From Bifidobacteriaceae bacterium (lineage in GTDB: Bacteria > Actinomycetota > Actinomycetes > Actinomycetales > Bifidobacteriaceae), in contig JALCQD010000001.1 of the NCBI GenBank assembly GCA_022651005.1, positions 372,001 to 436,000 on the forward strand: a stretch of DNA of 64,000 nucleotides, written 5' to 3'. Numbering within the stretch: the stretch's first letter is position 1; each line of letters starts with the position of its first letter. Shown here in pieces: positions 1 through 64,000 of this stretch. Position numbers and translations under genes: made by a program. A model generated the notes under the pieces. It did no database searches, had not been told where the DNA came from, and was given only the letters and a program-made list of their open reading frames with translations.

Positions 1-73
1 CAACTTGTTATGCATCACCGACATACCTCCCATACTATTGGCAGTATTCGAACAGACAGGATGTGATGCCGGA

Positions 74-1699
74 ATGGAAGACAAAGAACTGCACGATTGG
101 ATGATTGCCTCATTCGGTCCGCTACAGGGTGAGGCCGCCTACGCCCAATTTTCGCAGTTGCCAGATTCCATCAAAGACCAGATTCTCGCACAAGGAGTAG
201 AACATCTCCCCAAGCCCGAAGAAGTTCACGATTTGGTGCAGGCCTTCACTGACGGCGGCATCAACACCATGTCCGACGTGGACAAAGTGGTGCAGTCCGG
301 TCCGATCAATCTCTCCTTGGCCAAGTCACTCGCCGTGCGTAAAGCACGCGAAAATTCTGTGGATACCGTCTCGGCCGCACAGGCCCAGCAGACACGTGAT
401 GCGATGAGTACCGTCAATCTATGGCTCGATTCGGCGAGCGCCTTTGACCCCGCTCCCGGAACCATTGACGTCGTGACTCCATCGGGGTGGGCAGAGGCCA
501 CCATGGACTCCTGGACGAAGCTCGCACAGCCCGTGGCAAAATCGATGAACGAGGCGCTCGCGTCCGTTTTCGCTGACCGTCTGGGTGGAACACTTGACGG
601 CGAAGTGTCTTCCATGTTCGCCGGCCCCGTTCCGATTCCGATTCCCGAAGGTTTGAAGGATCCCCATAAGCTCATGGAACTTTTGGGATCCACATCGTTC
701 GCCATGCAACTTGGCCAGGCGTCGGGAACCATGGCGCACGAGGTGTTCGGCAGCTTTGATCAGGGCCTCGTAATGACCGCGAACCCTGCAGGCGCCCTCC
801 TTCCTGAAAACATTGAGAAGTTCGCCAAGGAGCTGGAGATTCCGCTTCCCGAGGCGCTCTCCTTCCTCGCTTTGCGCGAGTCGGCGCATTCACGCCTTTA
901 TAACGCCGTGCCGTGGCTCATGCCACGCGTGGAATCACTCATCAGCAAATACGCGCGCGGAATCTCCATCGATCTAGACGCCGTGGAAGAACAGCTGCGC
1001 GACGCCAACGAGATGAACCCCGAAGGCATCGCCGGAGCCGTCAATATGGCAAAGGTCGGCATGAAGGAAACCGACGAGCAGAAGGAAGCGCTCCACTCTC
1101 TGGAGATTCTGCTGGCATTGGTGGAGGGCTGGGTCGATTGCGTCACTTGGCGTGCCGGTGCACCCTTCCTTCCTCACATCGAGCAGCTGCGCGAGATGAT
1201 GCGCCGCCGCCGTGCCGCAGGAGGCCCGGCAGAGCAGACTTTCGAGAACCTCATTGGACTGAAACTGCGCCCACGCAAGCTGCGCGAAGCCGCCGCCGTA
1301 TGGGAGCGCCTCACCGCACAGGAAAGTGTCGACGATCGCGACGCCCATTGGTCTCATCCGGACCGCCTGCCCGTACTCGAAGGGGCCCCGGTCATCAACG
1401 GCACCTCCACTCCAGCCATCTCGGACGAGATGCCGAGTGATGCCGACGCCGCGTCAGAGACCCTCCCCTCCAACGATTCGGCAGATGCCGATGACGCAGG
1501 GTCGCAGGATCATCCCGCAGGTTCAGCAACGGGCTCGGTCAGCTCCGTCAACTCTGACGCGGACACCCCAGAGGCTCCGAAAGAGAGCGCTGACTGGGAT
1601 GCGGAACTCGCAAAACTGCTTGAAGAGGAAGAGCACAAGGGTGATGACGCTTCCGGCACCTCTGACGAGAATCCCGAAGATCAGGACCCCAAAGAGTAG
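74..1699 (+). CDS. DUF2342 / zincin-2-like protein with degenerate HExxH
   Basis: A 541-aa protein of the actinobacterial DUF2342 family (zincin-like fold, also annotated as F420-biosynthesis-associated or putative hydrolase). The ATG at 74 is chosen because the family-like N-terminus (acidic residues, then a W and an FG motif) begins there; the frame is open 23 codons further upstream to the window edge with no family-like content. Where the family can carry HExxH, this protein has R268-E-S-A-H272: the Glu and second His are kept and the first His is Arg. The region after about residue 430 is low-complexity and acidic (D, E, S, A rich), probably disordered. Family membership is recognised from overall pattern. 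Peptidase activity is doubtful and the substrate unknown. Confidence 0.75.
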   Translation: MEDKELHDWMIASFGPLQGEAAYAQFSQLPDSIKDQILAQGVEHLPKPEEVHDLVQAFTDGGINTMSDVDKVVQSGPINLSLAKSLAVRKARENSVDTVSAAQAQQTRDAMSTVNLWLDSASAFDPAPGTIDVVTPSGWAEATMDSWTKLAQPVAKSMNEALASVFADRLGGTLDGEVSSMFAGPVPIPIPEGLKDPHKLMELLGSTSFAMQLGQASGTMAHEVFGSFDQGLVMTANPAGALLPENIEKFAKELEIPLPEALSFLALRESAHSRLYNAVPWLMPRVESLISKYARGISIDLDAVEEQLRDANEMNPEGIAGAVNMAKVGMKETDEQKEALHSLEILLALVEGWVDCVTWRAGAPFLPHIEQLREMMRRRRAAGGPAEQTFENLIGLKLRPRKLREAAAVWERLTAQESVDDRDAHWSHPDRLPVLEGAPVINGTSTPAISDEMPSDADAASETLPSNDSADADDAGSQDHPAGSATGSVSSVNSDADTPEAPKESADWDAELAKLLEEEEHKGDDASGTSDENPEDQDPKE

Positions 1700-1752
1700 C
1701 GATGCGAAATAGCGCCTCACTCAAAGGTCAATAATCAGTAACTTGATGCCGC

Positions 1753-2298
1753 TCACCACTGGGCGGCATCAATTGTTTCTGTGCGCGTCGTCTGGCCGCT
1801 CGTCTCTCCGATGGCTGTGGCGACCTTTTCGACATCTTGAGCAGCGATCACGACGGAGCGATTCGCTGCACCAGCCGGGAAGGCTACATCACCGTCGATG
1901 GCCGTGATGCTCTTATCCACTATTGCCTCAACGGAAATCTCGCTCGTGGAACTCATTTTGAGAAGATCAAAAAGAGACACCGCGCCCTTGTGCGCGCCAA
2001 AGATCCCCTGAGCCTCATCGAGCCTGGCCATACTGAGGTGCGAAACGCCTAGCGTAGCCGCGACCTTCCTCAGATTCACACGCTTCATTCCGGGCGTGAC
2101 CAATAAGAACAAATGATGCGCAGAATCTCGCACCAAAAGGTTTTTGATGACGTTGCCCAGTTGCACCCCCAACTGATCCGGCACGCCCTTCTCAAGGGCC
2201 TCCTGCACCGACGTAATGGCGGCATGAGTCACGAGGCGGTGCTCCACCTCGTGACTCATGAGAAAATCATCTATCAGTTGTGCTTCACTCGTCGCCAT
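1753..2298 (-). CDS. YbaK/ProX-family aminoacyl-tRNA deacylase
   Basis: This 181-aa protein has the single-domain YbaK/EbsC fold signature. It has the conserved Lys in a KNLLVRD context (K52), the LFLLVTPG strand, the KRVNLRKVAATLGVS helix and a GAHKGAVSLF loop typical of trans-editing deacylases that clear mischarged tRNA(Pro) (ProXp-ala/PrdX or YbaK-like). Family knowledge suggests it hydrolyses misacylated Ala- or Cys-tRNA(Pro) in the cytoplasm; which substrate it uses cannot be read here. A GGAGG Shine-Dalgarno lies 8 nt before the ATG. It is convergent with the upstream DUF2342 gene and sits downstream of the surface adhesin gene on the same strand, without clear operon linkage. Confidence 0.8.
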   Translation of the reverse strand: MATSEAQLIDDFLMSHEVEHRLVTHAAITSVQEALEKGVPDQLGVQLGNVIKNLLVRDSAHHLFLLVTPGMKRVNLRKVAATLGVSHLSMARLDEAQGIFGAHKGAVSLFDLLKMSSTSEISVEAIVDKSITAIDGDVAFPAGAANRSVVIAAQDVEKVATAIGETSGQTTRTETIDAAQW

Positions 2299-2377
2299 GC
2301 GCGATACCCTCCATCGTTAATCTCAGCTATAGCAAGATTAAGTCCTTTGGGGTACCGCGATTTGCGAGCGATTCTTC

Positions 2378-4594
2378 TTACCTCTTCTGAACGCCGCTCT
2401 TGCGAAATGCGGTTGCTGCAGCACCCGCGACGATGAACAGCACTGTCGCGATAGCGACCGCGTCCACACTCGATCCCGTGGTAGCGAGGACAGCAACCGA
2501 GGAACCCGACGTCTTGGGGGCCGTCTTCTGAGGAGTCGCCGTGGACTTCTTCGGAGTTGGAGTCACGGGAGTCGCCGTGGACTTTTGGGGAGTCGGAACG
2601 GCCTCTGTCACTTTGGGCACGGCGGGCGCCGGTGTCCGAGGCGTCTTCGGGGTCACCACAGGTGTTGAGGGAGTTGCAACTTTCGGAGTCGAAGGCGTTG
2701 CGGGTGTTGTTGGGGTAATCGGCGTCGTAGCCACAGGCGGCGTTATGGTCTTGGTCGTCGTAGTCGGAGGCGCAACGGGAATCTTAGCGTCCGTAAAAGA
2801 GATCACCGGGACAGTGACGTCTGCATCGCCATCTTCGATCGTCACCTCATGCGAGGCCGTTCCCAGCGCGCCATCCAGCGTATAACCCTTGGGAGCCTTT
2901 GTCTCTTGGAACTCGTAGATGCCGGCGGAACGCGCTGCAGTGTACTTCAACAGACCCTTTGAATTAGTCACGAGATCCTCGGCCACAACGGTCGGATCCT
3001 TCGTGGACACAGAACCGTCGGCATTGAGTGCGAGCTTGACAAGACGGAACTGCGCACCTTCAAGCGCTGACCCATCGGCAGCATCGGTCTTCTTCAAGGA
3101 GAGCGTCATCTGAGGAACGGCAGTGAAAGTCGTCTTAACGGTATTCGACCTGAACGAGAGGGAATCCGACTTCACGAAATTTGAAATGACGGTTCCCACA
3201 GGAATCGAGCTGGCAAGCGTCGCGTTATACATCACACTTGCCGCGTCACCAACAGCAATGTCTTTCACAACCTTAAAAGTCGCAGTATGTGTCCTGGCGT
3301 CATATGAAACCCTGACGCTATTGGGAACATTGGTGAAATCAACCGCCGTAATAAGGGGATCGAGTTCATCAGTAAACTCGGTTCCGGCAGCGATTGCGCC
3401 GGAGTAGATCTTAAAGTCAATCGTGTAAGCAAGCGTAGATTCCTGTGGCTTGTTCGTCGTGGGATCAACTAGAACCTGACTTTTATCGACAGACTTCATC
3501 ACGGAGACTCCACCGCCCGAATAATTGATGGGAACAGCGGGATAACGAACCGGTATTACCTGATGCGCTCCATTGATGTCACCTGTGAACGTCGCCACGT
3601 TGTCCTGAATCTGGCCCGCTGAATCATTGACGTGAAGACCATACGTAATGACATAGGAATCCGTGGGAGCGATATCTCCCATCTTTACCGTCAGCTCATT
3701 GCCATGAACAGTGATGCCACTGGCAAACTTCGCCGTCGCATTTTCAAAGACGTTTCCGGCATCTGTGAAAGTTACTTTATAGACGCGGATGCCTGAAGCG
3801 GTAACACCGCCCACCTTGTCAGTCGCAGCTCCCTCGACGATTGATGTGTAGTCAGGAGCAATGTCCTTGATCACTACATTCTTCAGCGTATCTCCGGAAT
3901 AATTGACGGGGATATTAAAAGTATTCTCCGTGGGCTCCGTAGTGCTCATGGCACATACCCCGGGAAGAGAATCGATTTTCCCGCAGCTCGCCCACTTATC
4001 GAAAAGCGGATGATAGGAGGCGGGAGGATCAAAGGTGTAGTCGCGAGTCTGTTGAGCAGTCGAAGAGTCATATTTCACGGTAAATGGCAAATTCTTATAA
4101 GAATAAGGCTTGGCAAGATACGCGCCGTTTGCCTTGAAATGAACTTCAAAATCTGCGTTGAGCGAGAGTTCGCTCTCCGCTCGCACCGGAGTCACCGTGA
4201 CAATGATGTTGTCAGGATCCGAATCAGCGTCAATGGCCGTAAGCTCAAACGACATAGGATCTGAAGCCTTGTTCTTCAAAGTGATATCGTCGCTCGTGAG
4301 TCCTTGAAGCACAATTTTTTTAGGAATGGACACCGTAACGGGAATGTTCCCGTCAGTGCCAATATCAGAACTCACCGATACGGTGAGCGTGACAATTTCG
4401 TCACGCGTAATAGTGCCACCGGAAGTTATATTGAGCGACACCCTGTTCCCATAACCGGATCCAGTACCAGTGTCAGCATTAGCGGGCTTCACAAATCCGC
4501 CAATGGCGAGCGCCGCGACGGTGACGACGCACAAAATGGCATAAATAATGCGCGTCCACGCAGAATTGGCTCCCTTTTTATACACTTTTCCCAT
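2378..4594 (-). CDS. Cell-wall-anchored SpaA-type adhesin (LATTG)
   Basis: A 738-aa secreted surface protein. The N-terminus is a positively charged leader with a hydrophobic core ending near A40 (ANA-D). The large middle region has repeated beta-rich adhesin-like modules. A SpaA/CnaB-like domain follows around residues 500-600, with a KKTDA start, GAQFRL strand and an E-box (YEFQETKAPKGY). A long Pro/Thr/Lys-rich wall-spanning segment (about 610-695) is followed by LATTG at 703-707, a hydrophobic helix and a KR-rich tail. LAxTG matches the motif known for class E sortases of high-GC Gram-positives, so a housekeeping sortase elsewhere would anchor it, not the pilus sortase at 38 kb. Ligand unknown. 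Strongly hydrophobic beta pattern and secretion support a real gene. Confidence 0.85.
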   Translation of the reverse strand: MGKVYKKGANSAWTRIIYAILCVVTVAALAIGGFVKPANADTGTGSGYGNRVSLNITSGGTITRDEIVTLTVSVSSDIGTDGNIPVTVSIPKKIVLQGLTSDDITLKNKASDPMSFELTAIDADSDPDNIIVTVTPVRAESELSLNADFEVHFKANGAYLAKPYSYKNLPFTVKYDSSTAQQTRDYTFDPPASYHPLFDKWASCGKIDSLPGVCAMSTTEPTENTFNIPVNYSGDTLKNVVIKDIAPDYTSIVEGAATDKVGGVTASGIRVYKVTFTDAGNVFENATAKFASGITVHGNELTVKMGDIAPTDSYVITYGLHVNDSAGQIQDNVATFTGDINGAHQVIPVRYPAVPINYSGGGVSVMKSVDKSQVLVDPTTNKPQESTLAYTIDFKIYSGAIAAGTEFTDELDPLITAVDFTNVPNSVRVSYDARTHTATFKVVKDIAVGDAASVMYNATLASSIPVGTVISNFVKSDSLSFRSNTVKTTFTAVPQMTLSLKKTDAADGSALEGAQFRLVKLALNADGSVSTKDPTVVAEDLVTNSKGLLKYTAARSAGIYEFQETKAPKGYTLDGALGTASHEVTIEDGDADVTVPVISFTDAKIPVAPPTTTTKTITPPVATTPITPTTPATPSTPKVATPSTPVVTPKTPRTPAPAVPKVTEAVPTPQKSTATPVTPTPKKSTATPQKTAPKTSGSSVAVLATTGSSVDAVAIATVLFIVAGAAATAFRKSGVQKR

Positions 4595-4694
4595 GCTTCC
4601 CTTCTCTCAAAAAGGCAACACACTATCACAATTTGTCGTGTTAGCAGTCAGCCCTTTTATACCATTCCAGTTGGAGAAACACGAAACTGGGCGT

Positions 4695-6269
4695 TTATAG
4701 GAACCTACTGCGCGCTCTTTCGAAGCCAGTATGCTCATCCTTTTTGCGCGCATAGGACAGCGCAACATGCTTTCTGCCGCGCGTCACCGCCACGTAGAGC
4801 AATCGCCGTTCCTCTTCAATCTGCGCATCGTCAATAGCGGAGCCGAAAGGAATGAGCCCTTCGCTTGCTCCGATGATAAACACGTGATCCCATTCAAGTC
4901 CCTTAGCGGCATGGATGGTGGAAATGGTGACTACCGACGAGTTCAGCGATTCGATCTCTCCGCTGGTAACTCCGTTTCGCACTGCTCGGGAGAACGAGGT
5001 CTCGTCCATTCCCTGGCCCATCATGCGACGCACCATATAGGGAATGGTGAGCTGATCACATGCCATGCATATTGCCCGCGTCTGTGAGTTGATGCGCGAC
5101 AGCACAGCGATTTCTGAAGCGTCCACGCCCGCGTCGAGAAGCTTTCGGACGGCTTTCGCCACTCCCGCAGCTTCCTGCTCGTCCGTTCCGAATACACGCG
5201 TCGTCACGCGAGCAGGCGCGCTCAGAACGCCGCGCGCCCGAGGTGATGCGACAGAAGTTTCGGCAGAAGCTTCGGCTGGCACCAACGGCACATAATCTCC
5301 CGCAAGGGGCGATGCGCCAAGAATCTTATTGGCATACCCCACGATCGGAGCAGTGGAACGGTAGTCCGTATCGAGCCGCACGTCTGCGGACAGCCCCTTG
5401 AATTCCCGCTCAAAGTCGAGCAGATAGTAACTGGTAGCCCCGGCGAACGAATAAATGGTCTGCGCGGGATCTCCCACCACGCACACGTTGGTATTCTTAC
5501 CCAGCCAGGCGCCCATAAGCCTGTGCTGGAGCGGCGACACATCCTGATATTCGTCCACCGTCAGCCACCCGATGCGTTTGCGCACGCTCGCTGCTACTTC
5601 GTCGGATTCCTCGATGATATGACACAGAATCAGCAGGATGTCGTTGAAATCAATGAGATTGCGCTCTGATTTCTGCCTTTCAAAATCTGTGATGACGGCG
5701 GCCATCTGATCCGCGCTGAGGCCAGCGGGAGGCTGACGGTGAAACGCCGCGCACACACGCCCGTACTCCTGGGGAGCAATGAGACCGACCTTCGTCCAAC
5801 TGATCTCCGCGAGGATATCGCGCAGCTCGCGTGGCGAGGCGCCCACGAGGTCCGTCTCCCGTTCAATCGAGCCCTCCGCCACTTCGGAGGCATCTGTGAT
5901 GAGCTGAGGAAAATACGAATCCGTGACTTCCGACCACACGGAACGCAGTTGCGACAAAGCGAGCGCATGGAACGTTTCTGCCGTGACGCGCCCGGCTCCG
6001 AGCTTGTTGAGACGTTGTTTCATCTCTCGTGCGGCCTTCACTGAGAAGGTGACGGCGACGCAGCGTTCGGGATCCCATTTTCCCGAGGCGCAGCCATAGG
6101 CAATGCGGCGGGTGATGGTGCGCGTCTTGCCTGCGCCCGCCACGGCCATGATGCGCACTGGACCCTCGAGGGCGCTGGCGGCTCGCCGCTGGGCGTCATC
6201 GAGATCGGTCAAAAGAGAGATAGCTTCACGAGGCACACCCCCATTGTCGCAAAAATATGGACTTTGCAT
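4695..6269 (-). CDS. UvrD/Rep-family (SF1A) DNA helicase
   Basis: A 524-aa superfamily 1 helicase. Visible motifs are the Walker A AVAGAGKT (42-49), motif II DEYQD, motif III VVGDPAQTIYSFAGA, motif V STIHAAKGLEWDHVFIIG and motif VI EERRLLYVAVTRGRKH. It is predicted to be a 3'-5' ATP-dependent helicase in DNA repair. At about 520 aa it is shorter than UvrD/PcrA (about 700 aa) and lacks the long C-terminal region, resembling the compact actinobacterial UvrD2-like forms. The start is uncertain: the ATG at 6269 overlaps the region used by the divergent gene at 6286, and an in-frame GTG at 6236 (VPREA) after a G-run is an equally good start. The preceding strand holds a CATATT box that could be its -10. 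Confidence 0.88.
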   Translation of the reverse strand: MQSPYFCDNGGVPREAISLLTDLDDAQRRAASALEGPVRIMAVAGAGKTRTITRRIAYGCASGKWDPERCVAVTFSVKAAREMKQRLNKLGAGRVTAETFHALALSQLRSVWSEVTDSYFPQLITDASEVAEGSIERETDLVGASPRELRDILAEISWTKVGLIAPQEYGRVCAAFHRQPPAGLSADQMAAVITDFERQKSERNLIDFNDILLILCHIIEESDEVAASVRKRIGWLTVDEYQDVSPLQHRLMGAWLGKNTNVCVVGDPAQTIYSFAGATSYYLLDFEREFKGLSADVRLDTDYRSTAPIVGYANKILGASPLAGDYVPLVPAEASAETSVASPRARGVLSAPARVTTRVFGTDEQEAAGVAKAVRKLLDAGVDASEIAVLSRINSQTRAICMACDQLTIPYMVRRMMGQGMDETSFSRAVRNGVTSGEIESLNSSVVTISTIHAAKGLEWDHVFIIGASEGLIPFGSAIDDAQIEEERRLLYVAVTRGRKHVALSYARKKDEHTGFERARSRFL

Positions 6270-6273
6270 GTAT

Positions 6274-6279
6274 TAGTGT
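6274..6279 (+). promoter_or_regulatory. -10 box (TAGTGT) for leaderless GTG start
   Basis: TAGTGT fits TANNNT and lies exactly 6 nt before the GTG at 6286. No Shine-Dalgarno is present, so transcription probably begins at or next to the start codon. The same spacing recurs at several other genes in this window. Confidence 0.45.
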
Positions 6280-6285
6280 GGGAAT

Positions 6286-7875
6286 GTGACGAAACGTAAT
6301 CCATACCTTCTCGCCGCCATGGCGTCCGCAGTTGCTCCTGACTTGAACGTGGTGGCTATCCACGATGCCCGAAATCTCACCGAGTCGGGGGTGCGAGCCA
6401 CCATCGAAGCTGCCGTCGCGCTCGATGCGCAGGGTGCAGAATACGACGTCGCCGTTGCAGACAGTTCAGCTTCGGGCAAGATATTGCGCCGCCGCGCCCT
6501 CGCTGCAAAGCTGTTGGAACGGTCGAAAGAGGCCATGGGACTGTCAATTCACCTTGAGAAAGCGATTGCCACCGGAACCGTTGAGGATCATCCCGTCACC
6601 ATCACGCGTCATCTCGAAGGATCGTCGATTCCCTTCGAAAACCTCACGCTCGCGCAGTGCGCCGCGCTTGGGACCTCCATCGCTTCAATTCATTTGCTGA
6701 GCACCGATTTTCTCCTAGACGCGGGCTACCCACGTTTTACCGCAGAATCGATCCGTGCGGATCTCACAGCATGGGTAAAGCGGCTGCACGACAGCCCCGA
6801 AGTGCCGCAGGCGATTGTGAAACGCTGGGAGCAGCTGGCGGGTATCGATGCGTTGTGGCAATTCACGCCGCGAACGATTCACGGAGACTTCTTCCCCAAC
6901 GACATTCTTTTCCGCGACGATTCTGTTCGCGCCGTGAGGTATTGGGAGAATATTCAGGTGAGCGATCCCGCCCGTGACTTTGCGTGGGCCTATGAGGACT
7001 GGATCAGCGACCAGCAGAGGGATGCCGTTCTCTCGGCGTACGGACGCATGATGGGATCGCGCATGGATGCGCGCATCGTGCCCCGCGCACGACTGTGGCG
7101 CCAAATGGACCTCGTACGCGAACTTTTGCGTGCTCTCGACGCCGCCGACCGCGCCTGGATTCGCTCAGCACGAGAGCGAGTGGAGAGACTCGCCGGCATT
7201 CTCAATCCCGTTATCCCCGTGACACCGAAAAAGAACGTCCCCGCGTCTGCACACGACGAGGCAAGCTCCACCATCACCGTGGGAACGCTGCTGTCGGAAT
7301 CCGGAGACAATGGTGCTGCAAAGGATCTTGCAGGAACCGCCAATCATCCCGTCAGCCCAGAAGCTCCGTCTCCCTCCGCGCGCCCCGCTCGACCCACTTC
7401 TTCAACAGACGATGCCCCCACAGAGCTCTCTCAACCTACCGCTGCACAATCTGCGGCCGCACAATCTGCAGCGCCCCAGCACAAGGATGGCACCTCAGCC
7501 GACGTTGTGTTCGAGGATGCTGCAGCAGAACACGCCGCGTCGCACAGCGAGCCCTTATCACGCCCCACACGTCCCACTAGCTGGCCACAGAAGCCAGCAC
7601 CCGAACCGGAGGCCATCTACGTTCCCAGCGAGCGTAACGATGAGGTCAACGGAACAGACGGGAATACGGTGGATCCTGAGCTCGACGCCATGCGCGGCGC
7701 AGAGACTGAAACCTTCGACCGTTCCAACGGGTCGGCTTCCGCCAGTGATCCACAGTCTCTGCAGGAATTGCAGGGTTCCGCGTCAAAACCGCTGAACGCG
7801 AAACCCGGATACGTCAGCCTTGACGACGACGACAAAAACTCACCTTCCACTCCGGCTTCCAGCGAAAACGAGTGA
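6286..7875 (+). CDS. APH-fold phosphotransferase-like protein, catalytic site altered
   Basis: A 529-aa protein. Residues 1-310 have the aminoglycoside/choline-kinase-like (APH) fold: an N-lobe, then the Brenner motif H199-G-D-F-F-P-N205, and a C-terminal SDPARDFAW segment. In active APH enzymes the metal-binding Asp sits in an I-D-W-type strand before that segment; here the position reads R-Y-W (218-220), so the DFG-equivalent Asp is missing. Residues 320-529 are low-complexity and rich in A, S, T, P, D and E, probably disordered. It follows the helicase gene divergently and precedes the DUF3107 gene by about 80 nt. Inference: a pseudokinase or an enzyme with altered chemistry. Antibiotic resistance is not supported. 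Confidence 0.65.
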   Translation: MTKRNPYLLAAMASAVAPDLNVVAIHDARNLTESGVRATIEAAVALDAQGAEYDVAVADSSASGKILRRRALAAKLLERSKEAMGLSIHLEKAIATGTVEDHPVTITRHLEGSSIPFENLTLAQCAALGTSIASIHLLSTDFLLDAGYPRFTAESIRADLTAWVKRLHDSPEVPQAIVKRWEQLAGIDALWQFTPRTIHGDFFPNDILFRDDSVRAVRYWENIQVSDPARDFAWAYEDWISDQQRDAVLSAYGRMMGSRMDARIVPRARLWRQMDLVRELLRALDAADRAWIRSARERVERLAGILNPVIPVTPKKNVPASAHDEASSTITVGTLLSESGDNGAAKDLAGTANHPVSPEAPSPSARPARPTSSTDDAPTELSQPTAAQSAAAQSAAPQHKDGTSADVVFEDAAAEHAASHSEPLSRPTRPTSWPQKPAPEPEAIYVPSERNDEVNGTDGNTVDPELDAMRGAETETFDRSNGSASASDPQSLQELQGSASKPLNAKPGYVSLDDDDKNSPSTPASSENE

Positions 7876-7955
7876 GCCCACGGCGTTGTGCCGACTACCA
7901 TCGAACACATGACACACGCGCAACCCCGCGCGGGCACAGCATTTCAAGGAGCATC

Positions 7956-8183
7956 ATGGACGTTGAAATCGGAATCCAGCACATTGCACGCACGGTAACT
8001 TTCACTACGGATAAGACGGCAGATGACATCGTCGCCGTCATCAATGACGCTGTTGAAAGCGGTAAGAACGCCGACATCGTGGATTCCAAGGGACGCCACA
8101 TCCTCATTCCGGGAAAAACCCTGGGCTACGCCATCGTGGGCTCGGAAACCGCTCACCCGGTGGGCTTTGGCGCGCTCGACTGA
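7956..8183 (+). CDS. DUF3107 family protein
   Basis: A 75-aa protein beginning MDVEIGIQHIARTV and ending with VGFGALD, matching the short actinobacterial DUF3107 family in length and pattern (IPGKTLGYAIVGS near the middle). The ATG at 7956 is chosen because it is preceded by AAGGA at 7946-7950 and gives the family length; the frame is open upstream into the preceding gene but without family-like content. Function unknown; family members are cytoplasmic and usually sit in housekeeping contexts. It ends 24 nt before a strong bidirectional terminator. Confidence 0.85.
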   Translation: MDVEIGIQHIARTVTFTTDKTADDIVAVINDAVESGKNADIVDSKGRHILIPGKTLGYAIVGSETAHPVGFGALD

Positions 8184-8206
8184 TACCTTCCGCCTCATAT
8201 AAATAT

Positions 8207-8248
8207 GAGAAGAGGTCTGCACGGCATCAACCGTGCAGACCTCTTCTC
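8207..8248. terminator. 18-bp perfect hairpin, bidirectional terminator
   Basis: The arm GAGAAGAGGTCTGCACGG (8207-8224) is perfectly complementary to 8231-8248, with a 6-nt loop. It lies between convergent genes ending at 8183 (+) and 8282 (-). T-rich runs after the stem are weak, but stem length and position support termination in both directions. Confidence 0.8.
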
Positions 8249-8281
8249 GTCTCACTACTCGCAGTCTCGCCAAGCAGAAAC

Positions 8282-9244
8282 TTACGGAAGCAAGTGTCCC
8301 GCCGCCTTGTACAAGGCATACCAGCTTGACCGATCCAGTTCTATTCCCATGCCGCCAGCGATCTCGGTGAGGCGCTGCGGATTCATCGTCCCCGCCACTA
8401 CCTGAGTTCGCAATGGCAGCCGCAGCATCCACGCAGTGACAATGGCATTGACGGATGTGCCGTACGCGGTGGCTGCTGCACGCAACGCCTTGTTGAGCTC
8501 CTCGTAATGCGGATTGTCGATGTAGGGACCGAAGTCAGTTCCCGATTGGAAAGGACTCCACGCCTGCAAAATCATGGCATGCTGCTGCATGTAAGGCAAC
8601 AGGCCACTCGTCCGTGAGGGGGCGCCATCATCGGAGGTGTTGAGTACCTCCTGCTCGTCGACGATTCCCGCGTGCGTCATGCTGAACTGCACCTGGTTGA
8701 TCTCGAGATGCTGGCCAATGGCACTCTGCAAATACTCAATCATCTGAGCGCTCATGTTGCTCACTCCAAAATGACGCACCTTGCCTTGCTCCTGCAACTG
8801 CGCAAAGGCTGCCGCAATCTCGTCAGGTTCCATCAGGACATCGGGACGATGCAACAAGAAGGAGTCAACATAATCCGTCTGCAACACGGAGAGTTCGGCA
8901 TCCACCTCTTCCAGAATGTGTTTCTCCGAGAAGTCATAGAAATTGGTGCTGCCGTCCGCATAGTCCACATCGTTGCCGGCCTTGGTCTGAATGGAAATGG
9001 ACTCACGCTCGATGCCCGCCTCCTTCAGCGCCTTGCCCAGGACTTCGGAGCTGGCGTGCATGCGCTTGACTCCGAACCCATAGATGTCGGCAGTATCGAA
9101 GGAGTCAATCCCAGCGGCCTGCGCGGCGTTCACAACCGCTACGGCGTCGGTCACGCTCAGCACATCCATGCGCATGACTCCCACGCTCACAGTGGACATG
9201 CCGTTCCCGGGCATGCCGGGAACATCGATTCTTTGAGTATTCAT
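8282..9244 (-). CDS. Aldo/keto reductase (YdhF-like)
   Basis: This 320-aa protein is a full-length aldo/keto reductase. The catalytic tetrad is visible as D50, Y55, K88 and H132 (FDTADIYG, QTKAG, FLLHRPD), and the substrate/NADPH barrel strands follow: VRHFGVSN, INQVQFSMTH, QAWSPFQSG and VVAGTMNP. The long loop between the tetrad and HRPD, and the phrase FLLHRPDVLMEP, resemble E. coli YdhF-type oxidoreductases. It is predicted to be a cytoplasmic NADPH-dependent carbonyl reductase; its natural substrate is unknown. AAGGAG precedes the ATG. Monocistronic, ending at the shared terminator. Confidence 0.92.
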   Translation of the reverse strand: MNTQRIDVPGMPGNGMSTVSVGVMRMDVLSVTDAVAVVNAAQAAGIDSFDTADIYGFGVKRMHASSEVLGKALKEAGIERESISIQTKAGNDVDYADGSTNFYDFSEKHILEEVDAELSVLQTDYVDSFLLHRPDVLMEPDEIAAAFAQLQEQGKVRHFGVSNMSAQMIEYLQSAIGQHLEINQVQFSMTHAGIVDEQEVLNTSDDGAPSRTSGLLPYMQQHAMILQAWSPFQSGTDFGPYIDNPHYEELNKALRAAATAYGTSVNAIVTAWMLRLPLRTQVVAGTMNPQRLTEIAGGMGIELDRSSWYALYKAAGHLLP

Positions 9245-9304
9245 TGACTTCTCCTTTGAAACTTCTGAAACCCGTGCACCATTGGGGCTGATGCCGTCAC
9301 AGCG

Positions 9305-10198
9305 CTAGCCGACGAGGTCTATCGTTCCTCTACTCACAATTTCAGCAACGACGCTGGGATCTGTCCTATTTTCACCGAGGACGTTCGGCTTGCCCGCACC
9401 GTGCCAATCGGAACCGCCAGACTTCAGGAGGCTGAAACGGTCCGCGATACCAGCAAGGCGCTCCTGCTGCTCGGCGGAGTTGTCGCGATGCCGCACCTCG
9501 AGACCATCGAGACCCCGGTCTGCGAAAGCATGGAAATCGTCGTCACTCAGCAGGAATCTGTTGCGCGACGTGGCGCCGGGGTGTGCAATGAAGATCACTC
9601 CGCCAGCCTCCTTGACCGCGGTAATCACGCTTTCAACGCTCGGCGAGCTCACCGGGATGAAGTACTTGCTCCGTCCTCCCACCGCAGCGGCGAAGGCCGC
9701 GGAACGATCGGGATAGACTCCGGCTGCAACGAGAGCGTCGGCGATGTGAGGCCTTCCGATGGTGGTGTCGCCGCCCTCCTTGGCCTGTGCCACCACGTCG
9801 TCCCATGTGATGGGAAAATCTTTGGCGAGGCGATCCACCATGCATTTGGTGCGCTCGATGCGTCGCGCTCGAGTCGCCGCAAAAAGCGCCTGCAACGCAG
9901 GGTTGTCGGGTATGTACAGATAGGCGAGCATATGCACCGAAATTCCATGATGATCTGCTGTGATCTCCGAACCACGCATCACCGGAAAATGATTCTCACG
10001 CGCCGCATATCCGGCATCAGCCCAGCCGGCGGTGGTGTCGTGATCCGTGATGGCCACGCCACCCAGACCCTTTTCCTGTGCTTCCCGAACGAGACCTTCC
10101 GGGTTCAAAGTGCCGTCCGAGTACACGGTGTGGCAGTGCAAATCCCACCCAGCCTGCGTTTCTTCCTCGCGTTGCCTCGTTGTCCTCATAAAATCCAT
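9305..10198 (-). CDS. PHP-domain phosphoesterase (TrpH/RnAm-like)
   Basis: A 297-aa PHP-superfamily metal-dependent phosphoesterase. Metal ligands are visible in order: H21-x-H23 in DLHCHTVYSDG, D52-H53-D54 in AITDHDTTAGW, a RGSEI glutamate, an AHPGA histidine and the C-terminal GGSDWHG. The arrangement and length match the TrpH/YciV group, which hydrolyses 3',5'-nucleoside bisphosphates (pAp) and trims short RNA ends. A second in-frame ATG three codons in (10189) is an alternative start. It stands alone between the reductase and the VKOR gene. Confidence 0.88.
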   Translation of the reverse strand: MDFMRTTRQREEETQAGWDLHCHTVYSDGTLNPEGLVREAQEKGLGGVAITDHDTTAGWADAGYAARENHFPVMRGSEITADHHGISVHMLAYLYIPDNPALQALFAATRARRIERTKCMVDRLAKDFPITWDDVVAQAKEGGDTTIGRPHIADALVAAGVYPDRSAAFAAAVGGRSKYFIPVSSPSVESVITAVKEAGGVIFIAHPGATSRNRFLLSDDDFHAFADRGLDGLEVRHRDNSAEQQERLAGIADRFSLLKSGGSDWHGAGKPNVLGENRTDPSVVAEIVSRGTIDLVG

Positions 10199-10276
10199 CG
10201 TAGACTAAAGGCGGACTGACCCGAGGAGTGCCGCTGCAAAAACGCAGAGAGCAGACACGAGACTGCGAGGAGAATC

Positions 10277-10993
10277 ATGAGCACCACACACGATGGAGAT
10301 GAAGTGGATGTAGCACCCCAAGAGGTGTCTGCCACATCAGCCAGTCACGATTTCCATAACAAATGGCGACACAGCAGCACATGGCTCTATCTGGTCATGC
10401 TCGTTGCGTCAGTGGCTGCACTGTATGTATCCTTCATGCTCGCGGCAGAAACGCTGCAGCTCGCTCGGCACCCGAAGCAAGCCTTGGGGTGCGACGTCAA
10501 CGCCGTACTCTCCTGCTCCACCGTGGCAGAATCCTGGCAGGCCGAATTTATCAAGTTCGCGGGTCTCAGCTTCCCCAATGCCTTCTTCGGCATCGCTGCG
10601 GAGGCGGTATTCGTAACCATCGCCGTCATCGGCCTGGCACGCATCAAGGTGCCGCGCTGGTTCGCCACAGCCACGTGGTTCGGAGGCCTTGCCGCACTTG
10701 CGTATGCCTACTGGCTCTTCACGCAGTCGCTGTACGTAATTCAGGCGCTGTGCCCGTGGTGCTTGGGGCTCATGTTCGCCACCACGATTCAGTTCATGGC
10801 ACTCACCCACGCCACGGTGACTGTGCAAAGGCTACCGCGAACGGGCGAAGGCGATGAGGGAGGGCACTTCGGTGGACTGCGCCGGTTCCTGGACGGTTAC
10901 TACCGTCCGAATCTCGACCTCATGATTGACGTTGTATGGATTGTGGTGCTCGTCGCCATGATTCTCATTAAGGACGGCGCGGCTATCTTCTAA
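10277..10993 (+). CDS. VKOR-family disulfide-generating membrane protein
   Basis: A 238-aa integral membrane protein with four or five transmembrane segments. The vitamin K epoxide reductase cysteines are all present: the loop pair C72 and C80 (GCDVNAVLSCSTV) and the active-site CPWC (C159, C162). Bacterial VKOR reoxidises DsbA-like thioredoxin-fold proteins using quinone, giving disulfides in exported proteins. No DsbA partner is fused or adjacent, so the partner must be elsewhere. AGGAG lies 6-7 nt before the ATG. Possible clients in this window are secreted proteins with paired Cys, such as the peptide at 19.5 kb; this is inference. Confidence 0.92.
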   Translation: MSTTHDGDEVDVAPQEVSATSASHDFHNKWRHSSTWLYLVMLVASVAALYVSFMLAAETLQLARHPKQALGCDVNAVLSCSTVAESWQAEFIKFAGLSFPNAFFGIAAEAVFVTIAVIGLARIKVPRWFATATWFGGLAALAYAYWLFTQSLYVIQALCPWCLGLMFATTIQFMALTHATVTVQRLPRTGEGDEGGHFGGLRRFLDGYYRPNLDLMIDVVWIVVLVAMILIKDGAAIF

Positions 10994-11061
10994 ATTTCGC
11001 TTCTCACGGCCCTGGTAGTCCGTAAGTTGGCCCGTAAGAAGAGGGGCCTTGTTACTCACCG

Positions 11062-11991
11062 TTACTTCGTCAACGTCACAGTACCGACGAGAGTGCTGGA
11101 GCCAGTGAGCGCGACGTCATCGTCTGAGACCTCGACGCGCAGAACACCGCCTCGCACTGTGATGGTCCAGTTGGCGATTCCCGTGATTTTTCGCAGCACA
11201 ATGGCTGTGGCGCACAGTCCCGTTCCGCACGACAGCGTCTCGCCCACTCCACGCTCGTTGACGCGCATGGTGGCAGTTCCTGCATTGGCCGACGCATCCG
11301 CGGTATCAATGCGAACAAATTCTGCGTTCTGACCGGCGGGAAGCGCAGGGCTCACGACCGGGGTACGTGTCAGGTCAAGGTCGTCGACGTCGGGAAGCGA
11401 AGAGGCTGGCAATGCCGCAGCGAACTGATGCGTGCGATCTGCCACGACGCTGACGACGTGCGGATTGCCAAGATCCGCGAAAGTCCCTTTTGCGCTGCCT
11501 TCGGCCGTGGGAATCAAAACATCGTATTCGCCAATCTCGCCCGCCTTCCACGCGCCCATATGCACGGTGAAGACGTTGCGTCCAAGCTCGTCGTCATTGC
11601 CGCGGTATACCAGCGTTTTGACGCCGGCGCGGGTGGCCAGCGCGAACTTGGTACCGATTTCCGTGCTCAACTCCCCCAACGACTGGGCAAAGAGCGCCGT
11701 GAGACGCGTGCCATTGCCGCACATCTCAGCGAGGCTGCCATCCGCGTTGCGATAATCCATGAACCATTCGGCGCCCTCGCCGCGCAGCATATTCTTCACG
11801 ATGACGCTAAGATCCGCCACATACTCGGGTCGAGTGAGACGAATAAGGCCGTCTCCGCCGATGCCGCGATGACGGTCACAGATGGCCGCCACTTCCTCCG
11901 GAGTCGGGTCGTAGGCACCCGTAGGATCTGCATAGATGACGAAATCGTTGGCGGTGGCGTGGCCCTTGGTGAGCGTTGTTGGCAAAGTCAT
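11062..11991 (-). CDS. dapF: Diaminopimelate epimerase
   Basis: A 309-aa enzyme converting LL-diaminopimelate to meso-diaminopimelate for lysine and peptidoglycan. The paired catalytic cysteines are visible: C91 in EMCGNGTR and C255 in SCGTGLC, along with GIGGDGLI and the TLTKGHATANDF start. The ATG at 11991 is preferred over the upstream ATG at 12033: the protein family begins near it, and TATTGT sits exactly 6 nt upstream, indicating a leaderless transcript. It is monocistronic, facing the VKOR gene across a 68-bp gap. Presence of dapF fits either lysine synthesis or DAP use; it does not by itself tell the wall type. Confidence 0.95.
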   Translation of the reverse strand: MTLPTTLTKGHATANDFVIYADPTGAYDPTPEEVAAICDRHRGIGGDGLIRLTRPEYVADLSVIVKNMLRGEGAEWFMDYRNADGSLAEMCGNGTRLTALFAQSLGELSTEIGTKFALATRAGVKTLVYRGNDDELGRNVFTVHMGAWKAGEIGEYDVLIPTAEGSAKGTFADLGNPHVVSVVADRTHQFAAALPASSLPDVDDLDLTRTPVVSPALPAGQNAEFVRIDTADASANAGTATMRVNERGVGETLSCGTGLCATAIVLRKITGIANWTITVRGGVLRVEVSDDDVALTGSSTLVGTVTLTK

Positions 11992-11997
11992 GGGTAC

Positions 11998-12003
11998 ACA
12001 ATA
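11998..12003 (-). promoter_or_regulatory. -10 box (TATTGT) for leaderless dapF
   Basis: On the minus strand TATTGT is followed by six nucleotides and the ATG of dapF. No Shine-Dalgarno lies between them, which supports leaderless initiation and decides the start codon. Confidence 0.55.
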
Positions 12004-12111
12004 AGTCACGCGTGCGAAATGACTGTTACGCATGCTCGCGGCTGAAATTGCATTGGAGGCAACAGCGGGGCCAATAGAAGCACCGCCAACAAATCTTTAA
12101 CGAAGTCCCAC

Positions 12112-12117
12112 TACTGT
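12112..12117 (+). promoter_or_regulatory. -10 box (TACTGT) for leaderless start at 12125
   Basis: TACTGT lies 7 nt upstream of the ATG at 12125. A GTG in the same frame at 12116 would overlap the box, so the ATG is the more likely start. Confidence 0.5.
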
Positions 12118-12124
12118 GGCGTCA

Positions 12125-12772
12125 ATGAGCCTTCGCAGCACTTTTCTCACGCGCTATCCCACTGCACAAGACCGCACTGCGGTATACAGCGCCGCATCCG
12201 GTGTCAGTAATTTTGTGCTGGCTATTGTGAAAATCATTATGGGCGCGGTGCTGTGGTCCGTGTGGCTCATCATCTTCGGCGGCTATTACGTTCTGCTGTT
12301 TTCCACACGCGCCTTTCTCGTGCATCGGTACGTGCTGTTATCCCGCAGCGAAGTCACGGAGGGCAACGTAAACCGATTCCTGCGCCTTGGCGGCATCCTC
12401 TACATTCTGTTGGGCGCGGTGTTCACGTTGTGCGCTGTCACAATGTATTTCGGCGGTTATACGGAGAAATTTACCAAGGTCACTGCCATCACCATTGCCA
12501 CCATTGGTTTCTACAAGATCATCTCCGCCATTGTGGGCTTCGTGCGCGTGCGCAAAATGCGGCATGGACCACTCATTTTTCTGAAGGCAGTCAGCATTGC
12601 CGACGGCCTCGTTGCCATTGTTCTCACGCAATATGCTCTGCTCAGCTTTGAGAAGAGTGCACAGGCCAACACCTCAACTGGACTCTTTGGAATGGGCGTC
12701 GGAGTGCTTATCACAGTGGTAGGCGTCGTGATCACCATCATCATGTTTCGCCGCGGTGGGGCGAAGGATTGA
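12125..12772 (+). CDS. Uncharacterised multi-pass membrane protein
   Basis: A 215-aa protein with about six hydrophobic segments separated by short charged loops (for example RYVLLSRSEVTEGNVNR and RVRKMRHG), consistent with an integral membrane protein of three hairpins. I do not recognise a family. The last helix ends with an RRGG-rich cytoplasmic tail. The base composition matches the neighbours and there is no visible frame damage. It is monocistronic and convergent with the histidine kinase gene, separated by a 150-bp gap that holds an inverted repeat. No function is proposed. Confidence 0.7.
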   Translation: MSLRSTFLTRYPTAQDRTAVYSAASGVSNFVLAIVKIIMGAVLWSVWLIIFGGYYVLLFSTRAFLVHRYVLLSRSEVTEGNVNRFLRLGGILYILLGAVFTLCAVTMYFGGYTEKFTKVTAITIATIGFYKIISAIVGFVRVRKMRHGPLIFLKAVSIADGLVAIVLTQYALLSFEKSAQANTSTGLFGMGVGVLITVVGVVITIIMFRRGGAKD

Positions 12773-12814
12773 GCGGGTGCCGCCTCGCCAGCCCGTCATC
12801 TCATCGCTTCCCGG

Positions 12815-12885
12815 CGGGGCAATCCGACTCAAAAATTACGCAGAATTAGCTCAAATTGGTATCAAACGGGAGTCAAATTGCCCCG
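12815..12885. repeat. Long-loop inverted repeat between convergent genes
   Basis: CGGGGCAAT and GACTC (12815-12830) are matched in inverted order by GAGTC and ATTGCCCCG (12870-12885), with a 39-nt AT-rich loop. It could be a bidirectional terminator or a structured RNA element; no T-run follows either arm. Confidence 0.4.
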
Positions 12886-12924
12886 TGGAGGCAGAAACAG
12901 TAATGGGCGGATGAACCCCTCTTT

Positions 12925-14022
12925 TCACAGCGGCAGGTCAACGGTGAACGTCGTTCCTTGACCCAGCTCACTTTCGACCGATATAGCGCCCCCGCAGATT
13001 TCCACGATTCTCGCCACAAGTGCCAGTCCGAGTCCGTTTCCTTGCCCGCTGTGTGCGGTATCGCCTTGGTAAAACTTGTCGAAAACGTGACGCCGAGTAT
13101 CAGCATCCATGCCAATACCGGAATCTGTGACGCGTACACGTGCGAGATGAGGATCTCCCTTACCCTCACCCATCACTTTTTGCACGGATACCGCAAGGCT
13201 TCCGCCGTCGTTGCTGAATTTAATGGCATTAGACACAATGTTGTTCCATGCCAGCTCAAGCAGGGAACGATCAGACGTCACGGTGATGTCGTCATCAAGA
13301 TCCGCACGGAGGTCGAGATTTTTAGCCTCCCACAGCGCCTCGTGAGCCACCAGCACTTCTTCCAGCTGCTCGTTGAGCAAGAACGTGTCATTCTTAGGCG
13401 CAATATGCTGATTGTCCAATTTATTGAGGCGCAAAATATTACTGATGAGCTCGCTGAGGCGTTGCGTCGCTTGAGAGATCTTCGCGGCATAGACGTCACG
13501 GTCGGAGGCAGCAAGCTCCGGATCTCGCAGCATTGTCGCATAGTTTTGAATGACGGCGAGCGGCGTCTTCAATTCATGAGAGACATTGGCGATGAAGTCG
13601 GTTTGCAGGGTTTCGACGCTGCCGAGCTCCGCTGCCATGATGTTGAAATTTGCGATGATGACATCGAGCTCGTTACCACTGCTGCGTAGCGACGAGGGTG
13701 ATGGCTCAATGCGCGCTGTAAAGTCGCCGTTGGTGAGTTTCTCTGTTGCTGCAAGAATTTTCTTGACTGGTCGCCCTACCACAACGCGACGCCAGATGCC
13801 GTTGACGAGCGTCAGTATCAGCGACAGCCCAAGCACTGCCACAAAACCGAGAATGCTGCGGGGATGAGAGGAATTCGCGCTCGTTGCGGCACCGGAAGGT
13901 TCGAAAATAATGAGAACGGTAACGGTGACCACGAGCGCACTCATGAGAAAGTACTGCAGATAGTTGCCAAAATCAAAGATGCTGGTACCGATCTTTGGCC
14001 GTGGTTCTTCCTCAGTTTTCAC
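12925..14022 (-). CDS. Sensor histidine kinase
   Basis: A 365-aa membrane kinase. Two transmembrane helices flank a very short extracellular loop of about 15-20 residues, then a HAMP segment, the H-box NVSHELKTPLAVIQNY (His149), the N-box NIVSNAIKF and G-boxes DSGIGMD and GNGLGLALV. The short loop suggests intramembrane sensing or reliance on a partner protein. GTG at 14022 is chosen because it overlaps the regulator's stop by 11 nt and has AAGGCGG 8 nt upstream; the frame is open further upstream inside the regulator gene without kinase-like content. It is the last gene of a four-gene set with the regulator and two small membrane-related proteins. Confidence 0.92.
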   Translation of the reverse strand: MKTEEEPRPKIGTSIFDFGNYLQYFLMSALVVTVTVLIIFEPSGAATSANSSHPRSILGFVAVLGLSLILTLVNGIWRRVVVGRPVKKILAATEKLTNGDFTARIEPSPSSLRSSGNELDVIIANFNIMAAELGSVETLQTDFIANVSHELKTPLAVIQNYATMLRDPELAASDRDVYAAKISQATQRLSELISNILRLNKLDNQHIAPKNDTFLLNEQLEEVLVAHEALWEAKNLDLRADLDDDITVTSDRSLLELAWNNIVSNAIKFSNDGGSLAVSVQKVMGEGKGDPHLARVRVTDSGIGMDADTRRHVFDKFYQGDTAHSGQGNGLGLALVARIVEICGGAISVESELGQGTTFTVDLPL

Positions 14023-14695
14023 GAGGCACCGCCTTGTACCCAAGTCCACGCATGGTGACGATGTCGAAGTCATCAACGCCGCGGTCGCGCAATTTCTCAC
14101 GAATCTTGGTGATATACACGTCCACTGTGCGCGTGCTGGAACTGGTTCCCGGGTCCCAGAACTCGTCCATGAGCTGGCGACGTGTGAAGGTTTTCTTCGG
14201 GTACGTCAGTAGCTTCAGCAAAATATCGAATTCACGCACCGTGAGTTCAATGGAATCGGTACCGCTGTATGCCACATGCTCGTCCGAGTCCATCGAGAAA
14301 TTGCCAAGCACCAACCGCTTCTGCGATTCGATACTGGCCCGTCGCAGAAGTGCACCAACGCGCAGCACCAGTTCGTCAAGGTCAATGGGCTTGACCATGT
14401 AGTCGTCGATTCCCAGTTGGAACCCCTTGCGCTTCGATTCGAAGTCGTCGCGCGCAGTGGTAAAGATGATCGGCATGTTCTGATTGAGCTTGCGCACCGT
14501 CTCGGCGAATTCGAATCCGTCGATTCCCGGCATCATGATGTCGGAGATAATGAGATCGAATTGGCGGGAGAACAGCACATCAAAGGCCTTCTTGGCGTTC
14601 AGTACCCCGCTCGTTTTGAATCCGCGTCGCTCTAGGGACGTGCACATCGTGGCGTTGAGATCAACGTCATCCTCAATTACGAGTATCGAAATCAT
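14012..14695 (-). CDS. OmpR/PhoB-family response regulator
   Basis: A 227-aa two-domain regulator. The receiver has the acidic pair D9/D10, phosphoacceptor D52 (IISDIMMPG), a T-T switch region (IFTTARDD) and K102 (DYMVKPID). The C-terminal half is a winged helix (ELTVREFDILLKLLTYPKKTFTRRQLMDEFW and VDVYITKIREKL). It pairs with the overlapping kinase gene. Likely targets include the adjacent membrane-protein genes, since they are co-oriented and close (85 nt), but no operator repeat is obvious. Confidence 0.94.
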   Translation of the reverse strand: MISILVIEDDVDLNATMCTSLERRGFKTSGVLNAKKAFDVLFSRQFDLIISDIMMPGIDGFEFAETVRKLNQNMPIIFTTARDDFESKRKGFQLGIDDYMVKPIDLDELVLRVGALLRRASIESQKRLVLGNFSMDSDEHVAYSGTDSIELTVREFDILLKLLTYPKKTFTRRQLMDEFWDPGTSSSTRTVDVYITKIREKLRDRGVDDFDIVTMRGLGYKAVPREN

Positions 14696-14780
14696 TTTCT
14701 CCGCCCCGCTGCTCTTGCAATCTTCTGATACCAGCTACTCAAGAAGCTTTATCGCTCAGGATAACGCCACAGAACGAGCA

Positions 14781-15041
14781 TTACCGCCTCGTCTCGCCCT
14801 TGTTTTTGCTACCACTATTATCCTCGTCCGCCTCTGGAATTGGTTCCAAAAACTTATCGACAAAAGCGGTTTCTATTTTCTTATACGTCCCCACCACTCC
14901 GCGCTCAATGGCGTGGTGAACTCCCAGAAGAGAATCCGCCGTTCCATCAATCGATTTTTTGAGGCTATTGCCAATGTGGCTATTCATTGTCGGTGTGCCA
15001 TCCTTGTGCTGGGTCTTCAAACGATACTGCTTTTCAGTCAT
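14781..15041 (-). CDS. Small hypothetical protein with amphipathic 'YKKIE' motif
   Basis: An 86-aa charged protein. The central VVGTYKKIETAFVDKFLE stretch resembles a motif found in small proteins of several Gram-positives that accompany membrane proteins or two-component systems; this is recollection of pattern, not a database result. The C-terminal end is strongly charged and probably disordered. It lies 51 nt downstream of a four-helix membrane protein and 85 nt upstream of the response regulator, so a shared transcript is likely. Function unknown. Confidence 0.65.
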   Translation of the reverse strand: MTEKQYRLKTQHKDGTPTMNSHIGNSLKKSIDGTADSLLGVHHAIERGVVGTYKKIETAFVDKFLEPIPEADEDNSGSKNKGETRR

Positions 15042-15092
15042 TGCTTCTGCTCCTTCACGATTCCATACAATCCCAATAACCCTGGCACCACT

Positions 15093-15467
15093 TCAGTTCT
15101 TGACGCCCTTGAGAAGCACGATGTCGACCAGCACAAGACCAATGCCCACGAGTCCCACAACAATTCCCCAGACCATCATTCCCCACACCATTGCCATGCA
15201 CATGCCAACGCCGAGCACCAGGAGAGCCACAACTGAGAAGATCGAGAGCAGCAGAGTCTTCGCCTCGACATGTGCGACGAAGGACTTTCCCTCCATCTTG
15301 CGCCGTACACCCGTGGTGATGAGCGCAGACACAATGCCGATGCCACCCACAATGACTCCCGGCGTAAACGCATTCCACTCCGGCAGCAACGCCATGCACA
15401 TGCCGAGTGCAAACAAGACTCCGCTCAGCGTTCCCATAACCATTGTGACGATATTCTTCTTTTCCAT
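15093..15467 (-). CDS. Small four-helix membrane protein
   Basis: A 124-aa integral membrane protein with four hydrophobic helices arranged as two hairpins, joined by a short charged loop (VRRKMEGKSFVAHVEAKT). Both hairpins carry a similar LGxGMCMA motif (ALGMCMALL and VLGVGMCMAMV), suggesting internal duplication. It opens the probable operon that continues with the YKKIE protein, response regulator and kinase. It may be the sensor partner or the output of that system; neither is shown. Family not recognised. Confidence 0.7.
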   Translation of the reverse strand: MEKKNIVTMVMGTLSGVLFALGMCMALLPEWNAFTPGVIVGGIGIVSALITTGVRRKMEGKSFVAHVEAKTLLLSIFSVVALLVLGVGMCMAMVWGMMVWGIVVGLVGIGLVLVDIVLLKGVKN

Positions 15468-15575
15468 GATGACGACCTTTCAAAAGTAGCTGCGGTATGT
15501 ATTTCCGCTGACATCTTTTATGATCGAGGATCCATGTTGAAGAAGTGCTAAAGCATTGTTGACGATGTGTTAGAA

Positions 15576-15619
15576 ATAAAAAAACTGTGCCTCCCGACAT
15601 AAAAGTCGGAAGACACAGC
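15576..15619 (-). terminator. Rho-independent terminator of ileS
   Basis: On the minus strand the stem CTGTGTCTTCCGAC is followed by a 6-nt loop, its near-perfect complement and an uninterrupted run of seven T (then ATTT). It begins 37 nt after the ileS stop. Confidence 0.9.
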
Positions 15620-15655
15620 CAATGTCTATCTCACTATCGCAAAAGCAAGCGGGCG

Positions 15656-18600
15656 CTACGCCTTGTGCAGCGACACCGCCAGTTCGGAGGCACCTGCAGC
15701 AGTCGAGATCTCTAGCGAAGTCGCCAAGGTCTCCGAGGAGATCAAGTCGCGGAACTGCTCTGCAGCACGCGTGCCGAGTTCATCGGACGTAGGCACAACG
15801 AGCGACAGCGCAATGCGGTCGGTGATGTCCAAACCGGCGTCCTTGCGAGCGTCCTGAACTGTACGAATCGCGTCGCGCGCCCAACCCTCTGCTTCCAAAT
15901 CGGGAGTCAGCTCGGTGTCGAGCAGCACAAAGCCGCCAGTCGGCAACGCCGTGGACGCGGTGTTCGCCGCCTCCGACGCATCCGATTCACGAACGCTATT
16001 GTGCACCTCGTATTCACCAGGCTCAAGCGCCAAATCCCCTGCGGGAGTCGACACGGTCACAGCACCGGTGGCTGCGTCCTGCTTCCAGGCGCCAGACTTC
16101 GACGCCTTGATGGCAAACTGAACGTTCTTGCCCAAACGCGGCCCCGCAGCACGCGCGTTCACGCGCAGCTCCGACACCAACTCGAGTCCGTGCTTGCGCG
16201 CGTCCTCCAACGTGGAGAACTCAATCGCCTTCACATTGAGCTCGTTGGTAAGCAGCTCGGAATACGCACGCACCGCCTCGACGTCCTCCACCACAACGGT
16301 GAGCTTGGAGAGAGGCTGACGAACGCGAATCTGCTGCACCTTGCGCAGGGAAAGCGTGGCGGACACGACCTCGCGCACCTTCTCCATGGAAGCCACCAAC
16401 TCAGGGTCGTCCACAACGACGCGGCCCAGATCCGTGGCTTCTCCCGTCTTCTCAGAAGCCAGGTATGGCCAATCGGCCAAGTGCACCGACTCGCCGCCGG
16501 TGAGCCCGCGCCAGATCGTCTCGGCCTCCATCGGCATCAGGGGCGCCACCGTACGCGCAAAGACTTCCAAAGCCGTGTACAACGTGTTGAAAGCCGCCGC
16601 ATCTTCCTTCCAGAATCGATCGCGGGTGTTGCGGATGTACCAGTTCGTCAGCACGTCGATGAAATCGCTGGCAGCTGCGCAGGCATCGGCGATGGCGAAC
16701 TCGTTGAGGCTCTTCTCCACCGACGTCACAAGCCTGTGCACACGCGCCAGCAAGTAACGATCCATGTTCGGGAGCCCTGCCACTTCGTCCTCGCGCAGGT
16801 GTCGGGCGTTGAAGCCGGCACCGTTGTTCGCCGCATTGGCATACAGCGTGAAGAAGTAATAGCTGGACCACACGGGCAGCAGCACCTGGCGCACGGTGTC
16901 GCGAATCGCGTTCTCCGTCACCACGAGGTTGCCGCCACGCAGCACCGGCGAGCTCATGAGGAACCAGCGCATGGCGTCGGAACCGTACTTGTCGAACACG
17001 AACGACACGTCCGGGTAGTTGTGCAGGTGCTTGCTCATCTTCTCGCCGTCGTCACCCAGCACTATGCCGTGGCACATGACGTTCTTGAAAACAGGCTTGC
17101 CGAACAGTGCCGTTCCCAGCACGTGCTGCACGTAGAACCAGCCACGCGTCTGACCGATGTATTCCACCACGTAGTCAGCGGGGTAATGCGTCTCGAACCA
17201 CTGCTTGTTCTCGAACGGGTAGTGCGCCTGTGCGAAGGGCATGGAGGCCGAGTCGAACCACACGTCGAAGATGTCGGAGATGCGGTGCATCTGGGACTTG
17301 CCGGTCGGATCGTCCGGATTTGGGCGAGTGAGCTCATCGATCCAGGGGCGGTGCAGGTTGACCTTGCCGTCCTTGTCCGTTGGGTATTTACCGAAGTCGG
17401 CCTTCAGTTCGTCGAGCGAGCCGTAGACGTCGATGCGGGGGTACTTCGGGTCATCGGAGACCCACACCGGGATGGGGGAACCCCAGTAGCGGTTGCGGGA
17501 GATGGACCAGTCGCGCGCGTTGGCGAGCCACTTGCCGAACTGACCGTCCTTCACATTCTCGGGAATCCAATTGATCTGCTGGTTGAGCTCCAGCATCTTG
17601 TCTTTGAACTCGGTGACGCGGATGAACCAGCTGGACACCGGCTTGTAGATGAGCGGGGTGCCACAGCGCCAGCAGTGCGGATAGCTGTGAACGTACGACT
17701 TCTCCTGCAGCAGGATCGCGCGGTGATCCTCAGGGATAGCAGCGAGCGGGCCGTCTCCGGCGCGCAGGTTCCTGATGATGGGCATGTTGGCGTCGAAGAC
17801 GTAGGTGCCCTCATAGTCAGGCGCGAGCGAGTTGAACACGGCGCCTGCGTCGAGCACGTCCATGGTGCCGATTTTCTTGGCCTTCAGCGTGGCCATATCG
17901 TCCTCGCCATAGGGAGCCTGATGCACCAGGCCCGAGCCCTCGACGGTGTCGACGTAGTCCGCGGTGAAAATCTGATAGGCGTTGGGGCCGGGAGTGCCAC
18001 CCTCTGCAAGGTCTTCGTCCTTGCTGAAATAGGGGAACACGGGCCAGTAACGCCAGCCCTCCATTTCGGAGCCCTTGAGCTCGCGCACAGTTTCGTAGTC
18101 CTCGCCCAGTTCCTTTTCGTAGGAGCCCACGAGCGCCTTGGCAAAGTAGAACTTCTTGCCGGCATACTTGCCCTGAGTGGGGCGAACTTCGACGTAATCG
18201 ATGTCGGGACCCACCACGATGGCGAGATTGGTGGGAACAGTCCAGGGAGTGGTGGTCCAGAAGACGGCGTAGGCGTCGTCCTCGTCCTTGAGCTTGACGG
18301 CCACCGATACGGTGGTGTCCTGACGATCCTGATAGACGTCGGCATCCATGCGCAGCTCGTGGTTGCTCAGAGGCGTCTGATCCTTGGGGCAGTATGGCAG
18401 CACACGATAGCCCTGGTAGGCAAGTCCCTTGTTATAGAGCTGCTTGAAGGCCCAGATCACGGACTCCATATAGGTGAGGTTCATGGTCTTGTAACCGCGG
18501 TCGAAGTCCACCCAGCGCGCCTGGCGGTGCACGTATGACTTCCACTCACCCGAGTACTTCATGACGGAGCGACGGCACGCGTCGTTGAACTCGGCGATGC

Positions 18601-19027
18601 CCATGTCGTCGATTTCCGACTTGTTTTCGATGCCGAGTTCCTTTTCGGCCTCGAGTTCAGCAGGAAGACCGTGGGTATCCCAGCCGAAGACGCGATCGAC
18701 GCGATGACCCTTCATGGTTTGGAAGCGCGGGATCACGTCCTTGGCGTAGCCAGTAAGAAGGTGACCATAGTGAGGAAGACCATTTGCAAAAGGCGGGCCA
18801 TCAAAGAAGACGAACTCGTTCTGAGCGTGATCGCCAGAAGGACGGCGCTCGATGGACTTCTTAAAGGTGTTGTCCTGATCCCAGTATCCGAGGACGTTCT
18901 CCTCTTCCTTAGGGAAGTTGGGGCTCGGATTCACCTTCGCCGTAGCCGCACTGACGGCGACCTTGGGGTACACGGATCCCTCACCCGAAACGTTGGTGGA
19001 AACTGGAGTATCGCTGGTATCGCTCAC
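15656..19027 (-). CDS. ileS: Isoleucyl-tRNA synthetase
   Basis: A 1123-aa class I synthetase charging tRNA(Ile). The HIGH-like motif is PHYGHLLTG (HYGH at 86-89) after PPFANGLP, and the KMSKS motif appears as [10 protein letters not shown]. Editing-domain strands such as [12 protein letters not shown] are present, as is the [15 protein letters not shown] pocket. Length fits the longer eukaryal/actinobacterial type (about 1,050-1,120 aa) rather than the 930-aa E. coli type. The GTG at 19027 is supported by a GAGGAG ribosome site 6-7 nt upstream, which is exactly the element masked by the T-box leader hairpin. Translation is therefore predicted to be controlled by tRNA(Ile) charging. Confidence 0.97.
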
Positions 19028-19253
19028 TTGTATCTCCTCGTAGTGGTCAAACTCCTACGAGGACGATTCGCGCTGTTCGCGCTAACCGCGGTACCACCTC
19101 GCTTACCGATTGCCCGCGCGCTGTGCGCGCACTGCAGACGGCCGCTCAAAACAGGCTTTGACGGGCCTTATGCGCCGGGTCTAATGAGAATCTTTCAGCT
19201 GATTCTGTTCTTCCGGAAGCTCCCCGCTGATAACGGATCACTGCCAACTTCTG
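19028..19253 (-). promoter_or_regulatory. Translational T-box leader of ileS
   Basis: The minus-strand leader holds the T-box sequence AGGTGGTACCGCG (plus coordinates 19087-19099), which pairs with the uncharged tRNA acceptor end. A compact stem I contains a GTTATCAGCG loop with the Ile codon ATC at 19231-19229 as likely specifier. Near the start codon, CCTCGTAG (19062-19055) can pair with CTACGAGG (19043-19036), masking the ribosome site; the T-box-tRNA interaction would favour the open form. No T-run terminator is present, so control is translational, as known for ultrashort actinobacterial ileS T-boxes. Confidence 0.9.
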
Positions 19254-19259
19254 GTGTGC

Positions 19260-19265
19260 ATCTTA
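19260..19265 (-). promoter_or_regulatory. Probable -10 box (TAAGAT) for ileS leader
   Basis: TAAGAT on the minus strand lies just upstream of the first T-box stem, at a distance that would start the RNA near position 19253. A convincing -35 is not seen. Confidence 0.4.
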
Positions 19266-19501
19266 ACACTGTGCCGCAGACACTGATGGCTGAATCTCAC
19301 ACTAATTTCGCGAGTAGTGCGAAAATGAGCGCACTATTGTCAACGTTCGTCTACAACCGATTTGTCACCATGCCAAAAAAAAATCTATACTGCTTTTGAA
19401 ACTTGTATCAGGTTTTGCACTTACTCTAGTTCACACTGGCTGCCACTGACGAGTGGCTTATTAATAACAATGAAGTTATTGATGAATGGGATGGAATAGA
19501 A

Positions 19502-19828
19502 ATGAAGAGAACTCACAAAGGGTTGATCGCCATATTGGCATCAATAGCCTTTGCATTATCACCTGCAATAGCAGCAAACGCTGACGCACTAAAAGTGTAT
19601 GAAAACATTAAGTTGAAAGGTGCGTCACTAACTTCTTCCAAATGCACAGTCGACTTAGTTGACAATATTTATGACTCCGGAACATGGAGGGGGGCAGCTG
19701 ATCACACAAGTATTTGGAATAACACAATTATTTTTGGCGATGAGAAAATTGGCACAATTTATAATAATGTGCCTCTGCTTTCATTCGTAAAAACAAATGC
19801 GGCTGATCATGCAACTTGTAATGGCTAA
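19502..19828 (+). CDS. Small secreted peptide, bacteriocin-like candidate
   Basis: A 108-aa precursor. It has a signal peptide (MKRTHKG, then a hydrophobic core) with a likely cleavage site after ANA at residue 27, giving an 81-aa mature peptide with two cysteines (C48, C106), a GTWRG element and many Asn/Ile/Thr residues. I do not recognise the family; there is only faint resemblance in layout (Sec signal, GTW element, ABC genes downstream) to lactococcin-972-type precursors, not enough for assignment. The DNA is clearly more AT-rich than its neighbours. A 13-bp hairpin follows 7 nt after the stop and precedes a lipoprotein and exporter operon, a layout typical of abundant secreted peptides. 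GGATGGA is the only ribosome-site candidate. Confidence 0.65.
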   Translation: MKRTHKGLIAILASIAFALSPAIAANADALKVYENIKLKGASLTSSKCTVDLVDNIYDSGTWRGAADHTSIWNNTIIFGDEKIGTIYNNVPLLSFVKTNAADHATCNG

Positions 19829-19835
19829 TTAGCGA

Positions 19836-19871
19836 GTTGTGTCCATCTTCCTCACAGGAGATGGACACAAC
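19836..19871 (+). terminator. 13-bp hairpin, probable attenuator in peptide operon
   Basis: GTTGTGTCCATCT (19836-19848) pairs perfectly with AGATGGACACAAC (19859-19871), loop 10 nt, followed by AAGTTTTCT. The stem is strong but the T-run short, so partial read-through into the downstream genes is expected. Confidence 0.7.
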
Positions 19872-19889
19872 AAGTTTTCTGGAGAGAAA

Positions 19890-20804
19890 ATGCACTCACC
19901 CAATAGAATTGCACAAGGAGCATCAATGCTGCTGCTCATGCCGTGCCTTTTGCTCAGTAATGCATGTGGAGCTGGACAATCAGTAGTATCCGAACATTTA
20001 TTTGAAGCAACGGATTCTCTTCTATCTCCTCCCACAGAAGTTATTCTCGGAAGAACTATCATCGAGAACCAATGCCTTCGTTCTCACAACCTGCGAATGC
20101 CGATACACTACGAAGTCACCAGAATTTCAAGAAGCGTTGCTGATGTGGGAGGTGTTTTTCGCAGCAAAGAAGATGCCCTTGCCAATGGCTACTCTTCAAC
20201 CATTAACATGTCTTCTCTCCAAAGAGCCATAGACACTTTTGAAAATTCACTTTCCGCAAAAGATAAGAAGAAGTATGACGAACTAACTGATTTCACCGGA
20301 CCTAACAAAGATCATTCATGCGTCGCAGCATCTAATAATATTATTTTCGGTTCCACAAAGATTACTTCCGACGTTCTTAACACTTTTAATGACTATGGGG
20401 CAAACAAAACTGAATCCACCCTTGAAGACAAAGATGTCCAATCGGCACTGAAGAAAATTTATTTCCCGTGCATGAATAGAGCGGGATATGAGATCTCAAA
20501 AATCGGAGAAATGTCTAAGCTCGCGCTAAAGGAGTTGGGGACATATCGTAGCCCCTCAACGAAGCCGAATAAAAAAGAACAAGAAATGGTGCTTATTGAT
20601 TATTCATGTCAAAAGCGCGCCAAACTTTTTGACATATTCCAAAAATCTCTTAAACGCACGGCAGGAAATTGGATGGCTGAAAACGAAGGAATGCTCCTCG
20701 ACCGATACGAAAAACTTCAAGCGGCGCTTAAAAGATCCAACCAAGTCATAAATGGCGAATTAACGTATGAAAACGCTACTGCTTCAGTGAAAACAACAAA
20801 ATGA
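19890..20804 (+). CDS. Putative lipoprotein, unknown family
   Basis: A 304-aa protein with a short charged N-terminus, a hydrophobic stretch and a lipobox-like LLLSNAC with C26 as the probable lipidated cysteine. ATG at 19890 is chosen for its GGAG ribosome site (19881-19884) and because it gives a proper signal peptide; an upstream ATG at 19839 would fall inside the hairpin. The mature part is hydrophilic, Lys-rich and helical, with four scattered cysteines. DNA is AT-rich, unlike the flanks. Its stop overlaps the next gene's ATG (ATGA). Position between a secreted peptide and an exporter suggests an immunity or chaperone lipoprotein, but this is inference only. Confidence 0.65.
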   Translation: MHSPNRIAQGASMLLLMPCLLLSNACGAGQSVVSEHLFEATDSLLSPPTEVILGRTIIENQCLRSHNLRMPIHYEVTRISRSVADVGGVFRSKEDALANGYSSTINMSSLQRAIDTFENSLSAKDKKKYDELTDFTGPNKDHSCVAASNNIIFGSTKITSDVLNTFNDYGANKTESTLEDKDVQSALKKIYFPCMNRAGYEISKIGEMSKLALKELGTYRSPSTKPNKKEQEMVLIDYSCQKRAKLFDIFQKSLKRTAGNWMAENEGMLLDRYEKLQAALKRSNQVINGELTYENATASVKTTK

Positions 20805-22024
20805 CATATCAATCCCAGGCCACTGAAAAGAAGAACGCCTCACGCGTATCCACTTCCATTCTCACAGTCATCGGAGGGTTTCTCCTCGTCGTTTCCACAG
20901 TGATTGCGACACTCGGCATCTCGAATTCCATCACTTCCTCAAGAATTCCCACTGAGAAAACACCTACTGCCACGATCACAACCGGCATCGTGGAACAAAA
21001 GATTAACGCCTCCCTGATTGCCCAACCCGCCGCCATCATCGATGTGGGCGCCGAGGGCACAGTGACACAAAAGGGAGTTGCAAAGGGCGGCATCATCAAA
21101 GAGGGCGGCATCATCGGCGTGGTGAATGAGCGACCGATTTTTCTGGCTCAAGGCGCTATCCCGATGTACCGCACGCTCACCACAGGTGCCACCGGCAAGG
21201 ACGTGGAACAGTTGCAAAGCACCCTCAAACGCTTGGGATACGCGGTGAGCGACGCCGCGGGTTCTTACCGCTCGTCCACCGCATGGTCCGTCGCCGCATG
21301 GTATAGCGATCGTGGATTCACGCCCGTGGATTCGGGCGGCGGCACACTCGCTCGTAACGCTTGGGGTCAAGCCGCGGTCCCACAGAGAGAGCTAGTTTTC
21401 CTCGCCTCCACTCCCGCAAACGCAAAAACTGCATGCGGCATCACGGGCGCACAGGTCCAAGGCCCACTGTGCTCACTAGAAACGGAAAAACGCGAATATG
21501 TGATCAAGGTAGCAACGGGGCTCACCACAGATGCCAAAAAACTCGAAGGTCTCACTGTTCATCTTGCTCTCGACAAGGTCATCTCAGCACAAGTCGGTAG
21601 TGAAAAAACAACTGCGGATGCCGATGCACAGAACGTGCCAACGGACGCATTGGACTCGGACGATAACGCCAACGCCTCGTCCAGTACAGGTGACGCAGCC
21701 AGCGGCAGCGACGCAGATCAGTACCGTTATTTTTCTCTCATCCTCCCCGAGAAGAAGACACTGCCTCGTTCAAGTGACGGAGCAAGCGCCACCATCATCG
21801 CGCGGAGCAGCGGGAAGAAGGGTTTTCTCGTCGCTTCCGTGGCGCTGCACAACAACGGTTCCAACGATTCCTATTGGATTGAGACAACAGACGAAACGCA
21901 CGTGCCCGTCACGGTAGGAATGTGTTACGAGGGTCAATGCGCCCTCACCGGCGACAAAATACATAGCGGGATGGCCGTCATGCTGCCGAAAAGCGCGGCA
22001 CCCACAACGGAATCGCAGGAATGA
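20801..22024 (+). CDS. Membrane adaptor protein with peptidoglycan-binding domain (MFP-like)
   Basis: A 407-aa protein with one N-terminal transmembrane helix (about 18-41), a beta-rich region, and a peptidoglycan-binding-1 domain around 126-176 (TGATGKDVEQLQSTLKRLGY). A strand-rich adaptor region follows, with an Asp/Ser/Ala-rich insertion near 280-305. This matches the adaptor subunit commonly paired with MacB-type ABC exporters in Gram-positives, where the domain would tether the complex to the wall. Translationally coupled on both sides by ATGA overlaps. Function inferred from architecture and neighbours; cargo unknown. Confidence 0.8.
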   Translation: MTYQSQATEKKNASRVSTSILTVIGGFLLVVSTVIATLGISNSITSSRIPTEKTPTATITTGIVEQKINASLIAQPAAIIDVGAEGTVTQKGVAKGGIIKEGGIIGVVNERPIFLAQGAIPMYRTLTTGATGKDVEQLQSTLKRLGYAVSDAAGSYRSSTAWSVAAWYSDRGFTPVDSGGGTLARNAWGQAAVPQRELVFLASTPANAKTACGITGAQVQGPLCSLETEKREYVIKVATGLTTDAKKLEGLTVHLALDKVISAQVGSEKTTADADAQNVPTDALDSDDNANASSSTGDAASGSDADQYRYFSLILPEKKTLPRSSDGASATIIARSSGKKGFLVASVALHNNGSNDSYWIETTDETHVPVTVGMCYEGQCALTGDKIHSGMAVMLPKSAAPTTESQE

Positions 22025-22731
22025 TGGCACACGCCAGAAGCAACGCCGCCCCTCCCCTCGTCCTCATGAGTGGTATTACGCAACAATTCCCTCCGAATAC
22101 CACAGCATTGGAAAACGTTAGCCTCAGCCTTGACCATGGCCAATCATTGGCGATCGTCGGTCCTTCAGGCTCGGGGAAGTCAACGCTTCTGGCGATACTG
22201 GGACTGTTGGAAAAGCCAGATGGCGGAGACTACATTCTCGACGGACGAGCACTTGGAAAACTCTCTGCGACAGATCTTGCCCAAATTCGTAAAAATGATA
22301 TCGGCTACGTGTTCCAGTCTTTCAACCTCATCGACTATCTCAGCGTGGAAGAGAACATTCTCTATGCACTCACAATCAAAGGCATACGCGGTTCACAAGC
22401 ACGCGATCGGATGCACAGAGCTCTTGAGAACGTCGGGCTTTTGCATCGCCGAAACGCCAGTCCCTCTACGCTATCTGGCGGTGAGCAGCAACGTACCGCC
22501 ATCGCACGAGCCATCGTCACGGCACCAAAGCTGTTGCTGTGCGACGAGCCGACCGGCAATCTCGACAGCGCAAACTCCAACATAATCCTCCATCTCATCC
22601 TTGATTCCGTCGCCGCAAATAACGCCGTCATCATCGTGACACATGACGAACACATTGCCGCTGCCTGCACGCGCCGGGTGGTGCTGCGCGACGGACATTT
22701 ACGTGAGACGCCGGGAGGAGGCACGTTATGA
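22021..22731 (+). CDS. ABC transporter ATP-binding protein (MacB/LolD type)
   Basis: A 236-aa ATPase with Walker A GPSGSGKS (47-54), a Q-loop in [13 protein letters not shown], signature [14 protein letters not shown], Walker [13 protein letters not shown] and a switch histidine in IIVTHDE. The sequence around the Q-loop is typical of the MacB/LolD/FtsE branch that powers extracytoplasmic mechanotransmission rather than transmembrane uptake. Its ATG overlaps the adaptor's stop, and its own stop overlaps the permease ATG, so the complex is produced stoichiometrically. Confidence 0.93.
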
Positions 22732-23903
22732 GGGATCTTCTCGCCCGAGCCGCTGTGACGCTTGTGCGACGCTCGTTTCGAAATGCGCTAACACTCATCG
22801 CCATCGTTTTAAGCGCCACCACCATCACCGCACTGTTTGGCATCACAGCGGGTTCTTCCGCTCAGACAGCCGAGCGGTTCTCACAACTGGATTCCCCGAT
22901 AATTCAAGCTACGCTGCCTGCAACCGAATGGGAAAACTCCGAAAACGATATCCTTCAGCGCCTTGTGGGCTTTACGAACATCACACGCGCGGGGACCCTT
23001 GACTTGCCTCAAGACACGGCGAGTTCGCTCACCGTCACTGCACCGCGCTGGGGCACGAGCATCAAAACCAATATTGCAGTGGCCACTGCCCAGGGACTCA
23101 TGGCTCGGCAAGCCAGCATCACTTCCGGAAGCTATCCCGTGAGTGAATCAGTCTCAGCGAGAGATCCCTATACCGTGTCACTCGGGAGCAGACTCGCCTC
23201 GGAGCTTGGGGTCACTGCGAGCGTCAATCAAGGCTTGTCCGCACGCGTGAGCCTCAACGGTACTGAAATGGCAGTTACCGGAATCCTGCAAGACGCTGAG
23301 AACCAGTCAGAGTTGAGCACCGCCGTCGTCGTCACACCACAAACCGCCGCACTCCTGGGACTTCTTCCACCCAACAGGACACTCCAAATTCGCGTCACCG
23401 AGAACGCCGCGAGTACAGTGGGATCGCTCCTAGGGCTTGCGTTGCACCCGCAGGACGCGGAAGCTGTGCCACTGAAATATCCAGCGTCACCTGAGAAGTT
23501 GCGCGCAAGTCTCATGCAGGATTCGCAAAATCTCACGCTCATTATCTGCGTCATCATGGCGATAGTGAGTGCTTTCAGCATCATCAATACCATGCAGATT
23601 GCGGTGACGGAACGCCGCCGTGAAATTGGCATTTCGCTCGCGCTCGGGCTTAGCGGAAAAGACATATCGATACAATTTCTGTTGGAATCAATGTTGCTCG
23701 GAACACTTGGCGGTTTCATCGGAATGTTAATCGGGTCCGTAATCGTTGCGGGGGCCAGCCTGCTGCTTTTCTGGCCGTACATCTTACCCCAAGAAGTACT
23801 ACTCATTCCTGTAGCAGGCATTATTATCGGCGCATTGGCAGGACTCATACCTGCAATTCGTGCTGCTCGAATCGATCCAGTTGAACTCCTCAGGAGCACA
23901 TGA
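22728..23903 (+). CDS. ABC transporter permease (MacB/FtsX type)
   Basis: A 391-aa permease with one N-terminal helix, a large extracytoplasmic domain (about residues 40-265) and three C-terminal helices, the FtsX/MacB layout. Conserved features include [19 protein letters not shown] in the cytoplasmic coupling loop and the ending [13 protein letters not shown]. It completes the adaptor-ATPase-permease exporter. Family knowledge supports export or extraction of peptides or lipids at the membrane surface; the adjacent secreted peptide is the natural candidate cargo or the agent against which the pump protects. Confidence 0.92.
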
Positions 23904-23915
23904 GTCGAGCTCCTG
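23891..23915 (+). terminator. Hairpin over the end of the exporter operon
   Basis: CAGGAGC (23891-23897) pairs with GCTCCTG (23909-23915), overlapping the permease stop. No T-run follows, so terminator function is tentative; the next gene is convergent. Confidence 0.35.
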
Positions 23916-23921
23916 ACAGAA

Positions 23922-25001
23922 TCAACACCCCGTCTCGGCCACAGACCTTCTATAAAACCGCAGAATTTCATTGAGATATGGCTCCAGAACATCGTTGGGC
24001 TCGGAGAAAATCTCGTGTGTGGAGCCAGCGGCGTGAAGAAAGCGAATGGGAACACCCGCAGCTCTGGCACGCTTCACGAAGAGATTCTGAGCGCTGGGGC
24101 GCACCCAGTGATCGTCTCCAGCTTGGAACAGGAGAATCGGCGTTCGAATTGCAGCGATGGCCTCCGTAGAGAGCACCGCCGTGTCTAAATCGAGCGCGGC
24201 CTTCACCCAGTTGAGGCTCGGCGCTGACGTACGATACCGCCAGTCATTCACTCTTTGCGCAAAATACCATTCAGCGCGGGCCGTGGACCGCGCACCCGAC
24301 TTATTCTTTCCCGGTTCCTCCGAGAAAACAGGCAACGTGGGAACCTTATCCGTACCGTGCCCCAATGTCACGGCCGCCGACGCCATCGCATACGCCACCC
24401 CGAGCGGCATACCCACCTGCGGCATGAGCATCGGGGAGCTCAGAACGGCCTTCGCAAACACATCAGGGTGGGTCTCCACAACAGCCGCGCCGATGGCACC
24501 GCCAAGAGAATGCGCAAAAAGGAACAACGGGCCTGCTTCATCAAGAGAAAAACGATGCCGCGCCTGGTCAAGCGCGCCTACGAAATCGGTGACGTAATGC
24601 CGCCAGTCGTCAATACTCACAACGGTGGGATCGGAGTTCTCACGCAGCGATGCTCCGTGTCCCCTGTGCTCAATGATGAGCACATTGAATCCAGCACGCA
24701 AAAAATACCATGTCAGCTCGGAATACTTCACAGCAGCCTCGGTGAAGCCATGAGAAATCACGATGGTGCCCAGCGCTGATTCTGCCGCCGCACCAAACTC
24801 AGCCACATCATAGAACACAGAGTGAATGCCCTGTGACCGGTGCGACTCAGCATCCGGAATCTTCAGCGGCACAGATTCACGCTCTACGGTGTACCAGTCG
24901 TCGTGACGGCAGGTTGCGAGCGCAGGCATCACGGTCTTCTCCATGGTGCGCGCATAATCGGTCTCAGGAATCGGGACAATATGTTGATTCAAATCTGCCA
25001 T
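23922..25001 (-). CDS. Alpha/beta hydrolase, monoacylglycerol lipase-like
   Basis: A 359-aa serine hydrolase of the PldB/monoglyceride-lipase type. The oxyanion region is VISHGFTEAAVKYSE, the arginine loop IEHRGHGAS, the nucleophile elbow FAHSLGGAIG, the acid in FQAGDDHWV and the catalytic His in GSTHEIF. No signal peptide is present, so it is probably cytoplasmic or membrane-peripheral. TAAGGT lies 6 nt before the ATG, consistent with leaderless initiation. Substrate is unproven; family members cleave lysophospholipids or monoglycerides. Confidence 0.9.
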   Translation of the reverse strand: MADLNQHIVPIPETDYARTMEKTVMPALATCRHDDWYTVERESVPLKIPDAESHRSQGIHSVFYDVAEFGAAAESALGTIVISHGFTEAAVKYSELTWYFLRAGFNVLIIEHRGHGASLRENSDPTVVSIDDWRHYVTDFVGALDQARHRFSLDEAGPLFLFAHSLGGAIGAAVVETHPDVFAKAVLSSPMLMPQVGMPLGVAYAMASAAVTLGHGTDKVPTLPVFSEEPGKNKSGARSTARAEWYFAQRVNDWRYRTSAPSLNWVKAALDLDTAVLSTEAIAAIRTPILLFQAGDDHWVRPSAQNLFVKRARAAGVPIRFLHAAGSTHEIFSEPNDVLEPYLNEILRFYRRSVAETGC

Positions 25002-25007
25002 ACCCTC

Positions 25008-25013
25008 ACCTTA
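25008..25013 (-). promoter_or_regulatory. -10 box (TAAGGT) for hydrolase gene
   Basis: TAAGGT on the minus strand is followed by GAGGGT and the ATG. GAGG is too close to the ATG to act as a ribosome site, which favours a leaderless transcript. Confidence 0.45.
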
Positions 25014-25023
25014 ATCCGCACAA

Positions 25024-26940
25024 CTACGGACCCGTGACAAGATTCCAGGTGAGATTCCCGGAATACTGCCCAGCCCCTAAGGTCACCGGCAGATTCGTCA
25101 GCGTCGCTTTGCTCACCGTGAGGCTGAAGTCACGTGCCGCATCCGAGGTCGCATCGGTATCTGCCGCAACGGGCGCCACAGTGACGGGCGTTCCGGACGT
25201 GAGATTCACCGTGGAATCGACGGTGAGATTCCCGGCAGTCCCCGTAATCTGCAATGTCAGGTCGGGCGTGAACGTAGCCGAACCAGATTCGGAACCCGCG
25301 CTCCACTGCGAGGCCTCCACGGTGATGTGCTGATTCGCACCGAGCGTACCGGTCATCGTCAACTTTGACGTCGACTCGACCGGCGTGCCCTTGTACAGTT
25401 GCTCGATACCTATGGAGCCAAAGTCGAGAGATCCCGTGACCTTGATCGAGCTGATGGGAGTATTGGCGAGAGTGAGCATGTTTCCGAGAGCCGCCTTGAC
25501 GTCGGCATCCGTAGTGGAGTCGATCACCTTTTGCAGGTTTGCCTTGTCTTTATCGCTGAGCCCCTGCACAGACGTTGCGCTCTTGGACATGATCGCCTCA
25601 AGGATTCCTGCCGTTGGCGTCAGCGGCGAATACTTGTGGGAGTCATCGGCGGAATAGGCAAGCCATGCGGAAAGGACAGACGTATCGATGCGATCTGCCA
25701 CGGATTCCAATCCCTTGACCGTGAGCGTTCCACGCCACGTGGTGTCTGAAATGGCCGCGATGAGCGTGGCGGAAAGAACGGACTGGTCGATGGTGATGCT
25801 GGCACCATTCGTTTCGATGGCCTTTTCCAGAACGAAAAGGGTGTTCTTGTCCTCGTCACTGATATCGAGATTGCCCGAAAGATCGAGCACCGCATTAGAA
25901 TTGCTGAGAATGTTTTGGAAAAAACCGCCATTCTGGTAATTCAGCGTGCTGAGGTCATTGCCGTTGAGGTAGAGCCGCGACACGGTCTGTGCCGCCACGG
26001 AAAGCAGCGTGGCGTCGATGGCGTGGATGTCGTTGTTATCCAGATACAGAGCGTCGAGATTCGGAGCTCCCAAAGGGCCCATCTGGAACCAGTTTGCAGC
26101 CGAATCAGTGCAGCTTTGCGACGAGTCACTATTGGCGCATGCCTGCGAATCAATGCCGATGCCGTTGTATCCCAATTTGAGAGTCGTCAGCTTGCTCAGG
26201 GCCTTGCCCTGCAACAGGGAGAGCAGTTTCAGGCGGATTCCTGGGAATGTTGTGGCGCTCAGGTCTACCTGAGACAGTAAACCCGTGAGATCGATTGTGG
26301 TGGCCGACACCGCACTATTGGCAATCGCAATGAGAGCATTGAATGCGGGGGTGGGTGTATTCCATGAGTTCGCAGCGCCACTTGCAGTCGTGTATTTGGG
26401 AACGCCATCCGTCAGGATTTTCTGAGTCATGGAGGCATCTGTCCACAAGTCGTATCGCAGTACGGCATCCGAACGAATAGACGACTCATCGGCGGTGAGA
26501 ACCTGTTGGGGATTAGTGGCACCCTCCTGCCAGATTGCCGCAGCGCCACTGATGATTTTCCCGACCCATGCTGCCACCGTTGTGTTGGTCGTCGAATCAC
26601 CGGCCGCCGTACGGTCGGCCAGACTGAAAACCGTCATCTTCTGCACGTCCGCCACCGTCATGGCCGCGGCCGTGATGCCGTCCTTGCAGGGAGCTTTGCC
26701 GTCTGTCATGAGCGAGTTGTCGCAGATCACCCGCACCACGTTTTCGGGAATCCCGTAAGACACAAGCGTGGCATTTGGGTATGCCGCAGCCGCCGAAGCA
26801 GAGGGCACAACGCCGCCGGCAAAAAAGATGACAGCAATCACCATAGCGAGAAAAGGGGTCACCGCGTCGAGAGTCGCACGACGCCGGCGAGGCCGCCCGT
26901 GTGTGCCATGCGTCTGCTGCGCGATGATCTGCTGCCTCAT
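25024..26940 (-). CDS. Leucine-rich-repeat WxL-domain surface protein
   Basis: A 638-aa secreted protein. The ATG at 26940 is preferred (MRQQIIAQ, then an Arg-rich stretch and a signal peptide ending near ASA-AAA) because it overlaps the upstream gene's stop as ATGA. Leucine-rich repeats are visible in the first half (LDALYLDNNDIHAI, VSRLYLNGNDLSTL, LDLSGNLDIS), giving an internalin-like layout. The C-terminal about 170 residues are beta-rich and end with a WxL motif, LTWNLVTGP (W632). The first WxL-type motif reads FSLTV (F605), so the first Trp is replaced. WxL domains bind peptidoglycan non-covalently. Coupled to the DUF916/DUF3324 gene, its expected partner. Confidence 0.82.
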   Translation of the reverse strand: MRQQIIAQQTHGTHGRPRRRRATLDAVTPFLAMVIAVIFFAGGVVPSASAAAAYPNATLVSYGIPENVVRVICDNSLMTDGKAPCKDGITAAAMTVADVQKMTVFSLADRTAAGDSTTNTTVAAWVGKIISGAAAIWQEGATNPQQVLTADESSIRSDAVLRYDLWTDASMTQKILTDGVPKYTTASGAANSWNTPTPAFNALIAIANSAVSATTIDLTGLLSQVDLSATTFPGIRLKLLSLLQGKALSKLTTLKLGYNGIGIDSQACANSDSSQSCTDSAANWFQMGPLGAPNLDALYLDNNDIHAIDATLLSVAAQTVSRLYLNGNDLSTLNYQNGGFFQNILSNSNAVLDLSGNLDISDEDKNTLFVLEKAIETNGASITIDQSVLSATLIAAISDTTWRGTLTVKGLESVADRIDTSVLSAWLAYSADDSHKYSPLTPTAGILEAIMSKSATSVQGLSDKDKANLQKVIDSTTDADVKAALGNMLTLANTPISSIKVTGSLDFGSIGIEQLYKGTPVESTSKLTMTGTLGANQHITVEASQWSAGSESGSATFTPDLTLQITGTAGNLTVDSTVNLTSGTPVTVAPVAADTDATSDAARDFSLTVSKATLTNLPVTLGAGQYSGNLTWNLVTGP

Positions 26941-28139
26941 GCCCGGTGCGCACCCCCGCGGCTCTTGCCATCCTCGTATCCGCTGCCACACGGTTGTGCC
27001 GCGAGTTCCGAGCGTAAACGTTTCGTTTCGTTTTGCTTGCGGCGGTAGAGCACATACGCAATGATCAACAGGATCAGGAATACGAGCGCCGCGATGATTG
27101 CCGCGTAGACCCACCAGGCAGGGCCAGGTGCGTCGCGAATCGTGCCGATGGATTCCGCCATGGACTTCGCCTTGTCGCTGCTCACCGTGACGGTTCCGTT
27201 GAATACCTTGCGATATTTGAATTTTTGACCGTTCGCACCGGTGTAGGCACCCGCAGAATCCTGAACGTAATAGGCCGTAGCCGACACGGCGTACGTGCCG
27301 GGGGTCACGTCGTCGGGAAGGGGAATCGCATAGGCGAAGGAGGAGGTCGGCGCCATTTGCATTGCGGTGGCCGACTGCTTGTAGGAGGTCTCCTCATGTC
27401 CCTTGAGGCTCGCCGTTGCGCTCACCTGCAGCTGATTGATAAAGGTTGCACGCGTATTTCTCAGTTGCAGCGTGATGCGATTTTTATAGTTGACCTGCTG
27501 CACACCCGTGGTGCCGAAAGTGAGATCCGAGGGAACGATTTTCTCGTTGTTGCGCGCCAGAACGGCGATGACATAGCGATATTTCGACGCGATGCCGATG
27601 CCCACTCCCCCACTTTTCGACGTCTTCTCAGAATTCTGATTCAGCTGCTCGAAGGCGATGCCGCCTGCCATAACGCCATCGAAAGCTGTCGCTGGCATAG
27701 TGAGCTTCGTCGTGAAACTCGTTGTTCCATTGGCGGGAATAGTCAGCGTTTGATTCTTGACACTGACGTCATCGCGAAGGTCGCGCACGAGAAGTTTCTT
27801 ATCCGTGACCGTTGATTGATAAGCGACGCTGCCAGATTCGCTTGTCTGCGCCGGCACAACCGTCGCAGACACTTTCATCGCCGCGGAGGTTTTGTTAGTG
27901 AGGGTGACCTTCATCGTTGTGGTGTGACTCGGCGCCGCCTCAATGTCAAAGTACGACGTGGTCGCTGGTCTCTGTTCAGCGGGAAGATTTGGTGTGACCG
28001 TCAGCCCGAAGCCCGCGGCATGGGCCGGCGTTATTGGGGTCGCAAAAAGGGTCGTTGCAAGTACAACGGCGAAAGCCACCGCCACAACCGCGACAGTAGC
28101 AAATACGCTTACCACACGTGAGGTCACTCGACTATGCAT
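26937..28139 (-). CDS. DUF916/DUF3324 WxL-interacting membrane protein
   Basis: A 400-aa protein with a signal peptide, two beta-sandwich regions and a single C-terminal transmembrane helix (WWVYAAIIAALVF) followed by an RRKQNETKRL cytoplasmic tail. FGLTVTPNLPAEQ at the mature N-terminus, VTLTNKTSAAMKVSATVV, and GGIAFEQL correspond to the DUF916 (WxLIP peptidoglycan-binding) part, and the following YRYVIAVLAR to KFKYRKVFNGTVTV part to DUF3324. Such proteins anchor or scaffold WxL proteins at the cell surface in Lactobacillales and Listeria. ATG at 28139 is chosen for its GGAGCGAGAAG upstream; an earlier in-frame start at 28169 is possible. Confidence 0.87.
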   Translation of the reverse strand: MHSRVTSRVVSVFATVAVVAVAFAVVLATTLFATPITPAHAAGFGLTVTPNLPAEQRPATTSYFDIEAAPSHTTTMKVTLTNKTSAAMKVSATVVPAQTSESGSVAYQSTVTDKKLLVRDLRDDVSVKNQTLTIPANGTTSFTTKLTMPATAFDGVMAGGIAFEQLNQNSEKTSKSGGVGIGIASKYRYVIAVLARNNEKIVPSDLTFGTTGVQQVNYKNRITLQLRNTRATFINQLQVSATASLKGHEETSYKQSATAMQMAPTSSFAYAIPLPDDVTPGTYAVSATAYYVQDSAGAYTGANGQKFKYRKVFNGTVTVSSDKAKSMAESIGTIRDAPGPAWWVYAAIIAALVFLILLIIAYVLYRRKQNETKRLRSELAAQPCGSGYEDGKSRGGAHRA

Positions 28140-28213
28140 CTTCTCGCTCCATGCAGAATCAAAAAACAAACGAAAGGGATTACGTCGCGCATTTCCCTCA
28201 ATAAGACGGGAAA

Positions 28214-28260
28214 CTTCCGACGGAGCAGCTCGCCCTCATTCGAGCGGCGCCCGTCGGAAG
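28214..28260 (-). terminator. Terminator-like hairpin after the small WxL gene
   Basis: CTTCCGACGG (28214-28223) pairs with CCGTCGGAAG (28251-28260); inner GAGC/GCTC elements extend the stem. On the minus strand it is followed by TTTCCCGTCTTATT and sits 23 nt after the WxL stop. Confidence 0.7.
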
Positions 28261-28282
28261 AAGAACTTATCAGACGAAGAAG

Positions 28283-28897
28283 TTACTTGCCTTCGCCTTC
28301 ACCCTCAGAGACGGAGGTACCCAGAGTCCATGTGAGAGTGTCCGTGTAAGTCTGCGTCTTGGCGTTGGTGCCTGCGGGGACACTAAGGTCAACCGCGTAG
28401 CTGAGATTGGTTACGCCATTCGCGTTGGTGGCATTGGCAACCTGCGTAGCGGTCGTGCCGATAGTCTTTGCTTCGGTAGAGGTTCCGAGAGCGGCACTCG
28501 TCGCAAACTTGTCCGCTGCGCTGCCACTGTCAGAGATGCTCAGGTCTGCGCCAAGCTGGTTAGCGAAAACTCCGTCGCTAGTGACATTGAGAGTCCATGC
28601 GCCAGTATCACCACTGAAATCGGAAACAACAGGCTGTTCGCTGATGGACTTTCCACTTGCCTTGCTGTCGAATCCGCTGCTGTGAATATCGGCCACCGTG
28701 GTGCTGCCAAAGGAACCATTGGTTGTTCCGGAGAGATTCAGTCCGCCTGCAGTAACCTCGAGGGTGTTATTCGAAGTTCCGGTTGCTGAGGTCGTTGCCG
28801 AATCATCTGCATATGCAGCGGTAGGAGCGGCGGCCAGTGCAAGAACGGCGAGGCCGGCAAAAGCAGCGCTGGAAAGCGCAGTAATCTTCTTGTTCAT
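28283..28897 (-). CDS. WxL-domain cell-surface protein
   Basis: A 204-aa secreted protein. The start at 28897 (MNKKITALSS) has AGGAGAATCG upstream; the signal peptide ends near AYA (residue 30). The mature protein carries both WxL hallmarks: GAWTLNVTSDGVF with WTL at 101-103 and DTLTWTLGTS with WTL at 190-192. An acidic EGEGEGK tail follows the last motif, which is unusual since the domain normally ends at the C-terminus. Expected to bind peptidoglycan and the neighbouring DUF916/DUF3324 protein. A perfect LacI-type palindrome lies 19 nt upstream of the ATG. Confidence 0.88.
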   Translation of the reverse strand: MNKKITALSSAAFAGLAVLALAAAPTAAYADDSATTSATGTSNNTLEVTAGGLNLSGTTNGSFGSTTVADIHSSGFDSKASGKSISEQPVVSDFSGDTGAWTLNVTSDGVFANQLGADLSISDSGSAADKFATSAALGTSTEAKTIGTTATQVANATNANGVTNLSYAVDLSVPAGTNAKTQTYTDTLTWTLGTSVSEGEGEGK

Positions 28898-28915
28898 CGA
28901 TTCTCCTGACATTAC

Positions 28916-28927
28916 CGAAACGTTTCG
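28916..28927. promoter_or_regulatory. Perfect 12-bp palindrome CGAAACGTTTCG
   Basis: This palindrome matches the general form of LacI/GalR-family operators (central CG). It lies 19 bp upstream of the small WxL gene start, where bound repressor would block transcription or elongation. No LacI-type regulator is encoded in the window. Confidence 0.5.
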
Positions 28928-29127
28928 CTCTCTATCGACGCCACGCGTCACGCACAATTTCGGTTTGCTTCTTTAATATGTCCCGTAAAAGAAACCCTCG
29001 TCAGGAGCTCTCACCCTCCCACTTCAAGAGAGAATTGAATCACAGAAACCTGAATGCCAGCAATGCGACACGCCGACGCTATTGCGGTGGGCAGAAAAGG
29101 GATTAATAGAAACTTTTCGGACCGGCG

Positions 29128-29610
29128 TCAGATGGCACGCCTCACCATGAAGGAAGAACCCACCGTTGGCCCCATCACGGGTGAATCCAGCGGACTGAAA
29201 ATCACATGATACCCAGTGTGACGAGAACTACTCACCACAGTCGTGGAGACTGCGGAATCATTGGAACGAGCGACCGAGGAACGAGCCACTGCGGAACTCG
29301 CGATAACTCCACGATGAATAACAAGAATTCCGTTGCAAGAGCGCACGGAGAAGCCCACAGTGATTGCGCCGCCGTCGGTTCCGTTTGTGGAGCGCGGATC
29401 AGATCCGTTCGCAGCGCCGGATCTGTACACTCCCGACGTCGCAGACAATCCATTCGAAGTAATTGATGTTGAGGATACCGCCACGGGCGACGCGACGCTG
29501 CTGGCCGCAGGTACCTCGGCATCGGCATATGACGTGGTCGGAAACGCAAAAATAATGGCAGCAATGCCCGCAAAGATGACACTCGAAACCATGCTCAGTT
29601 TCTTATTCAT
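29128..29610 (-). pseudogene. Truncated WxL-like secreted protein
   Basis: A 160-aa open frame whose first 30 residues (MNKKLSMVSS, hydrophobic core, SYAD) closely mirror the signal peptide of the WxL protein next door. The mature part keeps Ser/Thr/Gly-rich WxL-like spacing (SNGLSATSG, NGSDPRSTNGTDGG), but contains no tryptophan. The place of the first WxL motif reads HTGYHVIF, and the frame ends where the second half of the domain would begin. A good ribosome site (AGGAAC before ATG) remains. Best read as a decayed duplicate; a short secreted protein that is still functional cannot be excluded. Confidence 0.5.
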
Positions 29611-29783
29611 CGATTGTTCCTAGCCTCTCCACGACTTTGTGCTGAGGAAGCCTGTTCCCCGCCTCAATGACATGCAAACAAGCGAAGCTGAAAATAATCA
29701 GAGAATACATTGTGACGAGGGTGAAAAATACCACCCAATTGGAAAAAATATCAACAGTTTCACAGAAAATGCTGCGCTTATGA

Positions 29784-29809
29784 GAAAAGCCCCAGCTTTC
29801 ACCGGGGCT
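29784..29809 (-). terminator. Terminator of the activase gene
   Basis: AGCCCC (29788-29793) pairs with GGGGCT (29804-29809) around a 10-nt loop; on the minus strand the stem runs into TTTCTC. It lies 35 nt past the stop of the activase gene. Confidence 0.7.
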
Positions 29810-29843
29810 CTCTCAACACAGCGCTATGCGAACGTGGCCGCTT

Positions 29844-32800
29844 TTACGAGGCGGGCTCCAATTCAGGAGACATCGGTTCGCGCGCCGCTTCCTCCGCCGC
29901 CGTGGCATAAGCCTTCTTGGCGGCAGAGATCATGAGCTTGATGCGGTTGAGCTGATTGGCCTCGGACGAACCGGGATCGTAGTCAATAGACACGATGTTT
30001 GCCTCGGCGCGCTGACGGCGAATCTCCTGGAACATTCCACGGCCAGTCACGTGGTTCGGCAAGCAGGCGAACGGCTGAGCGCACACCACATTCGGAGTGC
30101 CAGAGTCAATGAGCTCCATGATCTCGCCCGTGAGCAGCCAGCCTTCGCCGGCCTGAACGCCGACGGACGTGACCGAGCTGGCCTTTTCCACCAGTTGCTC
30201 CATCGGCAAATCCTGCTGGAACTTGCCGTGCGCCAGATCGATGGCCTTGCGAATCGGCTTCTCGTAGAGGTCCATGATGTCTCTCATGGCCCCCTTCACC
30301 TTGAGATTGCCGCCGGTGCCCAGATGCTTCTTGTTCCAGTCGGAAATGTAGAGCGTCTGCACCATGAACTCGGTAATGCCGGGCATCACAGCCTCGCATC
30401 CCTGCGACTCGATGACGTCAATCACATGGTTGTTGGCGTCGGGGTGGAACTTCACGAGAATCTCGCCCACCACACCCACACGAGGCTTGCGCGGCACATC
30501 TTGCAGCGGGAAGGCATCGAAGCCCTTGACAATGGCCTTGGCGAGCGCGCCGTACGTGTAGTACGAGCGGCCGGTCACCTGCTTGGCGGTGTCGGAAGAG
30601 CCATGGTGCTCAATGGTCTCGCGCACGATGGCGTCCCACTGGTGGTAGAGCTTGTCCGCAGAGCCCTTCTCCACCTCGTAGGGGCGGACGCGCAGCAGGC
30701 ACTTGAGGAGCAAGTCTCCCAACAGGAACGCCTTGACGGCGCGGTGCAGCAGCTGAGGCGTAATCGACAGGCCAGGATTCGATTCGAAGCCCTGCGTGCT
30801 AAGCGCAATAACTGGCACCTGCGGGTAGCCAGCGTCGGCGAGGCCCTTGCGCAGCAAGCCCGTGTAGTTGGTGGCGCGGCACATGCCACCTGTCTGGGTG
30901 ATGATGACCGCGCACTTGTCGGGGTCATGGGAACCGTCGAGGAAGGCATGCACCAGCTGGCCCACCACCATGATGGCCGGGTAGCAGGCGTCGTTGTTGA
31001 CGTACTTCAGGCCCGACTCCACATCCTCGCGGCTTGCGTGCTCGAGCAGATCGAACTTGTACCCGCCGGAGGTGAACACCGCCTTGAGCAGGGAGAAGTG
31101 AATCGGCGACATCTGAGGCGCCAGAATCGTATAGCCTTCCTTCTGCATCTCCTTGGTGAAGGTGGCGGGATGCGCGTACTTGCTCAGAGTCGACGTGGTG
31201 TGCTCGTGTTCGTTCGCACCAGCCGTCTTCGACCCCGCCTTGGAACCGCTCGGGGTGCCAGATTCAAGGCCCTCGCGCACATCCGCCATGGCGCTGATAT
31301 TGCTCACCGCGTCGTACACGCGAGCGGCCTTGGCGGCACGCTCACGCTCTTCGACGGCGGCCTTGAGCGAGCGCAGACGAATCTTTGCGGCGCCGAGGTT
31401 GGTGACCTCGTCGATCTTGAGCTGTGTGTACACGTCCGCCTTGTCGGCCAAAATCTCCTGCACCTGATCGGTGGTGATGGCATCGAGGCCGCAGCCGAAG
31501 GAATTCAGCTGCACCAGCTCGAGACCCGGATATTCCGCCACGAAGCGGGCGGCTTCATAGAGTCTGGAATGATAAGCCCACTGGTTCATGACGCGCAGCG
31601 GAAGCTTCTTCTTGCCGCTCGCATCTGTGCCCGCGGTCTTGCGGAAGCCTTCTGCATCTTTTTCGCGACTCGGCAGCTCGCCACTCGGCACAAAATCGGT
31701 GAGATTCGGCATCGACTTCGGCGCGAGCTCGGCGATGGCGTCCTCGGAAAGAACCGCCATACCGAGGGTGTTGATGGTTTCAGGAATGCCGTGGTTGACT
31801 TCGGGATCCACATGATACGGACGACCCGCCAGAACGATGCCGCGCACATTGTGCTCGCGCATGTACGCCAGAGCCTTCAAACCTTCCTGCTGAATGTCCT
31901 TGCGGAAGAGCTTGGACTCGGCGTAGGCGGCCTGGACGGCTGCCGCAGCCTCTTCCTCGGAGACGTCCGCCCATGCGAACTCCTCCACAATGCGGCTGAC
32001 CATGAGATCCTGGTTCGCCATGTTGAAGTAGGGGTGCATGTACCGGATGCCCGGTTCGCGCAGGTCGGGCATGTTGGCGCCGATCACCATCGGGTAGTTC
32101 GCCACGATGGGGCAGTTGTAGTTGTTGTCCGAATCCTCCACGAAGTTCTCTTCGTAGGAGACGCAGGGATAGAAGATGGTCTTCACGCCCTTTTCGAGCA
32201 GCGTGCGGATGTGTCCGTGCACCATCTTCGCCGGGTAGCAGATGTTCTCGGATGCGATAGTGTCAATGCCCTTTTCGAACACCTCGTGGCTGGAGCGCTT
32301 GGAGATCATGACGCGGAAGCCCAGCTTGGTGAGCAGCGTGAACCAGAACGGATAGTTCTCGTACATGTTGAGCACGCGCGGAATGCCAATATCTCCGCGG
32401 GTGGCCTTCTTCTCGGTGAGGCGACGATAGCCAAACGCGCGCTTGTACTTGTAGTCGTACAGGTTGGGCAGCGTGGACTTCTTCTTGTTGCGGTCGCCGC
32501 CACGTTCGCAGCGATTGCCGGTCACGTAGCGCGTGCCGTCCTCGAACGTGGTGATGGTGAGCTTGCAGTGGTTCTGGCACAGCTTGCACACGTCGCGCTC
32601 GGTGGTCATGGACAGATGGTCGAGCGCCTCGCCCGTGAGCACAGAGGAGGTGCGGCGGAAGCCCGCGTCGGACTCTGCGGCCTCATCGTCCTCGAGATTG
32701 CCGTAGTGCATACGTGCAGTGAGCGCGGCACCGTAGGCACCCATGAGGCCCGCTATGTTGGGCCTGGTGACCTCGAGATCCGTCAGCAGCTCGAAGGCGC

Positions 32801-34532
32801 GCAGCACGGCGTCGTTGAGGAACGTTCCGCCCTGGACCACAACGGTGGTACCGAGATCTCCGGAGTCACGCAGTTTGATGACCTTGTACAGGGCATTGCG
32901 CACTACTGAATAGCACAGGCCGGCGGCGATGTCCTGAATGGAGGCGCCTTCCTTCTGCGCCTGCTTGACGGAGGAGTTCATGAACACGGTGCAACGCGAG
33001 CCGAGATCCACGGGGTTCGTGGAGTCAAGCGCGGCCTGCGTGAACTCCTGGATGCTCAGACCCATCGACTGCGCGAAGGTCTGGAGGAAGGAGCCGCAAC
33101 CGGAGGAGCAGGCCTCGTTGACGGCGATGGAGTCAATGACGCCATCGGTAACCGCCAAATACTTCATATCCTGGCCACCGATATCGATAACGGAGGTGAC
33201 GCCGGGGCTCACGACTTCGGCGCCACGGTAGTGCGCCATCGTCTCGACTTCGCCCTCGTCCAGGTGCAGGCCTGCGGTGATGAGGCCCTCGCCATATCCT
33301 GTGGCGCAGCTGCGCGCGATGTAGGCGTCAGCGGGAAGCTCGGCCGTGATTTTCTTGACGATCTCAGCGGCACCGATGAGCGGGCTGCCCTGGTTGGTGG
33401 CGTAGGACGACCACACAATCTCCTGATCGTCGTTGACGAGCGCCGCCTTGATGGTGGTGGAACCCGCGTCGATACCGAGGAAGTGCGGGCCGTGGGCGCC
33501 GTCGAGGGTGCCGACGGTGACCTGCTCGCGACTGTGGCGCTCGTTGAAGGCATCGCGCTCTTTTTCCGTCTTGAAGAGCGGGCGCATGGAGGCTATGTTC
33601 GCCTTGATGGTAGAGAGCACCTGCAGCTCAGTCAGCAGCTCTGCACAGGTGACAGCCTCGGCCTTGTCGGCGTTTTCGCCTTCGTCGGAGCCGGCGAGAA
33701 GTGCCGCTCCGTACGCCACGGCCAAGTGCGCGTCCTTTGGGGTAATAAAGGTATCGGTCACGCCGTCGAGAGTGTGGCGGAAGGCCTCACGCAGCTCCGA
33801 CATGAAGAAAAGCGGGCCACCGAGGAACACCACGGTTCCCTTCACCGGACGTCCGCACGCCAAGCCGGCGATGGTCTGCGTGGAAACGGCGTTGAAGATG
33901 GAGGCCGCGAGGTCCTCCTTTGCCGCACCGTCGTTGATGAGCGGCTGCAAATCCGACTTCGCGAACACGCCGCAGCGGGAGGCGATGGGATACAGAGTAG
34001 TGGAGTGCTTTGCATACTCGTTGAGACCAGCGGCGTCCGTGTTGAGCAACGTAGCCATCTGATCGATGAAGGCACCCGTTCCGCCGGCGCACGAACCGTT
34101 CATGCGCTGCTCTGGAGTGGGCTTCAGATACGTAATCTTGGCGTCCTCGCCACCGAGTTCGATGATGACGTCCGCCTGCGGATAGTCCATCTGAATGGCT
34201 TCCGTCTCGGCGATGACCTCCTGAATGAACTGCGAGTGGAGGGCGTCCGCAAGGCCAAGTCCGCCGGAACCCGTGATGGCGAAATGAATGGGGGTATCAC
34301 CGCGATCTTGGGAGATGAGGAGCTTATGAATGTCCTGCACCAGCCCCGCTACCGTGGCACGCACATTGGCGTGATGACGCCGGTAATCGGAGAAAATTGT
34401 TGTCGGTTTGTCTGCGGTCGGGTCTGCGTCGTCATCAAGAACAACCGCCTTCACTGTGGTTGAACCGATATCCAGGCCAACCCTCAACGCGCGCTTCTTC
34501 GTTTTTAATAACTGTTTATTCTCGTCCACCAT
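29844..34532 (-). CDS. Giant 2-hydroxyacyl-CoA dehydratase activase-like protein
   Basis: A 1562-aa protein with two ASKHA-type BadF/BadG/BcrA/BcrD ATPase domains (first from VGLDIGSTTVKAVVLDD near 18; second from FLGIDAGSTTIKAALVNDD near 340), each followed by Cys-rich loops (SCAGGTGAF, CSSGCGSF) that in HgdC-type activators ligate a [4Fe-4S] cluster. A DUF2229-like region with CKLCQNHCKL and CERGGDR follows, then a C-terminal HgdB-like region. HgdC proteins use ATP to inject an electron into hydroxyacyl-CoA dehydratases; this fused form contains activator-like and dehydratase-like parts. No dehydratase alpha subunit or CoA-transferase gene lies nearby, so the substrate is unknown. Oxygen sensitivity would fit an anaerobe. 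Confidence 0.85.
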   Translation of the reverse strand: MVDENKQLLKTKKRALRVGLDIGSTTVKAVVLDDDADPTADKPTTIFSDYRRHHANVRATVAGLVQDIHKLLISQDRGDTPIHFAITGSGGLGLADALHSQFIQEVIAETEAIQMDYPQADVIIELGGEDAKITYLKPTPEQRMNGSCAGGTGAFIDQMATLLNTDAAGLNEYAKHSTTLYPIASRCGVFAKSDLQPLINDGAAKEDLAASIFNAVSTQTIAGLACGRPVKGTVVFLGGPLFFMSELREAFRHTLDGVTDTFITPKDAHLAVAYGAALLAGSDEGENADKAEAVTCAELLTELQVLSTIKANIASMRPLFKTEKERDAFNERHSREQVTVGTLDGAHGPHFLGIDAGSTTIKAALVNDDQEIVWSSYATNQGSPLIGAAEIVKKITAELPADAYIARSCATGYGEGLITAGLHLDEGEVETMAHYRGAEVVSPGVTSVIDIGGQDMKYLAVTDGVIDSIAVNEACSSGCGSFLQTFAQSMGLSIQEFTQAALDSTNPVDLGSRCTVFMNSSVKQAQKEGASIQDIAAGLCYSVVRNALYKVIKLRDSGDLGTTVVVQGGTFLNDAVLRAFELLTDLEVTRPNIAGLMGAYGAALTARMHYGNLEDDEAAESDAGFRRTSSVLTGEALDHLSMTTERDVCKLCQNHCKLTITTFEDGTRYVTGNRCERGGDRNKKKSTLPNLYDYKYKRAFGYRRLTEKKATRGDIGIPRVLNMYENYPFWFTLLTKLGFRVMISKRSSHEVFEKGIDTIASENICYPAKMVHGHIRTLLEKGVKTIFYPCVSYEENFVEDSDNNYNCPIVANYPMVIGANMPDLREPGIRYMHPYFNMANQDLMVSRIVEEFAWADVSEEEAAAAVQAAYAESKLFRKDIQQEGLKALAYMREHNVRGIVLAGRPYHVDPEVNHGIPETINTLGMAVLSEDAIAELAPKSMPNLTDFVPSGELPSREKDAEGFRKTAGTDASGKKKLPLRVMNQWAYHSRLYEAARFVAEYPGLELVQLNSFGCGLDAITTDQVQEILADKADVYTQLKIDEVTNLGAAKIRLRSLKAAVEERERAAKAARVYDAVSNISAMADVREGLESGTPSGSKAGSKTAGANEHEHTTSTLSKYAHPATFTKEMQKEGYTILAPQMSPIHFSLLKAVFTSGGYKFDLLEHASREDVESGLKYVNNDACYPAIMVVGQLVHAFLDGSHDPDKCAVIITQTGGMCRATNYTGLLRKGLADAGYPQVPVIALSTQGFESNPGLSITPQLLHRAVKAFLLGDLLLKCLLRVRPYEVEKGSADKLYHQWDAIVRETIEHHGSSDTAKQVTGRSYYTYGALAKAIVKGFDAFPLQDVPRKPRVGVVGEILVKFHPDANNHVIDVIESQGCEAVMPGITEFMVQTLYISDWNKKHLGTGGNLKVKGAMRDIMDLYEKPIRKAIDLAHGKFQQDLPMEQLVEKASSVTSVGVQAGEGWLLTGEIMELIDSGTPNVVCAQPFACLPNHVTGRGMFQEIRRQRAEANIVSIDYDPGSSEANQLNRIKLMISAAKKAYATAAEEAAREPMSPELEPAS

Positions 34533-34692
34533 GCTTCATCAATTTACTAGGCCAGCGTTACTAACCCCTCCATAGGTGGTGTTTCTCGGACGGTTGCGGC
34601 GAGTTTGTACAGTCGTCTTCGGGGCGATTTTCATTTATCCACACGCGCTTAAATGGCTTGCATTTGTCCCCGCTCTGCCTCAGTGTTGAGGC

Positions 34693-36003
34693 ATGAGTTC
34701 ATATCAATCGGGTGCGGCAGCGAGCACTCCGCATTTGGTGGGAATCGGTGAAACGACGCCCGTAGCGGCGGGCACTGATCCCTTCCCAAAGTTTGCTCGC
34801 GACACCACCGCAGACAACCCATGGCCAGTGAGCCACATTGCGCAGGTCTATCACCAAACCGTGGAGAAATGGCCTGGCGCGTGGGTCGAGGGACAAATCT
34901 CAGAAATTAATACGCGGCGCTCTGGATCTGCCTATATCACTCTGCGAGACAACACGGAGGAGATCTCTCTTCAGGTGATGGGCTTCGGCCGCTTCGCCGG
35001 CATGGCACGCGAGTTTCAGCAGGGCGACCGCGTTGTGGTGCACGGCCGCGCCGACATTTGGGTGAAACAGACCCGCCTGAGCTTCATGGGAGACGATATT
35101 CGCCGCGTTGGCAAAGGCGATCTCATGGCTCAGATCGAAGAGCTGCGCAAGAGACTGAAGGGCGAGGGACTTTTCGACGACGCCAACAAGGTGGCGCTGC
35201 CCGAGTTTCCCAAGCGCATCGGCCTGATTTGTGCGCCCCAGGCCCGCGCGGAGGGCGACGTGATCACCAACGCGCAGCTGAGGTGGCCTACCATCGCTTT
35301 CACCGTGGAGCACGTGCACGTGCAAGGGCCGCAGTGCCCTCCCGAAGTCATCGCCGCCATTGCAAAGCTCGACGCCGACCCGGACGTTGACGTCATCATC
35401 GTGGCACGCGGCGGAGGCTCCTTCGAGGATCTCATCGGATTCTCGGATGAGGGAGTCGTGCGCGCGACGGCCGCCTGCGTCACACCGATCGTGTCTGCCA
35501 TCGGTCACGAGGACGACTGGACGCTCATTGATCTCGCCTCCGACATGCGCGCCTCCACCCCAACCGACGCCGCCAAGCGCATTGTTCCCGACGTGCTGGA
35601 ACAGCAGGCGCTCATCGCCGAGGCCCGCGAGCGCATCTCCATGCGCATTCAGGCACGGCTCGACTCCGAAACACGCTTCATCGAAGGCTATGCGAACCGC
35701 CCCAGTCTCACGCAGCCGCTCACCATGCTGGAGCGTCCCCAACGATTCGTGGACGACGCTCGCCAACACCTTGACATCGGGCTGCGGCGCATCGTGGACG
35801 ACGCCTCGCTCACGGTGGAAAAGCTGCATTCGAGTCTCACTGCCCTGAGCCCCCAGTCCACGCTGGATCGCGGTTATGCCGTGGTTCAGGACGCTACGGG
35901 ACGCGTAGTTTCCAACGCCACAGATCTCCACGATGGTGACACTGTGGGCGTCACATTGAAATCCGGCCGCATCACCGCGTCCGTTACACATACCGAAAAG
36001 TAA
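34693..36003 (+). CDS. xseA: Exodeoxyribonuclease VII large subunit
   Basis: A 436-aa protein. An N-terminal OB-fold (VEGQISEINTRRSGSAYITLRD, VVVHGRADIWVKQTRLSF) is followed by the catalytic region with FPKRIGLICAP, ARGGGSFEDLIGFSDEGVVRA and SAIGHEDDWTLIDLASDMRASTP, then a coiled-coil and C-terminal beta segment (LDRGYAVV). It degrades single-stranded DNA to oligonucleotides in repair with XseB. The ATG at 34693 is preceded by GAGG at only 2 nt and by a CAGTGT box at 6 nt, another possible leaderless start. It is 9 nt upstream of xseB and forms an operon with it. Confidence 0.97.
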   Translation: MSSYQSGAAASTPHLVGIGETTPVAAGTDPFPKFARDTTADNPWPVSHIAQVYHQTVEKWPGAWVEGQISEINTRRSGSAYITLRDNTEEISLQVMGFGRFAGMAREFQQGDRVVVHGRADIWVKQTRLSFMGDDIRRVGKGDLMAQIEELRKRLKGEGLFDDANKVALPEFPKRIGLICAPQARAEGDVITNAQLRWPTIAFTVEHVHVQGPQCPPEVIAAIAKLDADPDVDVIIVARGGGSFEDLIGFSDEGVVRATAACVTPIVSAIGHEDDWTLIDLASDMRASTPTDAAKRIVPDVLEQQALIAEARERISMRIQARLDSETRFIEGYANRPSLTQPLTMLERPQRFVDDARQHLDIGLRRIVDDASLTVEKLHSSLTALSPQSTLDRGYAVVQDATGRVVSNATDLHDGDTVGVTLKSGRITASVTHTEK

Positions 36004-36012
36004 GGAATCATT

Positions 36013-36315
36013 ATGGCAGCAGCAAAGAAGAAGGAAACGGAAGCCGCCGTGTCGAGCCTGACCGACGAGGAACGCAAGGCCATCGCGAACCTGAGCTACG
36101 AACAGGCACGCGATCAGCTGGTGCAGGCCGTGCAGGCGCTCGAGGCCGGCGGCCTGGATCTGGATGCGTCCATGCGCCAGTGGGAAATCGGTGAGGCCCT
36201 CGCCCAGCGCGCGCAGGCCCTCCTCGACGAGGTGCGTGGCAAGCTCGACGCCGCCCAGGCGCAGCAGGCCAGCGCGGGCGCTCAGGCCGGCACGCAGGGA
36301 AATCTCGCGGCCTGA
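36013..36315 (+). CDS. xseB: Exodeoxyribonuclease VII small subunit
   Basis: A 100-aa helical protein with the family signature NLSYEQARDQLVQAVQALEAGGLDLDASMRQWEIGEALAQRAQALLDEVRGKL. XseB subunits bundle around XseA and are required for activity. The N-terminal Lys-rich stretch and the Ala/Gln-rich C-terminal tail exceed the usual 75-80 aa family length and are probably disordered. Ribosome site AAGGA precedes the ATG. Confidence 0.95.
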   Translation: MAAAKKKETEAAVSSLTDEERKAIANLSYEQARDQLVQAVQALEAGGLDLDASMRQWEIGEALAQRAQALLDEVRGKLDAAQAQQASAGAQAGTQGNLAA

Positions 36316-36350
36316 ATCTCCTCTGATTTCTCTGACTCTTTTAATTCTTT

Positions 36351-36396
36351 AGGCGCTTCTAGCGGTAGTCTTTTCCGCCGCCAGAAGCGCCTTTTT
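36351..36396 (+). terminator. Rho-independent terminator after xseB
   Basis: AGGCGCTTCT (36351-36360) pairs with AGAAGCGCCT (36383-36392), and TTTTT follows at once. It lies between convergent xseB and the pilus operon end. Confidence 0.9.
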
Positions 36397-36448
36397 GCGT
36401 CAAGTCCACCACTTGCAGCCGGACATCGCTCAACGCGCGCCATCGATA

Positions 36449-37597
36449 CTACTTTTTCTGCTGTGCCCGATCCTGCCGCCCATGCACTCCGCGAACGGTC
36501 AGAAGGATCACTGCCAATACGAGCCCGGAGATGGCCACGATGCCAATGCCCCACACTGCTGTTCCGGTCTTCGCCATGCGCGACCACCACGATTGCAGTG
36601 GAGAAGACCCCGTGGAGCCAGCCTGAGGGAATAACGAGCCGGGCAGGCTACCCCTCCTTGTGTTCGTCACGGTGAACACTGTGTTCTCGCGATCAACGCT
36701 CACCGTGTAACCTTGCGCAACGCTCTCTTCGGCCACACGCCAGTCGTATGCCGCATCAAGGCCGCTCCACGTATGGGTCCACTTGTTCTTATCACTTAAA
36801 ACAACGGTCCGGGAAATGGCGCCGTTCCTCAGGAGATCAATCCGCACGGATGAGGGGTGTGCCGCACTCGAAGTCCCGGTATCACTTTGCGATGCATTCT
36901 CGTCGAGAGCTCCGTCGGTAGCCCACACCTTTTTCACCGTTCTGCTGACGGTGCGCGGGGCTGCCACGCACTCCGCTTTGGGCACTACCGTCGTTACGTC
37001 GGCGTCGGCGCCATCGACTGAAAGTAGCACGGCGGACGATTCACATGTGAGATTCCCCGTCGCAAACTGTGGAGCCGTCACGAGATACAGGCCACTGCTC
37101 AACCCCGTCAAGAGGGCTTCGCCACTCGCGGAGGTGTTGGAATCATCTGTGGTGTGGAGCGCATCCCGCACACTGTAAGCTGCCAGAGTCTGTGCCAAGG
37201 CCCTGGAACTCGCCTCGTGAGAGACGCTCTTCGGCCCCGCGCCGGAAGAAGAACCTTCTTCGGAAGAATCAGTGATATCCCATGACACCGGATATGCGGC
37301 GAATTCTTGGGTCGGGACCCATCCACGCTGTGATCCGTCCCATTGTGCCACCCGATACGCGCTGAACGTCACGCCGGATAGCGCAACGCCGTCGGCGGCA
37401 TACTGCACCGCCAACGACCCCTCGGCATGGTCTCCATCACCGTCTGCCGTTTGCGATGATGCGGTTGATGATGACGATGCGGTTGGCGCCGCCGCGTGAG
37501 CGCTCGGCAGAGGCGTCCCGAACACGCCAAGCGTCACGAAAAAGAGCGCCGCGACGACGAAAACAGCGAGCGCACTCAGCGATGCACGTTTCATCAT
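36449..37597 (-). CDS. Minor pilin / CnaB-domain surface protein
   Basis: A 382-aa secreted protein, last gene of the pilus operon, overlapping the sortase stop by 4 nt. It has a signal peptide (ending near AHA-A), a beta-rich N-terminal domain with two cysteines (TCESS, AECVA), and a CnaB fold near 250-315 (VRIDLLRNGAISRTVVLSD, WSGLDAAYDWRVAEE, FTVTNT). The C-terminus has FPQAG (323-327), then MAKTG (341-345) directly before a hydrophobic helix and an RGVHGRQ tail; MAKTG resembles LAxTG and is the more likely sorting site by position. Expected to be the pilus base or wall-anchoring subunit. Confidence 0.78.
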   Translation of the reverse strand: MMKRASLSALAVFVVAALFFVTLGVFGTPLPSAHAAAPTASSSSTASSQTADGDGDHAEGSLAVQYAADGVALSGVTFSAYRVAQWDGSQRGWVPTQEFAAYPVSWDITDSSEEGSSSGAGPKSVSHEASSRALAQTLAAYSVRDALHTTDDSNTSASGEALLTGLSSGLYLVTAPQFATGNLTCESSAVLLSVDGADADVTTVVPKAECVAAPRTVSRTVKKVWATDGALDENASQSDTGTSSAAHPSSVRIDLLRNGAISRTVVLSDKNKWTHTWSGLDAAYDWRVAEESVAQGYTVSVDRENTVFTVTNTRRGSLPGSLFPQAGSTGSSPLQSWWSRMAKTGTAVWGIGIVAISGLVLAVILLTVRGVHGRQDRAQQKK

Positions 37598-38556
37598 TGT
37601 TCCGCTCCTTTCACGTCATTCCTCGTTCCGTAAACCCCGCCATTATGCTGTCCATACGGCGCATGCATGCCCGCGAGCACGATGAACCGCCTCCGAGACT
37701 TCGCGCCCAGAAGAACCAGTTCGAGACCCGCGAGCACGAATGCCCCGATCAACGCCACCGTGCGGATCATCTCATCGGGAGTGTCGTACACCGTGGTGTC
37801 GGCCATGGGATTGGGAATTCGGTGGCCTCGCACCAGCAGCCGATGCGTGTTGATCCCGTACGGGGTGCAGGTGATGAGGGTGGCCTCATCCTTGCCGTTG
37901 CTGATTGCCAGCTTGGAGAGCTGATCGGGAAGCACCACACTGATCTGATCTACCTTGTACGTGAACGTCTCGCCTAGCACGTGGAAGGCAAAAGTGTCAC
38001 CCTTGCGCAGCTCATCCAGCCCCGTGAGCAGACGGGCGGACGGCAAGCCCGTGTGACCGCTCACGACGGCATGTGTGGAGGCTCCCCCCACAGGAAGCGA
38101 CGAGCCCGGCAAATGCCCCACCGCCACCTGCAGCACGGTATCGCTCGTGCCGTGGTAGAGGGGCAAGCGCACCGCGATTTTTGGAATCGTCACATATCCC
38201 ATGATTCCCGTATTCGTGGTGTCGAGCAGCTTCTCGTACTCCTTCTTTTGACCAGACGTGAGATTAAAGCGGCTGAGCCCCCTACCAACGAGCGTCTCGT
38301 TGTAGGCGCGAGCGGCTGCCATCTCTTTCTGGCGATCAGCGGCACTCGTATCAGCGACCTTCTCGATATACCCCGCCACCGCACGCGACTCGTGGTAGCG
38401 ATTCCACCAGTCACTCACGGTGGGATACAACACCAGGCAGAGCCCTGCAACCAACACAACGGCAAAAAACAGCGTGCCGAGGCTGAGGCCGTGGCGTTCA
38501 CGGCCTCCTCGCTCGGGATGGCGTCCCTTTGGGCGTGCTGACTGCGTCGATGCCAT
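37594..38556 (-). CDS. Class C (pilus-specific) sortase
   Basis: A 320-aa transpeptidase with an N-terminal membrane helix, a lid-type loop before GIMGYVTIPKIAVRLPLYHG, catalytic H168 (VVSGHTGLPS), C230 (TLITCTPYG) and an Arg in INTHRLLVRGHR. A second hydrophobic helix near the C-terminus (VALIGAFVLAGLELVLL) is typical of class C enzymes. It polymerises the LPSTG backbone pilin encoded immediately upstream (31-nt gap) through lysine isopeptide bonds on the outer membrane face. Lid residues differ from the classical DPF/DPW triad. Confidence 0.95.
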   Translation of the reverse strand: MASTQSARPKGRHPERGGRERHGLSLGTLFFAVVLVAGLCLVLYPTVSDWWNRYHESRAVAGYIEKVADTSAADRQKEMAAARAYNETLVGRGLSRFNLTSGQKKEYEKLLDTTNTGIMGYVTIPKIAVRLPLYHGTSDTVLQVAVGHLPGSSLPVGGASTHAVVSGHTGLPSARLLTGLDELRKGDTFAFHVLGETFTYKVDQISVVLPDQLSKLAISNGKDEATLITCTPYGINTHRLLVRGHRIPNPMADTTVYDTPDEMIRTVALIGAFVLAGLELVLLGAKSRRRFIVLAGMHAPYGQHNGGVYGTRNDVKGAEQ

Positions 38557-38587
38557 CAGTTGGTGCTGGACCTCAGCTCACACCCCG

Positions 38588-40144
38588 TCAGTTCTTGCTC
38601 GCCTTGCGCCGACGCAGACCGAAGTAAACCCCTGCAGCCACGACCAGAATCCCGCCGCCGACGTAGAGGAGCGTGGTGCCCATGCCGCCCGTGCTCGGCA
38701 ATAGTGAGCCGGTGGTATCGACCACCTCGGTTGAGATGATGCCGGTTGTCAGGTCGGCAGCGAACGCCGTTTTATCGGTTGTGAGAGTCTTCAACTGCGG
38801 ATCATCAGAGACAGTGTCGTATGTGGCATTAATCGTGAACGTCATGTCATCCGCTTTGTTATAACCGGCGGGGACCGTGGACTCGACGAGCTTGTAGGTT
38901 CCTGCATCGAGGCGTTCGAAGGCGAAGGTGTTGGACTCTGTATTCACCTGTTCGTCGCCGACCTTAGTACCGGTAGCAGTATCGGTAGCGTCAGTTCCAT
39001 CCGCCACTTTATAGAGCGTGAAACCGGCCCCCTTTAGCGGATTTTTGCCGTCCGTCTTGGTCACTTTCAGACCATAAGTGAACACAGTTACCTTGTCTGG
39101 GGGTGTTTGGCCCGTTAAACCGGTGTTGTAGGGATCATTAGAGAACTCGAGATAAGCGGTGTTGGGATTGCCCGTGCTACCTTCAACAGCGTCTGACGTG
39201 AGCTTCGCACTGTAATCAACTTCGATTTGGGTGTCACCTGACAAAGTCAGAACATTACCGTCTGTGTCTTTCGCCGTTTTCAGATCGGCAAATGACACTG
39301 TGAAACCATTCTCTGTGGAAGCAACCTTATAGGAAGCGGGATCAACGGTCGCACCATTGAAAACCTTGACGGACACTGTTCCGTCTTCATACTTCAAACC
39401 TTGAGACTCCGTATCGTGGAAGACGTACTTATAGGTGTCGTAAGCGTCAATTTTGTCGGGTACCGTGCCCACGAGCTTGAAGGGAATGCTCTCGCCTTCG
39501 GCATAGTCGGCGGCATCTTGCCAATCACTCAACGCGCCTGTGGAGCTATCGGAGTCCTTTACCTTCTTCGTGAGTGTTACCGAATCGGCCTTGAGGGTGA
39601 GTTCCTGATCACGCCCAGCGGTACCCAGCATCGCCAACGTCGCGGTATGGCCTTGCGCCACCTTCTCTGATTGTGAAGCGAACAGATAGTATCCCTGTGG
39701 CAACGACGGGAACGTCGCCGTTCCGGAATCATTGGCGGACTCAGCTGTGTTGGTTGGTATATCTGCAGCTTTAATCTTTTTGTATGCCGCGTTGGCAAAG
39801 GTCTGAATCTTGGAGCTGTCTTTGAGAGCACCCAGCGTCTCGATGATCTCGGCATCCGTCGCGCCGCTCTCGTCTTCACCGGTCACAGCGGCCATGCCGG
39901 CCTTCAAAACGTCTCTATATGAATCGCTGACCGTGTACACAATGGCATCGTTGCTACCGATCGAGGCAGTCATCAGCTCGTAGGCACCGTATGACTCGCC
40001 CTTGACGCCATTGATCGTGACCGTGCTGTCCGTTGCCTCGCCTGCCGTGGTATCCGCTACAGCGGTCCCCACGCCCATGAGTCCGGCAACCGCCATTGCG
40101 GCAGCGGAGATGACGCCAACGAGCGCCTTCCATGTCCGTTTCAT
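38588..40144 (-). CDS. Major backbone pilin (LPSTG)
   Basis: A 518-aa FimA/FimP-type pilin. Signal peptide ends near AVA (residue 30). The N-terminal domain includes FPSLPQGYYLFAS; the middle domain is fimbrial isopeptide-forming; the C-terminal CnaB-like domain has VTKTDGKNPLKGAGFTLYK, an E-box (YKLVESTVPAGY) and then LPSTG at 482-486, a helix and RRRKASKN. These features match sortase-assembled type-2-fimbria-like shafts of bifidobacteria and actinomycetes. AAGGAGAAGTA precedes the ATG. Pilus polymer formation is inferred from the adjacent class C sortase. Confidence 0.93.
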   Translation of the reverse strand: MKRTWKALVGVISAAAMAVAGLMGVGTAVADTTAGEATDSTVTINGVKGESYGAYELMTASIGSNDAIVYTVSDSYRDVLKAGMAAVTGEDESGATDAEIIETLGALKDSSKIQTFANAAYKKIKAADIPTNTAESANDSGTATFPSLPQGYYLFASQSEKVAQGHTATLAMLGTAGRDQELTLKADSVTLTKKVKDSDSSTGALSDWQDAADYAEGESIPFKLVGTVPDKIDAYDTYKYVFHDTESQGLKYEDGTVSVKVFNGATVDPASYKVASTENGFTVSFADLKTAKDTDGNVLTLSGDTQIEVDYSAKLTSDAVEGSTGNPNTAYLEFSNDPYNTGLTGQTPPDKVTVFTYGLKVTKTDGKNPLKGAGFTLYKVADGTDATDTATGTKVGDEQVNTESNTFAFERLDAGTYKLVESTVPAGYNKADDMTFTINATYDTVSDDPQLKTLTTDKTAFAADLTTGIISTEVVDTTGSLLPSTGGMGTTLLYVGGGILVVAAGVYFGLRRRKASKN

Positions 40145-40280
40145 TACTTCTCCTTGTTAATCTTTCTGCAAAATCTGTTCTTCATTTAAAAATCAAAAGT
40201 GTGCGATGTCTCGGCACCGCTACGGAGGCCCCTGTCTGCAGGAGGTAAGAACGCGGCCATGCCGACGACCCCGTGCACAT

Positions 40281-43200
40281 TCATCGTGTGGAGGCATGAA
40301 GGTCACCGCCCGTCCCCGCATCTCGCGAGCGCCGCAACCTGCGTCTCAGCTGCCACGCCGACACAACGATGAGGGCCGCACCCGCTCCCACAACCGCCGG
40401 TGCTCCCGCTCCGCCGGTATTGGGAAGGATGATTTCCTTATCGTTGGGAATATAAAGGTCGCCGCCGCCGCTGTACGTCATTCCTGAGTAATCAGCGGGT
40501 TTATGCTCGGGATACGTGTTCGTGTCGGAGTCAAAAATCACAAAATAGTAGGGCTCGCTCGACACCAAATACCCTTCCGGCGCCTGCGTCTCCACCAATT
40601 TGTAGGCGGTGTTGTACGTGATGGAAGCGTTCTCCCCTGAAAGGTCCAACGTGCCGTCCTCCGCCGTGGTGAAGGAGTCCGCATCTTGATCCTTCGGAGT
40701 TACCTTCTGCCACTCGCCCGCCGTGGCATCCGCCGCATCGGTTGGCTTCCACACATACAGGTCAAACTGGGCGCCGGCGAGACGCCTGCCAAAGTTGGCG
40801 GAATCAACCTTCTGAACGCGGATTCCCTTGATGTTGAGATCCGTATTCACGTTCTCGATGGGAACGGACGTCGTGGTGGTTGCGGTGCCTTTCCCGTTGA
40901 CGGAAGCGGTGTTCTGAACGCTTGACGACGTATTGGGTTGCCCCGTGCAGCGATACTCGTAGGTTATGATGAGCGGCTCGTTGTCGGGAACTGAGAACAC
41001 GATGGTCTTTTCGCGATTGTTGTTCGTGCCTGCATCGGATCCCGACGTCACGTTCGTGGACTTATAGGTGAACGACACTTCACCCTGACTGAGCTCGTCT
41101 CCCTGGCTGCCGTCCGCGTTCATGTGATACACGTGGATGGAACTCTGGATGAGGTTCGCCTCCAACTGCCCGTAATACTGGTTATTGTCGTAACTCATGA
41201 CGTCCTGAAGCGTGAGCTCCGACGTGCCGGCAGTTAGACTCGTTCCATCGGGATTGACGATGAGCGTGTAGGGAATGATGTTATTGCTGACGGTTCCCGC
41301 CTTCTTCTCCACCACGGGATCAGTGACGGTCTGTGTTTGCGTTGCGGTCCCATAGTTGCCGCCAATACTGCCGGCGAGGTTGGCGGAATTCGCAAAGCTC
41401 TCGGGCTTCTTTTGCAGGGCCTCTGCCGTCACACTCGAATCCAAAGCGACCACAAAAGTAACGGTAAACTTCGACCAATCAGTGCCTGCCGTATCCACGA
41501 ACTCACTGGGCAGTGTGAGAGTCACCACATTGTCGCTCACTTTCACGGAGGTGTGGAAAGTTTTAGTTTCCGTCCCTATCTGCTCCGAGATGACCAGGTC
41601 TCCACCGTCCCCGCCATTCGTCGAGCCATTTGACGTATGCCACTGCTCCTCGCTGTCCGCCATATTTGAGTGGAAGACGATGCCCGGGTACCGAGAATCC
41701 CCGGTGAGCAGATGGAGATCCTTGGGGAGGTTTTCCGTCAGCGTCAGACTTTCGCCCGCGTGACGTTTAGCAGCACTTGGCAGCGACGCCTCAATGGACC
41801 ATTGCAAAAGCTTGCTGCCGTCGTCGGCTGCGGCAAGCGAATCGTATTGGTGCGTGGTGTCCGCAATGCTCTGAATGTCCAAGATTGGATCCGTTGCATC
41901 GATCTTGTCCGTCGTATCAGCCTTGGTAATCTGCCACGGCAACTTCTGCGCGAGCGGCTCATAGATGAGTTGTCCATAGTCGCTGTCACCGCGAGGACCC
42001 AAAGTTGCGTTATTTGTGTAGTAGGTTTGCTGACTTGGATTGGGGATCGTAGCCGAGGACTCGTACCTGAAAGTGATATCCGTATCTTTGGGAACGGTAG
42101 AAGAAGATGTCACCACAAAAATCGTGGGCTTATCGGCCGTCTCTGTGGTGCCGTCGGACGCAAAGAACACGACTTTTGGAGTCGTCAACCCGGCCGTCTT
42201 GAATGCGGCATTGACGGCAGATACGATCGTTTCCTGCTGATCCGCGGAGAACCACTGCAGCGTTGCGCCGTCATTGCCCTGCTGTAGGGAGTCGGTGTAT
42301 GTCCATGTCCCGCCATCGGAAGGAATGACGGCGGTGCCATCAAGCTGCGGCTTGATCGTCGTCGTCCACGTAAGGACGGCGCTGGTTTCATCTGCAGACG
42401 CAACCAGCGAGACTCCATCTTTGGTGAGAGTGGGGTATGAAACTGTGGTGGAAGAACTCGGTGGAGTCTTGCCCGTATCAATACCCTCCGGAGGCGTAAA
42501 AGTAGCAGTATTCGTTGCATTTGTGGCGTTCGTGCCACTGGGCGCATCCGTCGAATACGTCACCGTATATTCCTGCGACGATGACCCAAAGGTGTACGGA
42601 AGGCTTACGGACTTCTCGGTGCCATCCGCGCCCGTCAGCGTGACGGTGCTCGGCAGGGTAATGCCCGCGCCCGGAGTATCCGACAGGGTCCATCCCTCTA
42701 GGTTGGAGCCATTGGTGTTGAGTTTAATGGTCCAGGCTACTGATCCATCAGACTGAAGCTCTCCGGATTTTTCGATAGTGGGGTCGCTTCCGAATTCGGT
42801 CGTCGTGCGATCCGTTGCATACAAATCGGTTCCCGTGGTGTCTTTAGACGAGGCGAGTACGTGATTGGTGGCGTCCAGCACCCCTGACGCGGGAACCTTC
42901 GTAGAAGAGGAGTAGGTGACAACGTATTCTCCCCCGGCAGCGAGCTGCGGCAGCGTCATCCCGAATCCGATTCCCTTGACGCCTGGGTCGTACGTAACAT
43001 TACTCACCGCTGCGCCAGCTGCGTCGACGACGTGTGGGGCGTCGCTTCCGCTTGGCAGCGTGTTATTAAACCATGATGTCGGTCAGCTTCACGTCGTCGG
43101 CCGTGCCGTTCACGCTCTTTACCGTGAGGGTATAGTCGATGGTTCCATCGGATCCAACTTTGCGCGCAGTCTTTGTTATGGTGAGATCACTTTGCAAGTT

Positions 43201-43809
43201 CACGGGTACATCAACGGTCTCGGATGGGGTGAAATCGAGTTTTCCTCCTTGTCCCTTATTCACGTCGCCAGGATCGACGTCGAAAGAGAACGTTCCGGTC
43301 GGCGTCAGGCCGCTGGCCCTGTCTATGTAGTCTTGGGAAAAGTCGAGCGTCACCACACCCGCCGCGGTAACGCTGTATGTTGCCATTTCCTGGCCCTCAT
43401 ATGAAATCGGCTGCTTCGATAACGCTGTCACCGTCGTGATTGATGAGGGAATCTGATACGTCAGCGTGTGCTGAGAGCTGCTGAGAGTACCCGCTGGAAT
43501 ATCAAAATGAACTTTGAAACGAATCTTCTGATTGAGGTTGACTTGATCGTTACCCTGAAGCGTTGTCCACGTGGAGCCGCCATCCGAGCTCACATCGAAG
43601 GTGACGCTCGTGATCCACTGGGAAAGGTCCTTCGTTGACGTCGAGGATTCTGATGCAGCCGAGGCAGCAGGGGTAGTGACCTGAGACACGTTCGCAAAGA
43701 CGACAAGAAGAACGGCTGCGAGAAGAAGCGACAGAAGCTTTCTGGCATGTGTAAAGCCGCTCACGCCCGTCACGCGTAAAGCATGATGTCCTTCATGCCT
43801 CGCAGCCAT
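40281..43809 (-). pseudogene. Pilus tip adhesin split by a 1-nt frameshift
   Basis: Two collinear frames form one large surface protein. The first (43809 to 43066, 247 codons) has a signal peptide and a beta domain (WITSVTFDVSSDGG, ITKTARKVGSDGTIDYTLTV), ending LTDIMV at TAA. Removing a single T from GTTTAATAA near 43068 restores the frame as VNNTLPSGSDAPHVVDAAG and joins it directly to the second frame (stop at 40281). The rest holds long beta-repeat adhesin domains, a SpaA-like module (YKLVETQAPEGYLV) and LPNTG with helix and Arg-rich tail. Intact it would be about 1,170 aa, the first gene and likely tip subunit of the pilus operon. Mutation, sequencing error or recoding are all possible. 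Confidence 0.8.
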
Positions 43810-43866
43810 GCCATCGCCTCTTTGCCGTCATTGTGTAACGAATAACCTTTTCTTCTTTCACCACAG

Positions 43867-43896
43867 AATATACAAGCCCCACGCGACGGGGGCCAA
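43867..43896 (-). promoter_or_regulatory. Predicted promoter of the pilus operon
   Basis: On the minus strand TTGGCC (-35, plus 43891-43896) is spaced 18 nt from TATATT (-10, plus 43867-43872). RNA would start near 43860, about 50 nt before the tip-adhesin ATG, which has GAGG upstream. Confidence 0.55.
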
Positions 43897-43911
43897 TTTT
43901 CCCACATACCA

Positions 43912-44102
43912 AGAAACGCTTTTATTCCAACGGATACGGCCTAAAGTTTTCGTAGATTACAAGGCCTTTTCACCGAAACGCTTTTCCCCACAAGCGTCGC
44001 TCACCCCGCTCCAAGGACGATCTCTCAGATCTTGACGAACGGGGACCATCAGTACAGCGCAGGAAAAATAACGCATTCAGTATCTCACACTCGAACGTTT
44101 CG
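43912..44102. repeat. Repeated cre/LacI-like motifs upstream of pilus operon
   Basis: GAAACGCTTTT occurs twice (43912-43923 and 43974-43985, each 12 bp with A or C first), and a related CGAACGTTTCG lies at 44092-44102. They resemble LacI/CcpA-type half sites and sit upstream of the predicted pilus promoter. The rest of the 43810-44286 gap holds no gene that I can support. Confidence 0.4.
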
Positions 44103-44205
44103 ACGCTCTTACAAGACAAACAGCCTCACGTATCTTTTCTAGCGCTAGATTTCTTCCCACACAACACCCAACGACGCCTGCGAAGATCACGCGCACATGA
44201 GTATA

Positions 44206-44234
44206 TTGACAATCTATATACCTCGTTTTACAAA
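44206..44234 (+). promoter_or_regulatory. Sigma-70-type promoter for the gene at 44287
   Basis: A consensus TTGACA (44206-44211) is followed after 17 nt by TACAAA (44229-44234). A transcript from here would have a leader of about 45 nt with GAGGAAAA before the ATG. Confidence 0.65.
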
Positions 44235-44286
44235 GACATCTAACACCACCTACCGGCAACCCTTCACCACGCATAATCGAGGAAAA

Positions 44287-44850
44287 ATGGCATTATCATC
44301 ACTGGCACGCAAAAAAATCAACGCTTTCGCGGCTGAGATGGTCACCGAGGGAGTACCCGCCGAGGAGCTGAGCTACCCCGAACGCTTCACGCGCAAAATC
44401 CATGAGACCCAGGCCAAGATCAGCAAAAAGCTCACCTCAGACCGCTCGGCGGACGTCGCCGAGCTCTCCGGTTACATGAGCGATTACATGGAGACGCTCA
44501 TGCACGACGAGCACCTCAGCGAAGCTGACGCCTACGAAAAGGCCGCCGCCACTTTCACGGCAGATATGCGCGCAGCAGGAAGCACCACAGACGAGGCGGC
44601 CCTCGCTACAGCACATTCCGAGTATTACCGCACCATGGATCCCGAAACCACGGAACGCATTGGCCTGGGATACGCCAGCGGCCTGCTGTTCGGCATCGCC
44701 TTGGGAGCGGTTCTCGGGATACTGGGCCAGGCATGGTACAACCATGCTGTTTTCGGGATCGTTTTTGGTGTCGTCCTGGCGGCAGGAGCGGTCGCGGGAT
44801 TGGCATACGGAATGCGCGTACAGATCACGGCACGGAATCACAGAGAATAA
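44287..44850 (+). CDS. Uncharacterised membrane-anchored protein
   Basis: A 187-aa protein. ATG at 44287 has GAGG upstream; the frame is open 30 codons further upstream but that part overlaps the promoter. The N-terminal 130 residues are hydrophilic and helical (KKINAFAAEMVTEGV, ERFTRKIHETQAKISKKL, DYMETLMHDEHLSEADAYEKAAA). Two C-terminal hydrophobic helices follow (GLLFGIALGAVLGIL, VFGIVFGVVLAAGAVAGLAYGM). The layout resembles small cytoplasmic-domain proteins with a C-terminal hairpin anchor (DUF1129/DUF1700-like in appearance), but I cannot assign a family. Strong consensus promoter suggests good expression. Confidence 0.65.
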   Translation: MALSSLARKKINAFAAEMVTEGVPAEELSYPERFTRKIHETQAKISKKLTSDRSADVAELSGYMSDYMETLMHDEHLSEADAYEKAAATFTADMRAAGSTTDEAALATAHSEYYRTMDPETTERIGLGYASGLLFGIALGAVLGILGQAWYNHAVFGIVFGVVLAAGAVAGLAYGMRVQITARNHRE

Positions 44851-44873
44851 GGGCGGCGGCGCGACTACTGCGA

Positions 44874-45395
44874 CTACTTCTCTGTTCCGCGCAGCCCTCT
44901 CGCGAAGGCGTACTTGATGATGCTCTTGCGGCGCACAATGCCCACAAGCGAGCCCGACTCATCGATGACCGGCATCTTCTTGAAGCGTTTCTTCGACAGG
45001 ACGCGCGCCACGTCACCGATGGCACGATTCGACTGGACGCACACCACATTGCGCGTGGCGATGTCCATCACGTTCTGGGAGGCGAGCCTGCGCACCTTTT
45101 CTCCCGTGGTCTCGTCGTCGAAATACACCATCGACGACTGCGCTCCGTTAAAAATTGACTGTGGCCCATACGAAGCGATGGCACGCATGATGTCGCCATC
45201 ACTCACGAATCCGATGATGTTCGTCTCGTCGTCCGGTTCCACCACGGGCAAACTGCTGACCTTCAACTCGATGAGCCGATCCGTCAGCTCACCCACCGTT
45301 GCATCCGCATGGCACACATACACGTCGCGGTCCATCACATCGGCAACGGTCGAATCTTTCGTCACGTTCTTTTCGTTTTCTTCTTTTTCGCTCAC
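44874..45395 (-). CDS. Two-CBS-domain protein
   Basis: A 173-aa cytoplasmic protein made of two CBS modules: TVADVMDRDVYVCHADATVGELTDRL with SLPVVEPDDETNIIGFVSDGDIMRAI, and VMDIATRNVVCVQSNRAIGDVARVL with KKMPVIDESGSLVGIVRRKSIIKYA. Paired CBS modules form a Bateman unit that binds adenine nucleotides. GTG at 45395 is preferred: TAAGGT lies 7 nt upstream, which also offers AAGG as a ribosome site; an upstream in-frame ATG at 45440 is possible. No catalytic domain is attached, so partner and role are unknown. Confidence 0.87.
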   Translation of the reverse strand: MSEKEENEKNVTKDSTVADVMDRDVYVCHADATVGELTDRLIELKVSSLPVVEPDDETNIIGFVSDGDIMRAIASYGPQSIFNGAQSSMVYFDDETTGEKVRRLASQNVMDIATRNVVCVQSNRAIGDVARVLSKKRFKKMPVIDESGSLVGIVRRKSIIKYAFARGLRGTEK

Positions 45396-45515
45396 GTACG
45401 AGACCTTACTCAGGCATTCTGAGCGGTAGGCGAAACACATGCGAAAGCGGGCATGAGGAACAATGAGAGATGAATCGTCGCTCCCTGCACGTCAACCACG
45501 GAAGGAAATCCCACA

Positions 45516-46547
45516 ATGACAACAACCGAAGCACCCAATCAAACACAGCTCGAGAGGCGCGCTTTGGGAGCGCTGCGCGGCCTTTCCCTCGGCGACGCGC
45601 TGGGAATGCCCACGCAATCCATGAGCCATACCGCCATAGCCGATGCCTACGGCACCATCACCGGACTCAACGACGCCATCGCAGAACAGCCCATCGCGCC
45701 GAATATGGCGGCTGGCTGGGTCACGGATGATACAGAGCAGGCGCTCATCGTAGCGCAGCTGATTGGCGATGGCAACGGCCACATCGATCCACACGACTTT
45801 GCGGAACGCCTGCTGGCATGGGAAGACGATATTAAGGCGCGCGGGTCCCTCGATCTGCTGGGCCCCTCCACCAAGCTCGCTCTCGATCAGGTGCGCCACG
45901 GAGCGGACATCAGCACAACCGGTAAAACCGGCACCACCAACGGGGCCGCCATGCGCGTCACCCCCGTGGGCATCGCGAATCCCTCCACGGACCCCGCGCT
46001 CCTCGCCGAACGCATCCACGAATCCTGCCGCGTGACGCACAACACCACTCCCGGATTCCAGTCGGCGGCACTCATCGCTACCGCCGTGAGTCTTGGAATG
46101 GACGGCCGCAACGCACATGAAGCACTCACCATGGCCCTCGATATGGTGGAGGAAATGGACGCTCCTGGGGCATGGAGTCCAAAGGCAAACGTCGTGACGC
46201 GCGCACGCCTGGCCCTGAAGTACGCGGACCACAGCGTAGAACCCGATGAGACCCACTTCCTCAATCGTCTCCGTGCAGAATGCGGAACGTCCGTGGAATC
46301 CAACGAATCCGTTGCAGCCGCCTTCGCCCTGGCGTGGAGGCACGCTGACCAGCCGATCCAGGCACTGTTCTCGGCGGCCGCCATCGGAGGCGACACCGAC
46401 ACCATCGCCGCTATGACCGGCGGAATGCTGGGAGCTGCGGCAGGCCCCGACGCCTTCCCCACCGAGCTCACCGACCAAGTGGCGCGCGTTTCCGGAATCA
46501 GCCTTGAACCCGTCGCCCACACCCTCGTAAAGCTGCGTCTCAAGTAA
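45516..46547 (+). CDS. ADP-ribosylglycohydrolase family protein
   Basis: A 343-aa DraG/ARH-fold hydrolase. Metal-binding motifs are the N-terminal GLSLGDALGMPTQ, WVTDDTEQALIVA (T70-D71-D72-T73) and the C-terminal AAIGGDTDTIAAMTGGMLGA. Members remove ADP-ribose from proteins or cleave N-glycosidic bonds of ribosides. Here it is followed by an NCS1 nucleobase/nucleoside permease and a PfkB sugar kinase, the same functional trio as E. coli yegTUV. That suggests a nucleoside- or ribosyl-compound uptake and breakdown route rather than protein deribosylation; substrate unproven. AAGGAAA ribosome site upstream. Confidence 0.9.
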   Translation: MTTTEAPNQTQLERRALGALRGLSLGDALGMPTQSMSHTAIADAYGTITGLNDAIAEQPIAPNMAAGWVTDDTEQALIVAQLIGDGNGHIDPHDFAERLLAWEDDIKARGSLDLLGPSTKLALDQVRHGADISTTGKTGTTNGAAMRVTPVGIANPSTDPALLAERIHESCRVTHNTTPGFQSAALIATAVSLGMDGRNAHEALTMALDMVEEMDAPGAWSPKANVVTRARLALKYADHSVEPDETHFLNRLRAECGTSVESNESVAAAFALAWRHADQPIQALFSAAAIGGDTDTIAAMTGGMLGAAAGPDAFPTELTDQVARVSGISLEPVAHTLVKLRLK

Positions 46548-46574
46548 ATACATCACTCCCACATCTGCACTCGG

Positions 46575-46580
46575 TACAAT
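46575..46580 (+). promoter_or_regulatory. Possible -10 box (TACAAT) before the permease gene
   Basis: TACAAT lies 128 nt upstream of the permease ATG; a clear -35 is not visible. A near-palindrome centred on TTTCATGAAA (about 46660-46669) lies between box and gene and could be an operator. Confidence 0.3.
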
Positions 46581-46707
46581 AGCGAGCGTTTGGACCACGC
46601 GGCGAGTGCCACCTACCGTGACGAATTCACTGCCCACGTCCGAATGGCCACGCGTAAATTTTCATGAAATTTAGCGAAGCCACCTCAAAATCCATCAAGG
46701 AGAGACA

Positions 46708-48171
46708 ATGACACACGAGGACTCCAAAACCTCCATTCTGTCCCGGGTCGAGCAGCGAGGCATCGAACCGGTTCCCGACAACGAACGCAACGGATCACCC
46801 GCCCAGTTGTTCTGGGTCTGGTTCGCTGCCAACATTTCGATTCTGGGCATCCCGCTCGGCGCCACCATCATCGCGCTTGGACTCAATCTCTGGCAGGCGA
46901 TTCTCGCCACTGTCATCGGTGCATTCGGCTCTTTTGCCCTTGTTGGCCTCATTTCCGTGGCCGGCCGCCGCGGAGGCGCACCGTCCCTGACGCTGTCCCG
47001 CGCCATCTTCGGCGTGCGTGGCAACGCGGGACCCACGCTCATCGCGCTGCTGTCCCGCTTGGGCTGGGAGACGGTCAACACCATGACCGGGGCCTTCGCC
47101 CTGCTCTCGCTGAGCGCCATCATCTTCGGAACCTCCGCCGATTCACATCAGGTGCCGTGGCTCACGCTGGCCTGCATCCTCATCTTCGTTGCACTCACCG
47201 TGGTGGTATCCGCAGCGGGACACTCCTTCATCCTCACCGTTCAGAAGTGGGCAACGTGGATCTTCGGAGCCCTGACGCTCTTCGTGGCAATCTACCTCGC
47301 CACCACCGTGAACTGGTCTGCCTTCATCGGCAACAAGCCCGGCTCCATCAGCGCCGTCGTCATCGCAGTGGGAACCATCGCGGCGGGAACCGGCATCGGC
47401 TGGGTCAACTCGGGCGCCGACATGGCGCGCTATCAGCGCCACAGCGTGAAGAGCGGTTCCCTCATCTGGTCCGCCTCCGCCGGCGCGGGCATCCCGCTCG
47501 TCATCGTCATCGGCCTCGGCGCCGTTCTCACCGCGGGCGACTCCTCCATCGCCGGAGCCGCCGACCCTGTGGCAGCCGTGCGTTCCGCGCTGCCGGCATG
47601 GGTCTCCATTCCCTACCTCATCGCCGCCTTTGCGGGCCTGCTGATGTCCAACAACCTGTCCGTCTACTCAGCCGGCCTCACCACCCTGACTCTCGGAGTG
47701 CGCATCCCGCGCCCGGTCGCGGTCATCATCGACGTGATCGTCACCACGACCGGCGCCCTGTATTTTACCCTGGGATCCGACGGATTCTACGGCCCCTTCG
47801 TCACCTTTATCTCGCTGCTTGCCGTGCCGCTGACGGCGTGGACGGGCGTGTTCCTGATCGACATGATCAAGCGTCGTCGCTATGACGCGGACGCGCTGCT
47901 CGACCTGTCGTCCACATCCAAGTACTGGTACTGGCACGGCATCAACTTGTCCGCCACCCTGAGCTGGCTCATCGGTCTGGTCATTGGCTTCCTCTTCGTC
48001 ACCGCGCGCGTGTCTGACACCGAAGTCTGGTTCTCAGGGCCGCTTGCCAATACGGTCATCGGAAAGAACGGACTGGCATGGCTCGTGTCACTTCTCGTTG
48101 CCGGCGTTCTGTACATCTGCACCGGCGGGCTGAAGGACAAGGGCAAGGATTCTCTCGAGGAGGCGAAGTGA
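46708..48171 (+). CDS. NCS1-family nucleobase/nucleoside permease
   Basis: A 487-aa transporter with about 12 transmembrane helices. The N-terminus PVPDNERNGSPAQLFWVWFAANISILGIPLGATI and the GWVNSGADMARYQRH segment match the cytosine/purine (NCS1, CodB-like) branch. Family members are proton- or sodium-coupled symporters for cytosine, allantoin, hydantoins or nucleosides. AGGAGAGACA precedes the ATG, and the stop overlaps the kinase GTG, so uptake and phosphorylation are coupled. Ligand is not predictable from the visible residues. Confidence 0.9.
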   Translation: MTHEDSKTSILSRVEQRGIEPVPDNERNGSPAQLFWVWFAANISILGIPLGATIIALGLNLWQAILATVIGAFGSFALVGLISVAGRRGGAPSLTLSRAIFGVRGNAGPTLIALLSRLGWETVNTMTGAFALLSLSAIIFGTSADSHQVPWLTLACILIFVALTVVVSAAGHSFILTVQKWATWIFGALTLFVAIYLATTVNWSAFIGNKPGSISAVVIAVGTIAAGTGIGWVNSGADMARYQRHSVKSGSLIWSASAGAGIPLVIVIGLGAVLTAGDSSIAGAADPVAAVRSALPAWVSIPYLIAAFAGLLMSNNLSVYSAGLTTLTLGVRIPRPVAVIIDVIVTTTGALYFTLGSDGFYGPFVTFISLLAVPLTAWTGVFLIDMIKRRRYDADALLDLSSTSKYWYWHGINLSATLSWLIGLVIGFLFVTARVSDTEVWFSGPLANTVIGKNGLAWLVSLLVAGVLYICTGGLKDKGKDSLEEAK

Positions 48172-49241
48172 GCGTGGGCGCTGCTGCTACTGGCGGCACA
48201 GACACGGACGGCGGCACTGGCGCGGACGTTCCCGCCACTCGGTCCCCCAAGGTTCTTCACCTGGCACAGGTGGTGGTCGATCTCACTCTGCAAATCGACC
48301 ACCTGCCCGAGCGCGGCGGCGACATCTTCGCCACCAAGAACGGCATCAGCGCGGGCGGCGGCTACAACGTGCTCTACGCGATTCGTCGACTCGGAGCCCC
48401 CGCCGCTTACATGGGTGCCATCGGCACCGGATCCATGGCGTCCATTGCCACGTCGGCGCTCAACAGCATCGGGGTGGAGGTGGGTGGTGCGCAGCTACCT
48501 GACATTGACACCGGCTATTCGGTGGCCATGACCGAGCCGAGCGGCGAGCGCACCTTTGTGTCAACTCGCGGGGCCGAAACCCGGGTGCCCGCCGATTTCT
48601 ACGAGAAGCTGTCGCTCGTTGAGGGCGATGTGATCTACCTGAGCGGGTACTCCTTCGCACACGCCATGAACCGAGAGGCGCTTGAACGCTTCGCTCGCAA
48701 GAATGCCGGATGGAACGGACCTGTGCTGTTCGACATCGGCCCCATGGTGCGCGACCTTCCGGACGATTCACTCGCGGCGGTGCAGCTGCTGCGTCCGATC
48801 TGGTCCGTGAACGAGCGCGAAGGCGGGATTCTCATCGAACGCTTCGGGCTGGAGGCCTCCGTGCCAAACGTGCCCGCGGATTCACCCGAGCACCATGCGG
48901 CAGTCGCTTCCGCACTGTCGCAGCACCTGGGATCCAGCGTCATCCTGCGCGCGGGAGCGGCAGGTGCGTGGTTTGCGCGGGCTACTGCAAAAGCCGCGGC
49001 TAGCTCCGGTGCGGGCGACGCGGTGACGTACGTGCCCACTCCCCACGTCACCGCCGTCGACACGAACGGTGCGGGCGACGCCCACTCGGGCGCACTGTGC
49101 GCGGGATTGTTCCAGCACAGGCCCCTCGACAAGGCACTGCTGTACGCCAACTGTGCCGGCGCACTCTCCACCACAAAAGAGGGTCCTGCAACGTGCCCGA
49201 GTCTCGACGAGATTGAGGCTGCGGCCAAGAAGTTGCAGTAG
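48168..49241 (+). CDS. PfkB-family carbohydrate/nucleoside kinase
   Basis: A 357-aa ribokinase-fold enzyme. GTG at 48168 is chosen because it overlaps the permease stop (GTGA) and has GAGGAGGCGAA just upstream; the frame is open earlier inside the permease gene. The Gly-rich lid region is GGGYNVLYAIRRLGAPAAYMGAIGTG, the anion hole/catalytic motif VDTNGAGDAHSGALCAGL (catalytic Asp in GAGD). The N-terminal about 30 residues are Gly/Thr/Ala-rich and probably disordered. Expected to phosphorylate a sugar or nucleoside imported by the linked permease. Confidence 0.9.
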   Translation: MSVGAAATGGTDTDGGTGADVPATRSPKVLHLAQVVVDLTLQIDHLPERGGDIFATKNGISAGGGYNVLYAIRRLGAPAAYMGAIGTGSMASIATSALNSIGVEVGGAQLPDIDTGYSVAMTEPSGERTFVSTRGAETRVPADFYEKLSLVEGDVIYLSGYSFAHAMNREALERFARKNAGWNGPVLFDIGPMVRDLPDDSLAAVQLLRPIWSVNEREGGILIERFGLEASVPNVPADSPEHHAAVASALSQHLGSSVILRAGAAGAWFARATAKAAASSGAGDAVTYVPTPHVTAVDTNGAGDAHSGALCAGLFQHRPLDKALLYANCAGALSTTKEGPATCPSLDEIEAAAKKLQ

Positions 49242-49288
49242 CTTATTGCAGTAAATCGCTGCGGTAGCTTGCTGTGATAGTTCACTGC

Positions 49289-49320
49289 GCGGGTGCCACC
49301 GTTTCGTTTCTGGCACCCGC
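49289..49320 (+). terminator. GC-rich hairpin after kinase gene
   Basis: GCGGGTGCC (49289-49297) pairs perfectly with GGCACCCGC (49312-49320). No T-run follows; it may be an L-shaped terminator of the three-gene set. Confidence 0.5.
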
Positions 49321-49400
49321 ACCCCTTGATTGCCGTCCGCGTGCCTTCCGCACGCTTTCATTCAGTGTGCCTTCATCCGGTGTGCCTTCATCCCACGCGC

Positions 49401-49406
49401 TAGGCT
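49401..49406 (+). promoter_or_regulatory. -10 box (TAGGCT) for leaderless start at 49413
   Basis: TAGGCT is followed by six nucleotides (GTGAAC) and ATG at 49413. A GTG at 49407 in the same frame is immediately after the box and less likely. Confidence 0.5.
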
Positions 49407-49412
49407 GTGAAC

Positions 49413-51116
49413 ATGACTTCGAGCGCGCCCACCGAACCGAACGAGACCCTTGCCGCTGCAACCGCAGACGCCCCCTCTGCTCCTCGCATCACCACGCACA
49501 ATCGCCCTCTCCTGCGCAATCGTGCCTACCTCTATGCCACCGAGTTCTTCGCCGGCATGGCCGTGATGGCGGCGGAACTCGGCGCCTCCAGGCTTTTGGC
49601 ACCCTATTTTTCCAGCTCGCAGATCGTGTGGACCATCATCATCGGGACCATCATGATCGCCATGGCACTGGGCAACGTGTGGGGCGGGCGCCGCGCAGAC
49701 AAGGATCCCAACCCCGACAAGCTGTACATGCGCATACTCATCGCCGCCGTGTGGATTGCGCTTATTCCGCTTGTGGGCAAGTACATCATCCTGGGAATCT
49801 CGGGCGCACTCATCGTCACCGTCTCTACGAATTTCCTCGTCATTGCGGCCTTTGCAAGCTGCATGATCATCTTCGTACCACCGCTGTTTCTTCTGGGAAC
49901 GGTGACGCCGAGTCTCGCCAAATTCACCATGGATTCGTTGGACGACAACGCGTCGGTGGTGGGTCGCCTTGGTGCCGCCAATACCATCGGTTCCATTCTG
50001 GGAACCTTCCTCCCCACGTTCGTCACCATTCCCGCGGTTGGCACCTTCGTAACGTTCCTCATCTTCTCCGGCGTGCTGTTGCTGCTGCCGCTCGTGTACT
50101 TTGTGGCGGCGCGCGTGCGCATTGTTGCGAGCGTGATCTCCGTGGTGATTTTCGCGGCCTCGGCAGCCGTGTCTCCCTTGACCGGCTTCGCGTTCTGGGA
50201 AAAGAACGTGGCATTCGAGGGCGAGTCCGTCTACAACTATCTGCAGGTGAAGTCGCTGAGCGACCGCACCATTCTGTCCACGAATGTGCTCTTTGGTGTG
50301 CAGTCGGTGGCCATGAAGAGCGGCGGGCTTACGGGAATGTATTACGATACAGCGCTGGCGGCACCCGGACTCGCCACGCATGCCCGCACCGCGCTCGTGC
50401 TGGGCATGGGAACCGGCACGTATGCGCGGCAACTGCGCCAGTACTACCCGGATATGAAGATTACCGGCGTCGAGATTGACGACAAGATCACGACCCTGGC
50501 GGACCGCTACTTTGGAGAGCCCACCGACATTCCAGTGAGCACGTATGACGGCCGCGCGTGGTTGGCGGCGGCCGGTGACGCCCGCTACGACGTGATCATG
50601 GTGGATGCCTATCAGGACATCACCATCCCCTTCCAGATGAGTTCGAGCGAGTTCTTCTCGCTGGTGCGTTCGCATCTGAATCCCGGCGGGGTGATGGTGG
50701 TCAACATGAACATGCATTCGGACGGGGCGGGTTCGATCAACGAGGCCTTGGAAGCGACCATCGCCCACACGTTCTCGGATTCTCAGGTCGCCACCGCTGA
50801 CGTTGCCGACACCACGAACCGAGAGCTATTCGTGAGGAAATCGGGGGCGATTGAACCCGCGCTCACCCGGCTTTCCAGGACCACGCTCGCTCGCACCGGC
50901 AGCTACGAGCTCAGCGGGGCGATGGCAGACGTGGCAGGTAACGCGAAGACGGCTACCGCCGCAGACTTTGACGCGTCGTTGGTGCTGACCGATGACCATG
51001 CGCCCGTCGAAGTGCTCGGCATGAAGGCGATCGATGCGCTCATCGCCGATGAGGCAACTCCCTATCGGGACGCCCTGCGCACCAAGGGAATCCAGGGCTT
51101 GCTCGATATGGCGTGA
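49413..51116 (+). CDS. Membrane-fused spermidine synthase-like protein
   Basis: A 567-aa protein. The N-terminal half has about seven transmembrane helices (from ATEFFAGMAVMAAELGASRLL to VFFAVGAAV-like hydrophobic segments near 250). The C-terminal half is a Rossmann-like methyltransferase/polyamine-synthase fold: LVLGMGTGTYARQLRQYYP, ITGVEIDDKI, VSTYDGRAWLA, YDVIMVDAYQD. This fusion is common in Actinobacteria and annotated as spermidine-synthase-like; the aminopropyl-transfer gate residues cannot be confirmed by eye, so real polyamine synthesis is unproven. It is monocistronic and convergent with the ABC genes. Confidence 0.82.
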   Translation: MTSSAPTEPNETLAAATADAPSAPRITTHNRPLLRNRAYLYATEFFAGMAVMAAELGASRLLAPYFSSSQIVWTIIIGTIMIAMALGNVWGGRRADKDPNPDKLYMRILIAAVWIALIPLVGKYIILGISGALIVTVSTNFLVIAAFASCMIIFVPPLFLLGTVTPSLAKFTMDSLDDNASVVGRLGAANTIGSILGTFLPTFVTIPAVGTFVTFLIFSGVLLLLPLVYFVAARVRIVASVISVVIFAASAAVSPLTGFAFWEKNVAFEGESVYNYLQVKSLSDRTILSTNVLFGVQSVAMKSGGLTGMYYDTALAAPGLATHARTALVLGMGTGTYARQLRQYYPDMKITGVEIDDKITTLADRYFGEPTDIPVSTYDGRAWLAAAGDARYDVIMVDAYQDITIPFQMSSSEFFSLVRSHLNPGGVMVVNMNMHSDGAGSINEALEATIAHTFSDSQVATADVADTTNRELFVRKSGAIEPALTRLSRTTLARTGSYELSGAMADVAGNAKTATAADFDASLVLTDDHAPVEVLGMKAIDALIADEATPYRDALRTKGIQGLLDMA

Positions 51117-51135
51117 GGAAGCGGGAGTCTCTTGC

Positions 51136-51948
51136 TCACCCCTGTTCGCTCAAATCCTGCGTGGTGAAGCGACGGAATGCAATCGCCAGGCTACCGGCAA
51201 TCACGGCGCACGCCACCACGGTGTACCCCACGCTCCACTCCCCCGCAAGCAACTGAGAGGGCGTGGTGTAGCGCAACGGCGAGAACACACGAATAATGTT
51301 CGCGGCGGCCTCGTGATCCGAGAACGCGTCGTAGCCGACGGTGGCAACGTAGCCCACCAAGACCGCCACGTTCGCCCATTTTGCACCGGACTCCGGCTTC
51401 CGCACGAGCCCCGCAACCGCGGCGCCCACGGCGAAAAACACAAATCCCACCACAGCGCACCACGCCGAGGAGCGCACATACAGAGACGTATAATCGCGCC
51501 CAAGATCAAGGCTCTGCGCCACTGCCGCGCTCAACAGAAAATTCAGCATGCACATCACCACGAGGTAGACGGCGCCGGCTAGCAGCTTCATGCTCAGCAC
51601 CCAGCTGCGCGAACGCGGACGCACGAAGAGAAACTCATAGGTGTGCCCCACCATCTCGCGGCTCACGGCGCTGCGGCCGAGCTGGGCGGCATAGAACGCC
51701 AGGATGATGCCGATGTAGAACTCCATCACCATGTAGAAGCCGGTGAAGGTGGCCATATTGCCGCTGCCCATGCCCATCACAGCGCGCACGAGTGGCGGGT
51801 AGGCGTTGATGACGTCGGTGATTTCGGCGCCGCCGTTCTTCACGCCCGTGAACTTGGTGAGTCCTGCTCCCAAGAAGAATGCCACGACGATGGCCCAGAT
51901 GATGAAGGCTTTGAGATCCGCTCTCATCTCACGACGGAAAATGTTCAT
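51136..51948 (-). CDS. ABC-2 type exporter permease
   Basis: A 270-aa permease with six hydrophobic helices. It begins FRREMRADLKAFIIWAIVVAFFLGAGL and includes YAAQLGRSAVSREMVGHTYEFLFVRPRSRSWVLSMKLLAGAVYLVV, the coupling-helix region typical of NosY/ABC-2 permeases. It is the last gene of the TetR-ATPase-permease-permease operon, 8 nt after its partner. A drug, lipid or peptide efflux function is likely; substrate unknown. Confidence 0.88.
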   Translation of the reverse strand: MNIFRREMRADLKAFIIWAIVVAFFLGAGLTKFTGVKNGGAEITDVINAYPPLVRAVMGMGSGNMATFTGFYMVMEFYIGIILAFYAAQLGRSAVSREMVGHTYEFLFVRPRSRSWVLSMKLLAGAVYLVVMCMLNFLLSAAVAQSLDLGRDYTSLYVRSSAWCAVVGFVFFAVGAAVAGLVRKPESGAKWANVAVLVGYVATVGYDAFSDHEAAANIIRVFSPLRYTTPSQLLAGEWSVGYTVVACAVIAGSLAIAFRRFTTQDLSEQG

Positions 51949-51956
51949 GATTCACC

Positions 51957-52751
51957 TCACGCTTTCACATCTGAACGCACATATGCCACGCACGCCACAG
52001 CGAGTGCCACGACACACAACGCGCCCGCTGTTACCAGGTATCCGGTCTCGTACGTTCCCTGCGTCTGCATCTGTGACACGTTGAAATAGCTGAACGGCGA
52101 GATGGCCTTGAAGTTGCTTTCGTTCGTCATCGGCGGCAATGCAGACAGCACGAATCCCAGGATTCCCAAGCCCACGCCGAGTCCGGTCACCGAGTGCAGC
52201 CGCGGCGCAAGCACGGCGATGAGCGCTCCGAGAGCCGCAAAGATGAGTTGCACTCCTCCCACGGCCAGTGCCATGAGAACAAACTGCCCGACGCCGGGGC
52301 TTGTGGCCCCCACACTCGTGCGCACCCAGAGTGCCACTCCGAGAAAGACGCCGTTCATCACCACGATGCCGGTGAGCACCACCAGGGCTTTCTGCCAGAA
52401 CAATCCCATGCGCGAGGCCGGCTTGCTGATGAGGAAATCCATGCAGCGATCGAGCTTCTCGCGCCCGAATACCTTCAGCCCCCACAGCGCGCCGAAAATC
52501 GCGGCCACGATGGCGAGGTACACGTAGATGAAGGCGAAGAACCCACCAAAGGAAAACATGTCTTTAGTGATGCCGAACGCCGCCGCAAACCGTGGCGGGA
52601 AGCCGGCGAGCACCTTCTCCACGTCCTTTTGGGAATCGTGATACATGGGATACATGCCACCAAGGAACACCGCCGCCACAATCGCCTGGGTGAGTGTGCC
52701 CGCGAGAAAGCTGCGCCACTGGCGGCGAAACTCAAAGAGATAGACGTTCAT
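51957..52751 (-). CDS. ABC-2 type exporter permease
   Basis: A 264-aa permease with six helices, starting YLFEFRRQWRSFLAGTLTQAIVAAVFLGGMYPMY. Its cytoplasmic loop VFGREKLDRCMDFLISKPASRMGLFWQKALVVL parallels the equivalent loop of the second permease, so the two probably form a heterodimer. Its ATG overlaps the ATPase stop by 4 nt. Co-transcribed with the TetR gene. Confidence 0.88.
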   Translation of the reverse strand: MNVYLFEFRRQWRSFLAGTLTQAIVAAVFLGGMYPMYHDSQKDVEKVLAGFPPRFAAAFGITKDMFSFGGFFAFIYVYLAIVAAIFGALWGLKVFGREKLDRCMDFLISKPASRMGLFWQKALVVLTGIVVMNGVFLGVALWVRTSVGATSPGVGQFVLMALAVGGVQLIFAALGALIAVLAPRLHSVTGLGVGLGILGFVLSALPPMTNESNFKAISPFSYFNVSQMQTQGTYETGYLVTAGALCVVALAVACVAYVRSDVKA

Positions 52752-53701
52752 CGCTGCGCACCGTCCTGAGCCGCAGAATCGTGTGCCGCGCCGCCACGAT
52801 CCGCACCGTCCTGGTAATAATGCATGAAGATCTCCTCCAGGCTCGGCTCGGTGATGTTCACGTCGGCGAGGCGGCGGGCAGCGAGCGCGGAGAGCAAAAC
52901 GTTGCAGTCGCCGTTGAAAACGAAGCTGGTCTGCGGGCCTTCAGTCTCTGCTCCCGCAAAAGAACCAGCGGGCAGGCCAAGCGTCGCGAGATTGAGCGGC
53001 ACTTCGCCCGCAGCCGTGACGCTCACGCGCTTCACAGCCGTGCGGCGCAACTCGGCAATGGATTGCGTTTCGATGATGCGGCCGTCGCGGATAATGGCCA
53101 CGCGATCACAGATGTTTTGCACTTCCGAGAGGATATGCGAGCTGAAGAGCACCGTGGCACCGCGCTCATTTTCCTCACGAATGAGATCGAAGAACGTGCG
53201 CTGAGCAAGCGGGTCGAGTCCGGACGTAGGCTCGTCAAGAATGATGAGATCGGGGCTGTGCAACAGCCCCTGGATGATGCCCACCTTCTTCTTGTTGCCC
53301 AGGCTCATATCGTCGATGCGCTTGGAAAGATCGAGATCAAGGCGCGCGGCAAGGTCCTGAATGCGCTGGGTAAAATCGCCGTCGTAGAAACTGGCAGCGT
53401 ACTTCAGCAAGTCCTTGGCGCGCATGCCATCGTAGTAGAACACCTCGCTGGGAAGATAGCCCACATGCGCGAGCATCTCCTTGCGCTCGTTGGTGATGTC
53501 GTAGCCCAGCACCGTTGCGCTGCCGGAGGTCTTGGAGATGAGGCCCAGCAGAGTACGGATGGTCGTTGACTTGCCGGCGCCATTGGGTCCGATGAATCCG
53601 AAGATCTCGCCGCGGTTGACCGTGAGATTGATATCGGTGATGCCGCGGGCCTTGCCGTAGCGCTTGGTGAGATCATGAGTCTCGATTGCTGGTTGACTCA
53701 T
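52748..53701 (-). CDS. ABC exporter ATP-binding protein
   Basis: A 317-aa ATPase (CcmA/DrrA-like). Walker A GPNGAGKSTTIRTLLGL, Q-loop in VGYLPSEVFYYDGM, signature-like SLGNKKKVGIIQGLLHSP, Walker B LIILDEPTSGLDPL and H-loop VLFSSHIL. The signature is SLGNKKK rather than LSGGQ, as often seen in antibiotic-efflux ATPases. A C-terminal domain of about 90 aa follows. ATG at 53701 has GGAGGAAT upstream and overlaps the TetR stop as ATGA. Energises the two downstream permeases. Confidence 0.93.
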   Translation of the reverse strand: MSQPAIETHDLTKRYGKARGITDINLTVNRGEIFGFIGPNGAGKSTTIRTLLGLISKTSGSATVLGYDITNERKEMLAHVGYLPSEVFYYDGMRAKDLLKYAASFYDGDFTQRIQDLAARLDLDLSKRIDDMSLGNKKKVGIIQGLLHSPDLIILDEPTSGLDPLAQRTFFDLIREENERGATVLFSSHILSEVQNICDRVAIIRDGRIIETQSIAELRRTAVKRVSVTAAGEVPLNLATLGLPAGSFAGAETEGPQTSFVFNGDCNVLLSALAARRLADVNITEPSLEEIFMHYYQDGADRGGAAHDSAAQDGAQR

Positions 53702-54333
53702 AGGTATTCCTCCTTGTACGCGATGCGCTTGTACATTGCGCACCATTTTCCAAATTCAGTCATGATGCCATCGATGTCGATGGCCTTGCCCATGCGCTGA
53801 CGCTCGTGGATGTAACCATCGGTCATCCATACGAGCATGCTGAGAATCTCTTTGGGATCCACGTCGTCGCGGAATTTACCCCAATTGACACCCGTGAAAT
53901 ACTGCTGCGGCAACGTGGAGATGGAATTCTCCATGTAAGCGTCAAGTTGGCCCTGCACTTTTTCACCCTGCCCTTGCGGGTAAAAGGCCTTGACCGCAAA
54001 GTCCAAAAGGGCCGGGAATTCAGAGATGACCGCCACCTTGCGACGAGCGGCGTAGGAGATGGCCTCGAAGAAGTCGTCCGTTGCGGCCAGCTTGTCGTCA
54101 ACTACCCCACTGATGATGGTGCTCGCGATGAATTGCAGCGTGTACATATACAGCTTCGACTTGTTCCCGAAGTAGAAGAACAGCAGGCTTTTCGAGATCT
54201 TCGCCTTGGTGGCGATGAGTTCGGTGGACGCGTACGAGTAATCGTAACGGCCAAAGACCTCGACGGCGGCGTTCATGACGCGCTTGCGCTTGGACTCCGG
54301 CAGCTTTTCGAACTTCTCGATTCCGGATTCCAT
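53698..54333 (-). CDS. TetR-family transcriptional regulator
   Basis: A 211-aa repressor. The helix-turn-helix lies at about 20-65 (RVMNAAVEVFGRYDYSYASTELIATKAKISKSLLFFYFGNKSKLYMY), with the TetR-typical F-Y-F/Y-N-K stretch. The C-terminal ligand domain is helical. ATG at 54333 is chosen for its GAAGGGAGAC upstream; the frame is open further but runs through the operators. It is first in the operon with the ABC exporter, and two palindromic operators sit 75-130 bp upstream, so autoregulation with ligand-dependent release is expected. Confidence 0.93.
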   Translation of the reverse strand: MESGIEKFEKLPESKRKRVMNAAVEVFGRYDYSYASTELIATKAKISKSLLFFYFGNKSKLYMYTLQFIASTIISGVVDDKLAATDDFFEAISYAARRKVAVISEFPALLDFAVKAFYPQGQGEKVQGQLDAYMENSISTLPQQYFTGVNWGKFRDDVDPKEILSMLVWMTDGYIHERQRMGKAIDIDGIMTEFGKWCAMYKRIAYKEEYL

Positions 54334-54409
54334 AGTGTCTCCCTTCGTATTCCGCGGTTTCTTGCGGAAGATTTCCTGCCGTATGAAGCCGAAGCGTGCA
54401 CATCCTCGC

Positions 54410-54461
54410 TGACCGATTCGGTCAACGATGGATACTTTATTCCATTGACCGATTCGGTTAA
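54410..54461 (-). promoter_or_regulatory. Twin TetR operators
   Basis: TGACCGATTCGGTCA (54410-54424) is a perfect 7-1-7 palindrome, and TTGACCGATTCGGTTAA (54445-54461) is a near-identical second copy. Centres are 36 bp apart. They flank a TAAAGT box that could be the -10 of the TetR-ABC operon, an arrangement suited to repression. Confidence 0.8.
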
Positions 54462-54480
54462 GGGTGTGTTGAGAAATATC

Positions 54481-54517
54481 TTTCGCACCTTTTGTCTCCA
54501 CACCAAAAGGTGCGAAA
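54481..54517. repeat. Hairpin with TTTCGCACCTT stem, copy 1
   Basis: TTTCGCACCTTTTG (54481-54494) pairs perfectly with 54504-54517 around a 9-nt loop. The stem sequence recurs in a second hairpin 80 bp further on. Confidence 0.8.
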
Positions 54518-54568
54518 TCCTCCGCCCTCGGCCATCCCCCATTTATCAACGTTCAGCGCCAATTGCGT

Positions 54569-54607
54569 CTTTCGCACCTTGCACTTCCCCGGTCAAAGGT
54601 GCGAAAG
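54569..54607. repeat. Hairpin with TTTCGCACCTT stem, copy 2
   Basis: CTTTCGCACCTT (54569-54580) pairs with AAGGTGCGAAAG (54596-54607), loop 15 nt. Eleven stem bases are shared with copy 1 while the loops differ. The 345-bp gap 54334-54678 thus holds operators, two hairpins and the SPFH promoter region, but no gene. Confidence 0.8.
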
Positions 54608-54622
54608 GGAATCGTAGGATCA

Positions 54623-54650
54623 ATATCAAAGTGATATCATATTGCTATCA
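54623..54650. promoter_or_regulatory. ATATCA/TGATAT operator-like repeats
   Basis: ATATCA-AAG-TGATAT (54623-54637), TGATATCA (54632-54639) and a further TATCA (54646-54650) cluster just before the SPFH gene. Dense 5-6 bp inverted half sites are typical of ribbon-helix-helix repressors, and one is encoded by the second gene of this pair. Confidence 0.45.
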
Positions 54651-54678
54651 AACAACGCAGTTCCCGAAAGGAATCATC

Positions 54679-55677
54679 ATGACGCACCCCACTACCCCCG
54701 AAGGCAGCCCCTCCGTTGCCGAAACCCAAGGACGTGCCGCAAAAGGCGGGCCAATGCTCGCCGCCACCGTGGTCATTGTTGTCGCCGCCATCGCACTGTT
54801 CGTTTTCGGCGTCACGCGGCCAACACCTCCCGAAGCGCTCATGGTGGCGAGCGTCGTCATCTTCCTCATCGGCGTCATCCTCGCCTGTGGCTTCTTCACC
54901 CTGCAGCCCAACGAGGCTCGCGTCATGGTGCTCTTCGGAAGCTACAAGGGAACTATCAAGGACACAGGCTTCTACTGGGCGAATCCGTTCTACTCTCGAG
55001 CCCTCCAGTCTGAAGTCAATCTGACGTCCTCCAAGAAAAAGAGCGATGACGACGATGACATCACCACAAAAACGGTGAAGGCAAAAGTGTCACTGCGTCA
55101 GCGCACGCTCAACGGTCCAAAGCTGAAGGTCAACGACAAGAACGGCAACCCCATCGAAATCGCCAACGTCATCGTGTGGCGCGTGGTCAATACCGCCAAG
55201 GCCGTCTTCGACGTGGACAACTACGAGCAGTACGTGTCAACGCAATCCGAAACCGCGCTGCGCCACGTGGCAAGCCTCTACGCCTACGACAATAACGAGG
55301 ACGACAACGCCGAGCAGATCACTCTGCGTTCCAACATCATCGAGGTGTCACAAGCCCTGCGCAAGGAACTGAGCGAACGCCTCGCACCCGCCGGCATCGC
55401 AGTCGAAGATGCACGCCTCACTCATCTGGCCTACGCACCCGAAATCGCACAGGTAATGCTGCGCCGTCAGCAGGCCGAGGCCATCATCTCCGCGCGCACC
55501 AAGATCGTGCAGGGCGCGGTATCAATGGTCGACATGGCCATCAAGGAGCTCGACAAGGACACCGACATCACTCTCGATGACGAGCGCAAGGCCACGATGG
55601 TCTCCAATCTCATGGTGGTGCTGTGCGCCGATAACGATGCCCAGCCGGTCATCAACACGGGCTCGCTGTACAACTGA
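54679..55677 (+). CDS. SPFH/band-7 (stomatin-like) membrane protein
   Basis: A 332-aa protein with two N-terminal hydrophobic helices (about 27-45 and 55-73) and an SPFH domain beginning at FTLQPNEARVMVLFGSYKGTIKDTGFYWANPF. The IVWRVVNTAKAVFDVDNYEQYV strand, ALRHVASLYAYD and the helical ELSERLAPAGIAVEDARLTHLAYAPEIAQVMLRRQQAEAI follow. ATG at 54679 has GAAAGGAATC upstream; the frame is open far upstream, but that part runs antisense to the TetR gene. SPFH proteins form membrane microdomain oligomers. It precedes an Arc-type repressor gene, a pairing seen elsewhere in Gram-positives. Confidence 0.92.
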   Translation: MTHPTTPEGSPSVAETQGRAAKGGPMLAATVVIVVAAIALFVFGVTRPTPPEALMVASVVIFLIGVILACGFFTLQPNEARVMVLFGSYKGTIKDTGFYWANPFYSRALQSEVNLTSSKKKSDDDDDITTKTVKAKVSLRQRTLNGPKLKVNDKNGNPIEIANVIVWRVVNTAKAVFDVDNYEQYVSTQSETALRHVASLYAYDNNEDDNAEQITLRSNIIEVSQALRKELSERLAPAGIAVEDARLTHLAYAPEIAQVMLRRQQAEAIISARTKIVQGAVSMVDMAIKELDKDTDITLDDERKATMVSNLMVVLCADNDAQPVINTGSLYN

Positions 55678-55704
55678 CGCGAAAGACAACGAATAACCAC
55701 AACA

Positions 55705-55744
55705 AATCGCTGGGCGCCTCACCCGTTGATGACGCTCAGCGATT
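55705..55744 (+). terminator. Hairpin between SPFH and Arc genes
   Basis: AATCGCTGGGCG (55705-55716) pairs with CGCTCAGCGATT (55733-55744) apart from one G-T position; no T-run follows. Probable attenuator or RNA-processing element within the two-gene transcript. Confidence 0.55.
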
Positions 55745-55779
55745 ACACTAACCACAAGTATCCGCAGGAAAGGGGACCC

Positions 55780-55953
55780 ATGGCCGCAAAAAAGCAGTAT
55801 CCCCTCCGCGTCGACCCAGAACTGTGGAAAGCCGTCGAGAAATGGGCTTCCGACGAGCTGCGCTCCGTCAATGGTCAGATGGAATTCATCATCCGCGAAT
55901 CGCTCAAACGCTCGGGCAGACTGCCACACCCGCCGAAGGACGAGAAGAAATAG
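55780..55953 (+). CDS. Arc-type ribbon-helix-helix DNA-binding protein
   Basis: A 57-aa protein starting at ATG 55780 with GGAAAGGGGA upstream. The N-terminal strand KQYPLRVDPELWKAVEKWASDELRSVNGQMEFIIRESLKRSGR is the canonical Arc/MetJ ribbon-helix-helix. RHH dimers bind short repeated half sites; the ATATCA/TGATAT cluster before the SPFH gene is a candidate target. Antitoxins share this fold, but no toxin-like gene is adjacent, so a local repressor role is more likely. Confidence 0.88.
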   Translation: MAAKKQYPLRVDPELWKAVEKWASDELRSVNGQMEFIIRESLKRSGRLPHPPKDEKK

Positions 55954-55961
55954 TGGCGTCC

Positions 55962-56002
55962 TTCTTGACACTCAACGCGCCACGCTGCGTAAGTGTCAAG
56001 AA
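55962..56002. repeat. Hairpin with TCTTGACAC stem, copy 1
   Basis: TTCTTGACACT (55962-55972) pairs with AGTGTCAAGAA (55992-56002); an inner ACGC/GCGT pair extends the stem. It follows the Arc gene by 8 nt. Confidence 0.75.
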
Positions 56003-56051
56003 AGAAATGACCGAGAATCACTGTACTTCCAGCGATTCTGCAAGGAAGAAT

Positions 56052-56092
56052 CTCTTGACACTCAATCGGGTTCACTCGTCGGGTGTCAAGAG
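56052..56092. repeat. Hairpin with TCTTGACAC stem, copy 2
   Basis: CTCTTGACAC (56052-56061) pairs with GTGTCAAGAG (56083-56092). The stem core is identical to copy 1, the loop is unrelated. It abuts the stop codon of the GNAT gene on the minus strand. Confidence 0.75.
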
Positions 56093-56701
56093 TCAGAAAT
56101 CAATCCGATCAAACGGCACGAATGCTTCCGGAGCTACCGGCACCTCCCCCAGGGTCTTCTCCATCCACACCACGTCGAGCCACCGGTTGAACTTGAAGCC
56201 AAAGTGCGCAAAATTCGCCACGGTCTCATATCCAAGATGGCGATGGAACCCAATGCTTTCAACATTCTCAGCCGTAATGCAGGCGCCGAGATTCACCACG
56301 TGCTGAGCCTGAAGAGCGCGCTCCAACGCCGCGTAGAGCAGCGAGCCCACCCCTTGCCCACCACATGACTGGGACACATAGATGGCCGTTTCAACCGACC
56401 AGTCGTATGCCACTCGCTGCGAATACGCTCCCGCGTAGGCGTACCCCAGAATCTCGCCGTCCACGCGCTGCGCCACTAGATACGGGTAACGCTTCAGCGT
56501 TGCAGCGATGCGCTTTCCAAACTCCTCGACACTCGGCACCGTCTCTTCGAAGGTGATGGTGGTGTCGCGGACGTACGGCGCATAGATGGCAACGAGCGCC
56601 GCAGCATCTTCGGGGCTCGCCACACGGATGCGCACATCGCCACGCGCGGGTGTCGCAGCATCGCCAGGAGCCGCCGCTCCTGTACTCATATTTTTCGCCA
56701 T
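56093..56701 (-). CDS. GNAT N-acetyltransferase (phosphinothricin-acetyltransferase-like)
   Basis: A 202-aa acetyltransferase. VRIRVASPEDAAALVAIYAPYVRDTTITFEETVPS is the N-terminal substrate region typical of the Pat/MddA type. YLVAQRVDGEILGYAYAGAYSQRVAYDWSVETAIYV follows, and the acetyl-CoA loop is QSCGGQGVGSLLY (Q/RxxGxG/A). The C-terminal FHRHLGYETVANFAHFGFKFNRWLDVVWMEK is characteristic. ATG at 56701 is chosen because TACAAT lies exactly 6 nt upstream (leaderless). Family enzymes acetylate methionine derivatives or phosphinothricin; the substrate here is unknown. Confidence 0.9.
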   Translation of the reverse strand: MAKNMSTGAAAPGDAATPARGDVRIRVASPEDAAALVAIYAPYVRDTTITFEETVPSVEEFGKRIAATLKRYPYLVAQRVDGEILGYAYAGAYSQRVAYDWSVETAIYVSQSCGGQGVGSLLYAALERALQAQHVVNLGACITAENVESIGFHRHLGYETVANFAHFGFKFNRWLDVVWMEKTLGEVPVAPEAFVPFDRIDF

Positions 56702-56707
56702 AGGTGG

Positions 56708-56713
56708 ATTGTA
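56708..56713 (-). promoter_or_regulatory. -10 box (TACAAT) for leaderless GNAT gene
   Basis: TACAAT on the minus strand is followed by CCACCT and the ATG of the acetyltransferase gene, the clearest of the TANNNT-N6-ATG starts in the window. Confidence 0.6.
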
Positions 56714-56796
56714 CGCAGGCACGAATTTCTCAAATGTGCTACTTTCGCAATCAAGAGGTAACGCGCGTACAACGCTTGCACCATAACTGAAGAAAT

Positions 56797-56890
56797 GCTC
56801 GCCACCGGGTGAGCGCGCCAGCGGCGCACGCCGCTTGAGACATGTTCGATTTCATTAGGTCATCAGAAGAAATCGGAGATGTCTTTTTTT
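56797..56890 (+). promoter_or_regulatory. Structured leader with intrinsic terminator before SMR gene
   Basis: Two hairpins (56797-56814, stem GCTCGCC/GGTGAGC; 56820-56835, stem AGCGGC/GCCGCT) are followed by a terminator in which GACATGTTCGATTTC (56839-56853) pairs with 56869-56883 around a 3x3 internal loop, then TTTTTTT. No gene is transcribed into it on this strand and the SMR gene starts 78 nt later, so it looks like a riboswitch-type attenuator. A weak promoter (TTCGCA-18-TACAAC, 56744-56773) lies upstream. Consensus elements of guanidine-I, -II and -III riboswitches are not recognisable. Confidence 0.6.
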
Positions 56891-56967
56891 ATGCGCTCAC
56901 ACCAGCGCACCAGCGCTCACCCACCCGCCACCTCATCACTGAGGGGCACCCCGAAAGGACACACACC

Positions 56968-57288
56968 ATGCCATGGATCGAACTGATAGCCGCAGGACTC
57001 TTCGAATTCGTCTGGGCTTCCGCCATGAAAATGAGCGACGGCTTCACAAAGCTCGGATGGACGCTCACTACCTTCGCCACGATGGCCGCCAGCGTTGGGC
57101 TGCTGGCCTTGGCCACCAAGCACCTGTCCCTCAGCCTGGCCTATCCCATCTGGACGGGCATCGGTGCCGTCGGTTCAGTGCTGATAGGCGCGCTGGCTTT
57201 TAAGGACCGCATCGCTCCCATGACGTGGGTGTTCATCGCACTGCTCCTCATCGCCATCATCGGCATCAAGATGACCAGCAGCGAGTGA
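56968..57288 (+). CDS. SMR exporter, Gdx/SugE type
   Basis: A 106-aa four-helix protein of the small multidrug resistance family. WIELIAAGLFEFVWASAMKMSDGFTKLGW closely parallels SugE (Gdx), including the essential Glu (E13), the Trp three residues later and the K-x-x-x-GF motif. LAYPIWTGIGAVGSVLIGALAF is the conserved helix-3 segment. SugE/Gdx proteins export guanidinium in exchange for protons as antiparallel dimers. ATG at 56968 has GAAAGGA upstream and gives the exact family length. An attenuator-like leader precedes it. Confidence 0.93.
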   Translation: MPWIELIAAGLFEFVWASAMKMSDGFTKLGWTLTTFATMAASVGLLALATKHLSLSLAYPIWTGIGAVGSVLIGALAFKDRIAPMTWVFIALLLIAIIGIKMTSSE

Positions 57289-57342
57289 GGCCCAGGTGCT
57301 CGCCGAGTCTCTTCTTTGCGAGAGCCCACGCCAGCACCCTCG

Positions 57343-58590
57343 TCACTCCTCCTCAGCGATTGCCTCGCGTTCCATCGCAACAAACTTGCGCACGCTGGCG
57401 GTCACCGAATAATGCTCCAGGGTGTGCGTTGCGTACGTTCTGCTCCACCGCGCACGCTCCACGGGATGCTCAATCCACCAGTCGATGCGCTCCGCCAGAG
57501 CCTCGGCGTCCTCCACGGGGAAGGACGATTCATCGCACAGCGCGAACTGGCCCGCGGCAGAGAGCGCAGAATCGGCGATCACGGGGACGAGTCCCGTCGC
57601 CATCGCCTCGATGACGCTCACCGATTCGAGATCGGCTATCGAGGGGTGCACGAACAGATCACCCGACTTCAGGAATGCCGGCATGGCGGCGTTGGCGTGA
57701 AAGTCAATCGAGATGGGGTTCGCGAGCAGCTTTTTGGCGTGGCGCTTGAGCCTCCGCCGCAGCGGCCCCGTGCCAGCGATGAGCACATCGATCTGCTCGT
57801 TATATTTGCTGAGTCCCACGGCCTTGATGAGCGTCAGATGATCTTTCTCATTCGCCAGCCGACCCGACGCCAGAATCCTGAAACGGCGCGGCAAATGCAC
57901 GGCAACGTCCGTGGGGTTCTCGTTTTCCTCGATAACGCTGAGCTGCTTGCGCACGTCGCTGTAGTCATCATTGGTTTCGAGAACCGCCGCCTCCCGCTCG
58001 GCGCGGGTGAGCTTGTTCGCAACGAAGATGGGCCTGTACCCGTTGGAAATAACGTGCAGCGTATTGCGGTATCCGTGGTCTTGCAGCAATTGCGCGCCCA
58101 GGTGCGTGGGAACGTGCACGTGCGTCACGTACTTGTAAAGCCAATGCTTGAACAGCCAGTACAGGAATCGCGGAATCCCGGGAACGTAGCGCACACCCGC
58201 CGAGTAGGTGATGTTCTCCGGTTGCAGATGGAAAGCGGCCGTCACGGGGATGTGGCGGAATCTGGCGGCCTTGAGCGCCTCGCGGCCAAACTTGAAAGGA
58301 AGATAGATGTGCACCACGTCGACGCCTTTGAACGCCTGATCGAAAAGCTCGGGGCTGGGCTGGGCGAACGACATGTACTGCTTGCTGGCGATCCACGTGA
58401 CGAGCGGCAGATGGTGGATGCGCGCGCGGTATTCAGACGCTCCAACCCCCACGATGCGAACGGTGTGCCCTTGCGCTTCCAACTCGGCGGCGTATTGCAG
58501 GGCCGAGTTCGACGTCCCGTTGCCCTGGGTTCCGATGGTATCCATCACCATGGCGATGGTCAGCGGAGTCTCCTCAGAATCCAATGTCAT
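57343..58590 (-). CDS. GT4-family glycosyltransferase
   Basis: A 415-aa GT-B fold enzyme. The N-terminal domain has VMDTIGTQGNGTSNSALQYAAELEAQGHTV and VDVVHIYLPFKFGREAL; the C-terminal nucleotide-sugar domain has FRILASGRLANEKDHLTLIKAVG, VLIAGTGPLRRRLKR and the EX7E-like DLFVHPSIADLESVSVIEAMATGLVPVIAD. Related Gram-positive enzymes make alpha-glucosyl or galactosyl diacylglycerol; this role is possible but not shown. ATG at 58590 is preferred because TACGAT lies 7 nt upstream. Confidence 0.9.
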   Translation of the reverse strand: MTLDSEETPLTIAMVMDTIGTQGNGTSNSALQYAAELEAQGHTVRIVGVGASEYRARIHHLPLVTWIASKQYMSFAQPSPELFDQAFKGVDVVHIYLPFKFGREALKAARFRHIPVTAAFHLQPENITYSAGVRYVPGIPRFLYWLFKHWLYKYVTHVHVPTHLGAQLLQDHGYRNTLHVISNGYRPIFVANKLTRAEREAAVLETNDDYSDVRKQLSVIEENENPTDVAVHLPRRFRILASGRLANEKDHLTLIKAVGLSKYNEQIDVLIAGTGPLRRRLKRHAKKLLANPISIDFHANAAMPAFLKSGDLFVHPSIADLESVSVIEAMATGLVPVIADSALSAAGQFALCDESSFPVEDAEALAERIDWWIEHPVERARWSRTYATHTLEHYSVTASVRKFVAMEREAIAEEE

Positions 58591-58667
58591 GAATTCCATC
58601 GTATGCACCCGCGGCTACACAATTCTTAACAGCACCGTTCGGAAACAATGCGATGACACGACGATGC

Positions 58668-58673
58668 CACAAT
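58668..58673 (+). promoter_or_regulatory. -10-like box (CACAAT) before purT
   Basis: CACAAT ends 7 nt before the purT ATG. A GAGG within that gap is only 2 nt from the ATG, so leaderless initiation is possible. Confidence 0.35.
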
Positions 58674-58680
58674 GTGAGGT

Positions 58681-59958
58681 ATGGCGCTCCTTCATGGAGA
58701 TTCCTCCCTCGGGAATCCATTGCAAGACCACAACGTACGCGTTCTCCTTCTAGGCTCGGGCGAATTGGGCAAGGAAGTAGCTATCGAATTTGCGCGGCTC
58801 GGCGCGTGGGTGTGCGCGGCCGATGCGTACGATCACGCTCCCGCCAGTTATGTTGCCAACGAATCGCGAGTTCTCGACATGGCCGATTCCGAGGCTCTGA
58901 CTGCGTTGATTGCAAACACTCGCCCCACGATTATTGTTCCCGAGATCGAGGCGATCGCCACAGAAGTTCTAGCGGCAGCGGCAACAGGAAAAATCACAGA
59001 TCGACGCATCACGGTGGCGGCGAGCTCGCAAGCAATCGAGATCTGCATGGATAGGGAGAGGTTGCGCACACTGGCCGCAGTGGATCTTGGACTTCCCACA
59101 ACCCGTTACCGCTTTGCCGGTAACTTAACCGAAATGAGAGCGGCGGTTGCCGAGGTAGGAGCACCCTGCGTGGTGAAGCCGGTCATGAGCTCGTCCGGGC
59201 ATGGGCAGTCGGTAATTCGCTGCGGCGACGAGATTGTGATCAATGACGCCTGGGAAATCGCTCAGAACGAGCGGCGAGCGGCGGACGAGGGAGATATCTC
59301 GCGCGTCATCGTGGAGGCCTTCGCTCCGATTGACTACGAGGTGACGCTGCTCACTGTGAGTTCCGCGGCCGGCGTGGAATGCTGCACCCCGATTGGGCAG
59401 CGGCAGGAGAATGGCGACTACCGTGAATCCTGGCAGCCGGCCGTCGTTCCCAACGACGTGCTGCAGGAGGCGCGCCGCATCGCCACGACGTGCGTCGAGG
59501 GGCTGGCACAAAAGGCACGAGAAACAGGAGAGAACTGCTTCGGAGTCTTCGGCGTGGAACTATTCGTTCTGACCGATGGCAGCGTGCTGTTCAACGAGGT
59601 CTCCCCCCGCCCTCACGACACCGGAATGGTGACGATGATCTCCCAGAATCTCAGTGAATTCGCACTGCATGCCCGCGCGCTCCTCGGCGTCCCGCTCACT
59701 TCCGACTGCCTCGAGCTGCGCTCAGATCACACAACGTGGGCATCACGTCCCTTGGTGGCGCACGGCTACGGCGCGCCAGCAATCACTGGAATAGCCGACG
59801 CGCTCAGCGTCCCCAGCGCCGATGTGCGCATTTTCGGCAAGCCCACCATCGCCGGCAAACGACGTCTCGCTGTGGCCCTCGCCAGCGGAAAATCAGAGGC
59901 AGAGGCGCGCTCAAGAACCCAGAAAATTGTTAACTCTCTCGAAACAAATGTCAGCTGA
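58681..59958 (+). CDS. purT: Formate-dependent GAR transformylase
   Basis: A 425-aa ATP-grasp enzyme. RVLLLGSGELGKEVAIEFARLGAWVCAADAY begins the N-terminal dinucleotide-like domain, followed by PEIEAIAT, CVVKPVMSSSGHGQSV (ATP-grasp loop), FGVFGVELFVLTDGSVLFNEVSPRPHDTGMVT and RIFGKPTIAGKRRLAVALA. These match PurT rather than PurK. PurT makes formyl-GAR from GAR, formate and ATP, the third purine step without folate. It leads the purine gene cluster; the gap to purC is 91 nt, so co-transcription is likely. Formate would come from pyruvate formate-lyase in a fermenting host. Confidence 0.93.
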   Translation: MALLHGDSSLGNPLQDHNVRVLLLGSGELGKEVAIEFARLGAWVCAADAYDHAPASYVANESRVLDMADSEALTALIANTRPTIIVPEIEAIATEVLAAAATGKITDRRITVAASSQAIEICMDRERLRTLAAVDLGLPTTRYRFAGNLTEMRAAVAEVGAPCVVKPVMSSSGHGQSVIRCGDEIVINDAWEIAQNERRAADEGDISRVIVEAFAPIDYEVTLLTVSSAAGVECCTPIGQRQENGDYRESWQPAVVPNDVLQEARRIATTCVEGLAQKARETGENCFGVFGVELFVLTDGSVLFNEVSPRPHDTGMVTMISQNLSEFALHARALLGVPLTSDCLELRSDHTTWASRPLVAHGYGAPAITGIADALSVPSADVRIFGKPTIAGKRRLAVALASGKSEAEARSRTQKIVNSLETNVS

Positions 59959-60049
59959 ATTCAGCGTTTCTTTGTAACGCAGAATTGCTAGCTTGTTAAC
60001 TGTTACGGAATTTCCCTATCTCTTCAAAAAACGCAATCGAAAGGCGAAC

Positions 60050-60814
60050 ATGGAGAAGCTGGGTCTGCTCTATCAGGGCAAGGCAAAGAAACTGTACGCA
60101 ACTGAAGATCCCGAGGTTTTGTGGGTCGAATACCTCAATCAGGCTACGGCCGGTAATGGGGCAAAAAAAGAGCAGATTGTGGGGAAGGCGGAACTCAACA
60201 ACCGCATTACCACTCTGATCTTCGACGAACTCAAGCGCGTCGGCATCGATAGTCACTTGGTCAAGCAAATTTCTCCCACTGATCAGCTGGTGCGGAAAAT
60301 GACTATGTTCCCCCTCGAAATCGTGCAACGCAATGTGGCAGCAGGCAGCTTCTCGAAGCGCCTGGGAGTCGACGAGGGAACAGCTCTCAAGGAACCGGTG
60401 CTGGAATACTACTTCAAGTCGGATCCGCTCAACGACCCGTTTATCAACGACGATGACGCCGTGGCACTCGGCCTCGCCACTCGTGAGGAACTGGCACAGA
60501 TCGCCACGCTCGCCCGCACCATCAACGTCAAGCTCACCGCTCTCTTTGCTTCCATCGACGTGAGACTCGTCGATTTCAAGATCGAAATGGGAAAGACCTC
60601 CGACGGTGAGATTCTCTTGGCCGACGAAATCACGCCCGACACGTGCCGCCTCTGGGATCTGCGCTCGGGCGCAGACGCAGAGGGCGATGGCGCGGTGAAA
60701 GATGGCCAGATCGAGCGCCTCGACAAGGACATCTTCCGAAAGGACTTGGGAAGTATCCTTCCCGCCTATCACGAAATACTGGGCCGCCTCGAGAACCTGG
60801 CAGCGAGCCACTGA
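60050..60814 (+). CDS. purC: SAICAR synthetase
   Basis: A 254-aa enzyme joining CAIR and aspartate with [17 protein letters not shown] is the N-terminal signature, followed by [56 protein letters not shown] and [17 protein letters not shown] at 60050 has GAAAGG upstream and gives the family start; the frame is open 19 codons further without family-like content. purS follows after 47 nt. Confidence 0.97.
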
Positions 60815-60861
60815 AAATCACAGTGAGCACCGTGAAACCGCACAGCGATAAGGAGAGTCAC

Positions 60862-61146
60862 ATGGAATCTTCAAAGAACTACAAGGTCACGGTGTACGTG
60901 ACATATAAGGAATCGGTGCTCGACCCCCAGGGCCAAGCCGTCCAGGGAGCCATTGAGCGCATGGGCTATGAGGGCATCGATTCCGTGCGCATTGGAAAAT
61001 ACTTCGAGATCACGGCGCACGCCGAGGATGGCAAGAGCCTCGAAGAAACAGTGGACGCTATCTGCGACAAGCTGCTGGCCAATCCCAACATGGAAACGTA
61101 TCGCTACGAGATCACCCACGCCGAGACGGACGGGGCACAGGCATGA
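60862..61146 (+). CDS. purS: FGAM synthase PurS subunit
   Basis: A 94-aa protein with the PurS pattern [44 protein letters not shown] and [17 protein letters not shown]. PurS bridges PurL and PurQ in the three-subunit formylglycinamidine synthase. ATG at 60862 has AAGGAG at 60850-60855. Its TGA overlaps the purQ ATG. Slightly longer than usual due to a C-terminal TDGAQA tail. Confidence 0.96.
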
Positions 61147-61826
61147 GTGTCAGCTCCCCCCGTTTCGCTGTCATCGTCTTTCCCGGATCCAACTGTGACA
61201 AGGATCTGCTCTGGGGCATCAAGAACGTTGCGGGCATGGATGCGGAATTCGTACGCCACGACGCCACGAGCCTCGACGGCTTTGATGCCGTCCTCATCCC
61301 GGGAGGCTTCTCCTACGGCGACTACCTGCGCTGTGGCGCCATCGCGCGCTTCAGCCCGGTTATGGAGGAGGTCCGTCGCTTTGCGGAGGAGGGCAAGCCC
61401 GTCTTCGGCACCTGCAACGGTTTCCAGATTCTGTGTGAAGCGGGGCTGCTCCCGGGCGTGCTGCTGCGCAACACCTCTCTGCGTTTCGTGTGCGAAACCG
61501 CGGACGTCGAGGTTGCCAACGCCTCCACGCGTTTCACCAGCGAGTACGCAGACGGGCAACAGCTGCGCCTGCCGGTAGCCCATGCTGAAGGCCGCTACAC
61601 GGTCACCGACGAGGAACTTGCCGATTTGAAGGCCAACGGTCAGATCGCCTTCCGCTACGCGAAGGGTCACAATCCCAATGGATCCGTGGACGACATCGCC
61701 GGCGTCACCAACAAGGCGGGCAACGTGCTTGGCATGATGCCCCACCCCGAACGCGCCGTCGAAAAGCTGCTCGGCAGCGACGACGGCCTGCCGTTCTTCA
61801 CGTCCCTCATCAATTCCCTGCAATAA
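61143..61826 (+). CDS. purQ: FGAM synthase glutaminase subunit
   Basis: A 227-aa class I glutamine amidotransferase. [38 protein letters not shown], the nucleophile Cys in [19 protein letters not shown] and a C-terminal [12 protein letters not shown] histidine-glutamate pair are all present. It supplies ammonia to PurL. Overlaps purS by 4 nt and lies 26 nt before purL. Confidence 0.97.
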
Positions 61827-61852
61827 TCTGCAACGAAAGGCCTTCGCCTGAC

Positions 61853-64000
61853 ATGAAAAGCACAAATGCGAGCGCGGCAACCGCAGAACCTACCGCAGAA
61901 GAAGTACGCGACACCAAGATCTACCGCAACTGGAGCATGACCGACGCCGAATACGAGCGTGCAGTTGGTATGCTCGGACGCCTGCCCAACTACACAGAGG
62001 CCGGCCTGTTCGCCGTAATGTGGTCGGAACACTGCTGCTACAAGTCCTCCACCCCCATTCTCAAGACCTTCCCCACCAAGGGTCCTCGCGTGCTGCAGGG
62101 CCCCGGCGAGGGCGCCGGCATCGTGGACATCGGCAACGGCAAGGCCGTGGTGTTCAAGGCGGAAAGCCACAATCATCCCTCTGCCGTGGAGCCCTTTGAG
62201 GGCGCGGCAACTGGAGTGGGCGGTATTCTCAGAGACATCTTCTCCATGGGCGCCCGTCCTGTTGCGGTTCTCGATTCGCTGCGCTTCGGCGAGCTCGACG
62301 CTGCTCACGCCAAGGACGTGGATCGCAATAAATTCCTGGTCGATCAGGTGGTGGCCGGCATCTCCAGCTACGGCAATTGCATCGGCGTGCCCACGGTGGG
62401 CGGCGAAACGGAATTCGATGCGTGCTACGAGGGCAATCCTCTGGTCAATGTGATGTGCGTTGGACTCATCGACGTCAAGGACATCCAGAAGGGCCGTGCC
62501 GCGGGTGCCGGCAACTCCATCATGTACGTTGGCGCCACTACGGGCCGCGACGGCATTCACGGCGCCACTTTCGCCTCCGAGGAATTCGGCGAGGGCAATG
62601 AAACCCAACGTTCCGCCGTTCAGGTGGGCGATCCCTTCATGGAGAAGCAGCTCGTGGAGGCCTGCCTCGACGTGATCCACAACCACAACGACATCCTCGT
62701 GGGCATTCAGGATATGGGCGCCGCGGGTCTGGTGAGCTCCTCCGCCGAGATGGCGTCCAAGGCCGGCACCGGCCTGTACCTTAAGCTCGACGACGTTCCG
62801 CAGCGCGAAACCAACATGACTCCCTACGAGATGATGCTCTCCGAGTCCCAGGAACGCATGCTGTTGTGCGTGCGCGCTGGCCACGAAGAGGAAATCACAA
62901 AGATCTTCACGGCGTACGGCCTCGATGCGGTCACCATTGGCAAGGTCACCGACGACGGCAAGTACACGCTGGAGCACAAGGGACAGATCGTGGCCGACAT
63001 TCCGGTGCGCGCACTCACCGACGACGCTCCCGAATATCATCTTCCCGACACCGAGCCCGCTCGCCTTGCCGGCCTGCACGCAACGGACGCAAGCGCTGCG
63101 GCACTGCACATCACGAACCCTTCCGAGACTTTCCTGAAGCTGCTTGCAAGCCCCACGATCGCCTCCAAGGAACACATCTGGCACACCTATGATTCGCAGG
63201 TTCTCACGAACACCGTGATTCGCCCTGGCTCAGACGCGGCAGTGATTCGCGTTCGCGACACCGAGACGGCGCTGGCAATGACCACCGACTGCAACGGACG
63301 CTACATCTACCTCGATCCCGAAATCGGCGGAAAAATCGCCGTGGCAGAAGCGGCGAACAACATCGTGGCATCGGGTGCCACCCCGCTGGCCATCACTGAC
63401 TGCCTCAATTACGGCTCTCCCGAGAACCCCGAGGTCATGTACGATCTCAAGCGCTCGGCGGCCGGAATCTCCGAGGCCTGCCGCACCTTCGAGACTCCTG
63501 TCATCTCCGGAAACGTGAGTCTGTACAACGAAACCAGCCACGAAGCCGTGTACCCCACACCCATGATCGGCATGGTGGGCCTCATGGAGCACACGGATCA
63601 CATCACCACTCAGGACTTCACCACGGCCGGTGACGCGGTATATCTGCTTTCCGGCTCCCAAGGCATACGCCCCGACTTCGCCGGGTCCGAAGTGCAAAAA
63701 CTCACCACGGGAAGCATTGGCGGTGTGCTCGCCGACGTCGATCTCGACGACATCAAAAAGACTCAGGACGCACTGCTGACGGCAATCCGCGCTGGTCTGG
63801 TGAATTCCGCACACGACGTGAGCGAGGGCGGCGTGGCGGTCGCACTGGCGGAATCCGCCTTCGGCTTCGACTCGAAGTCCGGGACCGGACGCAACAACCC
63901 ACAAGCCGATGTGCTGGGCGTGGACGTGAATCTCGACATTGACGACCCCCTGCTCTTCGCGGAAACCGTGGGAGCGTTCGTCGTCTCGGTTCCGTCGAGC
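61853..64000 (+). CDS. purL: FGAM synthase PurL subunit, partial at right edge
   Basis: An uninterrupted frame of 716 codons reaching the window end, so the C-terminus is missing. ATG at 61853 follows CGAAAGG by about 14 nt. [35 protein letters not shown] (ATP/FGAR site), [23 protein letters not shown] and [11 protein letters not shown] identify the small PurL type that works with PurS and PurQ. The enzyme converts FGAR to FGAM using ATP and PurQ-derived ammonia. Confidence 0.97.

What the first reader, a model, noticed from the sequence alone, without database searches (positions are those of the whole stretch)
19502..23903. AT-rich secreted-peptide / lipoprotein / MacAB-type export island
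A 108-aa Sec-signal peptide with two cysteines is followed by a strong hairpin, a Lys-rich lipoprotein and a tightly coupled adaptor (with peptidoglycan-binding domain), ATPase and FtsX-type permease. The order and the hairpin resemble bacteriocin operons, yet neither the peptide nor the lipoprotein resembles a family I know. It may be an undescribed peptide toxin with self-protection pump and lipoprotein immunity.
Basis: inference. Interest (0 to 1): 0.75.

Follow-up and report, generated by a model that had tools for sequence, protein, structure and literature searches.

The report
Secreted peptide, lipoprotein and ABC-pump cassette
The window carries a real, repeatedly inherited five-gene cassette in which a small secreted crystallin-type peptide sits beside a cysteine-rich membrane lipoprotein and an ABC pump; the same lipoprotein family pairs with many different secreted peptides across actinobacteria, including a known bacteriocin family, so it is most likely a so far undescribed toxin-and-immunity system.

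Summary
Five coupled genes (19502-23903) encode a Sec-secreted 81-aa peptide, a Cys4 lipoprotein, and a MacAB-type adaptor, ATPase and permease. Only the first two genes are AT-rich. The five genes recur in the same order in all 7 of 189 family genomes that have the peptide (8 copies, different loci); two further genomes keep lipoprotein plus pump without the peptide.

(1) The peptide has no Pfam or NCBIfam match but is a divergent relative of Inhibitor_I36 (beta-gamma-crystallin type): 0 of 200 column shuffles reach its profile score. (2) The lipoprotein belongs to a large, uncatalogued family. Across Actinomycetes, 29 independently found I36 genes lie directly upstream of it (0.02 expected). 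A related lipoprotein branch sits beside a bona fide Lactococcin_972 bacteriocin in the same pump architecture.

Most likely: exchangeable secreted toxin plus cognate immunity lipoprotein, with a MacAB/YknXYZ-like pump as an accessory that clears or releases the peptide. Toxicity and immunity are inferred, not shown. Most I36-lipoprotein pairs inspected outside the family lack the pump, so it is probably not the secretion route. New variant of a known kind (bacteriocin/immunity).

The parts
19502..19828 (+). secreted peptide gene, 108 aa; signal peptide 19502-19582, mature 81 aa (about 8.8 kDa, pI 5.4) with Cys48 and Cys106; divergent I36/beta-gamma-crystallin type
   Evidence: profile relation to I36
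19836..19871 (+). 15-bp hairpin followed by AAGTTTTC: probable partial terminator or mRNA stabiliser between peptide and the rest
   Evidence: strong hairpins of unrelated sequence at the same place in G041 and in the near-identical G066/G231, a weaker one in G171
19890..20804 (+). Cys4 lipoprotein, 304 aa (lipobox ...LSNAC, Cys26 invariant); motif C[ML]xxx[GN][YL] twice (CLRSHNL, CMNRAGY); proposed immunity protein
20801..22024 (+). membrane-anchored adaptor (MacA/YknX-like) with peptidoglycan-binding domain
22021..22731 (+). ABC ATPase, LolD/MacB type, Walker A, signature and Walker B intact; best NCBIfam L_ocin_972_ABC 208 bits (below cut-off 254.85)
22728..23903 (+). FtsX/MacB-type permease with MacB_PCD extracellular domain

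Best explanation
The cassette is a bacteriocin-like toxin/immunity module. The AT-rich pair at its head is the exchangeable part. The peptide leaves by the Sec route, loses its signal peptide and folds outside as a small disulfide-bonded, I36/beta-gamma-crystallin-type protein that acts on the envelope of related bacteria. The lipoprotein, tethered to the outer face of the producer's membrane, recognises the cognate peptide (probably through its N-terminal half) and neutralises it. The adaptor-ATPase-permease complex pushes peptide off the membrane or through the wall, as YknWXYZ does for SDP in Bacillus, and is an accessory to the pair. The hairpin after the peptide gene probably raises peptide output over the immunity and pump genes. 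Shown: gene order, conservation, linkage, lipoproteins without peptide, partner swapping, profile relations. Inferred: toxicity, immunity, target, direction of transport.
For: Peptide, lipoprotein and pump in the same order in 7 genomes of 3 genera at unrelated loci. Lipoprotein without peptide in G001 (3 copies) and G192, never the reverse. Tandem peptide-lipoprotein pairs in G239; there the two lipoproteins are identical DNA over about 360 bp of the 3' part but about 60% alike before it. Peptide divergence tracks the lipoprotein N-half (permutation p 0.019) and not the C-half (p 0.21), n = 7. The gene before the adaptor is a lipoprotein in most of 29 actinobacterial loci; 25 of 29 carry the Cys motif against 10 of 202 other genes, while 13 partner peptides examined fall into 8 unrelated clusters. 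One is Pfam Lactococcin_972 (G205/L146: peptide, lipoprotein, adaptor, ATPase, permease), and its lipoprotein branch is related to the window's (hhalign 35.9, null max 15.8). I36 genes lie upstream of the lipoprotein family in 29 cases against 0.02 expected and in 5 of 6 loci chosen by lipoprotein alone. G661/L231 has a full I36 five-gene cassette. LuxR-type response regulators adjoin several of these cassettes and some Lcn972 loci. The slot between ileS and the hydrolase holds other cargo in G001 and G002. Precedent: YknWXYZ expels SDP toxin (PMC4887032).
Against: No activity of any I36-like member of these pairs was shown here. The characterised I36 protein known to me (SMPI) inhibits a metalloprotease. 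The Lactococcin_972 case is a single locus. The peptide/lipoprotein covariation rests on 7 pairs. In 16 of 20 loci fetched outside the family no adaptor was found, so the pump's part is loose.
Confidence: 0.6

Rival explanations
1. Protease-inhibitor shield: the I36-like peptide inhibits proteases of host or competitors, and the lipoprotein is its surface anchor or receptor; the pump is unrelated stress efflux.
For: The peptide's nearest profile is Pfam Inhibitor_I36, a family named for a metalloprotease inhibitor; I36-lipoprotein pairs without pump are common.
Against: The same lipoprotein superfamily also pairs with a Lactococcin_972 bacteriocin and with other unrelated peptides. Lipoproteins without peptide are kept, which suits immunity better than anchoring.
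Confidence: 0.2
2. Signalling pair: the secreted peptide is a cue, the lipoprotein its receptor, and the FtsX-type transporter relays the signal or sheds the peptide (BceAB-like).
For: LuxR-type response regulators next to several cassettes; FtsX-type transporters often sense rather than transport.
Against: The peptide is about 80 aa with conserved Cys, unlike usual autoinducers; no regulator was seen beside the window's own cassette; most pairs outside the family lack the transporter.
Confidence: 0.1
3. The peptide is exported by the ABC complex and the lipoprotein helps its folding or release (a secretion operon, function of the peptide unknown).
For: Tight coupling of lipoprotein and pump genes by 4-base overlaps.
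Against: The peptide has a complete Sec signal; I36-lipoprotein pairs mostly occur without the pump; lipoprotein plus pump without peptide in G001 and G192.
Confidence: 0.1

Closest known systems
Lactococcin 972 family (Pfam PF09683) operons
   Same: Sec-secreted small beta-rich peptide, dedicated ABC genes, patchy distribution in the same genomes; in G205 a PF09683 peptide occupies the peptide slot of the same architecture. Lcn972-like streptococcin B and mediterrocin are active bacteriocins (PMC11796350, PMC12345188).
   Different: Canonical loci have a ~700-aa membrane protein (seven-helix, DUF1430-type in the papers) plus ATPase and neither lipoprotein nor adaptor. The window's peptide has no profile relation to PF09683 above shuffles (5 of 150 reach the score).
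Peptidase inhibitor I36 / beta-gamma-crystallin proteins (Pfam PF03995; hahellin 2KP5)
   Same: Start motif L-x-[LVIM]-[YW]-x6-G, later WNNT-like motif; profile score 31.2 against a shuffle maximum of 18.2; best PDB sequence match is 2KP5, not significant (E 0.9); shared lipoprotein partner.
   Different: Shorter (81 aa mature), no Pfam match, and its own Cys pattern. No inhibitor activity known. Identification of 2KP5 as hahellin, and SMPI and Streptomyces killer toxin-like protein as precedents of the fold, are from memory.
Bacillus YknWXYZ (SDP efflux) and MacAB-type pumps
   Same: Adaptor, LolD/MacB-type ATPase, MacB-type permease; YknWXYZ protects against the cell's own disulfide-bonded SDP peptide toxin (PMC4887032).
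   Different: Here the adaptor has a peptidoglycan-binding domain, a lipoprotein gene precedes the pump in place of YknW, and the presumed cargo gene is in the same operon.

Membership tests
Lactococcin 972 bacteriocins | Match to PF09683/TIGR01653 | tested here: not met
   No hit with P0001 or the other A3 members; profile comparison at shuffle level
Lactococcin 972 bacteriocins | Seven-helix DUF1430-type immunity protein plus ATPase downstream | tested here: not met
   Window has lipoprotein, adaptor, ATPase, FtsX permease
Lactococcin 972 bacteriocins | Antibacterial activity, lipid II binding | not testable with these tools
   Needs a bench test
Inhibitor_I36 (PF03995) | Score above Pfam cut-off | tested here: not met
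   No Pfam hit for any of 8 members
Inhibitor_I36 (PF03995) | Profile-profile relation beyond chance | tested here: met
   hhalign 20.5 (0 of 150 shuffles) to general I36; 31.2 (0 of 200) to lipoprotein-linked I36
Inhibitor_I36 (PF03995) | Beta-gamma-crystallin fold | tested here: inconclusive
   AF2 without alignment, pLDDT 45
Inhibitor_I36 (PF03995) | Peptidase inhibition | not testable with these tools
   Needs a bench test
MacAB/YknXYZ-type tripartite transporter | Adaptor, ABC_tran ATPase, MacB_PCD+FtsX permease in one operon | tested here: met
Bacteriocin-immunity module | Cognate pair inherited together, immunity gene also found alone | tested here: met
Bacteriocin-immunity module | Toxicity neutralised by partner | not testable with these tools
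   Needs a bench test

The most novel reading that the evidence does not exclude
Many actinobacterial proteins filed as 'peptidase inhibitor I36' are secreted antibacterial toxins, each with an immunity lipoprotein of one uncatalogued Cys4 superfamily that also serves Lactococcin_972-type bacteriocins and further unrelated peptides. The window's cassette is the version that has in addition captured a MacAB-type pump.
Probability: 0.45. Interest if true: 0.82.

Novelty: new variant of a known kind. Interest (0 to 1): 0.66.

Why it matters
If right, the lipoprotein is a search handle for hidden toxin/immunity pairs: it marked unrelated small secreted peptides, mostly without Pfam match, across the phylum. 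It would give a function to a large class of I36 proteins, whose annotation as protease inhibitors rests on few cases (from memory), and it points to narrow-spectrum peptides in the family of the window.

Tried and rejected
Phage, plasmid and viral collections: no relatives of the peptide (weak Halobacterium matches at E 0.1 lie in arcD and were discarded). The genome-contig scan gave one match to residues 1-54 (L005), which covers the signal and the start of the mature part and was set aside. AlphaFold without alignment failed for peptide (pLDDT 45) and lipoprotein (36), so no fold search was run. Homologue alignments were not handed to the fold tool because its stated rule does not list loci of the genome search. 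Sequence search of the lipoprotein profile against solved structures found nothing convincing. Lcn972 membership of the window's peptide was rejected. The first extraction of I36 and Lcn972 sequences used wrong strands for minus-strand loci and was redone. Whole-genome base rates could not be computed because the genome was not released as a file; the local background was 0 peptide+lipoprotein pairs in 45 gene pairs. Paper searches found no description of this lipoprotein or architecture; only open-access papers were searchable.

Full report
What is there. Window 19502-23903 (+) holds five genes: a Sec-secreted peptide (P0001), a lipoprotein (P0002), an adaptor with a peptidoglycan-binding domain, an ABC ATPase and a MacB/FtsX-type permease. 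The last four overlap by 4 bases each; the peptide is separated by 61 bases that hold a 15-bp hairpin. Only peptide (39% GC) and lipoprotein (42%) are AT-rich; the pump is 55-56%.

Is it conserved as a unit? A peptide profile found the peptide in 7 of 189 genomes of the family (8 copies) and in no other of 396 genomes across the phylum. A lipoprotein profile found strong matches in the same 7 and in two more, G001 and G192, plus weak ones. All 8 peptide genes lie directly upstream of the lipoprotein, followed by adaptor, ATPase and permease (in G239 the tandem second pair precedes the first). Flanking genes differ, except that G231 is a near-copy of the G066 locus. In G231 the lipoprotein appears frameshifted. 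G001 has two tandem lipoproteins in front of the pump plus a third copy elsewhere, and no recognisable peptide. Fisher p for co-occurrence is 2e-11; relatedness of genomes is not corrected for. In the window's genome the cassette fills the interval between ileS and an alpha/beta hydrolase, which holds unrelated genes in both congeners: an accessory slot.

What is the peptide? The 8 sequences share L-x-[LVIM]-[YW]-x6-G...C..D..DN[IV]YDSG....[TS][IV]W[ND]...GD..I....F...[NTD][AT]ADH. In both G239 copies a Cys appears before the WNNT motif and the usual C-terminal Cys position holds Thr; one of the two has a Cys as its last residue instead. This is what a shift of disulfide partner would look like. 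No Pfam or NCBIfam match. The best PDB sequence match is 2KP5 (a beta-gamma-crystallin, name from memory) at a non-significant E of 0.9. Compared with actinobacterial I36 domains the profile aligns over 75 columns with a score no column shuffle reached (0 of 150); compared with Lcn972 it stays at shuffle level. With I36 domains that are themselves linked to the lipoprotein family, the score rises to 31.2 against a shuffle maximum of 18.2 (0 of 200). I call it a divergent I36-like peptide, with the fold unproven.

What is the lipoprotein? Eleven close relatives keep the lipobox Cys and four further Cys. Seventeen relatives down to 12% identity keep Cys26, 62, 194 and 240 throughout and Cys144 nearly so. 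A motif C[ML]xxx[GN][YFL] marks it: present in 25 of 29 lipoproteins upstream of such adaptors and in 10 of 202 other genes (p 2e-21; the regular expression was devised on these sequences, so the p is optimistic). A branch that sits with Lcn972-like peptides is related to the window's branch by profile (hhalign 35.9 against a null maximum of 15.8, 0 of 100). No Pfam family covers it.

The wider architecture. Around adaptor genes found by similarity across the order, the upstream gene is mostly a lipoprotein and, before it, often a small Sec peptide. The 13 peptides compared form 8 clusters without mutual similarity. One, in G205 (L146), is Pfam Lactococcin_972 at 44.7 bits (cut-off 22) and is followed by lipoprotein, adaptor, ATPase and permease, whereas ordinary Lcn972 loci of the family have a ~700-aa membrane protein and an ATPase. 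Independently, a search for I36 and a search with the lipoprotein profile (74 of 317 genomes) met at the same places: 29 I36 genes in 25 genomes are directly upstream of a lipoprotein hit on the same strand, 0.02 expected. Of 20 such loci fetched, 19 have I36 next to the lipoprotein; of the six chosen by lipoprotein alone, five do. The pump's adaptor follows in only four of the 20, among them G661 (L231) with the complete five-gene order and a genuine I36 peptide. So the peptide-lipoprotein pair is the core and the pump an addition.

How it most likely works. The peptide needs no ABC exporter to leave the cell. A lipoprotein that is always present where the peptide is, that also persists without it, and whose N-terminal half follows the peptide's divergence, behaves like an immunity protein. 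The evidence for the last point is small: permutation p 0.019 for the N-half and 0.21 for the C-half, n = 7; and in G239 about 360 bp of the 3' parts of the two copies are identical, as after gene conversion. The pump is of the type that in Bacillus expels SDP toxin from the producer (YknWXYZ, PMC4887032). LuxR-type response regulators lie beside several cassettes and some Lcn972 loci, as in regulated bacteriocin production; none was seen beside the window's own cassette. Toxicity, immunity and target are inference. The main rival is a protease-inhibitor shield, which the Lcn972 partner argues against.

Limits. The Lcn972 bridge is one locus. The I36 assignment is by profile, not structure. 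The pump's role is the weakest step.

Noticed in passing
window 19056-19250 (-): Divergent T-box leader in front of ileS (Rfam RF00230, 28.8 bits, below the gathering score 93, E 1.5e-4).
   Followed up: partly
window 19028-23921 versus L187 7497-11700 and L188 7868-12100: The interval between ileS and the alpha/beta hydrolase is a variable slot: this cassette in the window, a PIN-type gene, isochorismatase-like and ABC-2 genes in G002 (by eye), an MFS-like gene and a repeat surface protein in G001.
   Followed up: partly
L064 8314-9237 and 10073-10993 (G239): Tandem lipoproteins with about 360 bp of identical 3' sequence and about 60% alike 5' parts: recent gene conversion.
   Followed up: yes
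L062 8174-8965, L064 4592-5203, L146 9100-9738, also near L093, L094, L136, L140: LuxR-type response regulators beside peptide cassettes and Lcn972 loci (Pfam for the first three; the rest by eye).
   Followed up: partly
L219-L238: I36 protein plus Cys-lipoprotein as a two-gene unit, mostly without pump; L232 has three I36 genes in a row.
   Followed up: partly
L101 3554-6526, L099 7503-10039: Several lipoproteins of the Lcn972-associated branch in tandem without an evident peptide: possible immunity arrays.
   Followed up: no
L061 7469-8425 (G231): Lipoprotein gene broken by a frameshift beside an intact peptide (or a sequencing error), in a near-copy of the G066 locus.
   Followed up: no
window 26937-28169 (-) and 25024-27114 (-): A WxL-interacting protein (WxLIP domains) next to a 696-aa ORF without Pfam match.
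   Followed up: no
family-wide: Pfam Lactococcin_972 above cut-off in 24 of 189 genomes of the family, mostly in canonical peptide/membrane protein/ATPase loci among those fetched.
   Followed up: partly
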